64,000 nucleotides of DNA from Adineta ricciae (Eukaryota > Rotifera > Eurotatoria > Adinetida > Adinetidae). Location: positions 1-64,000 of the forward strand of contig CAJNOJ010000234.1 in assembly GCA_905250025.1 (NCBI GenBank), in the 5' to 3' direction. Under the pieces are notes generated by a model. It was not told the origin of the DNA and did no database searches. It worked only from the letters and a program-made list of their open reading frames with translations. Shown in pieces: positions 1-64,000 of the stretch. Position 1 is the stretch's first letter; each line of letters starts with the position of its first letter. The position numbers and the translations under genes are program-made.

Positions 1-44
1 GGCCAGAAGGTATCGTCGATGCAGCACCGAAAGATCTAAATTAA
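1..44 (+). CDS. RAD51: 3' end of a second RAD51 copy (partial, cut by window edge)
   Basis: The first 44 bases read [13 protein letters not shown]-stop on the plus strand. This is the same C-terminus that ends the complete RAD51 gene on the minus strand at 848-889. The nucleotide match is almost perfect; the only difference I see in the coding part is a synonymous change at base 2 (glycine codon GGG against GGA). The rest of this copy lies left of the window, so I cannot say whether it is intact. The two copies face each other tail to tail. Whether this is an allele, an ohnologue or an assembly fold-back cannot be decided from here. Confidence 0.8.
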   Translation, partial: PEGIVDAAPKDLN

Positions 45-87
45 TTCTAGCTTATCTTATTTGCTTTATCTATTTGTGTTCAAATGA
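1..87. repeat. left arm of inverted repeat (RAD51 C-terminus plus 3' UTR)
   Basis: This stretch pairs with the reverse complement of about 805-891. Identity is nearly complete from base 1 to 59. It then decays through a one-base indel and several substitutions in the 3' UTR, and is lost after about base 87. The repeat probably continues to the left, outside the window. Confidence 0.85.
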
Positions 88-804
88 AACGAACATTTCC
101 TTTCGTTGATGATCGTTTGCATCCGATTTCTTACTTGTACTACAATTTAAAACGTCGTTCTCTGTCTCATTCTCCTCCTCCACCTCTTACGATCTCTTCT
201 CTCCCACTCATATACATGTATGCATACATATTCTATTCATCACAATCACCTATTCGTTATACATATACATATATATACATATAGAAGATCAATAATCATA
301 GCGCAAGTAAAAATGAGATGGAATTACAGCTATTGTTCTAACATTATATATATATGTATGTAAGGCCTATTCTTATGCAAGCCACCTCCTCATTGTCGCA
401 CCTTTTTTAAGTTATATTATACAATGATGACGGAGGAGTCTGACGCAGCCTAGCCGATAATCGCCATGTTTGTTTTATAATGGGCATAGCCACTGTTTCT
501 CCATTTACATCTACACCCACCTACGGTGTAAACTGTCAGTATGTCTTCAGACATAAAGAATTCGCTTTTTTTCCTCCCTTTGTATAACACCTCATTTGTT
601 CCATTTATTCATTCAATCTGTCTGTCTGATATGTCAATCACTTCAATGAGAAAAAAAAACTCTTTTTTTTTCGTATGTCATCATTCCTATCGTAAATGTG
701 TGTATATTTCAGTAAACACAAAGTAAAACAAGAGAAGGATAAATAAAAGGTGACACAATGATAGAATTATCTCTATATACAAATAATGAACACCATATCT
801 GTAC
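88..804. other. spacer between the inverted RAD51 ends
   Basis: About 720 bases separate the two RAD51 3' ends. I see no convincing gene. The open frames at 84-284 and 541-726 are low-complexity and T- or C-rich. The stretch has TA-rich runs near 250-290 and 345-360 and a short homopolymer-rich section near 650-680. It presumably contains the 3' UTRs of both RAD51 copies. It is not itself palindromic. Confidence 0.6.
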
Positions 805-891
805 ATTTAAAACAAAAATAGATAAAGCAAAATAAGATAAGCTAGAATTAATTTAGATCTTTCGGTGCTGCATCGACGATACCTTCTGGTC
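805..891. repeat. right arm of inverted repeat (3' UTR and end of RAD51)
   Basis: This is the reverse complement of bases 1-87, covering the last 14 codons of the minus-strand RAD51 and roughly 40 bases of 3' UTR. Homology fades away from the stop codon, which marks the edge of the inverted duplication or of its gene conversion. Confidence 0.85.
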
Positions 892-2258
892 CGATAGCAA
901 AAACTGCATCTGTTTCAGGCAAACATGGACTATCGGCAACATGACATATACGAGAATCACCTTTGCCTTTCTTCAAATAGAGTCTACAATGAATGTGTCG
1001 AAAGATGAAAAGTGAAATTAAGTCAATAAGAACTTCTTTTACCGTGTTGTTGACGCATGAGCCATAATATTGCCACCAATGGGTTTCTTTTGATCACCAT
1101 ACATTGCTTGACCATCGACTTGAGCAACAACTTGATTAGTAAGAATAACAGCAACGCCGAACTAATCAGAATTGTTATGAGAAATTCAATTGATGATTGT
1201 AAAAACAAGATATTTGAGAAAAAACAAACCTCATCAGTTATACGTAATAACATACGCATAAACTTGGCTAATTGCATTTGTCGATTTGCTAATTCTCCAC
1301 GACCGGAATAATCCGTTCGAAAAAGTGATGTGGCACTATCGACAATTAACACAGCATATCTGAAAAATCAGACGAAATGAGTTTGGATATCAATCCGATG
1401 AATTATATTTTTCTCTTACCTTGATTCACACATCATAGCTGTAGCCATATACAATAATTGAATTTGGTGATCTGTGTTATAGGCACGAGCGTACGCAATG
1501 TTATCAAGAACATCTTGACCAGAAAGACCATATCGTTCAGCAATGGCTAATAACCGTTCAGGTCGAAAAGTTCCTTCGGTATCAATATAGATTGCTTTGC
1601 CTTCGCCACCACCCATATCGATAGGTAACTAAACACACAGAGAGAGAGAGTTCGATTGATATACGTCCCAAAGTCAAGTGTAGAACTATTTACTTGGCAA
1701 GTCACAGCAACTTGATGGCATAGTTGACTTTTGCCACAACGATATTCACCATACAATTCAGTGATTGAACCCGTTTCAAAACCACCTTGTAATTGTTTGT
1801 CGAGTTCTTTTGATCCGGTTGTTAATTGAATGATTTCTGATCGTTTCTGATGATATTCAGTAGCTGTTGTAAAGCCCATTGGTATTAATTTTGCTGCTTC
1901 AGCCTGAGAATATCACAATACTGAGTTTTTTCTTTCATATGAATAGAAAACTTACAGCTAATTTATCAGCCTTGGCATCACTGATACCTTTAACAGCTAG
2001 TAAACTTTTCCGTGGTGCGAACGCAATTGATTCGACTGTACAAAATCCAGCTTCCTGCAATTTTTTCAAATCAGCGTTACCAATGCCGCACGATTTATCT
2101 AATTTATTGATTGGTGTTGGCCCGCCAACGTCAGCATCAATAGACATGGTATCGTTCATTTGAACAGTAGATCCAACCGTCGTTGATGGTTGTGCTGACA
2201 CCGTTGTTTCTTTTTCTTTTTCATTTATCGAATCTCGTGTTTTAGTTTTTGCTGGCAT
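848..2258 (-). CDS. RAD51: RAD51 recombinase
   Basis: RAD51 forms the nuclear strand-exchange filament of homologous recombination. Six exons (2258-1956, 1903-1694, 1628-1420, 1359-1230, 1161-1043, 983-848) total 1107 bases, giving 368 residues; human RAD51 has 339. The N-terminal helix-hairpin-helix region ([20 protein letters not shown]) is followed by Walker A GEYRCGKS, the core around [20 protein letters not shown], Walker B ([18 protein letters not shown]) and the L2 region through [16 protein letters not shown]. Compared with the usual animal sequence, the Walker A loop has Cys where Thr is typical, and L2 ([13 protein letters not shown]) is one residue shorter. The start is the first ATG that gives a normal N-terminus; the longer reading frame upstream has no support. 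The 3' end is duplicated in inverted orientation at the window edge. Confidence 0.96.
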
Positions 2259-3082
2259 TATCACAAGGCAAGGAAATTCTGAATGTTCTGATCGTAGGCT
2301 GAATGACGACGAACTTATATATCCGAGACTCGATGCACTCAAACAATGACCAACGGTCGATCTTCAGACAATGAGTAATGCATTTCAACATCGTCCTTTG
2401 TCTTTTGTTCATTTTCGACTCAAAAAAAAGACCAATGTATTCATCAACGCATCTCTTCGTTTAATTTTTGTAGATTTCATATTGTATAACATAGAAAAAA
2501 GAAATTCTTCTCTTGATATCGTTTTTGTAAACGGTAGATGTCATAGCTTTCTTCACAATACATTTCTGATTCGTTCAATCAATCCAACATTTACCGTTTG
2601 TAAAAGACTTCTAACATGAATTCAGAAGAATTTTATCGTTTAGCAACAAAATGACAGTTGTTGCCGAGCGTGTTTCGAGTATCATCCCGAAAATATTTCA
2701 AATTCTTTCTTCATTTAGATAGTCGTATAGCATCCTGTGTGTAAGAGCACTTTTCATCAAATAAGATATTATGTTTTATAGACTAATAACGAAAAGATGA
2801 TAACGATTTCCGGCAATACCTTTCGTTTCCGGAAACGGATTTCTTTTCCTTCATTGTCTTTTAATCGACACTTCTTCATCTGAATGGGACTGTCTAACCT
2901 CTTTAGTAAAGGGCAGAGAAGACTCAAAGAGTGTACCATTGCTTCTTTTCATACGTGTGTTCAGACGAGATTAGAATATTAAAACGAGAGACTGATCCCT
3001 CATGCAAGAATTTTTGTTGTGACACAAAACAATGATTTGTTATCCAAATCAGCACGAATATGTAATTCTTTTTTTTTAAGAT
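2259..3082. other. intergenic, divergent promoter region RAD51 / cyclophilin
   Basis: RAD51 (minus) and cyclophilin (plus) are transcribed away from this stretch, so it should hold both promoters. I see no conserved coding sequence; the open frame at 2371-2619 has no recognisable features. A TTTCCGG-rich patch lies near 2810-2840. No clear TATA box was found. Confidence 0.5.
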
Positions 3083-3790
3083 ATGACTTCTCCTCGAGTA
3101 TTTTTCGATGTATATGCTGATAGTACATCTCTTGGTCGAATTGTATTCGAATTGTTTGATAATGAATGTCCGAAAACATGCGAGAATTTTCGAGCTCTAT
3201 GTACAATGGAAAAAGGCTACGGATTCAAGTCGTCTATATTACATCGTGTGATTCGTGGATACTTTTTGCAAGGTAAACAAATGAATGAATCATTAGTGAT
3301 CTACAATTCATTTATTTAGGTGGTGATTTCACATCGTATGTATCGTTTTATTGATTTTGCTTGTAATTTTATATTTGTTTTCATTTCGGCTATGTTAGGT
3401 ACAATGGAACAGGTGTAAGTATTCTAAACCGAAACGAAACGATATTTTCATTCATTCATATAGGGTAAATCCATCTTTGGAAAAAAATTCGATGATGAAA
3501 GTTTTGCTCGAAAATTTACCACCCCTGGTTTATTAGCCATGGCTAATCAAGGTAGACTCATGTTTGTATTTACCTTATTCAAACAATCATCTGGTTTTTC
3601 TTCAGGACCAAATACTAACACATCACAATTCTTCATAACGCTCTTACCATGTCCATGGTTAAACGGTAAAAATGTTATATTTGGTCAAGTCGTGGAAGGC
3701 TTCGATGTGATTAAACAAGTCGAAACATATGGAAGTGATACAGGTATACCGAGCCGACGTATACTCATTCAAGAATGTGGTCAATTATAA
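3083..3790 (+). CDS. cyclophilin-type peptidyl-prolyl isomerase
   Basis: A single-domain, cyclophilin A-like prolyl isomerase of 164 residues with no signal peptide, so probably cytosolic or nuclear. Exons are 3083-3272, 3320-3335, 3399-3414, 3464-3551 and 3606-3790, 495 coding bases in all. Two of them are 16-base microexons encoding the GGDFTS and YNGTG part of the conserved core. Recognisable blocks are [24 protein letters not shown]...[16 protein letters not shown] and [12 protein letters not shown]. Active-site Arg (HRVI), Gln (LQGG) and Trp (PWLNG) are kept. The position matching Phe60 of CypA appears as Tyr and the one matching His126 as Asn, so activity or ligand preference may differ. 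An A-rich 5' UTR precedes the ATG. It could be one of several cyclophilin paralogues; I cannot assign a specific orthologue. Confidence 0.93.
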
Positions 3791-4296
3791 ACATGTGAAC
3801 GAAATTTATGTTTTCTTTCTTCTGTTTTTTTTTTGTGTTGCAGTGAATCTCTCTTATATGCACCGTCCATTTTTAACGTCTTCGTTTCGTTTTTTTTTTC
3901 TTAATTTAAATATTCATTTATATTCTGTTTGCATGCGCATGTTTTTCTAGGAGAATGGGAAAACGAGAAATAACCATTAGAGAATAATCAATCGACTGAT
4001 GAAGTGTAAAATATAACTCATTTTTTACTTAAGAAAAAAAAGGAAATTTTCTACCCATTGAATGTAAGAAAAAAAAGTAGAAGAAGTAATCTTGCAAAAG
4101 AAACATTGCATTTCTATGCTTTTCCTTTTTCAAGACGAGAAAAGACAGAAGAAAAGAAAAAGAAACATTCGCCACATAATCCTTCCTCTTTTTTTTCTCC
4201 TTCGCCATTTCTCGTTCCAACTTGCAATTTTGTGAACAAAACGAGTTACTTAGTTTTTACATTCTCCAGATTCTTCGAAGCACACGACAGTCAAAC
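3791..4296. other. intergenic, cyclophilin 3' UTR and upstream of channel gene
   Basis: T-rich then A-rich low-complexity sequence. Open frames here on both strands are Lys/Ser/Phe-rich products of base composition, and I see no gene. The 3' UTR of the cyclophilin and the promoter of the following channel gene should lie here. Confidence 0.5.
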
Positions 4297-6092
4297 ATGA
4301 TATTATTTAACTGGTTTCTACTGATTTTTTTCACGAATGCATACGCTCAAAGTATAGAATCCTTTGCCACTTTGATTTCTTCACTAATTCTCATTTCTTC
4401 ATTTCATACAGACTGCTCCGATTATTATTCATGTCAATTAGAACTATACGAGCAACTTTTGAGAAAATCTCGCCCATCAATACGTCCAGTTCAACATGAT
4501 TCGCAGAATATGACTGTTCGACTCGGATTTTCGTTGATTCGACTTGTTTCTGTTGTTCGTATCCATTCACTGGAGTAGAAATTTAAACTGTAGAATATCC
4601 TGTTTTAGAACGAAGAAGAGTCAAAATTAACTGTTCGTGCACATCTAAATCAAGTAATTAATCATGCAATAAAACGTTCTATTTGATTGAATTTCTTTCG
4701 CTGTAGACTTGGAATGCGTCGGTACTCGGTTGGAATGCGACGGAATATGCAAATGTTCAACATTTTCGCGTTCCAGCACATTCGATCTGGACGCCAAAGA
4801 TAGAGTTACTCAATCCGTGAGAAAATTGTTTGAGTCTCTTTATTTATACACTTGTTGACTGTTCAGAAGTACAACTATCGATTCGGAAGCCAACCATTTC
4901 GTTAATATTCGATCGAATGGTCTTTGTGAATTATCTTATTCCAGCCTACTCACCATTCCATGTAATTTCGATCTAACAAACTTCCCATTTGATCAGCAAA
5001 CTTGTACATTCAAAGTAAGCTGGTCTCATTTTTGATTCGATTAGTTTCATCATTGATTTTCTCCTCATAGATGGGTTCTTCGCTCTACGATATCAATGAA
5101 GTATCAATTGAAAGAACATTCGATTTTGTTATTGATGAGCCAGGTTTAATGCCCAACGGCTATTATTTTGTTTCGAATACTATTCAACAGCAGACAGTCT
5201 ATTTCGCCGGTTTCGATCGAAGTTACGATCAAATTTCGATTAATTTCGACATTCATCGCCGTTCAACCTATTTTGTTCGACTTGTCAATTGGCCAGGTTC
5301 AATTCTCATGTTGTTAACATTGACAATCTTTTTTCTTCCACCGTCAGCTCCAGAACGAATCCTCTATAGTACGATGAGAAACAAGTTGTTTTCTATTTTC
5401 TTCTCGACTGATCTATTTTCAGGCTCGATCTTACTCGTGTGTCAATTTCTTCTGCTAATTATGTTTGCTTTTTATGTTCCAAAACGACTGGGTACGACAT
5501 GGCCATGGATGGGACGGACGATTTTCTACGATATTTGTTTAACAGGCATGACATTAGTATTTTCGGTCTTAGTTCGCATGCTTTCGGATGAAAAATATTT
5601 TGCATCTGAACGACCATCAATCAAAATACGTAATGTATGTCCAACGAAATCTTTCACCATTGTCGTTTTCTCAAGATCACATTTCGTTGGACTTTTTAGT
5701 TTGTTTTTGGCTTTTTATCCAAACTTGTCGGTTTTCGACGATTGTCATTCACAACACTGATTGCGGGTCGCGAGAGGTATTTTCAGTCATTAGAACTTAA
5801 CTCGAATATCGATTTGCATTCTAGTGAGTATGATATTAATGATTCTGTTATGGAACCTTTAACCTCAGTTGCAAACAACTCCGCAGGCATTACTGCTGAT
5901 TCTCAAAATGTTTCATCGAATGTTCTAAATCGCGATGTTGGTTTGATCAAACAGAAACTGCTTCTTTTTACAACTGAACATAGTATTCATCAAGAATGGA
6001 TACTTCTTGCGCATATCATTAATCGTCTATGTTTTTTAATCTATTTGTTTTTCTTCTCTTTTTCAATTGGACATCACATGTTTTATAAATAA
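4297..6092 (+). CDS. nicotinic acetylcholine receptor-like Cys-loop channel subunit
   Basis: A pentameric ligand-gated ion channel subunit of the plasma membrane. Eight exons (4297-4351, 4412-4551, 4609-4653, 4707-4816, 4867-5014, 5071-5368, 5423-5634, 5700-6092) give 466 residues. An N-terminal signal peptide (ILFNWFLLIFFTNAYA) is followed by the SIWTPKIELLNP motif and a canonical Cys-loop with 13 residues between the cysteines (CNFDLTNFPFDQQTC). TM1 to TM3 and a C-terminal TM4 near 6000-6080 follow, with a long cytoplasmic loop between TM3 and TM4. The PER triplet before TM2 matches the GEK of cation-selective nicotinic subunits, so cation conduction is inferred. The loop C region lacks the adjacent Cys pair of alpha subunits, so this looks like a non-alpha subunit. 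The end of exon 2 is uncertain by 3 bases. AATAAA-like polyadenylation sequence overlaps the stop. Confidence 0.9.
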
Positions 6093-6432
6093 ATAATCGA
6101 AACTTTTCAACGGATTATGATTATCAATTTTCTGATCGTAACGCTTGATTTGTTTGTCGAGTTATTTCATTTGAGTTTCACTTTTCCTCCTTCTTCTCTT
6201 CGTCCCAGTGCGTTTTTTCTTTCTTCGACCTGTTTTGTACACGTGTAGTACAGTCAATTGATTGTAGTTAATGATATGGAAATAAGCATAAAAAGAGTCT
6301 ATATGTGAACGAGCAGGAAACACAATCAACGCACAAAATCGACGACGATCAAGGTGTACTTAGCAGTCTGTTATTTTTAATAAAACCTTCAAATCTTATT
6401 AAAGTATTCTTGTGCTTTAGACTTCGAGAACA
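6093..6432. other. intergenic / 5' leader of EF-hand gene
   Basis: A pyrimidine-rich stretch near 6180-6230 is followed by a possible 5' UTR intron (a GTGTACTT donor near 6353 and a polypyrimidine-poor acceptor ending TTTAG at 6420). No coding gene is seen. Confidence 0.4.
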
Positions 6433-7059
6433 ATGGGTTGTTGTGGGTCAGCGCAAAAGAAACATGTCAAACCAACTCGACCATCGAATTTAGTTCGGTT
6501 AAATAACGATACCAGATCGGATCTTTCAGATGCGATCATTGACGATCTATTAACTAAAACTAAATTTAGTAAACAGGAGATTCTTGACTGGTGGCACGGT
6601 TTCCTAGCGGATTGTCCTACAGGTCTATTAGATAAAAAGAAATTCATTGAAGTTTATCAATATCGCTATCCGAATGGTAAAGCGAAGAACTTTTGCAACC
6701 ATGTGTTTCGTACGTTTAATCCCGATATGAAAACTCATGCCATTGACTTTCAACGTTTCATGTGTGCGATCGATATAACATTAAATGGAAGTACGGACGA
6801 GAAACTCGAATGGGCATTTACAATGTATGATGTCAATGGCGATCAACGTATCTCGAAACATGAAATGTCAAGTGTTGTTCAATCAATGTTTGATTTATTA
6901 GGGAAAGATAAACGAGGAGGCAACAATCCACGTCGACATGTCGATCAAATCTTTTCACGTATTGATGTGAATCAAGATAATTATGTTAGCAAAGAAGAAT
7001 TTCTTCGCGGATGTAAAGCTGATGAACAAATTCGAACAATTTTAGCACCACATTATTAA
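6433..7059 (+). CDS. neuronal calcium sensor-type EF-hand protein
   Basis: An intronless 208-residue protein of the NCS family (frequenin, neurocalcin, KChIP), which bind calcium and membranes and regulate channels or kinases. The N-terminus MGCCGS fits myristoylation at Gly2 with two adjacent cysteines that could be palmitoylated, pointing to membrane attachment. The cryptic first EF-hand keeps the NCS signature DCPTG. EF-hand 2 (near FNPDMKTHAIDFQRF) has lost the acidic ligands and the Glu at position 12. EF-hands 3 (DVNGDQRISKHE) and 4 (DVNQDNYVSKEE) are complete, so two calcium ions are expected. The basic N-terminal extension before the first helix is longer than in NCS-1. An AATAAA at 7206 is a likely polyadenylation signal. 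Confidence 0.9.
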   Translation: MGCCGSAQKKHVKPTRPSNLVRLNNDTRSDLSDAIIDDLLTKTKFSKQEILDWWHGFLADCPTGLLDKKKFIEVYQYRYPNGKAKNFCNHVFRTFNPDMKTHAIDFQRFMCAIDITLNGSTDEKLEWAFTMYDVNGDQRISKHEMSSVVQSMFDLLGKDKRGGNNPRRHVDQIFSRIDVNQDNYVSKEEFLRGCKADEQIRTILAPHY

Positions 7060-8177
7060 AGAAATGTTTGACTATTTGATTGAAATGAGAAGAAGAAAAA
7101 GAAGAAGAAAACTAGTTTCGCTTCTTCTTGTTGATCTTCTTTCGCGAATTTTCACTATATGAAAAAAGACGAGCATTTTGTGTTTTTTTTTCATTGTATC
7201 ATTATGAATAAAGGTTATTAAGTCACGACTTCATCAATCATTCTTTTCTTTTCATATAATATTAATGATTGTTCGAAAAACGCACACTTAGCAATGGTAT
7301 GGGATTGCTCGCGAAGTGATTTATCATCGAACAAAGACTAGCAAATTGAAATCGAAAATTTCCCTGAAGAAATAAACATTCAGTCGATGAAGACGAGTCA
7401 ATCATATTCGCTAGTGTATCAACGATCGAGATAATAAAATTTCGTGAAAAGAAAGACGAACGACAGTTGTCAGAACTTCTAATCCTATAAACTATTTTGA
7501 ATATTTTATTCAATCAGGGCAAAAGAAAGCAATAATACTCAATTTACATTCTTATCGCTCGCGGAACTCGTTCAAATTATGAAGATTTGTTGACAAAGAC
7601 AATCAATTCAAGACTTAACGACATCCTCAGATTCAACCCGAATGTTTTCACTCTTTTTCAATACCACTCATGAATGAGAATACAATCACATATTCTCTTT
7701 TATTTTTCTTTCAATGTTTATTTAGTTTTTAACCTTTCATCGTCTATACACATCATGCCATTTTGCAACACTTCGCGCATTCTACAATCGATTTGGAAAC
7801 TCCAACAAAGTATAACGCATCATTTATTTATTAGTCCTTCGAATCCAACTACTCGTCGAGAAATAGAAGTCATTAGTCAGAAGAGGACAAGTCACCATAT
7901 CATATGTGTCTCAAGACTATTTCCATAGCGCAGTTTTATTAATTGCATGCGTCTAAGCAACACTTAAACACGTCAAAAGTAAGAAAATAACATGGAATCA
8001 CGACTAGATCTAAAGTACATGTAATGCAAATCTCATAATGATCAAAGTACTACTTGAAAAAAGACATCAACATGCAATTAAGATTGTTTGAAAGAAGACA
8101 TTCATCAGACAAACATCATGATGCCATGATTATTTCAAATCTCAAATAAATATTATCTCAATATATACTCGTCGAAC
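7060..8177. other. intergenic, no gene recognised
   Basis: About 1.1 kb between the EF-hand gene and the first GPCR. The start is 3' UTR with an AATAAA near 7206. The two open frames of about 84 codons (7262-7513 minus, 7674-7928 plus) have no domain, signal or codon pattern that I trust. The last 200 bases should include the GPCR promoter. Confidence 0.5.
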
Positions 8178-9110
8178 ATGTTTGGTAACAAAACAATCGA
8201 TGCAGAGATGATCGTGGCTTATTATTCACTCAGTGTGACTATACTTGGCACATTATTCAACAGTTTAACATTTATTGTTCTTTGTCGATCGACTTTTCGA
8301 AACAGTCGAGCAAGACCAACGTTTCACTATATGCGAGCGATAGCTGTATTTGATATCTTGATGCTTTATGGATGGAATCTTGATCATTACCTTGGGCCAA
8401 TACATGGCTTTACTATTCAAACGCTTTCTATACCTTTGTGTCGATTTTTATCATTTTTTAATTACTTCATCTGTCAATCATCCGCTTGGCTTCGTGTTTT
8501 TGTTTGTGTTGATCGATATTTGATATTAACTCGGCTACATCGAACATGGTTCAGCGATTCGAAACATGTCCTAATTGTTATCACTTGTATCATTACCTTT
8601 TCCTTCGGTTTAAATTCGCTTTTCTTCGTTTTCGGATGCTCAAGAGAGAGAAAACGCGTTTCTGCTGAATCCTGGGCATTTCCAATCTATCCTCTATGGG
8701 ATTATATCAATTTAACTGTTTATAATTGTATACCCTTGTTATTAATGACAATATTCAACACACGCGTGATTTCTCATCTAATTCGTCTTCGTCGTCAAAG
8801 TACAATTCAAAATTCTCAAATTCAACATTTATCTATGTCAATAACATTAGTAATCACCACATTTCTATTTTTAATGATGACTATACCTGGAACAGTTGCA
8901 TTTGCGTTCTTTTCCTACAGAACGAGTATCATCTTAAGACGATTCTTGGATGGAATTTTATACACGTACCATATCTTATCTTTTCCATTGTATATGATCA
9001 CATTTGATGAGTTTCGACAAGAATTTATTCTGATGATTACATGCGAAAGAGTAAAAACAAAAGCAATAACATTCAGTATCGCACAACCATATTTAATGAG
9101 TCATGTTTAG
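8178..9110 (+). CDS. rhodopsin-like 7TM receptor, orphan (paralogue A)
   Basis: An intronless 310-residue protein with seven hydrophobic segments, a short N-terminus with an NKT glycosylation site and a short C-tail. The TM3 end carries a canonical DRY motif (VDRYL). Long stretches match the receptor at 12030-12980, for example MRAIA-FDILMLYGWNLDH in TM2, SAWLRV in TM3, PLWDYINL before TM5 and YTYHILSFP in TM7. The layout resembles peptide-type class A receptors that have expanded in some invertebrates, but no ligand can be inferred. The NPxxY motif of TM7 is absent; the region reads FPLYMIT. Being intronless while neighbours have many introns suggests spread by retroposition or an old single-exon family. 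Confidence 0.88.
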   Translation: MFGNKTIDAEMIVAYYSLSVTILGTLFNSLTFIVLCRSTFRNSRARPTFHYMRAIAVFDILMLYGWNLDHYLGPIHGFTIQTLSIPLCRFLSFFNYFICQSSAWLRVFVCVDRYLILTRLHRTWFSDSKHVLIVITCIITFSFGLNSLFFVFGCSRERKRVSAESWAFPIYPLWDYINLTVYNCIPLLLMTIFNTRVISHLIRLRRQSTIQNSQIQHLSMSITLVITTFLFLMMTIPGTVAFAFFSYRTSIILRRFLDGILYTYHILSFPLYMITFDEFRQEFILMITCERVKTKAITFSIAQPYLMSHV

Positions 9111-9438
9111 TATTCGACAGATACTTCTCAAGTTGTCTGTATGTGTCTACGCTCAACTATGTCCAGTGATGTAGTGTTCACAAGTTTAAAATAATAAATG
9201 TCATCTCGACAGTTTATATTAAGAATCAAATTTTACATTAATCTTCAGAGCATTGATTTGCATAGAAGCAGACGTTAGATACTGATCTCGAAGTACGTTC
9301 TAAATGTATACTCAATGATACTCGCGTTACTTTGCTTGATGTTGATATTATACAGTGGTATATCTAGTTCAATCAACCGTAACATGTATTGTTCGTTTTT
9401 ACTTACCAATAGAGTATTTTGACAATATTTGTTTCATC
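9111..9438. other. intergenic GPCR A / phosphotransferase
   Basis: No gene seen. It contains AATAAA near 9192 and TA-rich sequence. The frame open from 9355 into the next gene lacks an ATG before 9439. Confidence 0.5.
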
Positions 9439-11276
9439 ATGTCTTCGGAAGGAACTTCGGCAAGATACCAAACTCCACCATCTTTTAGTAGTAGTATGAT
9501 GGAGGCGGTACAGAAATTCGAATTTAAAATACAAGAAGCGATCCGTCAGTTACCTGCCATATTTAACGAAGAACAGATAGAGAATTTGAAAAAACATAAA
9601 TATGATCATGGGGGTACAACTCTGCTTGATCCATACATGCAAAAATATTGGGACTGGTTTGTGGAATTTTTCCCACTATGGATGGCACCGAATCTTCTTA
9701 CCATAATTGGATTAACATTGCATGTCAGTGCTAGCATTTTCCTCATGATTCTTACGAATGGCGCTAAAGAACCAGTAATTGAGTATATCTTTCGGGTATC
9801 GATTGTTAATATTCTAACGTTTAGTGTACTCGATGGATGTACTTCTTAACGGCACTTGGACTTTTTCTCTATCAATCGCTGGATGCTATCGATGGTAAAC
9901 AAGCTCGGCGAACTAAGTCGGCATCACCGTTAGGTGAACTTTTCGATCATGGCTGTGACTCTGTGTCAACAGGTACATTTGTTTAGTTTTTATATAAAAA
10001 GAAATGATTAAATTTTCCTATTTGACCGAAATATATTAGTATTCATCATAGTAGCATGTTGTTGTTCTTTACAACTTGGTGTCCATCCGTGGTTGATGTT
10101 CTGGAGTTGCATGTGTTCATATCTAGCTTTTTACTGCGCGCATTGGCAAACTTATGTTTCCGGAAAACTTCGATTTGGAAAGTGCGTAACGAAGAAAACA
10201 ACAATTATTCCATGATAATTCCTATATTTATGTTTAGACTGGATTGCACAGAAGCAGAGATCGCATTCATAATTGTTCATTTGATCACTGCAATCTCACC
10301 TAGTTTTTGGTCTTATACCGTTTGTACTCGCCCAGTCGTGTTCAGTTGAAAAATATCGATTTGTTTTTTTGTTCAAGATACCTGCAATAAATGTTGAATT
10401 ACGTACGATCGCAGGATTGCTAATCCTCGGTTCATCATCCTGGAGTGCTGCTAATAATATTTACATCACTCTTTCGTCAGGTATTTTTGAAAAACGAACA
10501 CCATCAGTATGTATTATTGATGTCTTACTTCAATTTAAGTACACTATTCTCTTTCTCATTAACTGAAGGGTACGAACATTCTGGTACCATTCTGGCCACT
10601 TTGTTTTTTTGTGCTACTCGCATTGGCAGCTGCTGTATGCTCAAAAACACATGCACTTAACTCACACACGTCACTGTTTTTAGTTTGTTATGGTTTCATC
10701 TTCTCAAAAATGACCAATCGATTAATAGTTCGTTCATGTTTATATATCCGAGTGAATCATCGAATAAATCCTTCTCTACTTATTTAGGTAGCACATATGT
10801 CAAAAAGCCCATTTAGTATATGGGATTCGATATTTATCGGTGCTATCGCTTTCTGCATCAATCAATCTTTCAATTGTTGTATCGGGGAACACATTTTTCT
10901 TTGGGGTTGTCTTGTAAGTTCGATAAATATTCATTCCGAGACGTACATACAAAATCGGCACATCACGGCGTGCGACAGGAGGAGAGAAACTGGGTTATAT
11001 GAATTAGATTAGCATAGAAAAAATCTGTCAGAATCTATCGTGCGTCATAAATAACTTTATTGATGAAAAGACATCCAGGGTTAAAGAGTCTTTTAAAACA
11101 AGCGAGGATGTTTTTCCTAATGCATTTATTGACTCTATTTTTTTATTTAGATCTTCAATCTATACGATTTACTTCACTACGATACAAAAGTATGTCAAGA
11201 ATTATGTGATGCATTCGATGTCTTTTGTTTTCGAGTAAAACAACCGCCGGCAGCCAACAACGATCGATCGCATTAG
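9439..11276 (+). CDS. CEPT1: choline/ethanolamine phosphotransferase (CDP-alcohol phosphotransferase)
   Basis: An integral ER/Golgi membrane enzyme of the Kennedy pathway that transfers phosphocholine or phosphoethanolamine from the CDP-alcohol to diacylglycerol. Exon 2 holds the complete CDP-alcohol phosphotransferase signature D-x2-DG-x2-AR-x8-G-x3-D-x3-D ([10 protein letters not shown]...GELFDHGCD). Eight exons: 9439-9774, 9825-9972, about 10041-10181, 10240-10318, 10380-10506, 10569-10725, 10788-10913 and 11151-11276. Family blocks include [24 protein letters not shown] in the late helices and a short charged C-tail. The ATG gives an N-terminus of the usual length, with an acidic/amphipathic helix before TM1. 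The last intron (about 237 bases) is longer than the others. CHPT1 and CEPT1 cannot be told apart by eye, so the symbol is approximate. The gene sits between two paralogous receptors on the same strand. Confidence 0.92.
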
Positions 11277-12029
11277 TTATCAGTCAATCGTAACTCCGAT
11301 GTATTACTCCAGCTTTCACGTCAGAAACGTTTTAGTCCTGAAAAAAGAAAGAATAATTATTTCGTAATTGAAGCTAACATTTCTTTTGTGTAAGGATTAC
11401 CAATGAATACATAAAGAATCAATCTTTTGTCATTAATCATAGAAAACTAATGAATTAGTTGTTTATTAAAAATGCATCTGCTTGACGAAATCCTCGTTGA
11501 TATGTACGCATATCACACCCGCAAAATGCGATGATTCTTCGAGAATATGCAGATAGGAAGTGCGATTGTGCTGAATGATAGGAGAAAGAAATGACACATT
11601 CAGAATGTCCCGAGATCGATACTCATTCTATTCCAGTTTGCATTATCAGATGGCGTATTTTTTATGATACATCGTAAATGATTAATATCTGCATATTACA
11701 TTGTTAGATTCTCTTTCTCGGAAAGAATAAAAGCTGAACGTCGTAGATCAATGGAGTAGAGTTCAAAACATTGTTGCATGTCTAAAAACTATGAAGGGTA
11801 GATCAGTGACAGGAAAGTGTATTCACACAAGCTATAATTACAGAACGTCGAAAGGAGTTTCCGATGAATGTTAATATCGTATTGCATAGTGGGTACTAAA
11901 AACTAGACAGATAATGTGGGAGTCATCAGTACATTTCCAGCTTCATTTTTTCTTTTTAAGATCGCAATTATACGAATTCATGGTGACCACACAGCTTGAC
12001 GAGACAGAACAACGAAGTTGTTACTATCT
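11277..12029. other. intergenic, upstream of GPCR B
   Basis: I see no gene. The stretch has the phosphotransferase 3' UTR and the upstream region of the second receptor. It lacks the homology to the receptor A upstream region that a recent tandem copy would show by eye. Confidence 0.45.
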
Positions 12030-12980
12030 ATGATGACGTATTATAAGAATAATAATAGCAATACGAATGCATCAGTGGACGAGCATGATTATCGTAATGT
12101 TTTTGCCACTTATTATCCGTTATTTCTTGTGATTATGGGCACGATTCTCAATGTTCTGACGTACCTTATACTTTATCGGCCGATCTTTCGTGATTCTATG
12201 CGGCAATCGACATTGTATTACATGCGCGCAATAGCCATTTTCGATATTTTAATGTTATACGGCTGGAATCTCGATCACTTTCTCTATCGAGCCTATGGAT
12301 TCATGTTACAAACCTGGTCCATTCCAACCTGTAAGTTAGGCTCATTCCTCAATTATTTTGCGTCACAAGTTTCCGCTTGGCTACGCGTATCGATTTGCTT
12401 CGAACGATGTTTAGCGCTGAATTGGCCTCATAAACTTTCGTCTTACCAATCGAAAAATGTTCTCATCATTATTTCATGCATTGTGATCGTATTCACATTA
12501 ATCAACTTGCATTTCATCTTATTCGCCTGTTATTTCAACGAGAATGGCACAATGAATCTCAATGCGCGCTTGTATCAAATCTATCCTCTTTGGGATTATA
12601 TTAACTTAGTTATTTACAATTGTGTGCCATTTATTTTGATGGTTTCATTCAATAGTAACGTCATTTATCATCTCATGCGTTTTCGTTATGTTGGTGCAAT
12701 TCAAAATGCGCGTATTCAACATCGTTCGATATCGATCACCTTGATTATAACCACATTCCTCTTTTTAATCATGACCATTCCTGCAACGATCTGCTATGCA
12801 TTTTTCTATGCTACAGCAAGTCGTTTTGTTCTTCATTTATTCGATTATATTCTTTACACATATCACATTTTGTCATTTCCAATCTATTTAATCACACTTC
12901 GCGAGTTTCGGCAAGAGATCTACTCGCTAATCGTTCAGACTCGATGGTATCGAACAGAGTTATTGTTTCATTATCGATAA
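12030..12980 (+). CDS. rhodopsin-like 7TM receptor, orphan (paralogue B)
   Basis: An intronless 316-residue seven-helix receptor, closely similar to the one at 8178-9110 through all helices (MRAIAIFDILMLYGWNLDH, SAWLRV, PLWDYINL, YTYHILSFP). The N-terminus is Asn-rich with potential glycosylation sites. The TM3 motif is ERC (FERCL) instead of the DRY of its paralogue, which may change G-protein coupling or resting activity. The first ATG is at 12030; the reading frame stays open a few codons upstream from a TTG, which I did not use. The ligand is unknown. Confidence 0.88.
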   Translation: MMTYYKNNNSNTNASVDEHDYRNVFATYYPLFLVIMGTILNVLTYLILYRPIFRDSMRQSTLYYMRAIAIFDILMLYGWNLDHFLYRAYGFMLQTWSIPTCKLGSFLNYFASQVSAWLRVSICFERCLALNWPHKLSSYQSKNVLIIISCIVIVFTLINLHFILFACYFNENGTMNLNARLYQIYPLWDYINLVIYNCVPFILMVSFNSNVIYHLMRFRYVGAIQNARIQHRSISITLIITTFLFLIMTIPATICYAFFYATASRFVLHLFDYILYTYHILSFPIYLITLREFRQEIYSLIVQTRWYRTELLFHYR

Positions 12981-13308
12981 AATAAGCTTGCAAATGATTG
13001 AAATTTGTTATTCCAAACTGATTGTCTTTCGTTGTTCTTTTTGTTGGTAGCAGTGACATGCATTAAATACAGTAAAAAAAGAAACAGAAGAAGAAGAAAA
13101 AAACCGTCTTCACACATTCCAAATGATCAAAATTTTGTTATGGAAACTAAGAGAAGCAATGAACAGAGATCTCGAATACAAACGGCGGTAAGCGAATATA
13201 AAAAGAAAGAAGGAAACAATGAGGAAGAGAATATTGCGACTGATAAATTACGCATATATGTATAGAGAAAGATAGATAAATATGTATACTAATGTACATA
13301 CATAAGGA
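12981..13308. other. intergenic between convergent GPCR B and aPKC
   Basis: Purine-rich sequence. The open frame at 13005-13265 is Lys/Arg-rich, begins with TTG and looks compositional. It contains the 3' UTRs of two converging genes. Confidence 0.5.
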
Positions 13309-15932
<2,624 letters not shown>

Positions 15933-16159
15933 CACAGTTTATATGTAGAACATGACGGAATGTATAGATCTAAAAATTCTAATAAAATAAAATAGCTAAG
16001 TTTCCTGAGAGAAGTTGGCTTTTGCTTTAAATAAAAAAAAAGTATCTTTAAGATCACAACAGACAACTCATTTTCGTATCTATGTCACACAAATACACAT
16101 ATAACATATATATACACACACACACATTTACTATAAAACATCTAGACGGGAAAAGGAAA

Positions 16160-17242
16160 TTACTCATGAACAATACGTTGATTGAGATTTGGATGAAGCG
16201 GTTTAATAGTATGTGAATTTCGTGATAAACCGACGCGAGATGGTTGACTAGTTGGAATAACGATTTTACTTGTTGGAAAGCCTAATGGTGTATTGCATTT
16301 CTTCTTGACGACATCAATCGACAAGGCTAAATCGAGAAGAAATAGTAGTGAAAGAGTTGGTTAGTTGTCAGATACTTGTCGGTTTTTGTTGAGCACGTGT
16401 TGTTGATCGAGTTGAATTGAGATCGAGTGGTGTAATTGGTGGTGCTTCTGAAGAAAGGGAAAAATTGATTTGTTTGTTTGGTATTCAATTTACCTGGTGT
16501 TTTTGTTGTTTCTTTTGATTTACGAAGTGGTTTCTTTTCCGGTGTTGGTTCTTCTTCTTCCTCTTTTTCTTCTTCACTACTAGGTTCACTTTCAGCGACA
16601 TCTTCGTCTACACTAACATTGATTAATATCATAAATGAAACAGACCGTATCCTACCTTCAATTTCCTCTTCTTCTCGTTTAATTCGTTTGCTTTTCGGTG
16701 AGAAATCTTCGTCCTGTTCATCAGATTTTTTCTCTGTTGTTATTTTACTATCTAAAATGTAACATAATAGATATTCTCTTCGTGAAATCGATTCCTTACC
16801 TTGACTTGTTTCTGTTGATTGACTAGTTGTACTTTGAGTATCATCGACCATAACTGGAATTTCAATTGAAACTTCAACTTCTTTCGAAAGTTTGAGGGCC
16901 AGATCGATCTCTTCTTGTTCAACTTTTGATAATCTGCTCACACATGAAAATTATCATCAATCTACTGCTTCCAACTGTAACAAACTTTTCTGATCGTTTT
17001 CGTGGTGGCGCTCGAGTCGACGACTTAGTTTCATTTTTCTCTTGCTTCTCTTTTGAGCTACGAGTTTTCTTCGAAACAAAGTCTAAAGCGAGAAAACGTA
17101 AAATTTCATTGTCAAACCTTAGCTTTACCATCATCGTCATCAATCTCTGTATATGACACTGACTTCGCTGAACTAAACATGACAAAACACACTTGAAAAT
17201 ATCAGACACATCAACAACTGCATACCGTTTTGCACCGGGCAT
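16160..17242 (-). CDS. RAD51AP1: RAD51AP1-like RAD51-associated protein
   Basis: A DNA- and RAD51-binding stimulator of D-loop formation in the nucleus. Eight exons (17242-17226, 17172-17129, 17082-16986, 16933-16800, 16751-16656, 16607-16494, 16447-16376, 16326-16160) total 741 bases, 246 residues. The N-terminus has the basic/aromatic pattern ending DDDDFVSKKTR, like the DDDFVS block of vertebrate RAD51AP1. The middle holds an EEIDLALKLSKE helix, a Lys/Glu-rich nuclear region and an acidic run. The C-terminus has RVGLSR...IKPLHPNLN, matching the RAD51-interaction motif GLSRLARVKPLHP. Intron phases are consistent throughout. An upstream exon (17475-17466, with a GTATGC donor joining to 17247) would add five in-frame residues (MFNDN), so the true start may be 17475. 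Identification rests on the two terminal motifs; the rest is low-complexity. Confidence 0.85.
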
Positions 17243-17655
17243 GTTATCTAGAAAAGAAAAAAGAAACAACAGTGATTCAAAAATCTGTCACATCAATGTC
17301 AAAATGTGATTAGTGTGTGAGTTAACTGTTACTAGGCAGGCATCATAAAAAGAGTTATATCATTGGAAGAAAAATTTTGCAATATAAGCTTCGTATGCAA
17401 AGAACAATATTGACAGTCGACAATCACGTCACATGTGATATCTGAATACTAATAGTCTAGCATACCATTAAACATTGGAAGAGGAAGTCTCGATCTAAAA
17501 AAACACAAACATAAATAACAAACCAAGACATATATCTGTGCACAAACATAAGCGAATCTCATTCATTTTATTCAGCTGTTTTTTTATTAAAATAGAACGA
17601 AGAATGTATTGATAAATGTAAATGATGACTGGATGATTTCATTGTTAAACATGTA
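17243..17655. other. RAD51AP1 upstream region and VPS37 upstream/3' flank
   Basis: This holds the 5' region of RAD51AP1. A probable upstream exon lies at about 17466-17497: an acceptor follows a T-rich tract near 17498-17505 and a GTATGC donor sits at 17465. It contains an ATG in frame with the main coding sequence. The rest is the 3' flank of VPS37's neighbour region. No other gene was seen. Confidence 0.4.
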
Positions 17656-18402
17656 TTAATTTGAATTGAAGAAAGATGAACCTGAAGAAGTGTGTAGTAA
17701 TTCACGAAATTTTTCAGCTTTGATTTTCAATTCATGTGCTCGTTTGCGATTTTCGATAAAACGACGTTCGAAATCCGTGACTTCGTCTTCACTTTTTGCA
17801 CCATAGAAGAAATCCTCAGCAGTCTCCTGAAAACGAACAATAATGAATGCATTTCGCATAACCGCTAATCATCGACAAAACTTGACCAACCTCAGTAGTA
17901 CGTTCGAGTTCAGATGCTGCTGTTTGTAAAAGCACCCAGGTCATTTCCGGATTGTTCTCACCGACTCGCTCTTCTATTACAATCAAGATAAACAAATGTT
18001 TTTGATCAATTCGAAAAGAAACTCAAAACGTTTTACCGTATTGTTGCCGAACAAGATCGTATTCTTCTTTGGCTTTGTTGAGTTCGTCATATACTTCTCG
18101 AAGTTTCTCTCTTTCGTCAGAAAGAACCGGTTCCTTGTCTAGATTATCGATTGCGAGACGATTGATATTGAGTTTCAAACTTTCCTTTATCGTTTCTGTA
18201 TGTTGCATCTAAAGTAATTATTTTGCAATGATAACATTTACTTTGGCAAATATATGCGTCTTACTTCGTTTAGATTGGTAACGAACTTGTTTATCTCGTC
18301 CGGATTATGATACAATTTTTGTAAATCATCATCACTTTTCTGACTAATGATATTTCGTAGTTCGCTTAGAAGATTATCATAATTTACATAATGACCGTTC
18401 AT
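17656..18402 (-). CDS. VPS37: VPS37, ESCRT-I subunit
   Basis: A component of ESCRT-I, which sorts ubiquitinated cargo into multivesicular endosomes together with TSG101, VPS28 and MVB12. Four exons (18402-18265, 18208-18037, 17973-17891, 17826-17656) total 564 bases, 187 residues. The Mod(r) domain is almost entirely helical and charged. Its C-terminal half carries the family pattern of an acidic helix, ETAEDFFYG, a DFERRFIENRKRAHELKIKAEKF helix pair and a short Ser-rich tail. There is no proline-rich C-terminus as in VPS37A/B/C long forms. The start is the first ATG that places the N-terminal helix; the frame is open further upstream but only from a TTG. The paralogue type (A to D) is not resolvable. 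Confidence 0.85.
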
Positions 18403-19222
18403 AATGTTATTTAGAGAAAACAACACTTGAGAATGAATATTTCTTTTGCTTGTTTCGTTCTTTCTCTTCGTTTAAACAAATAAAATAGGTCATGATTCAT
18501 TTCACTACACGCTTATTGCTATTGCTTTTCCACTCACCAATCAGATTGCAAGGAGAAAATTCTTCGTTTTTAACATTAAATTAAAAGAAAACAGATAAGC
18601 AGATTTATTCATATTTATGTCGATCAGGAAATACATCGAGTAATGGTTCAACAATGTTTTCGAATCTTTGCAACATATTGCTCGACTTGCTCAACTAGTG
18701 AATGAAACTGAAGTTTTTCTGCATCACTCAGTAGGGGCGTTTCCTCTCTCAATAAGACCGAGTGCGGTGATATTTATCTCGTTTGTATTAACAACTGAAA
18801 TATTTGGCATATACGATGTTGAGGACTGCTGCATCATACTTACTCATATGATAACCCACGAAAATAATAGCAGCAAGTTATTTCTAACATATCTTTGCAA
18901 GTATATACAAAAGCTACTGATATTCTAATGACTCGGCACTTTATCACTATCGTCTGTGTATGTATAATTCTAATTGAATCAAGTACTGCATTCGAACGTT
19001 GTTATTAGTCCTGCACTCAATAGACTCCATCAAATTTGATTTCGAGATATGATTTTTGAATAAAGATGCACCAGTCAAGAATGTAGCTAGGAATGCAACA
19101 TGTAAACCACGGTCACGTCTTTATCTTTATCGTTCGTAGATATTCAACAGCAGTAAGTTGATGCGACGTAATAAAATTGCCCTTAATATTTCTCCTTGAA
19201 TTCTATTACCTTATTAATACAT
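18403..19222. other. intergenic VPS37 / LEG1 with possible decayed coding remnant
   Basis: This is the divergent upstream region of VPS37 (minus) and LEG1 (plus). On the minus strand between about 18600 and 18860 there are protein-like stretches in different frames (for example ETPLLSDAEKLQFHSLVEQ, then ENIVEPLLDVFPDRHKYE before a stop). Frame changes separate them, and no splice pair I tried joins them cleanly. A strong GTAAGT donor lies near 18848-18853 on the minus strand. It may be an unannotated small gene or a relic. Confidence 0.35.
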
Positions 19223-20296
19223 ATGTTATCAATCTCAACGATATTTCTTCTGTTTCTTTGCACCAATACCAATGCTCGTACAAATGATGACAGACCGAAC
19301 TTTTACCCACCTTTATGGCATTCAGTTCCATCATCTATAGATGAATTTCCATTGATCAACGAATCAGTAGTACAATACCGATTAATCGATCCGTGGTTTT
19401 ATCCTCATCGACTTGGTCTATTTAAGATTCTGGTCAATGTCACCACGCCATATATGCCGTTTTGTTCATCATCGAATGCATCGAATATACTCTTCGCGTT
19501 ACCATCTCAATTCGGTTGGTTGTTCAGTTCGAATCGTTTGTTTACGAATGGAACAATGTACATGTCAACGGATAGTTGGTGGGCATCGGCAAATTATTAT
19601 CTATCCGTTGTACCATTTCTTGCTGCTGTCGATGTCGGTTTGATTGAAAAGGAAGCATTTCGAATTGTTCAACAGGAGAACTTCTGTTCGAATTCTGCTC
19701 AATGTTTTCAACAAATCCCAAATGCTATGAATCAATGGCATTTATTTTTTCGTCGTCTCCGAAACCCAGAATCTTGTATTGCTAAGAAAAAACTTACTCC
19801 ACGCACTATTGATGAATGTTATTTGGAACCAATATGGTCAGCGTATAAGAGGTCAATTCATGATAGTTTACCACTAGTCGAGTCGAAATTACAATATTTA
19901 CCTTCTGAAGTGGAAAAGATGTTTGGTCTCGGATGGGCAAGACTACTCCATTTGATTTCGATGACAAGGAAAAATACGAATCTCTACGAAACACTGAAAA
20001 ATCAACGAAAATTCTTACCATTTCGAATGTTAACATCATTGGATCGAACAGCAGATTCCAATGATTTTCCCGATTCAGTCAATCATTCATTAAAAATCCT
20101 CCTCACATTTCGTTTCGATTGGTTATCCTTCGTTGAATACTTTTGGCAAAAGCTGACGTGCACTTATGAAGGAAGAATCTATGCTCAACAAATACTGGAA
20201 GTAATGTCTGTGTCCAAATTACTTGCTTTTCATTATTTAGTTAAAGCAAGTATAAATGCGCTGATAGAAAAATGCGAACCTATGCCACATGTTTGA
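19223..20296 (+). CDS. LEG1-family secreted protein
   Basis: An intronless 357-residue protein with an N-terminal signal peptide (MLSISTIFLLFLCTNTNA), so secreted. Family blocks recognised are YPPLWHSVPSSIDEF, IDPWFYPHRLGLFKILVN, the LPSQFGWLFSSNRL segment, STDSWWASANYYLS followed by PFLAAVDVG, and paired cysteines in the second half. This is the DUF781/LEG1 family, known from vertebrates (liver-enriched gene 1, C6orf58). Its molecular function is unsettled; reported roles are in liver growth and mucosal secretion. The ATG at 19223 was chosen because it begins the signal peptide; the frame extends 27 bases upstream from a TTG. Several N-glycosylation sequons are present. The lack of introns contrasts with nearby genes. 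Confidence 0.87.
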   Translation: MLSISTIFLLFLCTNTNARTNDDRPNFYPPLWHSVPSSIDEFPLINESVVQYRLIDPWFYPHRLGLFKILVNVTTPYMPFCSSSNASNILFALPSQFGWLFSSNRLFTNGTMYMSTDSWWASANYYLSVVPFLAAVDVGLIEKEAFRIVQQENFCSNSAQCFQQIPNAMNQWHLFFRRLRNPESCIAKKKLTPRTIDECYLEPIWSAYKRSIHDSLPLVESKLQYLPSEVEKMFGLGWARLLHLISMTRKNTNLYETLKNQRKFLPFRMLTSLDRTADSNDFPDSVNHSLKILLTFRFDWLSFVEYFWQKLTCTYEGRIYAQQILEVMSVSKLLAFHYLVKASINALIEKCEPMPHV

Positions 20297-20520
20297 AAAT
20301 TCGTATTTCGTTTTAATAATAAAAGACGAGGTCATGTCTGATGTGCAATTGCGAATGTACTTTGGCGATTTAGTGAATAATGAACATTGATTTATTGCTT
20401 ATATATATATGCAAAAACGAACTAGATTGAGTCATTGCAACGATAGAAATGATTAGAAAATAAAGCGAAAAGAAAATAGATTGATTTTGATCTGGAGAAA
20501 GGTTAGTTGGTCGATCGAGT

Positions 20521-21863
20521 TTAGTCTGCATAGGTCGCATTTTTTCTTCGATGTTGATTCTGTTTTTTATTATCCTGTTGATGTATCAATGCTTCTCGGA
20601 TGTAAAGTTTCTGATCAGAATTTAGTCCACGTGGATATTCAACATCGAATTCAATGATTAAATCTCCGTATTTATCCGCATCAGACATCAATGGCATACC
20701 TTGACCTGGAATGCGTTTCTTATAACCAGGTCTAAATATACGACAGAAAATTTCTTTGTTTAAGATGAGAAGGTTTTGTTAAGTTTTACCGGACGATTTC
20801 ATTAACGGGAATGTCTAATAATCTTCCATCGAGATGTTCAATGTGCAATGTGATACCGGTTAATGCGTGTCCTAAATTAATCTTAGCTGTGTGGATAAGA
20901 TCGGCGTTTTCCCGACGAAAGTTTGGATGTGGTTTGTCTTTAACTGTGAAAACCAGATCTGATGGTATATTGTTCGGACCTTGATCACCTTCACCTTCGA
21001 AAGTAACTTGTGTACCTGGCAGCCAGCCACGTTTAACAGTAATCGAAAGAATCTTTTCTCGAATACTTGATGATATACCATCATCATTCATAATCTGAAG
21101 AGAGTATCAAAAGAAAAATGTGTATGATTGACTTCTTATATGCTTTACTCGTCGACTTATTTTGATTTTCTTGATTGCACCATGATAACAATCTTCCAGA
21201 GATAGTAGGAGATCACGTACAATTGGAGGATCTTTTCTTCGTCGGCCGCGACCATCGACACAGCCAAAGCCTAAACTTCGATCTTGTGCAGCACTTGTAT
21301 AAAAGTCTAAATAGGAAAATGCCATTGCTCTAATCTATCATTTGAAAATTCAATCTAACCTGCGAATGGATTATCACCACCGAAAAAATCTCGAAATACT
21401 TTGTCAGCATCGCCATGAAATACATATTCATCCGTCCATTCATTTTCTGTTCCTGAAAAAAAAAAGAAATCTTGTCTCGTATTTCAATCATTGTCGTCAG
21501 CCAAATCAAGTCCAACCTGTTGGTACTCCACATCGCAAACCTTCATCACCAAACTGATCGTATATTGCTCGTCTTCTATCTTAATTTCAATTCAAACAGC
21601 TCTCTATTCAAAGCAAACAACAATAAAGATAACCTACTGTCACTTAATATATCATATGCTTCAGCAATATCATAAAATTTCATAGCTGAATTCGGATCAT
21701 TAGAGTTCTTTAGCGGATGAAATTTTAATGCTAATCGACGATAACTAAACAAGGCAAGTGCGGATGGATACAACCGATCTATTCTTCATACTTACGCGGC
21801 TTTGATATCCTTATCCGTTGCACTTCGAGTTAGTTGAAGAATACGATACGGATCTTTCGACAT
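20521..21863 (-). CDS. DNAJB13: DNAJB13-like ciliary DnaJ protein
   Basis: A type II J-domain protein. DNAJB13 is a radial spoke component of motile cilia and sperm flagella. Seven exons (21863-21796, 21744-21638, 21579-21517, 21452-21360, 21306-21149, 21094-20790, 20731-20521) total 1005 bases, 334 residues. The J-domain helix II ends in [11 protein letters not shown]: the catalytic HPD tripeptide is HPL, as in vertebrate DNAJB13, so Hsp70 stimulation is probably lost. [21 protein letters not shown], the [22 protein letters not shown] block and the C-terminal client-binding domain ([30 protein letters not shown]) follow. The basic Lys/Gln/Arg-rich tail is longer than in vertebrates. All exon phases agree, so the call is firm. 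Confidence 0.93.
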
Positions 21864-23436
21864 TTGTTTCTATCTAACTTTTCTTGAAGAAGAACTCTTT
21901 TGGTTACTATACGCGCTCTATCTAGTTACGAGAAAAGAAAAATGTTACTTTTACCATCGGTATCTCCACTTGCATAGCAACGACTTCTTTGCTATACAGC
22001 AAACAAGCGACATCCACATGGAACGTGGTAATTTATTTTGTCTATAGTCATACAAATATAGAAACATGAGAATTCGAGAAATCAACACGTGTAATAAGAT
22101 TTTAATTATGAAAAAGAAATTCGATATGGCACACAATTCTGTCTGATAGTTGCATTTATTTTTAAAACTAGACCTAGAATGATTCCGTACAGATTCCATG
22201 ATCGATTGTACAAACAACAGTATGTAATAGAACAATCAGGAACTTTGAGATCTTCTTCGAACTTGTTGAATATGTTACTGTAATCAAGCAAATGTCAACT
22301 GAAAAGCAAAGTTATTCTTATTTTGATTTCGGTTGATTGAAAAAGAGAAAAAAATCTAATTAAAAAGATATGATCTCTGACTTTTTAGTCTTTGGCATTT
22401 ATTTTTCCTCCTCCCCCCTCCGCTTTCTTCTTCTTCGCTTTTCTACACTCTTCCTTGTTGTTTGTTTTGCTTCATATGGCCAAAAACGGATCATGTCTGT
22501 AAATAGAAGAAAAAGAACTTCTTATCAGAACAAAATAACTCTGTCATCTGATGTCGTTTATTATTAAGTAAGTGCGATCAGGAACAAAGGCGAAGAAATT
22601 TGAGCTTTAATCAAACAAAAATTTTGCAAACTTTTTCGTCCAGTTATAAACTCATCAGAAATTCAAGTCAAGGAATGACGTATTGTTCTTAGGAAAAGGA
22701 AAAAGGAGCGACATTGATTGCTCTATAGAACTTCACATTCTTGTATTGTTAAAAAAGAAATTCATCATCATTTTACATCATATATCCGATCATTAATCAT
22801 ATTAGCAAAAAAAAACGTCGTCATTAGCATCGCCGGAAATCATTTTCTTTTTGAGAAAGAAGAAAATTATCTTTTTTTCGTTTCTACTGGGCACAATCCG
22901 ATGGGAAGAATAACCAGCGACATCTATCAGCTTTCTTTCTTGTTTTTCTTCGTATATTTAGTTTTCCTGAGAACAAGTGCACAAAAAACCATCGATTTCT
23001 TGAGCAGCGCTAAAATAAAAGTAAAAAGAGCTTTTCGACTTGTTTGACATGTTATAACTATTGATTACTACAAAACAGAGACTCTTTGCATAGTTAATGG
23101 CGCTTAACAACGGCTGCTGATTCGTTCGTTTTCATCTCTTTCTTTTCTTTCCCTACAACAGAACTGTCTAAATCCATTTAAAATAATTTCATTATTTCAA
23201 ACTAAATGTTTTTCTTTTTTTTTGTTTCGTTTTAGGTAAATATTAGTTTTTATCCATATCTCGATTGATCTATTCAATTATATGAACTCTTTCGTTTTCT
23301 AGTCTTCCTCTGTCTGTTCTTTTCTTCTGTCTATGATTTTCCTAATTAATCGATTCTACATCAAATAAAACGTACAAAAAAAAACAAAGCCAAACATTCG
23401 AGAAGAAACGAACAATTTTATTTGAAATAAAAACCA
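21864..23436. other. intergenic, divergent DNAJB13 / CDC14 upstream region
   Basis: About 1.6 kb with no recognised gene. Open frames near 22106-22291 (minus) and 22718-23047 (plus) are Phe/Ser/Lys-rich and show no domain. It contains pyrimidine tracts near 22400-22440 and 23210-23230. The last part is the 5' UTR of CDC14. Confidence 0.45.
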
Positions 23437-26400
23437 ATGATCGATGGCAATGTCGGAGGCGGTGGTAGCGAAACCGATATTATCGGTAGCGCATCTGAGA
23501 TCATCAAAGATCGCCTTTATTTCGCCACATTACGTATACGACCTAAATCCACTGCCAACACACACTTCTTCTCCGTCGATGATGAATACGTCTATGAAAA
23601 GTAAATTAAAAATCAAAAGTTTATTGTCGATCGCATCCTTTTTTTTTGTTCATAGTTTCTATGCTGATTTTGGCCCGTTGAATTTAGCCGTCGTTCATCG
23701 ATACTGTACAAAGTTGAATAAAAAGCTAAATGTATGGAAAACAAATTTGATTTGTTAGTATTTTGATTGCAAATGTTTCTTTTTAGAATCCTACGCTTGG
23801 ACACAAAAGAATCATCCATTATACAACCTTCGATCCAAAAAAACGAGCAAATGCAGCGTTTCTTATCGCTGCTTATTCAGTAAGGAAAGATCATTTCGAA
23901 GAAAAGCATCTCCTCTTTTGATTTCCAGGTTATCTACTTGAAACGAACACCTGAAGATGCATACAAACCATTAGTGAGCGGTATCAATGCTGTCCATTCA
24001 TTTCTGCCATTTCGAGATGCGTCACTCGGCTCATCATCGTATAATCTTACATTACTCGACACATTGCAAGGACTCTATAAGGTTAATCTTATTTCCATAC
24101 ATTATTTTCTGTTAACAAAGTATAGTATTTCTAGGCGATGCTTCACGGCTTTTTTGACTTCGAAAATTTCGACTTAGAAGAATACGAACATTACGAAGTA
24201 ACATTTTTGAGGAAAAAAAATCTGATTGGTAAGAAGAAGAAAATTTATTTTTGTTTAGAAAGTAGAAAATGGAGATTTGAATTGGATTGTACCTCGTAAA
24301 ATACTCGCGTTTTCCGGTCCACATACGAAAAGTAAAATCGAGAATGTAAGTTTGTGTTTGTGATACGCTTTTTTTTCTCCGGCAATTTATATTCGTTATG
24401 ATCTTCTATTCAAGGGTTATCCATTGCACGCACCTGAAGCCTACTTTACTTATTTTCGTAAACGAAATGTGACGACCATTGTACGTTTGAATAAGAAGAT
24501 CTATGATGCCAAACGATTTAGCGACGCTGGTTTTGATCATCATGAATTGTTCTTCAATGATGGTAGTACACCGAGTGATGCGATTACGCTGAAATTCTTG
24601 AGTATTGTGGAACAAGCGAAAGGAGCTGTTGCCGTCCATTGTAAAGGTAATGAAGACAAAAAGAAAACAAGTTTCAAACAGCCAAATGATCATGTTCTTT
24701 CTTGCTTTTTGTTCTGTACAGCGGGCCTTGGTCGAACGGGTACTTTGATCGGCGCCTATCTAATGAAGCACTATAAATTTACAGCAGCTGAGATTATTGC
24801 TTGGTTGAGAATATGCCGGCCGGGTTCTGTTATTGGACCTCAGCAAAATTACCTCGAAGAGTAAAGAATCTGATTGACTTATGCATAGCGAAAAAATTAT
24901 CATGATATTTTTCATCGAATCTTTGTAGAAAACAAGCGTGGCTCTGGTCATTAGGCGATACGTATCGAATTAAAGACCGTCCGCGATACATGTCCTCGTA
25001 CGGTATAAATTCGGCTATGGATACGACTGGTCTTGGTCCCCTTCGGTACTCAATAGGAGACTCGAATAATAACAATGAAGTACGTTATGAATCCATGAAA
25101 TACTTATCCTATAGAAACGATACTTTTCTATTTAAAGGAAGAGAATGACAATGAAATAACGCAAGGCGATCGATTGAATGAAATCAAAGCACGTCGTATG
25201 CAACAGCATCATTCCACAGGTCCATCACATTGGGCATCTCCAAACACGAATGTGACTTCGAGTTTAACGTAAGCTATCTTTGATTTATTGCGAGCTCTCT
25301 CGTTTTTTCAAAAGCCTTTCAAGTCGAACTTAGTGCCAAACGAAAACGCTTGTGCATGTTTAACGAAATCATAACTAATCGTTTAGGTGTAAATATTGTA
25401 ATAAAACTTATCAGTCATCCGCAACATTAATCAAACATATGAAAAGCCAACACCCAAATCAATACTCAATCACTTGTAACAAATGTTCCAACAGATCGTT
25501 TTCAACAAAAAAAGCTTTACAAATACATCAAAATCGAGTGCATAACAACACTAATGCTATCGCCGATGGTGGTGGTACCGATAGGTACTTCAGATTAGTT
25601 TCTAATCGCATGGGTGAACTGTTCGTCTTCAAATGCTGATCGTATAGAAACGATCTGTGATTAGATAATTAATAGATTGTTTGGGAAGATTGTTCATTTC
25701 ACTGCTCGCTATATTCGTTTTCATTTTTTTTTATTGCTCGAAAACTGCTCGTTGAGTGATAGGGAATCGGTATGATTTGATGTAAGAAAAATATTTTATT
25801 CTAGTCTGTTCACAAGACCTTTATCGTCAGCAGTAACCATGGATGATGAACACATAGCGCCACTTCGACTATACAAGAATCGTGCTGTTACGGCTCCTAT
25901 CAATTTCCATGAAATCCATCGATCGACTCTATTTGCTACGCTAGACTCAGAAAGGTGTTTTCATAAAATAGGATTTCGGATTGTTGTCATTATATACATA
26001 TCAATTATCCTTTCGCTTCTATATTTCCAGTTGTTTCGTTAGTCATCCTATTTTCTTTTACCTGTTTGACCGTGTGTGTGTGTGAATGCGTTCCATTTGC
26101 ATGATTTAGTAGCTCGCTGATGAAAAAAGACGAGCACGGACAGCGCTGCCATGTTTTCCTATTGACTTTTTATTGATTTTATACTCAAATTTTCTTTTTA
26201 TTTTATTTTCTTATGCAGCTTTGATCCATCGTCAACATACAAACGCGCTCAAACAGCACTGATCTCTTCGGGCGGCGTACCACTTCAAAATGTCTCATCA
26301 TCGATGACTCCATCAACAAATCTCCGTCGTAGTTATACACCGGTATCGAATACGCCGTCGAATGCTCTGCCAAGTTCCAATTGGCGCAAGCCTCGGTCTT

Positions 26401-26935
26401 ACATTACCCCATCGGCATCGACTATGAAAACGTAAGAGCCTATTTATAAACATGACATTTACCAGATCAAACACATTCAGCTCGCATGAAAAATAGTCTT
26501 AATGAGATAGAAAGACTCATTTGTTCACAACACCTTTGTAAGCGATATATTTACATATACGACTAAAAAAATCTCTAATCTAAAGGAAAACACAATAAAA
26601 CTGTTCTTTATTGATGCTGGAATCTAACAAAAGAAAAACACGCGCTATTGACATAACTAAATCTGCTTTTTCCTCCTTTACTTTGTTCATTAATTTAATT
26701 CATTGTATATTCTAGTCCAACGTATTCCAGTGGACGTTACATGACTTCAGCATTAAATGATAATATGGGCACAACCTTAACTATATCTGATAGCGCCAAT
26801 CGTGATCCTGTTTCATCAGCGATATTGAAAACTTCTTCAAACCAACAATATCGCGGTAAATCACCGATCGCGAATACGACTTCTTCACCCACTCATTCTT
26901 ATTACACACGATCAAAATCGGTAAATGCACGATGA
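23437..26935 (+). CDS. CDC14: CDC14 dual-specificity phosphatase
   Basis: A proline-directed phosphatase of mitotic exit, cytokinesis and ciliary/centrosomal regulation. It starts with a Gly-rich leader and [12 protein letters not shown]. The non-catalytic A domain ([18 protein letters not shown]) and the B domain with [14 protein letters not shown] follow. The phosphatase P-loop HCKAGLGRTG spans the junction near 24645/24721, and the general acid loop precedes it. Confident exons include 23437-23600, 23656-23731, 23787-23879, 23930-24080 (approximate), 24422-24645 and 24721-24861. After the catalytic core a Ser/Thr/Pro-rich tail is encoded by exons near 25802-25955, 26219-26432 and 26716-26935. 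The tail exons meet in the same phase. Between 25264 and 25802 lies an extra exon with two zinc fingers (separate entry) that can splice in the same phase and would end the protein early. Roughly 690 residues by the long route. Confidence 0.93.
25387..25639 (+). CDS. possible alternative terminal exon of CDC14 with two C2H2 zinc fingers
   Basis: After a TTTAG acceptor ending at 25386 the frame that continues CDC14 (whose upstream exon ends in phase 2 at a GTAAGC donor near 25270) is open to a TGA at 25637-25639. It encodes two well-formed fingers: C-x2-C-x12-H-x4-H starting [19 protein letters not shown], and C-x2-C-x13-H-x4-H starting [10 protein letters not shown] Gly/Asp-rich tail of about 30 residues follows. 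Using it would replace the long Ser-rich tail by a putative DNA- or protein-binding module. Skipping it also keeps frame, with the exon near 25802. It could instead be the last exon of another gene or an inserted remnant; no separate promoter or start was seen. No perfect AATAAA follows within 100 bases. Confidence 0.5.
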
Positions 26936-28546
26936 ACAATTTGCTAACTTTGAACATTCTCCCTTTAGTCTTATTCCAAATATTGAAATTCACCAAAGTA
27001 GAGAGAAAAACGAAAAAACCGTTTTGCTATCCTCCAATGCAATCTCTCTTTCCCCGCGTTCATTTATTTGTGCCAAACTGCGTGTTTTTTCTTTTTTTTT
27101 CAATGAGAATCGCTTTTCTATTCGTTTTGTTTTTCTTTTCCTTGTTTTTTTTTGTAGTTGCGAGACTTTTTGCTTTAATAATTATGGAAGTTTTTTAAAG
27201 AAAGAACAAGTACTCTCTTTGTCTCTTGCGTGTATGCATTTTTTTGTTAAGCTTATTTACTGATCCTGCCGCTACTACTGATGCTTTTTTCTACTACTAC
27301 TACTACTATTACTCTCTCTCTCTCTATATATATATATGAACGGAACCTTTCTTGTCTTGTATATGTATTCTCTTGTAATTTAAAACAGAACAAAATATAA
27401 TGACGAAAAGACAAGAACAAAAAACTGAATTTCAGATTTATTGTAACAAATAAAGTTCTCTCAATAATTGGATTTCGTCTGTTTAGCTTATATTACATGA
27501 TTGACAGTAGCAGATTGTCGTAAATCTCATCTTTCTTTCACAATTATAAGCAGATTTAATAATAAATGGACAATTTATTCAAAATAATATTCCGATCTGA
27601 CATTGCATTTAAATCTCTTGAATAATTATTCTCAAAATTCTATCGACGTCCGGTAACGGATATTTGATCAATTCTTTGACTGAAATTATTTCTTTTCTGG
27701 AATCAAACTTTATAATTATATTGTTCCGGACTATGATCATTATCTACGTCGAATTATTAACACAGGCGATTATCGTATTTTCTTCTCTCGCTCTTCGAAT
27801 GACTTCTTTTCTCGGTTGATTCATAGACAGATGACTTAAGCATTAAATTAAGTAGTTCATCATCGTCATCATCATTGCCTCTTATTGTAATTGCTAACAT
27901 ACAGGAAATTCTTATTGAACAACGAAGAAAAAGCAGAGAATGAGCAAGCATACGGATAGATAGAGAGATAAGGAAGAAGTAGAGTTTGAGTGAATTCTCT
28001 GGAGATCTCATTTCTTTTTTGACGAACATTCATCATCATTTCTCTCGTTTTTCTTTCTGTCTTTACATGAAGTTTTTTTTTCCAAAATGGTAGCATTCAG
28101 TGTTGTGTATGAAAACCGAGGCGATGAAGAAAGAGAAAAGAAAATGGGGAAAAATCTATCTGACTATTAGAATCGAGAGAAATGTGATGCGGTTTGATAG
28201 AAGATGGAAAGCTCAACAGAGGAAAACATAGAAGAACAAAGAGAAAACGCGAATCGAGAGACGTACTGGACGGGAAAAGTGAGGGAAGCACGTCAAGTAA
28301 CTAGAGCATACAAAGGCACATGCACACACGAGTTTGCCAGTTGAACTTGTGAGTATCCGAGAAAAGAAAAAGAGAGAGAGAGAGAGAAAAAAAAGACAAG
28401 GACAGAACGGAACATTGTAGAATAGTACCACTGTGCAATAGCATCAAAAAGGAATATTTAATTAATATGATTGTAGCGTGGCATCAGATCATACGTCATT
28501 GTGTCTCCGGTCGTTCAGTCGTCCTCCGCCCATTTTGTCTTACTGA
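26936..28546. other. intergenic CDC14 / active-zone gene
   Basis: CDC14 3' UTR with AATAAA near 27449, a microsatellite-rich patch (27288-27340), then the upstream region of the next gene. The minus-strand open frames between 27757 and 28431 are Arg/Ser/Phe-rich and overlap each other without a domain. I see no gene. Confidence 0.5.
27288..27340. repeat. compound microsatellite (CTA)n-(CT)n-(TA)n
   Basis: About eight CTA triplets run into a CT run and then a TA run. It lies in the CDC14 3' flank and has no coding role. Confidence 0.9.
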
Positions 28547-31500
28547 ATGTTCAATTCATTGAAAAGGTGGGTGCAAGATGTGGCGGTCGATCTTAATCCA
28601 TCGCTACCACCCTTAACATCATCTACAACAGCAACGTCATCACCTTCATCTTCATTGTTCCTACCGTCATCTTCAAGGCAAGGGACAAGCACACAACAGT
28701 ATTCACGTTCGCTGACACCGTCGAATGAACACTTTACAATAAATCCATCATCAGTATCGACGATGGGTCTCACGAGACCAATATCCATGGATAATATGCG
28801 TGGTTCCAAAGTGACAAATGCATTTGTACCACCACCACCAGCATCGCCTGGAGAACTCGATCTAAGTCATCTGAATCGTGAAGAACAAGAACATATCGCT
28901 AATGTTCTCAGACGAGCAAGAGCCGTCGACGAACAACAAGTATCAGTTCCACCAGTCGTTGTCCGTACAATTCAATCGCCACCGGCGTCAATAGTCTCAG
29001 CCTCATTATCGCCGTCGGCATCATCCTCATCCTCCAAGTCGACAAGTAGTTTTAGCAGTGACAGAGCGGAAAAATATAAACAGAACGATAAAAATGATAA
29101 TATCGATGATCTTGAAATGTAAGTAGATTAGTTCTCGCATGTTTCACTTTCATCTCACGAAAAGTCATATCTCTTAGATTCTTATTTCGAAGATTTTCAC
29201 ACATCATCTCTCTTGATAAATTCTCTAATTAACTTTGTCGCTTCAAAGGTGATGCATGTCAAACTAGACAATAAAACAAATTATTCTTTTTCCTTTTCAT
29301 TTCCATAGCTTTGTACTTCCCAGACATTTTAAATTTGTGTCCGTCTCTCGCTCTCTCTCTCTCTCTTTCTCAGCATAAATATATATAAATATTTAGCTAA
29401 CACGCAAATAGTGATAAAAAACAAAGAAAAAGGACTCCTCGTACAAGCGAGAAAACGTCAATTAGAAAAAGATTATTCATAACGAAGTTTGACAAAACTC
29501 TTCCTTGCTTTCCCTTCGTTAGTCAATCAAAATTCAACATGATTCTATTTGAGAAATCATATATGAGCAGTGATCGAGCACATCTATTAAATTTGTTGAT
29601 GGATGATTTCTCACAAGAGTTTTCTTTTATTAGCAGATATAACGATGAAGAACATTCCTCGTCGCCGTCGTTAGAATCAACAATCATAAATATTCACCGA
29701 TGTCAAGTGTGTAATAAAGAGCAACAACAGAAATTGGAAGAAAATGTGCCGATTTGTCTTCAGTGTCAAATCGATGAAGAAATTGCTCAAGCAATGCAGA
29801 ACAATACCATTCCTGTAAGTAACAACAGAAATGTCTGTTTGCGATGCCATTCAATACTTCAAATATCGTTTTTCTTTTCGGATTTGATTAGCGCACGTCG
29901 ATAAGAAAATCATCATCTCCTGTCCAAATAGAGCTGAATGAGAATGACGAAGATAAAATCTACGATAACGTCATGAGAATTGATCAGGAATCAATAAAAC
30001 CAGATTTGCTGACGGAAGAATATGCATCTCATCTAGAAGTTCCTCATTACATTGACAAAATGAATGATAATCAAGGCCAAAATGAAGAAAAAGAAATAAG
30101 CGATGACGAGGAACAACAACAGTGTCAATTAGTAAATCTTGAATCGTCATTTCCCGTGAAAACGCGATCAAATAATCTGACAGAAATCGATGAGAACGAT
30201 TTCTTTTATCAAGGACCAAGTCCTTACATTGCTGCAATTGATAATAATCAAATGCTCGACAAAATCGAAGAGCCATCTCTGCCAACATATAAAATCGATG
30301 AATATGTCGATGAAGACGATAATGATGAACGCGATCATGTTAAAGAACTTGAAGAAACAATCGCAAATCTCTCTCGACATCTACCAGTATCACCAACGCA
30401 AGTAAACGAGATGAAGAATCAAGCAATTGTCACAAATTTACGTCAACCAACAAATTTATCTGGAAGTAATATCGATATTGATTCGATTCTTGAGATGGAA
30501 ATCGAATCACCATCTGCCGATGAACAGTTTATTCAATCTTCTTCAGTCGCTCGAACTTGTGCAGGAGCTTCTCAACTTCCTCTCAACGTTCCCATTACTG
30601 TACCGATATCATTTAATAACAATCGTCGAATAAGTCTTAGTCGTTCATCCGGTGTACGAGAAAATCTAACTGATTTATTATTGATAACCGCAACAACGAC
30701 AACATCGTCGTCGTTCTCATCTTCATCTTCGTCAACATCATCGACAACAACAGTACCATCAATACAAGAATCCTATTGTGATGATCACCGACCATTGCAG
30801 CGAACAGCTTCCACGTATGGAAAGGTATATAGCTAATAATTATATTTACTTTTATTTTCTTATATTAATATAATCCGGATAAGATGAGGCAATCTAGTTT
30901 ACGTAGATTCATTAAATTTGATGAATATTTTTTTATTTTGACGTAGTTGCAAGCAAAGATATGCTAATATATTCACACGATTAATAAGGCAGCTCTAGGC
31001 GATCTCTTATTTCATTAAAAAAAAAACTACATCCGCCTTCTCTTTTCTCATCCTCCCTTCTTCCTTTCCTATATAGACAATTTTCCTTCCAAACAATTTA
31101 TAAATATTAAGCTGATCTTCGAACTACCTAGAGAAACGCTCTAATTGTTTTTTTTCTCATTCAGCGTATGATGCTGCCAATACATCGACAAAAACGCAAT
31201 CTGCCATCTGTCCCTACAATTACAAATAACTTACAATTGCGTCGCGTCAATTCCGAATCTCGTTTCAGTCTTCCAGCTGTCCCACCTACAATTCTTATTA
31301 CTAATGGTAATCTCGATGATGAAAGTGATCTGTTGGAAATTGATCTCAATGATCCCATTGGTTCAATGAATAGAACAGAACATTCCAAAACAGAAACAAA
31401 TTTAACTAGTAATAGTAATCCATCGGATTACAATCTAGTCACATTAACTACGAATGAGCAATCTTCATCCATGGAGGAAATTATTCTGAGAAAAAAGCCA

Positions 31501-34078
31501 ACGAAACAGCTACGAGACCAAACAACAAACACACCACCAATGTCAACTCTATCGTCTTCATTTAAAACGAAAAAGAAACTGAAGAAGAAAGGTTCATCGT
31601 CACCTAGTAATACCAACGGTCATCATATTAACACTATGTATGCCAGTGATCAAATATCATCCACACGAGCAAATTCACCTGCGAGTATAATAACTCCAAC
31701 TACGACAAATGTCACTCGTCCAAAATTACAGAAGGTTTTTATCCTAACAAGTCACTAATGACTTTAATGTTTTTTTCATAGAGCACAAGTACTGATATGC
31801 TATATTCATTTCCTGTTTCAAAATTACTTCTAAGTCATGATAATCTCAATCCATCTCGACGTGGTATGTTGATTACCCTTGTTGAGACGACCACACTGTG
31901 TGTGTTTTTGTTCGGTTAGATGATACTGATCTTGGCCTTCACATAACAGGTGGACATTCTATACCGAATTGTGTAGAAGTAACAGCACGTATTGAACATA
32001 TTGATACTCATCATCGAAATTACAATATACTAAAGAATGCTGTTCAAGAAGGTAGATTTCAGACAACCAAATCTTTCTGAACCTCTCATTGTGACTGCTG
32101 TTATATAGGTGATGAAGTTTTGGAAGTCGGCGGAGTATCTTTGCGTGGTAAAAGTGCGTTATTCGTTCAAAAACTGATGAATTCCATTCAAAGTGAATTT
32201 GAGATCGTTGTTCGGAGGTAAGAAGTTCTCACTCATCTGCAAACATCTCATTCGTACATATTTCTATTTCAGCAAACACATCGTACCACCGGTTTTACCT
32301 CCGATTGAACTTCGTAAGACAGAGCATAGAAAATCATCAAAACATTCCACATCTAAACTACCTATTTCACACAACTCGCTTATGGTTGATAATAGTATGC
32401 AGCGAAGGCATTCCATGGATACGTCCCAACTTTCTCCCAACAGTTTGAATACTAATAACACAGTCGTCAAATCTCAATCGACAATAATGTCCTTAGGAAT
32501 AGATGATACAAATCCCATGGACAATGCTCGAAAAAAGAATGTTTCGTCAAAAGAACGTCTCTTCTCCGTTGAATCGCTTCATCGTATCGCAGTAACAAAG
32601 TCCGCTGAACAATCAATGAAAGTTCCTGCACAAACCTCCAATCCACAGCGTACTGACGGCGATATATATAATTCATTTGAACAGGATCGAAAGCAACCGG
32701 CAAGAAGATCGCATGAAAAAGAAGTAACACCTCTGGTAAAACAAACATCATTAAACGCCGCAACATCTGAAAATGTAAATTATTTAATACGAAGAAGTCA
32801 CTTGTTCAAATATTGTCTTTTTTTCTCAATCTAGAAATATATGAACGATGATACAATAAGTTTCAATCAACCATCGCAACGACCTCGACTGTATGAACAT
32901 CGAAATAGTCTTCTACCAAATGATCCCGGTTTGAACGGAGCTGGTAGTAATCAGAATATTTTCCGACAGAATTCGAATGAATCGGACGAGAGTGACAATC
33001 TTTCCCAGTATTTTCTCTCGCCATCAAGCCGAAAAAATAGTCTTCTACCAAACAACGGTACGACAACGACCGATTTCCCTCATGAACACAAATCAAGTGT
33101 TACATCGACTGATAGTGCAGCTGCAACGGATGCGTCACGTCGTTTACAACAATTTATTCGAACATCGGAAGATATTCGACAACCCAGAAGCTCAATTGGT
33201 GATGCTTCAATGGCGTTCAAGAAACCCGAAGGAAGAAAATCATCAACGACGGCATTTGGCTCGTTCAAGTTCTCGAAGAAAAAGAAAGATTCCCCGGATA
33301 CACCGAATCATGTATGTTCGAAAGCAAATGACATGACAAAAAAAAACACTAATTTCTTTCTCTTGTGAATTTTAGTCGATTGAATTACGTGAAACTGATT
33401 ATGTAGGTGATATTGAACTACAGATTGGGCATAGCAGCGAACGAGAACAATTAGTTGTGCAAGTTATTCAAGCCAAGAATTTGCCTGCCAAAGATACAAA
33501 TGGCTATTCGGATCCATTTGTCAAAGTCTATTTACTCCCCGGAAGAGAGTAAGTATCGACATATATTATAGTTGACAGCAGGAAGGAAATTTATCTTCCT
33601 TGTTAATGAAAATATATAAAACTGATAATCATATATGTATCTCTTTTCTTAGTCAAGAGAACAAACGTCGAACGAAACATGTTCCGAAAAACCTAAATCC
33701 TGTTTGGGATCATACAGTAGTCTATGGAAACATGCATCGAGAAGAATTGCAGTATAAAATGTTAGAATTCACCGTTTGGGATTATGATCGTTTCAAAGCG
33801 AATGATTTCATCGGACAAGTCACTATTGATCTCAAAGGTAATATCAAATAAGACTTGACCGTTTCTCCAGAAGTTCTCTTTTTTCAGACGCAAAAGTCAT
33901 TGATGATAAGCCACACTGGTATCGTTTGCAAGCATTGCGTTCACGAGAAGAAATCTCCAATCGTGGCTCGTCGCCACGTTTATTCAAGATGACATCGACT
34001 GATTCAGCTGCATCGTCATCATCCGTATTTACAAAAAACAATGTTAACGCACAAGCACAGAGCGGTCAACGAAAATAG
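28547..34078 (+). CDS. presynaptic active-zone protein, RIM/Piccolo-Fife type (Zn motif, PDZ, one C2)
   Basis: About 1.3-1.4 k residues in at least 13 exons. The N-terminal exon ends with a long Ser-rich segment and contains [20 protein letters not shown], which matches the Rab3-binding helix of RIM. The next exon has CQVC and CLQC pairs about 18 apart, a reduced zinc motif. Long acidic and Ser/Thr-rich linkers follow. A PDZ domain (LGLHITGG...GDEVLEVGG) lies at about 31900-32218 and a C2 domain at about 33400-33930. The C2 keeps Ca-binding aspartates ([30 protein letters not shown]), as in Piccolo/Fife and unlike RIM C2A. No second C2 follows; the protein ends about 45 residues later. It probably scaffolds vesicle priming at synapses. 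RIM and Piccolo/Fife are both possible, so no symbol is given. Intron phases agree across all junctions I checked. Confidence 0.82.
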
Positions 34079-36112
34079 TCATGAAGAGTCTATTTTATTC
34101 GTGGTTTCTCTTTTCTTATTTTTCTAATTGACTTTATTTATGTGTATATTACTCTACTCAGATATGAACATTGAAATGCATGTCAAAGTTTATTTCGAAA
34201 ACACACCCAGATTTCTCGTTTTTATGTTATAAAAAAAATGATAACTGATGAGATAAATCAATCGATTTGACATGTCAGTAGATTTTCGAGATACGAACAT
34301 TTTCAAAACACATTGTTACACATCTTGTTGTCCAAAAACTTTTTAAATAAATAACATTCAATGTTAAAGCCAAAAAAACACGTCTTCATTCTACAGATTC
34401 ATTAAAGCGAGTTCTCGACCATTTCTGACTTTTCTGAGTATATTTTACGATGCTCCTTGAGTTAAAAGGCAAGCAAGCAAAGTGAACTTAATAGGAGGAC
34501 ATTTATCCTGAAGACAAATGGGAAGGGAACTTGTCAGGCTTTGTCTTTTGTATTAGTTTCTAAATATAAGTTTCGAGTGGATTATTAGTCATGAAACAAA
34601 GATTGAGATTTCTATACGGATTTGTTAGAGCATGAATGAGTCTAATCAGTTGCGAAGTGGTTACCAATTTTCTTTCATCCAGCGAGTTTTCTGAATCAAC
34701 AGATTTCCGCTTGAGGATGAATAGTCTTGACAGAAATAAAACAGCGTAACTAATCATTTCATATGAAAACAGTTTGAATAATCTGATTCAGTTCGAATGA
34801 AAAGATCAAGAAATGAAGTTACAATTGTCTTAAGTGTATTGTGCAAATCTTTCATCACGGTCTTCTGATTTTCCGATAGATGTCGCTGGTTAACAAGCGT
34901 TGATTAACAAAAAATCCTGAATTTCGAATTTTTATTCTTAATTACCTCATTTACTAAATTTTCTTAAGAAGGATTCCTAGGAAACTGACGTCTTCAGAAA
35001 ATCAATCGATCCTAGACAGAGAAAAATCACATCGATCGATCATGATAGGTAAATGAATCATTGGTGTCGTTATTATTGACAAAAGCGAATACCTATCAAT
35101 ATTTGGTGTTTTTTTTCTAGGACACGTGATATTTATTACTTCTCTAATCAAAATTGTTCAATAATCTGTTCTGTTATCTAAGAAATGCTCTTGATTTTCT
35201 TTCCTATCTCGTTTACATGAACGAAAATTTTCGCTCGGTTTCCTTTTTTCATTTCTAACTGAATACATTTCACATCGAATGTCTCTTTGTCGTCGGCCTA
35301 TTCGTCGAATAGCCTTAGCAGCAAAAACTGGTTCATTTATTAATAAAACCATTCGAGCAAGTTTCAGTCAACAAAATATTTATACACAATTAGAACCAAC
35401 ATATTTCGTAAGTCATTAGAAACGTTCATTTCTTACTTTCACGTGTGTAATCTACAATGACCTTGATTAAACAATCGTTGAGAAGAACATAACTTGTTAC
35501 GTTCGTATGTGCACGCATGGTCAATATAGTGAAATTCCGCATACATAATTGTGGTTCTAATTCGATTGCTTCTCGTTTCAATTTGTCATTGAAGGTTTCG
35601 ATCGTTATTGTTTTTAGAGTAGTGAAAAATTCATGACGAACAATTCGTCACCAGCTTCTCAGAAGAAACCTTGCGTTCTCGAGAATTCGATGAGATATTC
35701 AGAAGAACAAGTAAGACAAGCTCTACCAAGAATGATTCTCACGAATCATATCTAATGCTTCCCATGCTACGCTTCTTTTTTTTTCATCAAAATTTTCTTT
35801 TGACGAGTTAAATACACTTACGGCGAACCCTCGGATAATTCCACAGCAGCCTTCGAACTGACAGGTCGGATGTTTAATATACTTACTTGAAGTAAACTAT
35901 CTCGAAGATATGTTCTATGATGATGATGATGATGAAAGAGAAGGGATCGAGCTCCACACTGATAAGAGAAAAATGTTTTTTTCTTTCTAACACTAGAGTG
36001 ATAAAATAAACGAATATTATTGACGTCAGAATAACTTCCACTAGTCTTCATGTTAACAATCTCGTTCGCTACTTATCTATCACACGTTCTTCGTACGTAA
36101 TCTTCGTCATTG
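34079..36112. other. intergenic, active-zone gene to RalGDS-like gene
   Basis: The first 300 bases are 3' UTR (AATAAA near 34346). 34400-35270 shows no gene. 35279-35755 has a two-exon candidate, listed separately. 35760-36112 is the probable 5' region of the RalGDS-like gene; a short ATG-repeat tract (reverse CAT) sits near 35917-35937. Confidence 0.45.
35279..35755 (+). CDS. hypothetical small two-exon protein or 5' exons of RalGDS-like gene
   Basis: An ATG at 35279 opens 43 codons to a good GTAAGT donor after 35407. A TTTTTAG acceptor resumes in the same phase at 35618. The frame then runs past a second possible donor (GTAAGA at 35711) to a TAA at 35753-35755. The result would be about 88 residues. 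The N-terminus (MSLCRRPIRRIALAAKTGSF) is Arg/Ala-rich without acids, like a mitochondrial targeting peptide. I do not recognise the family. If the donor at 35711 is used, these could be 5' exons of the downstream RalGDS-like gene, but no in-phase acceptor before 36113 was found. Low certainty. Confidence 0.35.
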
Positions 36113-39100
36113 ATGCATATTAATTCCTTCGATTCAAGTGTTCATTCCTACGGTTTGCAAGACAGTGCACCAGCGAGGAGATCACATCCACCGATTTCCT
36201 TGCCAATGTATCGTTCGTGGTCACCACATGGTCGTCGTCGATCATCATCCGTTGGACGAACCATGCAGATTTCATTAGATAGCAAAGCAGTTGTACATAA
36301 GCTCGTATTAGATGTCCGTAGAACATTACATAAGCATCGTTCACCTGCTAAGCAATCTCATACTAACGAGGTAGATGGTCATGCATGTTCGCTATGTTTT
36401 AATGATGACTTTCTTTTGTCTGTTAAAGAATTTATACATTAAATTTTTGTATAGACTAACCAAGAACCTCAACTGATTGGCGAAGAACAACAGGATGATG
36501 CTATTTTCAAAATCTTTCTGAAACGTGTTCGACATAAATCAAATCATGCACTTAATGATGCCAATCACGATGAGGTTTGTTGAAAGATCATTGAACAACA
36601 CAATTAACTCGATCGTTTCTTTGATTTCTCTAGAGCAAAACATCCGGTGATACTCACACAACCGACCAGGGTACATTACTTTACTCAACAATAAAAATCT
36701 ATCAATTAAAAGCTGGTACACTTGAAAAACTTATCGAATATTTAACGCACGATGATGGTGAATTGGATACAACACATATGCACATCTTATTTTCAACCTA
36801 TCGGACATTTACGAATACACGAACGTTAATCGATACGATCATTACTCGATATCAAAATGTTCTTCCAGCTTCATTGGACATGACTGAAGATGTTCGACGG
36901 AAGACTCTCAAGTAAATATCTCCATTAAAGTTTCGTGAAGCATATTTCGGTTTTCTTTTATCTCAGGAGTCTTCGGGCAGCAATCATATGTCTGCTGAAT
37001 ACGTACAAAGAAGACTTTGCTGAACCGCCATACTATTCTACGTTGAATCATTTGATGTCACAATTACCAGACGAAGACGTACGAATTCACAGTCATACTT
37101 TATTGGAGCAATTGAAAAATGAAGAAGATCATCAGACATCCGATATCGATAATAATAATAATTCAAAGAAGAATTATTTAAGTTATCAAAAAGGTTTTGA
37201 TTATTTAATCCCATGGAATCTACTTGAAATTTCAAGTACAATCATTGCTGAACAATTGACACTAGTCGATGCTGTATGTCTCATTGCTGATTTACGTAAA
37301 TGGTTTCGAATGCTCTCGCTTTTTTAGGATTTATTGAAACGAGTTTTACCGTACGAATGCTTATCAATTTCGACAAATAGTTGTTCACGTCGATTACCGA
37401 ACAGTTCCAATCGATCGTTATCAACTGTTGACAAAACGATAGAATTCTTCAATTCTATTGTTACTCGAGTCGTTGCCACCATACTCAAAGAAAAAGACGA
37501 GCAAACTCGAGCAAATGTCATCGAAAAATGGATCGATGTCGCACACGAATGTCGAAGGCTGAGAAGCTTTTCTTCATTAACAGCGATTTTGAATGGATTA
37601 TTGTCTGGTTGTATCTATCGGCTAAACACTGCATGGTCTCATGTTACGGAAGATCACTGGTCAATCCTAGAAGAATTGAAAAATGTTTTTGGAAGTTGTG
37701 CAGATAAAAAACAAGCGCGAGCTATACTTGATAAGGTAAGTTCGTTGACAATGTAATCCAAGTCTTCAGTTTCACATCTTCTTATAAAAATTAGATCAGA
37801 TATACATATTAGAAAACTAAACATTTCTTCTTTCAGCAATTAGACGAACTACGTCTTGCTCTACCGGAGTACACTGTAGGTTTGAAATTTTCTTTTTTGA
37901 AAACGTTTTTCTTTTCTATTTTGCACGCTATTTTATTTGTTTGCTTGTATACACATACCGCATCTTAGTATTTTTTTACTCGTTCGCTGTAGGAAAAAAA
38001 AACTCCCACAAATTAGAATCTGGTGAAATGTGTAGCATGCATGATATCTAGATTATTCTGCTCTTTTATCATAGCACAACATTCATCGAATTTCATTTGC
38101 TCAGTGGAAGTTTTTGTTTTGTAGGAAGGTACGGCGAAGCATGTGGATATAAATACGGCTATCAATGCAACGCTTGGAAAAAAATTTCGTCATAAAGCGT
38201 CACGTGATCAACCAAAACCGGTAAAACTTTCCTTCGCTCTGAGAAAAGATGAGTTGAACTGCTTTTTCACATAGGCTGTGGTTGGTACTGTGCCGTATTT
38301 AGGCATTTATCTCAGTGATTTGACATACATCGACTCGGCGTATCCAAATACTATAAACAACGAAAAAAATGATGGATCGCCGGCCAAGAAATTAATTCAT
38401 TTTGAAAAACATCGAAAACAATTTGAAGTCCTTGCTCAGATCAAGTTATTTCAATCCGCTGCTAATGCATATACAGATCTTCGATCATTGCCACGATTTA
38501 AAGCATGGTTTGACAATGTTCGAACGTATACAGATACCGAAAGGTAGAGAATAACGTTCTTTTTTTTGTGAATCATAGAGTATCATTTGATGAAATTTTG
38601 TCTAGTTGGGATATATCGTATCGAATCGAACCTAAAGAAACACCTGATAGTTGTCCACCTCAAGAACAATTTTGCAAAACCTATGGAAACCAACCACTTC
38701 GAGCGTATGCCATTCTGTACTTCGAAAATGAAATATTAATTTCGAATATTTTTCGACTTACTAGTCTTGTTCCACGATTTCCATCTGAAGTATCACTGGA
38801 CTCCTTGGGCACATCGAATAATGCAAGTGGTGGAAATACAGAATCGACAATCATCTCGAATGGTTCATTACGCTCATCGCCATCATCAACATCATTAGAC
38901 AAAATGAGCATCACATCCAATAACTCCCTTCGTCAACATCAGTTAATCAAAAATATGCCGGTAAACAAAACTCTGATTGTGTTTTCCCTTTCATTCTATG
39001 CAATCATTTCAGACTCCCCGTGTAAATCATTCACGATCTTCGTCAGTTTCAAGCTTATTAACATCGTCAAATGGTAGTACAAGTCAGGGATATGGATCAG

Positions 39101-39886
39101 CTACAGCTTCACCAACTATAAGTACCAATGTAGGTCTTTCCAATTCCACCGAAAGCGAATCAGTCATCGCTAAGATTCAATTCGCTGGCAAAGATGATTT
39201 ACTATACAAAAAAGTTCGCGTAAGTAAAATTTACTCAGACATGACGTCACAAATGAACTTGCAGGTTTTATCTCGTTGGCGATTGTCATTAGGCAGAATC
39301 TCTCAACTATGAAACACTTAAAGAGAAGCGGTGTAATTTGCATTGAGGCGAAAGAAAACAGCTTGAGCATTGTATAAAGTTGATTGTTAACTCTTTATTT
39401 ATAATGGATACTATTGCGAAGAGAAATCTTCACGGAAATAGTTTTTTGTTGCTCGGAAATGTCGATTTACTCGAACATCAAGTGCTTTTCAACTGAAAAT
39501 CTAATCAACGTTTTATATTTAGATAAAAAATGACGAACGAACAACCAGTGTATTGAAAACTATTTTGGAAAAATTCGGTTTGAATCCATCGACTTATGAT
39601 CGATACTGTATTGAACAAAGATTACCTGGTCGAAGTAATTTATTCTCCTCAGTTGTAGTCTTAGCGAAAATTTAATCATCTACTTTCTTGTTTAGAAATT
39701 CTCATTCTCGATCATTGCAATGTTTTCTATGCATTAGCTCGTCCGTCCAATAATGAACAAGTCGAGCTCGTCGTTCGAGAGAAAACTCGACAAGAACGTG
39801 AACAGAAAAGTAATGGTCTTCCAGATGGTGCTGGTCACAATCGCACACCGAGTGGATTAAGTATATCGTCTACTCATAGTCGCTAA
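36113..39886 (+). CDS. RalGDS/RGL-family guanine nucleotide exchange factor
   Basis: A Ras-activated exchange factor for Ral GTPases. A basic Ser/Arg/His-rich N-terminus leads into the REM domain (GTLEKLIEYLTHDDGELD, HILFSTYRTFTNTRTLID, near 36710-36960). The CDC25-type catalytic domain runs from LIPWNLLEISSTIIAEQLT through VAHECRRLRSFSSLTAILNG and the conserved YLGIYLSDLTYIDSA to about 38545. A Ser-rich linker and a C-terminal Ras-association ubiquitin-like domain (about 39160-39800, KIQFAGKDDLLYKKVR onward, NDERTTSVLKTILEKFGL) follow. Roughly 12 exons with consistent phases; one intron (about 37876-38124) is longer than usual. RalGDS, RGL1, RGL2 and RGL3 cannot be separated by eye. The first ATG is at 36113; extra 5' exons are possible. 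Confidence 0.9.
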
Positions 39887-40912
39887 ACAAACGTAATCAA
39901 AAAATGAAAGAAATCTACTTATTTTGTATATAAGAATAACCTTCGAAATCCTTCTTTTTTCTACTGCGCTACAGTGAGCCATGAAACATGATGCATGTCG
40001 ATATATGTGGTCGTGTATGGAAATATTTTTTGCTCGCTCGGTCGAATCTCTTTTTACTATGCTAACTTCTTTTCTTTTCTTCTTCTTCTTCTTCTTGTGC
40101 TGGTCTCTTTTATACCGATAATACTTTCATTCCATATTTTGTGAACAAATACAGAGCTACTTTTTATTTCTATATATATATTTATGTGTGTATGATTTTA
40201 GCTATCGAATACTTCTTTTTTTTTATATGAGGGTTAATAGACTTTGTTACATATATATTTTTGTTCCTGTTTTTAATCTCTGGAATGCGTTTGTTGAAAA
40301 GAAAAGAAGAGGATTTAGAATCATCCATTCATTGGTAAGAAAAAATAAAGAAAGAGAAAGAAAAAGAAGGGCATCTATGTTTTGTTCTGCTATCATGCGA
40401 AATAAACAACGAAGGAAAAAAGAAGAAAAAGAGTATAGAGCGGATGGTTTAGCCTCGTCGATCTGTCAGCGTATAGAAAGAGATAAGGAGACATTTAACA
40501 CTCGAAATTGTGCTTCTGGTATTTGTGACGAGGTATTTTTTCTTGCAAAAGGACAAAAGCAGGGGAAGAAGAAGGCGTGGAAGAAACACAATCATCTATC
40601 GGGTATGTTTAATAATCGTTACGCACTTGATGAAACGCAGTGATATTACTCGACAACAATCACAAGATGTGAATGAGTACGAAATGAGTTTCATTGTTGA
40701 AGAACAAAACAAATTTTGTATTGGATCTTTGAAAAAGTATTTTTATCATCTTGCATAGTATCTCGTGCATTATTGCGATTAGATAACAGACAATTTACCT
40801 CTATTCTTTATTTACATGTTTTGTTTACGCATGGTGTTGTACAGAAACTTTCCTCTGGCAAAAAATCTATTCTTCACTTTGCTTTTCGTTTAGTTCGAAA
40901 GGACGAAAAAAT
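39887..40912. other. intergenic RalGDS-like / DHCR7
   Basis: Downstream UTR with a TTC triplet run near 40079-40095, then purine-rich sequence. The open frame at 40188-40643 begins with GTG and is Lys/Arg-rich; I treat it as compositional. The DHCR7 promoter should lie in the last 150 bases. Confidence 0.5.
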
Positions 40913-42380
40913 ATGTCTACTAGTAGTCAGGCACAGAAATCTACATCAAGAAAAGTTACCAGTGCATCGGTGAACACTGATTCTGCACATCAATTATCAG
41001 TTCATTCTCGACAAGGTCGGAATAAATTGCTCTCGGAATCGATTTTACCATTACTTTTGTGTCTTGCATGTCCGTTTCTCGTTCGATCGATTGTATTCAT
41101 CTGTACACATTGCCATGGATCTATTTCTGAATTCTTTCGACGTCTCTTATTCAGTCAAACGGTAACCTTAAAAGATATCTTAGAAGATTTTTTCTATTTC
41201 GAATGGCATTGGCCATCGGGAATCATTATAATCAGTTTCTTAATCTATGCTGTTGTTATGACCATTATCTTACCTGGAAAAGAATATAAAGGTCCGGTGA
41301 CGGATACAGGACATGTGCCCATCTATCGAGACAATGGTTTTTGTTATTACATTGTTTCGTTAATTCTATTTGCAAGCTTAACATTTCTGTTGAAATTGAA
41401 TCATCTTTCTCCAACGTATATTTATGATCATTGGGAGGAGTTTTTATCAACTGTCAGCACATTTGCTTTTCTATTATGTTTTCTTGTTATGTTGAAAGGC
41501 AAATATATGCCATCGACAAACGATCATCGATCGTCATCAAATTGGCTAACAGATTTTTATCGTGGCGTCGAATTGTATCCACGAATATTTAATGTCGATG
41601 TTAAACTTATTACTAATTGCCGTTATGGAATGTTGGCTTGGGCATTATTAACAGTGATTTTCTGTATGAAAACGTTTGAATTATATGGCTTTACAGATAG
41701 TGCTTTTATAACATGTGTTTTAACACTTGTCTATCTAACGAAATTTTTCTGGTGGGAATCGGGTAAGTTCGAGATTTTTGTATCATTGCTGACAAGAAGT
41801 GCAATTTTATTCCTGGATAGGTTATATGAAAACCATGGATATTATTGTTGATCGCGCTGGATTTTACCTTTGCTGGGGTTGTCTCGTATGGGTATCTGGT
41901 ATATATACACTTCCATCTTACTTTCTCGTCACACATCCCAATCAACTCGGTTGGACATCAACGGCAATCATATTGACATTAGGTCTTGTCTCGATCTATA
42001 TTAACTATGATTGCGATCGACAAAAGATACAAGTTCGATCAACAGAAGGTAAATGTTTAGTGTGGGGCAAACCAGCGAGAACAATCCAAGCCAAATATCG
42101 TCTATTGAACGGTAAAGAACATGAAAGTATTTTGTTAGCTTCGGGCTATTGGGCGCTTTCAAGACATTTTCATTACATACCGGAATTAACCTTAGCCTTT
42201 CTTTGGACATATCCATGCGGTCTACAACATATTTTACCATATTTTTATGTTATTATTCTATTTATATTGCTAATGCACCGTGCACATCGAGATGATCAAA
42301 AGTGTCGACTAAAATACGGTCATGCCTGGGATAAATACTGTCGTTTAGTGCCATATAAAGTATGGCCGGGAATATATTGA
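40913..42380 (+). CDS. DHCR7: 7-dehydrocholesterol reductase (sterol C7 reductase)
   Basis: A multi-pass ER membrane enzyme of the ERG4/ERG24 family that reduces the C7-C8 double bond of 7-dehydrocholesterol with NADPH. Two exons (40913-41762, 41821-42380) encode 469 residues, close to the 475 of human DHCR7. Conserved blocks are DFYRGVELYPRIFNVDVKL, NCRYGMLAWALL, the YMKTMDIIVDRAGFYLCWG helix, RSTEGKCLVWGKPA, LLASGYWALSRHFHY and the C-terminal CRLKYGHAWDKYC with the VPYKVWPGIY end. The Ser-rich leader is a little different from vertebrates. Many protostomes lack full sterol synthesis, so the enzyme may act on dietary sterols here; that part is inference. Confidence 0.95.
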
Positions 42381-42578
42381 TTTGTGCTTGTGAAAACGAA
42401 CACATCTTTTTTTTTTCGTCATGATTTCCTTTTCTTTGTAAAACTAGCAACACAGAATATCATCAGCTATATAATAGACACTTTACGATTATATTGACTG
42501 AAAATAAACAAATTGAGATTATTTTGTATATTGGTATAAGTTTACTTCGAAAATCACAATTCATTATGATATGCTACG

Positions 42579-42917
42579 ATGTCTTGTGCAGTAAATATCC
42601 AATGGACTAACGTAAGACACAAATCTTATCGAAATTGGTTGCATGCGAGTTAGTGGTCTCTATTGATCAGTTGTTATTCTTTGTATAACATTTGAATTAT
42701 TTGACCAATACTCCAATGTGCTCTGTTCATTTCTCTTTTCTTTTCGTATCTGTCTATTTGTTTGTATTTTCTCCTTTAGCATTCAAAAGAAAGTTTGATT
42801 TCTCAGAAAAAGAATGGAAAAATGCCGGTTAAACTTGAACGTAAACATGCTTTTCCATTAACATTAGCACCGATAATATTAGCTCATGATATTTTGAAGT
42901 TCATCTATATACAGTAA
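42579..42917 (+). CDS. hypothetical small two-exon ORF
   Basis: An ATG at 42579 opens 11 codons to a GTAAGA donor after 42611. A strong polypyrimidine tract and TTTAG acceptor resume in phase at 42780, and the frame runs to TAA at 42915-42917. The product would be 56 residues, basic then hydrophobic (KLERKHAFPLTLAPIILAHD). A GTAAAC donor overlapping the stop could extend it. I do not recognise it; it may be a small gene or a decayed exon. Confidence 0.25.
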
Positions 42918-43159
42918 ACAAAGTAGAAAATACTAAAACTATTCGGATCGTACCTAATCGTGAATACGAGTAACAACTAGGTTTGAAAGATTCTGCTCAA
43001 ATACACGACCGAGTGAAGCTGTGAAAAAGTGTTCAAAATAGATCTTCCCAGTAGAAGCTGACGTTTTCGCAAATATATCACATTTGAATTAATGATCTAC
43101 GAGATGATAAGAATGCATATCAATGTAAATTATTTGTTTGGTTATAGTATTTAAGTAAG

Positions 43160-43691
43160 ATGAAAGCCATTTGTTTATCAACAGAATACTTCGAATACAT
43201 CGACAAGAACAAGTCGATAGCATACTTTATTGAAGTAGGTGATTAACACCAACATTTCTAACCAATTTTCATCTATAAACTGACAATAGTTCATTTTAAG
43301 TATGTGTTTCGGATCTTATAAACTTTGAATTAATTATAAATAAAGAGTACATATGTTTATTTATACGGATGTAGTTATAGCTGAAGATAAAAAGTCTTCA
43401 TTCATGTTGAACTAAGAAAAAAACAACAAAAAAATGAATTGTTCCATCAACACTATTTTCAAGAAGATCAAAATCGAGATAATATGTTGATTGTAAAATC
43501 AAGAAAGCAGACCTATTTGCTTTTAATTGGACACAACTGACTTTCCACTTAACTTCTTCGTTTCTAATTTCATGTTTTTCGTTTAGAATGATGAAGACAT
43601 GATCTTGAGAGTGAAGACTGGACAATCTATCACACCAGACATGCTGAAAAATTTCTTACAAAAACATGGATTGAAAGATGATGTAATCTGA
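43160..43691 (+). CDS. hypothetical small two-exon ORF
   Basis: An ATG at 43160 opens 25 codons ending at a GTAGGT donor (after 43234). A GTTTAG acceptor resumes in the same phase at 43587 and reaches TGA at 43689-43691, giving 59 residues. The second part (RVKTGQSITPDMLKNFLQKH) looks like an amphipathic helix in a real domain. The intron would be 352 bases, long for this window. The family is unknown; it may be a remnant of a larger gene. Confidence 0.3.
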
Positions 43692-44309
43692 TGTTTCTCT
43701 TTTTAACAGAAGAAAGAACATTTAGATATTCACATACAGTTGCTCGAATATAAAGAAGACTATATTGCTGTCTGATAAATTGAACAAATCTTAAGAGAAA
43801 AACATATTCACTTACATAGAACAACAAATTGAGGAGAGGATTTGTTCGAGTTTGAGATTAGTTTATAATCACAGTAGTTTCACACTAACATTGAATATGA
43901 TTGATAAAGATACAAAACTTTTGATGTTATTGAAAAATACAGAAGCACATCATTACACGAAATGGCATTTTATTGAAATATTTATTTTCTTCAAAATAAT
44001 CTTATGTAAAATGAGATGTAACGAAAAGAATGTGCTTTGAAGAGTTGTAAAATGAACGATTTTGATTTGAAAATCAACTTAAAAAGAAAGATATATTATT
44101 TCTTGGAGAAAATTGTCTTTTTAATTATTATTGACATATTAAACAAAAGAATCGAAATATTAATCGCAGCTTATGTACGAGAACAATGGTATATAACCGT
44201 TCTAAGAATGTGAATTAGTGTCTTCTGTCTGTTGATCCATGAATTTATATAACATCAAATCGATTAACGAATGTTCGTTTTTCTCTCTTATCTATTTATT
44301 TGTATTTCC

Positions 44310-45502
44310 TCATGGAAGAGAAAAAAAAATTTTATTTACAATAAGTTCTTCTCCACTAATTTTACATTTGAGAGGATTGGGTGGGACTGATAATGATAAT
44401 AATAACGGTGCTCGTAGACGAGCCAGATCGGTATGGACGATAAATAGGCGATTTTTCAAGCGATTGTAAAGAGAAATATCAAATGCGTGACGCTTTGCTT
44501 CCTTATAAAATTTCCGCAGAAACAACCGATCTGTCATAGTCATATATTCAAAATCAGCACGAGTCATCAAATGAAATGAATATAAGGCAATTGCCGTACC
44601 AAATGCAAGAAAATACGACATTGGTTCCACAATATCCCAAGAATACACATCCCATGTGAGTTCAGCAAGAATACCGACTTGAAGCGACATACCCGCCAAG
44701 CCATACCACACACAACGAGATATATGACGTTGACATATTTGAGCAAGTTTGTCTTTGATCTAAGATAGAAAATGAAACAAGCTTCATTTGAATAATAACA
44801 CTTTTTTTTTCTTCGATGAGATTAAATTCTCATCAGTGAGATAACGAATGGCATATATAATTTCTTAATTACGAGAAATATCGAGTTGCTGATCAACTTA
44901 CTTTTTCCAATGGTTCTAACTGAGTAGTCAATTCATTTGCTTCGGCTTTCAATTCATGATATTTGCGATGATACACTTTCATGACATTCAAGGCATTATA
45001 AAGCGCTCCGATCGTATCTTCTGTTGATGGGCCATCAGTTCGATTTGATCTCGTTAGATTCTCCTTGATTTGTAATTTATTGATTGGATCAAAAAGAAAT
45101 GTACGTTGTTTATTCAATTGTATCGTAAATGGAGAACGCATTAATGATTGAATTGCGTAAGATTTCGCTAGTAATTGACCATTATTATCAAATATATGCA
45201 CATGTTCAATGCCAGCATCTTCGGATTTAATCTCATCAACCAATTGACCTACAGTCGTTGTTTGCAAATTTAAATGAAAGCGACATGTTTCCTGTCGTGA
45301 TGGAAGTACTAATGACAAAATTAGTATACTGTCAGCGAAGGCTAATGAGGATTCTAGAATGATTAAGACTAATTTTTAATTTGTTTTTGTTTTCCGAGAT
45401 TTCACTACCTGAGATATTCACTTGCGAGAGGCAGCGAACTAACGTATTCGGTACTAGCAACTTTGCACTAGTCAGTGTACGTAAAAACGAAGAAAAGGCC
45501 AT
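44310..45502 (-). CDS. MCU: mitochondrial calcium uniporter pore subunit
   Basis: The calcium channel of the inner mitochondrial membrane. Three exons (45502-45409, 45308-44902, 44759-44310) total 951 bases, 316 residues. The N-terminus (MAFSSFLRTLTSAKLLVPNT) looks like a mitochondrial presequence. A matrix ubiquitin-like region and coiled coil precede two transmembrane helices joined by the pore signature YSWDIVEPMSYF. This matches the WDIMEP filter motif with Val for Met, so both acidic residues are kept. TRADFEY and the second coiled coil (KEAKRHAFDISLYNRLKNRL) follow. The last roughly 25 residues (after SVPPNPLKC) are not typical of the family. The conducting MCU and the MCUb form differ around this motif; the sequence looks nearer to conducting MCU. 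Confidence 0.93.
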
Positions 45503-46935
45503 GTTGTTGTGTTTAAAAATCGAATAATTAATGAATATAATGAGAATATGACATACTTATTTGTATATTCACATCATACTGAGTAGTAAACATTGCTAGC
45601 ATGCGAGGTTATATATGTTTTTACTATAAAACCGAATACTTTGCTTTGATTGAATATCGTTCTTTTTCTCCTACACTTACTTTTTCAATCGAGCAATATT
45701 ACAGTAATAACAGTCGTTGAGAAAGAATGCAAGCACATGCACAAAGTCATAGAACGACAAATAAAATGAAAGAGAAAAAGAGAATCCCTTGTCCCATTTG
45801 CTTTCTCTCTCTCTCTAACCCTCTTTTACTCGTCTTCATGAAGTTTGCGTCGACACGACTGTTATGAATTAGTTTTTCGCTTCAAATGATGACTGTAACT
45901 GACACACAAAAATACCATCCACTCGTCGATGTCGCATACATCATTGATGTCGGTCCTATATCGTCCCGAAATAAATCAACTTTCTTCTCATCAACACAGT
46001 TGTCTATCTAAATGAGGATGTTATCTGCAAGAGAAACGAATGTTTTCTATATTTAATCTCCACGAAAAAAGAGATTAACGAGGATAATTATCACGTAGAA
46101 ACGGATGTAAGTTTTTTTTTATCGTTGATTTATTTCTGAACAATAGGAAAGAAACTGACGTGAAATTGAGATTATTGATATCTGTAGTATTTATGTCTTT
46201 CTATGAATAGCTCATAAGAAGACATGAATATTTACAAATATAATTCGATTTAAACAACTTTATGGAACAATATGACGCAAGAGATAAGAAAATAGATTGA
46301 TCAAGCGATTTTCTGCTTCTTCGTGTATTCTACTGAATTAATCAGCATAATTTCAATTAGGATTACAATATCTGTCAAGGACAATGGAATACTTTTTTTT
46401 TATTAATGCTGATTATTTAGAATAATTCTGTCGTATTCTAGAATCCTCATATAACAATCGATCTCGGATAGTACGTGTAATTTGCATGTATTCTTCCGGC
46501 TGACAGATGATTAGTTTGATTCAGAGGCAAGTGTGCTTGTCCTCTATGAAATGCGATTAATGTCGAAGGAAAGAAGCAATAACGCTCGACACAAAGTTTT
46601 TCTTCACACATTCGAATCAGTGGATTTTATTTCATTAACTTTATTTTGTGCGAACGACGATGATTTCCAGATGGTATACACATTTATTTGTTAGATGTAA
46701 TTTCATTGATTAATTTAGCAATCACTTGAGACATACTCATGAGAATTTGAAAAAAAGTAAAGAGAAGTTCTTGATTTTGGTCAATAAACACACATTCCAT
46801 TATGTAAATGTATTCGTATTAATGAATAAACGATTTATTTTATCACTCTAGATATATATATGTACACATACAGAGACATAGATAGATTTAAGATAAATGT
46901 CAAAATGAATACAAAATAAAAGAAAACTTCATAGA
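45503..46935. other. intergenic between MCU and MED1
   Basis: About 1.4 kb, MCU promoter side on the left and MED1 3' UTR on the right (reverse AATAAA-type signals near 46824 and 46843). No open frame of note on either strand. Confidence 0.5.
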
Positions 46936-49900
46936 TCAGTCTAGATTAGATAAGGGTTCATCACTTGGTTGTTGTTGATTGGTATTATTATTTTCATATG
47001 TGGAATCAAAGTTATCCATACCTGATGAGCTTGAACCAAGTACGTTGGCGTACGGTAGAAGGACATTCGCTGGTTGGTGACTACTTGTGTCAATAACTAA
47101 TTGCGCCTAGGAGATCGACGACAATCAAAACGATATTTAATTGATTTTGTATAATGAAAAATACGGTACCTGTGGAGATGAATCATCATCGCCGTCATCG
47201 TACATGCCGGGTGGTGTTGTTGTACGAGATGTTGATGATGATGATGACGGCATGGAGAAGTTCATTCCAGAACGTTGTTCGTTGAGACCTGGTAGATCTG
47301 CTGAAGGAATATAGAGCATATCTGTTGAAGAGTTTTCATTTGATGGCGGTTTTTTAAGAATTGATCTAGGTTGTTGAGAGAAATTTGGTAGTGATGCATT
47401 GTGACCACCCGTATATGCTGCTACATTCGGAGGTGTGATAGGTGTTCGACCACGTGACGGTTGCTGCTGTGACCAGGAAGAACGCGGTCGTGCTTGATGA
47501 AAACGGGATGGTTGTTGGGTCGGTGGTGATTGCCAACTACCGATCTGAGATGGAGGCGGTGGTGGTGGTGGACGAACTCCTGAATATATTTTATATTGAT
47601 TTTATTGATTGGTTTACGAATATATTACCTGGTGTTGGTAACAACGGAGTTTTTGCTAGACCAGGACTTGAATCTGAAGAGAGGATGAGAGTATGTAGTA
47701 GTCTCTTATTTCAAACGAAAAGAATCCCATACTGTTACTGATAGTACCAGGTTCAGTCTTAGACTTTGCAGTCACTTCTTGTGATGATGACTTTCTTGGA
47801 ATACGAAATTGTGGTGGTGGTGGTGGCGGTGCTGTTGTTGCTGCTGTTGTGGCAGCCGCTATTGGGTTGCTGATTGTTGCTGCGGATGGACTTGTAAGTT
47901 TAGAGGCAAGAAGTGGTGGCGACGCCACATGGGGTTTATTTATATTTGCACCGGAAGGCATAGAACGAGCGCGGTGCTTCAGTACCTCTTTTACCGAAGG
48001 TGATATAGTATTTGATGCTCCTGCTGTCGGTGTTGGCGCAGTAGCAGATGATGCAGAGGATTGATCTTGTCCAGAGTAAACTTTACTTCGTTGAATTTTC
48101 AAAACAATAGGCGGTTGGGGCGGAACTGATCGTGGTTGTGAGGATGCTGACGATGAGAGAGAGGATGTTGAGGACGGATTTGATAGAGACGATGATGGAC
48201 GTGGTCGTTCACTATAAATTTAAAACAAATGAATTAGTTTAGATCAATTTGCATGCGTCAAACTATGGAAAAGAAATGTATTACCGTGGTGACTGTTGTA
48301 TACCATCTGTCAATGCCATCATTGTATTGGAATCTGAATTCATTTGTGACATATCAAGACTCTCGCTTTTGATTAACACAGATGGTGATGCACCGCTAGT
48401 TGCATTATTCGACGGCAGTTTTCTTATTGTCGATGACATCGATCCGCCAGGATTGCTGAGAGATTGCTGTTGTAATTGTTTCTTTCGTTGTTTTATTGAT
48501 TGTTGTTGCTGAGATTCATCATTGGATGAATTACCGCCGTCACCGACACGTTTTATGACAACTTTCAAAGGTTTCAATTCATTGGATGTATCGTCTGGTG
48601 ATGTGATCGATTGTTGCGTGAGTAACGTTCCTGATGGAGCGTCCGTTACTTTAAATGCTGACTTTTGTCGAGCAAGTTGATGTTGTTGTTGAACATTTTT
48701 GTCTCCTGGCTTTTTCCCACGCTTAGCACTGTTAGGATCACCACCCGATGACGTCAACTTCGTCGCATGTTGCATCGGTAATCGATTATCTAAATGACAC
48801 GAAATATTATTTTTTGTATCACCAATTGATCAACGTTCTTATACGATGTGTGCAAATGCTTACCATTAGGATTATTGCTCAATGTTTGAATGAAATCGTC
48901 ATTGGATTGTTCTGATCTTCTTCGTTTCTTCTTTTGTTGTCCCTTATTGTTCTGATCCGCCGATGACATGACATTGGATGAGATATTTCCACTTGCAGGT
49001 AGGAAAGCTGATGGATCAAATGTTCCCATTGTAATAGGTGAACTAACTGGACTATATTCTGGTACAGAGACTTGCTTTCCCAACGGGAAGAAGACATTTC
49101 CGTTTGGATTAGTTGATCCGCCTGGATAGGGAGTCGATGGTGACAATCCAAATATTGGCGGTGTAGAAACCGATTGAGTTGATGAAACTGATCCACAGCG
49201 ACTTAATACCGATGGATGGAAACTCAATGATGGTCTGGGTAATAAGTGTTGAGGATAATGATTTTGAGATGTTTGCTGTTGTTGAGGGTTAGGTGATTTT
49301 ATAAAGGCATCATCATCGGGAAAATCTTCGGATAGTATATTATTTTCTTGATGATCTTCAGCAGGCAAGTTGTCATCGACTTTTTCCAGAATACTATCGA
49401 TTGATGCTAATGTTAAACAAGCAGGTTGATTTCGACGCAGTGTCGTTGCTCGTCGCCATACAGGTTTTGCAGGTGGACCACATGATAAACGTCGATTCAA
49501 TTTCGGTATTGCAGCTGGTTGAGTCACTTGTTCCGGAAATTTATTCGTTTGTTTTACATCAACATCTGTTATCGCTGAATATGGATTCGCATTATCTTCT
49601 TTGAGAAGCTGCGGAATCATCTTCACCAACGACTGTCGATCTTCAGTTAAATGAATTTCTTTGTCTTGTGCACGATTGACTAACAATGGTAACGCGTTTC
49701 TATTTGACATATGAAGCAAAAATGTGGCTAAATGGTAAGATTGGGCACAGGTTATCGAGAGAACAGTTGAAGATAGAAATGATAATTCGAGTGAAATATC
49801 TTCACTATCGTCATCCATATGATCCTGATCGTATTCATGATTGAAATAGTAATCTAAATATTTTGTCAGATACATTTGTTGACGAATCAAGTTCAGGATA

Positions 49901-51023
49901 TGTAGGAATTGTTTAACACTGGTGAATGGAATTTGTTTAATGGACATTGCTGATTGGTCATGAGAAATGTACCATTGATATGGTGACATCGACTTCGATT
50001 TTCGTAACAAAGTGGAAAGATAGTTGAACGTTTCGGAAGTAGATGGAAAGGTTGTGATATTCGTTAGACGATTGATTTCTTGAATATATGATAGAAGAAA
50101 TTTGAGTGAGGGTTGACTGGAATCAAATTCCAAGGCAAAGTGGCCTGTAGCAGAAAGGCTAGATTTGAGAGATGCATCAAAATGAACAGTATTCGTTTTT
50201 TCATCAATATGAATATTAGATTTAATTGGTAGATAATGTTGCGTTGCACTGGGAACTAATATGATCCGAACGAATTTCGGTAATGAAGAATTACCAATGA
50301 CTAATTGAAGAAAATGAAACTATTCGTTGTTTGAATGTTAATCAAATTAGTTTACTTACATTGATCATCAAATTGAATTCTCATTGGTAGACCTTCACAC
50401 ATCGGTTGAAAACCTTCTAATAATTTCGCATACGTATCGATTTTACTCAGACGTTCTAAATCTTGTTGAAATACGGTATAAGCTGTATGGCCGATCCTCT
50501 TGTCATTGTTCATCATTGGTGCAGTTAGTGTAAATAGACTTGCGTAACCATTTAGATGTTCGCGAAATAATTTGTATTGCTTTTCATTTAAGGCTTTTAA
50601 CATACGAGAACAGAGGAAACGTTCTTCATTCGATTGTTGATCATTGGTAAATGCGATGGAAATTTTCACTGGTAGTCGTGTTGATGGATCGAAAGTCACT
50701 TCTAAATAGAACTGTTCCGAATGAAGATAAACATTTCCATTGTCATGTTGATAAGTTTTCAATTGGCAATATTCAGCTGCTAATTCTAATTGTTCAGTGA
50801 TTTGTTTCATTGTTAGTGTTGGCGACGACGAATTGATATCGTACATATGGTGAAGAAGTTTATCATAGCATGTACGAATCAATTGAGAGCCTGATTGACC
50901 ATCTTGTTGTTGACTAGGTGGTGCGAATGGTAGCCGTTGTAAATCATTCCATCCCGGCGGTTGCGACAGATACAAACGTTCCATAGACGCATTACTCAAC
51001 ATAATTATAGACGTTGTTGCCAT
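46936..51023 (-). CDS. MED1: Mediator complex subunit 1 (MED1)-like
   Basis: Nuclear Mediator subunit that contacts activators, in vertebrates mainly nuclear receptors. Exons: 51023-50360, about 50300-48863, 48793-48284, about 48212-47738, about 47676-47582 and nearby, 47580-47170 and about 47140-46936; the small ones are approximate. The N-terminal half is the conserved Med1 domain: EQLELAAEYCQLKTYQHDNG, SEQFYLEVTFDPSTRLPVKI, FREHLNGYASLFTL, the YTVFQQDLERLSKI helix, then LPIKSNIHIDEKTNT and ILNLIRQQMYLTKYLD. The C-terminal half is low-complexity: Gln, Ser/Pro, poly-Pro and Asn-rich with Lys/Arg patches (KKKRRRS), typical of Mediator tails. One LXXLL (LSTLL) lies within the Med1 domain, not in the tail where the vertebrate nuclear-receptor boxes are. 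Probably about 1,200 residues. Confidence 0.85.
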
Positions 51024-51940
51024 TGTAATATACTTCTTTATCTACAAAGATAAAATCACAAATTCGTTTCAGCAGAAGATTGTAGCGAGAATTGAAAACG
51101 AATGATCTTGTTTACTTGATACTTTAAACTTCCCGAATTTAGTGGGAGTTAGCGTTCTAAAGGTCTCTGCGTCCGATTTCTTCAGTACATCTGACTGATG
51201 TATCAGTAAATTCATGGAAGTGTCTGCTTGATTAGAAAAGAATGGAGAAGATCGATTATTCAAAGGTGAACTAATTCGAATTAGTAAGATGCAGATACAC
51301 CATCATTGTCTCCAAGGTATGCTGGGAATAACGAAAGGAAAAAAACACAAAACTTGACCGTATTCTTGTGTTCTTCCTTATTTTTTTCTTCTTCTGTCAT
51401 AACATAAATCATATCGAGCAAATAAGAAACGTCTACTTAGATGGCGTTAGTTACCACGAATAACATAATGTAAACGATGCAATTCGTTACACCCACAGAT
51501 CATACGTATTTGCAACTTTTCACTCGTTAATATTCACATATCAAACGAAACATAATTCAGTAAAGCAGTGTTTCTGTTCATATTTCAATTGTAGACTTGT
51601 TTTTATAGATATCGAGCGAGTGCTGTATTCATGAACTATCAAAATATTATCCGATACTTCAATATTTGTCGTTAGCCAAACTATTCAAAGACTTAGGAGA
51701 GATACGGACAGTCCATCGATGTACACTTTAGCATAGTTACAGACAACGATATCATTGTAGATAATATTTTTATGTTCAAAACAAAATTAAAATGAAAGAA
51801 TCGAAACTATCTTGAATCAAATTTTTAATAAAAATGCAATAGAATGTGAAAATCTGTCTGTACATTTCATCGATGAAAATAAATAACATGAAAAGGAAAA
51901 ATCTATGACAGTTAAAGTTTTTGTTGATGAATAACGCGTT
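51024..51940. other. intergenic between MED1 and the syntaxin
   Basis: Upstream of MED1 (transcribed leftward) and downstream of the syntaxin. It holds one copy of a diverged direct repeat (51351-51465). The open frame at 51069-51263 has no recognisable features. No other gene. Confidence 0.5.
51351..51465. repeat. diverged direct repeat, copy 1 (upstream of MED1)
   Basis: Shares an ACACAAAACTTG start, a TCTTCTTCTGTCATAACAT core and a TAGATG-CG end in the same order with 53270-53378. The spacing differs by about 11 bases in a T-rich middle. Each copy lies just upstream of a minus-strand gene (about 330 bases from MED1, about 40 from the syntaxin). Confidence 0.7.
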
Positions 51941-53228
51941 TTATGTTTTCAGCTTAATCAGAACGATCACCACGACGAGAATTGCGATGACGAGAAAAAC
52001 TGCCAGAAGACAACAGAGTTTCTTTCGATATTTTTTCTAAGAAAAAAGGGAGAGATCGAAATGAATGTATAGATAATCATCAAGATGAAAGTTTCAACCT
52101 ACTTGATACTTTGCAGCACTGGTCAGGCGATCATTACCAGCAATGATATGATCGTTGGCTGCAATGATTGTCTGTTCAACGTTAGCAATAATAGGTGATT
52201 GTTCAGAAACAATCGCACCAATGTCACGCATAATATGATTGATTTCAATAATATCAGTCTAAAATGGAAAAGATGCCATTAATTGATCAACAGTCTTTGA
52301 AAGGCTTTAGTATTTACTTGGACCGTTTGTACTTGTTCTTCAATAGCGAACTGTTCTTCATTTTGTCGAACTAATAAATCGTTGTTCATTTGCATTTGTC
52401 GTCTAAAACATTCAAATACGAGCTTTAAAAAACTCAGGCATTTTCTTATGTACTGTAATTGTAATCGTTGACGAACGTCCTCTTCCGTCAAAGCCTAAAT
52501 TAAATACAATATTAACTTCGAAGCGTATCTTTTGTTATACATTACATGATTTTCAAAATCAATCAATGTATCTTGATTAGGATTGGGTACTTGTTGGCGT
52601 CTTTTGCTAATGTCCTATATTCAATTGACGATATTGCACACAAAATCTTGCGAGAACAGGTACTAGCTTACAGTTACAACGTCTCCATAATGCTTCAATG
52701 CACTGTTCATTGCAGATTTAACTTTGTTTACCATTTCCAAATCATTCTATGAAGAAGGCGAAGCAATCATAGAAGAAATCTCATAATCAATCGAGAAAAG
52801 ACGTACTCTTTGTAAATCTTTCTTTCTCTTGGTCATTTCATCTGCTAATTCTTTCAAGATAGATTTTGTTTTCGTAGCAAGAGCATGTAAGCGTTGTTCG
52901 TCTTCATCTCTAGCAGAGCAAAAACCGGTCATGGACATCTGTCATCGTATGAAACAAATGAATTTACAGGCGTTGACGAACTTCAACTGTGTCTGATGCT
53001 GTTCCGAGCACTCGTGCTTTTTCAGATAGGTTTTTGACTAAAAACAGGCGAAAAATAAAATGATGTCAACTGTACAAATATGATGTTCACCCTGGGTTTC
53101 AATGGATTGAGCATGTCTGGTCCATGTATCGATGAGTTCATGGAAATGGGTATAAGCTATGCAAAAGATAGAGAAAATACAAAATTTAGCCAAGAAATGT
53201 GCTTCTAACTCGTTTGATATGCCGCCAT
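51941..53228 (-). CDS. endosomal Qa-SNARE, syntaxin-7/12 like
   Basis: A tail-anchored SNARE for fusion of endosomes and lysosomes. Eight or nine small exons (from MAAYQT at 53228, joining to TYTHFHELIDTW; last exon 52020-51941) give about 255 residues. An N-terminal three-helix bundle (SIETQ, KARVLGTASDTVEVRQRL, HALATKTKSILKELADEM) precedes the SNARE motif, where IEINHIMRDIGAIVSEQSPI carries the central zero-layer Gln. RLTSAAKYQKKYRKKLCC and a single C-terminal transmembrane helix (LLAVFLVIAILVVVIVLIKL) follow. Introns are about 45-60 bases, and the first exon is very short (about 19 bases). Intron phases agree where tested. The pattern is closest to syntaxin 7/12; syntaxin 13 or a related Qa form is also possible. 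Confidence 0.87.
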
Positions 53229-54559
53229 TGTTTTTGAGGTGAGTTAAAGATATAAAAGAATGAAATATAACACAAAACTTGCCCCTAGTTTTACTCTTAC
53301 TCTTCTTCTGTCATAACATGAGTCATACCAAACAAATGAGACTACTGTCTATAGATGACGCTTATTATCACATTTGGTATCAAGAATTATTCTAGTTTCA
53401 GAACAGTAGAAGTATGAAATTTAGATGAATGAGAATCTTAAACTCTTTCAATGGTCCGTTCCTTATCAAAAGCATGACTCAATGCCACTGTATCATATCT
53501 ATCGTTGAGCGTGTGTAAATAATATGATGATTTTGTTTTGGAGAACGTCTTCTAGAGCTAGACCATTCAATGGAGAGTTAACTTTTGAATTTAACACAGT
53601 CAGTGTAGTCTCAGGAGAAGTTCTCAAGCGAATCCAAACAAGAAATACTCAAATATGGTGCTAACTTTATTTGTATTATGTTTTATGTTACTTTTATTTG
53701 AATGAATTAGGATATCTATCTACTCTTTTTAAATAACCAAGCAAAGTGAGAAAGAATGAGTATCATCCGTTTTCGTTATATTGTCATGTGTATCAGTGTA
53801 TGAGATTATTATCGAATGATTCATATTGAATCACCAGACAATGTCTTATGATTTTAGAAAGTTTACTAAATATAGTACATATTTCACGAAATTGTGACAA
53901 TAGAACTTTGTTTCTTCGTATATCGATCCACGTACAATAATATATAGAACAGGTATCTAAATAAGATTTATCTTTCTAACGAGTTGAATTCCAGAACTGA
54001 ATAAAGTTCACTTGAGATAAGATAACACTATAAATTCGTTGCGATTAGTCATAGGTACTTTGTGTATATGATATGACTTGTGGTGTTGTTGCTCATCGTT
54101 GTTGATAAATCCGATAAAAAATAAATATTTATTTGACTAATTTCGAAAATAAACTTCCGTCTCACGTGTCACACTCGTAGTAAACATCATTAATCAATCG
54201 ATTAGCTTTTTTTCTGTTTTGTCAGTTAGAATAACTACAGAACTAAAACAAAATGTCATTCATATCTTCTGTAACAACAACAATAACAGTCTGCTTTGAT
54301 TAATTAAATCAATTATTGCTTTCGAACATGTTTGATTTGTGCAAAGAAAGATTGATATAACCCTGAAATAGTTTCAAGTCTAATCTAACAGTTTCTAGCT
54401 TTCGAAATATGATTAATCAAGCCATCTACCGACCGTAGTTGTCGATTTGGATTGGTTCTGATTAGCAACGAATGCTATATAAATAACTCATTCGTTTGTC
54501 TGATGAAGATTAGGTGAGTGATTCTCAGTCGTGTTTTAATTGTTTGAAAAAAAAACTAC
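53229..54559. other. intergenic, divergent syntaxin / WDFY upstream region
   Basis: No gene recognised. It contains repeat copy 2 (53270-53378) and a 46-codon frame at 53524-53664 that I judge chance. The right end has AT-rich sequence and the WDFY upstream region. Confidence 0.5.
53270..53378. repeat. diverged direct repeat, copy 2 (upstream of the syntaxin)
   Basis: Second copy of the repeat at 51351-51465, in the same orientation, with identical core TCTTCTTCTGTCATAACAT and matching flanks. It could be a promoter/5' UTR element carried along by a segmental duplication or a small inactive mobile element; I see no target-site duplication. Confidence 0.7.
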
Positions 54560-56600
54560 ATGGCAGCAGCAATTGACGAAGGATTAGGCAAAGTTCGTCG
54601 ACCGGAACTTTCGCATAAAATTGATGTTGAAGTCACTATTAACGATGCGATATTACTTTCATCTGAAGAAGGTGTTATAACAGCACTTGATGATCGGTAT
54701 GTTCATTGTTGATTGAAACATGATTATACTTTGAAATGGGTGTCTTTTAGAACTCTGCGTATTTGGTTGCGAAGACAAACAGGAAAATATTGGCCGTCTG
54801 TCTGCTATACATTAGAGGGTAATCGATGAAATATGATCAGGAGAGAGAGTTTGTTCTTTAATGACTTTTAGGTACGCCATCAGCAATATTTTATCATGAG
54901 GCAACACGTCGTCTTTTCTGTGGCTGTGATTCTGGTCTACTACATGTAAAACATTTCTACTCGATGATATCGTTGATGGATTTTGATATTTTAGGAATTT
55001 CTCGTCGCCGAAGATTTCAATAAAGTCACTCTGAAATCGACTTATCTCGGCCATCAGACTCGTGTTCATGCTATTGTGTTTTCGCCACAGAATGATTTAC
55101 TATTAAGCGTTTGCCGTGAGAAGAAGCTCAATTGGTATTGCACAAACGCATCCAGTGAAAACTATGAACATGTACTTGGAACTTACACGTTGCCCTCATG
55201 GGGTATGTCAATAGCAATTGATGAATCATCTCGACAATGTTTTGTGGGGGATTCGAATGGAACAATACATTTCTTGAAAATTGACACTGATAACAAATGC
55301 CAAGTGATTACTACGTTAAAAGGACATACAGGTAAGGTCACACGCTGATGTGTTTCTTGTTTTACGTTGAATTTGTTTCGTTTTTCAAGGAAGTATTCAA
55401 AATCTTCTATGGGATTCAACTACAGAGTGGTTATTTTCGGGTAGTTTCGATGCATCCGTAGTTGTGTGGGATGTAGGTGCTCATCAAGGTCTAGCTGTTG
55501 AATTGAATGGTCATTCAGATCGTTTAGTTGGAATATCGTACGATAATTTACGCAAACTTTTAATCACTTGTTCAGCTGATGGTCATATTGGTGTATGGCC
55601 AATGAATGTTAAGCGAAGTGAAACACCCAAATGGCTTGAAAGTGATTATTGTCAGATATGCCGTTTACCATTTTTTTGGAATTTACGTGCAATGTGGACG
55701 CAAAAGCAGATTGGAATGAGACAGGTCTCTTGCTTAGATAATAGCTGATAATAATCATCGTCATTCTCTATGATTTTTCTAGCATCATTGTCGAAAATGT
55801 GGTCGAGCTGTGTGTGATAAATGTTCACAAACACGTACCGCTCTACCATTGTTAGGTTACGAAACAGTTCAACGTGTTTGTAATGATTGCGTACGTACAT
55901 TAAGAAACGATGAGTAAGTCGACAATCTTTTTGTTCTTATTAGTTTATGGTGATTGTTTATTTTGTTTTGCTTATAGAACGGTACCACTTGCTTCGTTTT
56001 ATGATGCACGTCAAGGAACAATTAGAATGGATTATAGTCAAGGGAAAAAGGTTATGATGACGGTTGGAACAGATCGAACAATTAAAGTACGTTGTGCTTA
56101 TTATAACATCGAGAGCATCCTAAACAGAAAATGCACTTCAAACATGACATTTACTCATTGTTTTGTTTATGTTGATTGCTCAACTTGCCTATTCTTGTTT
56201 CGAATACAAAATTTTCCTTTCACATCATTAATAGCAAGGTTATCTGCAGAACACGATTCTATCTCTGCTATATACAACGAATAGAATGAGAACGTGTTAG
56301 AAAGATGAAAGATCGAGTATGTGCGAAGTTCTACAAAAATTAGGTGCTGAATATCCTTATGGATAGATGACATAATTACTGATAGTAATCGAAGAAGCAC
56401 TGATCACCAGAGAAAAGGAAGTCAATGAGATCATAATAGAAAAGATTGGATTACGATGTATTGAAGAGTGATAGATTCATGGTTGAAATTAGCATCAATG
56501 TCATTGATATGTCACAACTGATATAGTTGAAACAAGGAGAAGTTTTGAGATGTGATTGTCCTGTTTGTTTTAGATTTGGGATATGTCATCGGTCGTGTAA
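54560..56600 (+). CDS. WD40-FYVE protein, WDFY1/2 type
   Basis: An endosomal PI(3)P-binding scaffold. WDFY2 is linked to Akt signalling and WDFY1 to TLR3/4 signalling in vertebrates. Exons include 54560-54696, 54751-54819 and later ones to 56600; the terminal exon (56574-56600) encodes only IWDMSSVV. WD repeats run through GHQTRVHAIVFSPQND, GSIQNLLWDSTTEWLFSGSFD and LITCSADGHIGVW. A FYVE zinc finger (CQICRLPFFWN, MRQHHCRKCGRAVCDKCS, RVCNDCVRTL) with the PI(3)P-binding HHCRKCG core is inserted before the last WD repeat, as in the family. About 400 residues. The intron before the last exon is about 485 bases, long for this window. WDFY1 and WDFY2 cannot be told apart here. Confidence 0.92.
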
Positions 56601-57056
56601 AGAATGAAGTGAATTTTGTTTTGTACTTTCTTTCCATTATCAATCTTCACATTCCAATGAATGAACAACATTGATCACGTTTTCGTCTTTTACATATATA
56701 TATATATCTTTTATTTTTTTGTCACTTTTTTTGCATTGATTTATTGTTGTGTCTTTTACGGGTTTTCCCTTCAAATTGTCGTCTGGTAATCATAATCAAG
56801 TCTCTATTTGATGTACATGCATTTCACAAAAACAAAAACAAAAACAAATATATCGATGAAATCCTTTATTCTGTTCTTTTCTAGATGAAACTATTCCATG
56901 TCACCAGATAAGATAATGTTATCTCACACACTTCATTTTATCGTGTTCCAAGACGAGAAATGGAATTTACGTAAAATATGGTAATCGGGGATCATCAAAT
57001 ATTGACACATTTCGAGACGAATGCTAAATTGAAAAGCTAATTTCTCTTTCAGATAG
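56601..57056. other. intergenic WDFY / PIX
   Basis: 3' UTR sequence with a TA run near 56695-56709 and an AC-rich stretch near 56830-56850. No gene seen. Confidence 0.5.
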
Positions 57057-60000
57057 ATGGTTATTGCCATGGAGCAGAGCAATCATTCAGGAAAAGTCGT
57101 AGTTACCGCATTATATCCATTCAAAGCACAAAATACAGATGAAGTAAATACACTAATCAAATGATTATTCTCTTGTCTAGCAATAAATCTTGACCTTTAA
57201 TTGAGAAGCTCGAGAGAAGAAATCTCCAACGAATATATATATATATTTTCTTTACGTCATATCAGATAAAGCAAACAGCGAACGACATTGTTTCCGATAG
57301 GATTAATTCTATTATTCTATTGATCTGATATCGACGTTTCTGATCGTTTTTCCATTTAGTTATCATTTGCAAAGGGTGATGTTATTATTATAACACAAGC
57401 ACCCACCGATGGAGGTTGGTGGGAAGGAACGTTGGATGGTAAAACCGGATGGTTTCCCTCGAATTATGTTGAACAATTGGCACAAAAAATAGGTAGGAAA
57501 AAAGATAAATGATTTTTTTCCAATTACGCACATGTTTCGAAGGTTATCTTAGTTTTGTTCGTTTGCTATTTTATCTCTCGATTTTGTCACTTTGATTACT
57601 GGTACAAATAAATACAACTAATATCGTTGATGTCTGTCATCAGAAAAACAGCAGGAGTATATGGTAGATGAGAAAGAAAGAAAAGAAGGAGAAGGACGGC
57701 TGTAACTTCTGTTTCTCTTTCTCGTTCTTTGATATAATCGACAGAACTCTTTTTTCATCATTCTCTTTCTGCGTCTCCGACTTTACCGACAGTGATGGTA
57801 GTAGTAGTTGTAATACTAGTACTAATGGTGGTTAAGATTTAGTTATTATTATCAATAGTCGATTCCTCTCTCATTTCTTTCTACTTCAATGCGATCAACA
57901 AGTTGTGTATCATGTCGAATATTTGCTTGTAGAACACGTACGTAGAAAAACTTACTTGTGGTATAATCATTGATTAATCTTTTGAGATAACGACATAAGC
58001 ATATTTGCTAGTCATAAAATGGAGTCTTGATTTGATCAGTTGTGTATTCCAATGAAGAGAAAATGATTTCTGTTTAGATTCAACACCATCGACCCAAAGT
58101 GCATCGTCACAACAATGCGCGGAAATGCGTACTCATCGAGAAACGGTTAGTTACGATGGCGAATCTTTTCTTGCAAACGATGAAAACACTTTTCATTACA
58201 TAATATCGAAAAAAAAATGAGCGTAAGAAAGTTTATCGAGTAAAGGTTGATATAGACATCAAAGTAATTATCGAGAAATGGATACATCAACATAGACCAG
58301 TTGATCTTTACGATGATAACTAAACAATAGATCAGCGAGGAGAATGTTTTATCAACAAAGTGCGGGCAATTTGGAAGAGATTTTGATTATCAAAATGAAA
58401 TTATCGAGTTGATCGAATATTCTCTTATATAAGTGTTAATTGTTATGATCATCAGTTAACATTACACTTCGATATACTTTCACTGACCTTTACATTGACA
58501 TTTTAACAATCGATATGATCGTTTGCTTCGATTGACAATCGATCTCTCTTTGAAAATGATATTCTTTCGATATATATGTGTGTGTTCTTAGATTCTCGAA
58601 GCATTACTCGAAGGTGAACAACGTTATATCAATGAATTGGAAGATTTCGTTCAGAAAACTATCCAGCCATTGGCGCATGCACTTTCAACGTAAATTCTTC
58701 ATCTTACACAATGATTTCCAATATCAATCGAATTTTTTTCTTCAGGTCGGGACAAATCCCACATCTCCATCTCGATGTTCACATGCTGGATGAATTGATC
58801 AAATTTCATCGTCATCTATTGCATGTTCTACGCGACAACTCGAAGTAAACTTGAAGATCAGTTTCATTTCTAAACTAACGAATCGTGGTGTTTTAGATCA
58901 CAACATCGCATTGGTGGAATATTTCTTCAATTAGCACCGAGTCTGAAATCAATTTTTGAAATATATTGCTACCAACATGCCAAAGTTCTCTTTCTACTCA
59001 ATCATAATAAGTACATGATTACATTACAAATATCTTCTGTTGATTGTATGTATTTGCATTTACATTTAGAGAACGAGTCTACAATGTACTAGCTAAAATT
59101 GATTCATCAATGGATGCTAATCATTCATATATACAATTAATTAAAAACCTTTCATTACCATTGAATCGCTTAGAGAAATACGCCAATCTACTTAAAGAGT
59201 ATTTGCATAATCTTGAAGTAAAATCAGTGCTTTATTCGCAATCAAGGATATATTTTATCTTCTTCGTGTAGGAATTTCATATTGATCGAGGCGATGCACA
59301 ACGAGCAGCAGAATACTATGCTGAATTAGCTGTAAGAAGAGAGTTTCTTTTCATATCAACTCATTCTTTCTTCATTCGTTTAGTGTCTCGGTGCTGAATG
59401 GCGTAAACGTAAAGAATGGGAACTTGATATCATTCATAGTACGATACATGGACTCGGTTTGGAAGTAAGACGGCGAGAGTTTTTTTTTCTCCTTTACGCA
59501 CAGTCCAGTCGTCTGGAGATTTTCATTCCGAGAGAAACATTTTGGTCATAGTATGACTAATGAGAAGAAGAAATGGCTCGTTAAGCGTATGATGTTTACG
59601 ATTAAAATGCTATTGGTCATGGTAGAAATCCCGAGATAATGAGAGGAGAAGAAAGTTGATTGATTGATCGAAAAAGTGTTTGTTGTAGTCTTTAAGTTCA
59701 TATGGTGATGCAATTTGTCTCTGTCCTGTTAATATCCTCTCGGAAAATCTTGGGCAAATAGCATTGGAACGTATAGCAATATTGTATCCATCAACACTTT
59801 TTTTGCTCTCGACTACGACATCGTCGGGTGCACAACAAGAATATCAAGTCGAGGTTGGCGAAATCGAATGTAAACGTGTATGTCATCTCTTGCAAAATGT
59901 TTTATTTAGAATCGATTTTTATTGAATCAAATTACTGTCAGTAAAATCGTAGACGATAATATTCTAGGCAAACGAGCGTTAAAAATTAATGGTAAGAAAA

Positions 60001-61190
60001 GTTTTGGAGAGAGAGATATTTAGAAACAACTTTTATTCCTAGCTCCATCAAATCAATCAATGATCATCACGTTTCCTAGTCCAGTGGAATATCAGGAATG
60101 GTGTGAGAAATTCTGCTCAGTATTAACTCCAAGGTCACCGCAAACTCAGCATCATCATCTCAATGCACCATATACTCCACAACAAGTATCTAAAGTACGA
60201 CAAAAAAGTGATATTGTCCACATATTTGCATCCTCGCTTTTTAGTCGGTATCATCATTACCTAATACAATGATGAAGTCATCACCAATGAGTTCCGGAAA
60301 CATTTCATCGAGAACGCCAGTTCAATCACCAGTGCCGACGAAACATAACATACCACCTGTTGCATGGTCAAAGGGATGTCTTCGACCACATTCACCCTTG
60401 CGGCCTCGTCAACAAGGAGCATTGACAAGTCACTCTTCAACGACGACATCTGGTACAAATTTAATTGGATCACCAATCCTTTCCGGAGGCGGTGGGATGG
60501 GCATTAATGATCCGTCTGGAGGTTCGAATGAAACAGGATCAAATCGAACACTTCGACGTTTTATGACCATGAAAAAGTCCAAAGCGAATGAGTTTCTCAA
60601 ACGTGGTACGCATCATTATATCTTTTCACTAAATCAGAATGAACACCGCTTTCTATTTAGTGGAAACAAGTGAAGGCGATTCGCTTCTATTATCTGTCAT
60701 CGAAGCCTATTGTGTCACGAATACTAACAGTGGAACTGCTATTGCTGGCTTGAATACTCTGATCGCTAAAGCACGGCATTCAATGTCAACAGCTGGTAAA
60801 ACTACTGACATGATTTAATAAAAAAAAACTTTCTATTTTTCTCTCACAGGAATAACGAGTGCAGCTAGTAGTAATGCTGATCATCCATTATCATTAGTCA
60901 GTGGACAATCAAATGCCCATTTGGACCATTCAAACATTCCACTATTACCTGCACAATCGTCTAGCGTGACAATACCAACTGATATGTAATATATACTGTT
61001 TGTTATTTGATGTTGAAGATTTACTTCATGTTCTGTTCTATTTAGGGAACGTCGTGCGTTGGTAGATATGATGAACGAACTTCGCTTAGGATTTAAAAGT
61101 CTCCAACATGAACTGGAAGAAGAACGTCGAGCACGTCGACAGTTAGAAAGTCAGATACAACGATTATTTCTTACTTCAACTGGAAAATAA
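57057..61190 (+). CDS. PIX-family Rho/Rac guanine nucleotide exchange factor (ARHGEF6/7)
   Basis: A Rac/Cdc42 exchange factor that couples PAK and GIT at focal and neuronal sites. The N-terminal SH3 domain ([11 protein letters not shown], joined to [20 protein letters not shown], then [12 protein letters not shown]) binds PAK. The DH domain starts near 58590 ([20 protein letters not shown]) and ends near 59465. The PH domain lies near 59690-60160 (ending WCEKFCSVL). A Pro/Ser-rich linker and a C-terminal coiled coil ([19 protein letters not shown], 61047-61190) complete the protein. There is no calponin-homology domain, so it is nearer beta-PIX. Two in-frame ATGs are possible starts, 57057 or 57069; the second has the better context (GCCATGG). 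The intron at about 57494-58078 is long. At least 14 exons. Confidence 0.9.
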
Positions 61191-61404
61191 TTCAATCTTA
61201 TGTCTATTTTCTTTTGTCTTGTAACTCAGGTTATATTACATCGATACTTTTTTGTCAATCAATCTCAGTGTGCTTCCGAAACTACCAATCCAAATCTCGA
61301 GCGCCAATTGTCATTGTGTATATAAATCTATTTTTTGCTATCTCTCTTCTCATTTCACATTCTGAGTTGAATAAAAGTTTTTTTTTTAATTTGGAATATT
61401 AACT

Positions 61405-63794
61405 ATGCTTTCACAAAAATCAGAAAGTGTCAAAGTTCTTATACGTTGTCGCCCATTTAATCAAAAAGAGATACTTAGTCGTGCAATAAAATGTATTGAA
61501 ATTCAAGATTTTCCTGCGAAAAAGACGCCGTGTGTGGTTAAATTGATCAGTCCGAAAAGATATCGAAGACGAATATCTCGATTATTCCGTTTCGATTCCA
61601 TCTACGATGAAAATCAACGTACAGAACATATCTTTCAAGATTTTGTTCAATCGTTAGTATGTGATGCCACAATACATGGATATTCTGGAACAGTTTTTGC
61701 CTATGGACAGACAGGATCTGGTAGTACATTGTTTGTCGATGACTATCCTACTTATTTACTGATGTTCACAGGGAAATCGTGGACGATGACAGGCTGTCCA
61801 TGCCATTCGGAAGTTGGACTGATTTCGAATGCAATCGAACACGTTTTCAATCTCGTTCATGAACATCAATCAACTTTAGAACAAGAATTTACGATAAAAT
61901 GTGCTTACTTAGAAAGTGAAGTGTTGATTTTTTGTAGAAAATCCAGGTTAGAAGAAGATTTCACTTAGTTTATAACGAAGAACTCCATGATTTACTTCGA
62001 CCGCGCACTTCATCGAAATCTCACTCGCGTCTTGAACTACGAGAAAATCCCCGTTCATCTGGCGTTCAGATAACAAATTTAACATGGAAGACTGTTTATT
62101 CCGTTGATGAATGCTTGAAGTTCAAACGGCTAGGTGATCTAGCTCGAACCATGGGCTCAACACAAATGAATCGAGATTCATCACGATCGCATACGATGTT
62201 CTCACTTTCCATTCAACATCAGAACAATAATCAAACAAAAACGTTTCGACAGGGCAAACTAAACTTCGTTGATCTCGGTAACAACCCATGCCTTACTTCG
62301 TCTAGTGCATTTGATTTTGATCACTATTAAGCTGGAAGCGAACGACAAGTCAGAACGGGTGCGAGCGGACAGCAATTACTCGAATCAGCTAAAATCAATC
62401 TCTCGTTATCAGCACTAAATAAAGTTATTTCCTCATTAGTACATACGCATACAACGCATGTACCATATCGAGATTCCAAATTAACACGTCTTTTGCAAGA
62501 CAGCATTGGCGGAACAACCAAAACAATCATGATTGCTTGTATATCGCCGTCGGAAGATAATTACGAAGAAATATTATGCACGTTACGGTAAATTGCAAGA
62601 GAAATACAGCACATTCGAAGAATTCCATCGTTTCATGTTTTAGTTACGCATCCCGAACGAAAAACATTTGTAATACTCCAATCATTAATGAAAATTCCTC
62701 TTACATACTTCTCCAACAATATGCGGAAGAAATTCAACGACTAAGAGCGATTATCAATTCATCTAATCTTCACATGAATTCAGTATCTCGTTCGATGGTT
62801 TTGACTTCGGATATCAAATTCGATGATCAACATTCGATCAAAACCATATGTGATCATCAACTCTCATCGGAAACGTCGCCTTTGATCAAGTAAATCATTA
62901 ACTTTAGTCGGAAGAAAAGTTAACCTTTCCAAATTCGATTTCTTACATCATTTAGATGTCAACGTACAGTCAGTTGTCAGACGATGTCAATTATTACTAA
63001 TGAGCAAACCTTGTCTGAGCAAGAAAGTTATAAACAAATATTCGTCATTTTTGACGAAAATCAGCAGAGTTATCAGATATTAGCTTGGCATTACTATCCG
63101 GTCACTTCACAATGTGAAGGACATCTGATTCTTCTCGTGAAAGAAAATCAAAATGCTTGGATAGGCACCCTGACAACAAGCACAATGAAAGGAGACCAAA
63201 CACTATTGTGGAGTAATTATCTCAACCAACGCCAACATCATTTGTATCTGTCAGCAGAAAGCAATGATTTGATCACTCATTTTGAGATACAAGAAACTTC
63301 AGTAAGATTACTCATTCGTGGCCTTCACTTTTACGATTTCTTATCTTTAGTCTGCAGATGCAGTACAATCGCTAGGTTTTTATACCTCATCAAGTTATGT
63401 TGCTTTGAATAACGTTCGAGTTTATCAGAACCCATTGATTAAGAATCATTTTATCACATTAAAAGAAACAGATGATGTGATCTATTACCTTTGTGATATT
63501 CTACAGACATCGTCATCGAACGAATTTATTGTTTTTAATCTGAATCAACAGAATTTGTATCAACTGCATCATATCCGATTCAATTCTGAAGTTTCCTTTG
63601 AGAACAATGATGATATCGAGGTCAAACATTGTTGTTGTTGTTTCAATGGAACTAACGAATCGAAAATAAGCAAATTAATATCATCGTCGCATTTCTTATC
63701 GTTGATTAATATGTCGTGTGAAATCGAAGAAGAAAATGGAATTATCAGAACAAACTTACATTTCGTTGATTTAAATAATCACTCGATATACTGA
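61405..63794 (+). CDS. KIF17-like kinesin-2 motor with an unusual C-terminal region
   Basis: An N-terminal kinesin motor, about 350 residues, most like the homodimeric kinesin-2 KIF17/OSM-3. Walker A (GQTGSGKSWTM) is split by an intron. Next come [13 protein letters not shown], switch I NRDSSRSH, switch II DLAGSERQ (split by an intron with phase 1 at 62278/62332), [19 protein letters not shown] and the neck ([19 protein letters not shown]). The remaining 330 residues have no long coiled coil or known cargo domain. They form two blocks of mixed, Trp/Tyr/His-containing sequence and end with a CCCC cluster (KHCCCCFNG). Total about 700 residues, against over 1,000 for KIF17. The stop is at 63792-63794. 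A shared C-terminal domain could define a distinct subfamily. Junction phases agree. Confidence 0.82.
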
Positions 63795-63959
63795 TTGCAT
63801 TTAATCTTTAAAAAAACACTGCTAAATAATCCTGACAATCTTCAATTTCAACACTTATCTCCGAACATCTGGTGTCGATTCTCAAATATTGCTGCTGATC
63901 AAATAAATACCTCTCGATATTCTTCTTGTTTTTGCTAAATTTCAAGTGCCCACTCGAAA

Positions 63960-64000
63960 ATGAAGCTCTGTATCGTTGCTGCCCTCGTTGTTCTTCTCTC
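63960..64000 (+). CDS. 5' end of a secreted or membrane protein gene (cut by window edge)
   Basis: An ATG at 63960 starts MKLCIVAALVVLL, a typical signal peptide, and the window then ends. Only about 13 codons are visible, so the product is unknown. The upstream 160 bases contain an AT-rich AAATAAATAC stretch near 63900. Confidence 0.5.
   Translation, partial: MKLCIVAALVVLL

Follow-up and report, generated by a model that had tools for sequence, protein, structure and literature searches.

The window, a stretch of 64,000 nucleotides of the bdelloid rotifer Adineta ricciae (contig CAJNOJ010000234.1, hereafter C234), carries on its + strand a CDC14 gene that is complete according to our gene model. 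The CDC14 phosphatase, which is conserved widely, targets phosphoserine sites of the Cdk type and normally has a disordered tail. The model consists of 15 coding exons, starts with the ATG at 23437, closes with a TGA whose last base is 26986 and encodes 690 residues with no internal stop (Table 1). The spliced protein matches the Pfam families DSPn (PF14671; E 1.7e-56, 190.9 bits against a cut-off of 28.2) and DSPc (PF00782; E 4.3e-14, 52.9 bits against a cut-off of 33.5). Among solved structures the best match is human CDC14A (9rib_A; E 5.5e-171, residues 14–352), and all six distinct sequences among the solved-structure matches with E up to 1e-10 are CDC14. The HCX5R active-site loop, HCKAGLGR, has its codons split across E7 and E8 (24637–24646 and 24722–24735) and is intact in the window model as well as in the models of two further CDC14 loci on contigs C39 and C27. 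At the 3′ end, a donor after 26920 that is conserved in C27 leads to an 18-nucleotide last exon encoding SYSKY and the stop codon. The gene end at 26935 given in a preliminary description of this DNA is thus slightly off, as the stop at 26933–26935 is probably intronic given the conserved donor. In C27 the tail exon E12 was not found as an exon of its own, and E13 contains a similar TAPVN stretch there.

Table 1. Features of the CDC14 locus in the window (positions are those of the window)
Feature	Position	Strand	Remarks and basis
CDC14 E1–E4	23437–23600, 23656–23731, 23787–23879, 23929–24081	+	Gene model
CDC14 E5–E8	24135–24197, 24259–24345, 24415–24646, 24722–24860	+	Gene model
CDC14 E1–E8	23437–24860	+	N-terminal and catalytic DSP domains (Pfam; human CDC14A 9rib)
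CDC14 E9	24929–25079	+	End of catalytic part and subsequent linker; gene model
CDC14 E10	25138–25268	+	SLiCE-like peptide at 25159–25197; gene model
Zinc-finger exon	25387–25584	+	198 nt, phase 2-2; Pfam, alignment of three copies, gene model
Read-through extension beyond the 25584/25585 donor	25585–25639	+	Terminated by a stop codon; probably intronic, or else a short alternative C-terminus
CDC14 tail exon E12	25805–25954	+	Phase 2-2; gene model
CDC14 tail exon E13, Ser-rich	26219–26431	+	Phase 2-2; gene model
CDC14 tail exon E14	26716–26920	+	Gene model
CDC14 last coding exon E15, SYSKY and stop	26969–26986	+	Same peptide in C39 and C27

Directly after the catalytic part, a frame that is open over 25379–25639 holds two C2H2 zinc fingers. 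The window stretch scores 38.3 bits with PF00096 (cut-off 25.2) over two stretches, and at E up to 0.01 the profile marks two stretches and matches all three members (window, C39 and C27); within the whole spliced protein finger 1 alone passes 0.001 individually, finger 2 being weaker. The zinc ligands lie within 25388–25453 (finger 1) and 25475–25543 (finger 2). Two 'regular' fingers had been claimed; their number stands, and the adjective is slightly generous for finger 2, in which 13 instead of 12 residues separate the second cysteine from the first histidine. Across the three copies seven of the eight ligands occupy invariant columns, and the remaining one, the second histidine of finger 1, is shifted by one place in C27 (HX4H to HX3H). 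The linker between the fingers reads PNQYSIT in the window and is about ten residues longer in C27. An AlphaFold2 model of the finger exon has a mean pLDDT of 75.4 and places one helix in each finger. The acceptor TTTAG/GTGT at 25386/25387 joins the donor after 25268 in phase 2 (ACG TGT, Thr-Cys), and the acceptor of E12 at 25805 fits phase 2 as well; the finger exon therefore continues the CDC14 frame and the exon after it splices in the same phase, both as initially proposed.

To place the exon in the genome, the 130 Mb assembly (1033 contigs) was searched with the finger-exon peptide, which gave 26 matches at E up to 10. Besides the window itself, those on C39 (93% identity, E 6.4e-51) and C27 (57%, E 4.8e-11) stand out and are followed by a match on C11 (40%, E 1.4e-4). 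Five of the seven matches to the catalytic open reading frame fall on the same three loci, with the other two weak and at other places, and all 12 matches to PF14671 lie at these loci. Three is the number of CDC14 loci found by searches that score best candidates, in an assembly that may lack a copy; among these three, no CDC14 locus without the finger exon was found. The full models of the C39 and C27 genes read through with the finger exon in the same place and phase, giving 690 residues in the window and in C39 and 636 in C27. The exon is phase 2-2 at all three loci and measures 198, 198 and 219 nt, in each case a multiple of three; the C27 copy differs by an insertion of 30 nt in the linker and a deletion of 9 nt near the exon end, which together keep the frame. 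Its recurrence at the C39 and C27 loci shows that the exon is not a chance open frame, and we regard it with high confidence as a genuine CDC14 coding exon. The C11 match (1501–1671 of stretch L004) is itself a two-finger stretch that is similarly spaced, with HPSQ in the linker; it is a possible distant relative judging from the sequence, and the match is too weak for it to be taken as the source of the CDC14 exon. Relatives of the CDC14 exon-7 peptide were also sought in two collections not meant to hold rotifers, genome_contigs (151 pattern matches, none confirmed) and viral_contigs (16 pattern matches, none confirmed). A four-unit pattern of TGTGGG, a telomere repeat that we take to be linked to bdelloids, has 38 matches, many of them overlapping, and TTAGGG has none.

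The C39 copy shares 94.7% DNA identity with the window over 6.5 kb and looks like a former allele of the window copy. C27 matches the window in blocks that run past CDC14 on both sides and looks like an old, diverged segmental duplicate. Downstream of CDC14 the next + strand open frame (28547–29122) recurs after CDC14, in the same order, in the C27 duplicate (MLSSLKKWVQDV...), which supports segmental duplication. The E3–E4 intron has 443 nt in C27 (C27:83547–83989, stretch L017) against 49 nt in each of the other two copies, which suggests an insertion. Bdelloid rotifers are described as degenerate tetraploids with two to four copies of most loci (PMC6264785), and the title of a work cited in that paper places the tetraploidy before the divergence of the bdelloid families. 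The present set of an allele-like pair and a single diverged copy fits this arrangement and, if the C27 copy is an ohnolog from the bdelloid tetraploidy, the finger exon is at least that old.

Rates of change between the window and C27 were taken over ungapped aligned codons only, E12 having no counterpart. For the finger exon dN is 0.261 and dS 0.672, compared with 0.071 and 1.98 for E1–E8, 0.34 and 2.3 for E9–E10, and 0.35 and 3.2 for the rest of the tail. Within the fingers alone pN (0.22) is lower than pS (0.47; Fisher test on rounded counts, p 0.011). Outside Met and Trp, codons for the same residue agree in 26 of 32 cases in the finger exon versus 206 of 409 elsewhere (p 7e-4). This low synonymous change is partly a matter of composition, since the codon identity expected at saturation is higher in the finger exon (0.53) than elsewhere (0.31–0.39); for two-fold amino acids alone the counts are 21 of 24 versus 112 of 169 (p 0.036). 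Between the window and C39 the finger exon shows six non-synonymous changes and one synonymous change, so that recent constraint on the finger protein is not evident. Its non-synonymous rate in this pair is above that of the core (p 0.002) and not clearly above that of the tail (p 0.12), and the synonymous deficit between these two copies is not significant (p 0.35). None of the window/C39 changes removes a zinc ligand. At the sequence level, the eight ligands (one of them shifted) and the donor of the exon are conserved across the old duplication.

Skipping of the finger exon would leave the reading frame intact at all three loci, given its symmetrical phase and its length divisible by three. 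Its flanking introns measure 118 and 220 nt (window) and 110 and 502 nt (C27), compared with 49–75 nt for the window's nine introns up to E10. Long introns are not special to the finger exon, as those between E12 and E13 and between E13 and E14 have 264 and 284 nt in the window and the one between E3 and E4 has 443 nt in C27; likewise, phase symmetry by itself is no sign of a cassette because other tail exons are also phase 2-2. The finger-exon acceptor of C27 is weak (score 0.25, with only one of 25 other acceptors lower) and lies outside the best six of the 36 AGs between the neighbouring exons. In conserved alternative exons low synonymous change has been reported together with high amino-acid change (PMC1543662). 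A cassette would agree with the phase symmetry, the longer introns, the middling splice sites and the low synonymous change, none of which is proof of one. On balance, we lean slightly towards an exon that is sometimes skipped.

Where the exon ends decides whether a finger-bearing protein would keep the tail. The donor ATAG/GTACTT at 25584/25585, in phase 2, is identical in all three copies. In the three-copy alignment conservation reaches ATAGGTACTT and a few bases more, after which the frames diverge. Reading on past the donor adds 18 residues in the window and RYLRQIAYAWIDPRK in C27; beyond RYFR/RYLR the 14 window residues are unrelated to QIAYAWIDPRK of C27, so that the likeness is confined to RY-R at the donor. 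A used phase-2 donor at 25584/25585 accounts simply for this divergence. The preliminary description had instead let the exon stop at 25637–25639, making it an alternative last exon in which the donor is unused and the finger form loses the Ser-rich tail. The frame is indeed open to that stop in the window, and also to stops in C39 and in C27 (at 4637 of the reverse complement of L017); no sequence feature forbids this ending, and in C27 the variant polyadenylation signals AGTAAA (4635) and AATACA (4962) follow the fingers. Set against this are the identity of the donor in all copies, the lack of relation between the duplicates' peptides beyond it and the placement of the signals in the other two copies, where AATAAA (25400) and AATACA (25522) of the window and AATAAA (4005 of L016) of C39 fall inside the finger exon and no signal hexamer follows the stop (seven hexamers, searched between the start of the finger exon and E12). 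The conserved donor scores 4.12, within the range set by 25 other donors in the genes of the window and C27, three of which are lower, and it ranks third among the 32 GTs between the neighbouring exons in the window; at least six of 42 such GTs outscore it in C27. Other in-frame GTs precede the stop, with exon end 25620 and score 3.78 in the window and with exon end 4635 (reverse complement of L017) and score 6.85, higher than that of the conserved donor, in C27. We rank the terminal exon below the internal one, since conservation covers the donor but not what follows it; the former is improbable and the latter likely. The stop at 25637–25639, which would be used only if the conserved donor were skipped, is accordingly doubtful. 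For the optional form that had been proposed, gene and frame fit (phase 2-2 at three loci) and the last exon is revised to an internal one. The fingers would then be an internal insert, probably of 66 codons, ahead of the Ser-rich tail, which a finger-bearing form would keep if the exon is internal.

Three further readings concern the status of the exon. That the fingers form a small gene of their own inside a CDC14 intron is very improbable, and this reading was rejected: an in-frame TAA (25376–25378) lies just upstream of the acceptor, the sole in-frame ATG before finger 2 is within finger 1 and is replaced by ACG in C39 and CTG in C27, so that no start codon is shared by the three copies, and the exon's phase agrees with CDC14 at each locus. 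A relic, captured long ago, decaying and rarely spliced in, would explain the six non-synonymous changes to one synonymous change between the window and C39 and the weak C27 acceptor; it is unlikely in view of the frame and eight ligands kept in all three copies, of pN below pS in the fingers and of the age of the duplication, whose synonymous sites are near saturation elsewhere (dS about 2 for E1–E8). A constitutive exon, with the fingers as a fixed insert in every transcript, is a sub-case of the internal exon and does not exclude it. All three CDC14 loci found carry the exon and no copy lacks it, which favours the constitutive form; the low synonymous and high amino-acid change, the longer introns and the weak sites resemble a conserved alternative exon, although they are not decisive, and we consider constitutive inclusion a serious but less probable alternative to skipping.

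The surroundings of the fingers bear on their possible role. In human CDC14A a tail helix termed SLiCE is predicted to dock in the active site and, as reported from mutation and peptide assays, speeds catalysis (human peptide TQGDKLRALKSQR; PMC11407943). The 13-residue peptide of E10 resembles this human segment and is identical in all three copies; by eye, Gln395, Leu399 and Lys403 of the human helix are kept and Arg400 is replaced by Asn. SLiCE is described for vertebrates in that paper (PMC11407943), and the rotifer likeness hints that the motif may be older in animals. The first finger cysteine follows the SLiCE-like helix by about 24 residues in the window and 19 in C27, so that the fingers sit behind a probable control element. 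In classical DNA-reading tandem C2H2 arrays the fingers are joined by a conserved short TGEKP-type linker. The rotifer linker is neither of this type (PNQYSIT in the window) nor constant in length (longer by about ten residues in C27). This makes a rigid DNA-reading pair less likely, and the fingers may bind protein, RNA or, loosely, DNA. A nucleic-acid binder is a possibility to which we give somewhat less than even weight, and a docking module is what we favour, by inference.

The rotifer protein shares with animal CDC14 (human CDC14A and CDC14B) both DSP domains, the HCX5R motif, a core of about 340 residues that can be aligned to human CDC14A, a TQGD...K stretch like human SLiCE and a Ser-rich tail, but differs in the two C2H2 fingers inserted after the SLiCE-like stretch. 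The solved CDC14 chains that were matched align to the rotifer core only. Limited literature searches, covering open-licence PMC papers, found no CDC14 with zinc fingers among the titles listed, and none is known to us; the searches are not a census. In the insect BTB genes lola and fruitless, separate alternative last exons supply C2H2 fingers to a shared N-terminal part. The rotifer locus resembles them in that C2H2 fingers are added from a separate exon onto a shared N-terminal part, but those are alternative last exons of transcription factors, whereas the rotifer has one probable internal exon in an enzyme. DUSP12/YVH1 is an atypical dual-specificity phosphatase of another family than CDC14, its zinc-binding part is not known to hold a C2H2 pair and, to our knowledge, it has no optional zinc exon. 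As a functional analogy it likewise combines a DSP phosphatase with a zinc-binding part that follows it, described as a cysteine-rich domain (PMC9404827).

Taken together, the feature is real, conserved and unusual, and the exon is most likely internal and possibly optional. Our preferred explanation, which we hold to be probable, is an internal in-frame CDC14 exon that places two C2H2 fingers into the flexible tail, past the enhancer-like helix and ahead of the Ser-rich part, as a probable cassette and a proposed docking module. The exon would be spliced to the next tail exon by way of the 25584/25585 donor and could probably be skipped without loss of frame. The fingers may dock nucleic acid or, at least as likely, protein, and docking would direct the enzyme to a specific location or partner and leave the active site unchanged. 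The position of the fingers shortly past the enhancer-like helix offers a testable link between localization and catalytic control. Traditional meiosis is described as unknown in bdelloids (PMC6264785). A bdelloid CDC14 splice switch may be imagined, rather speculatively, in which inclusion of the fingers tethers an otherwise free mitotic-exit phosphatase to chromatin, RNA or a fixed partner, which predates the bdelloid genome duplication and which is perhaps tied to altered meiosis or recovery from DNA damage. For the core cell-cycle machinery, zinc fingers gained in the CDC14 tail and retained in all copies found would be a rare kind of domain gain, its rarity being judged rather than surveyed, and the gain would predate the bdelloid duplication if that is the duplication seen here.
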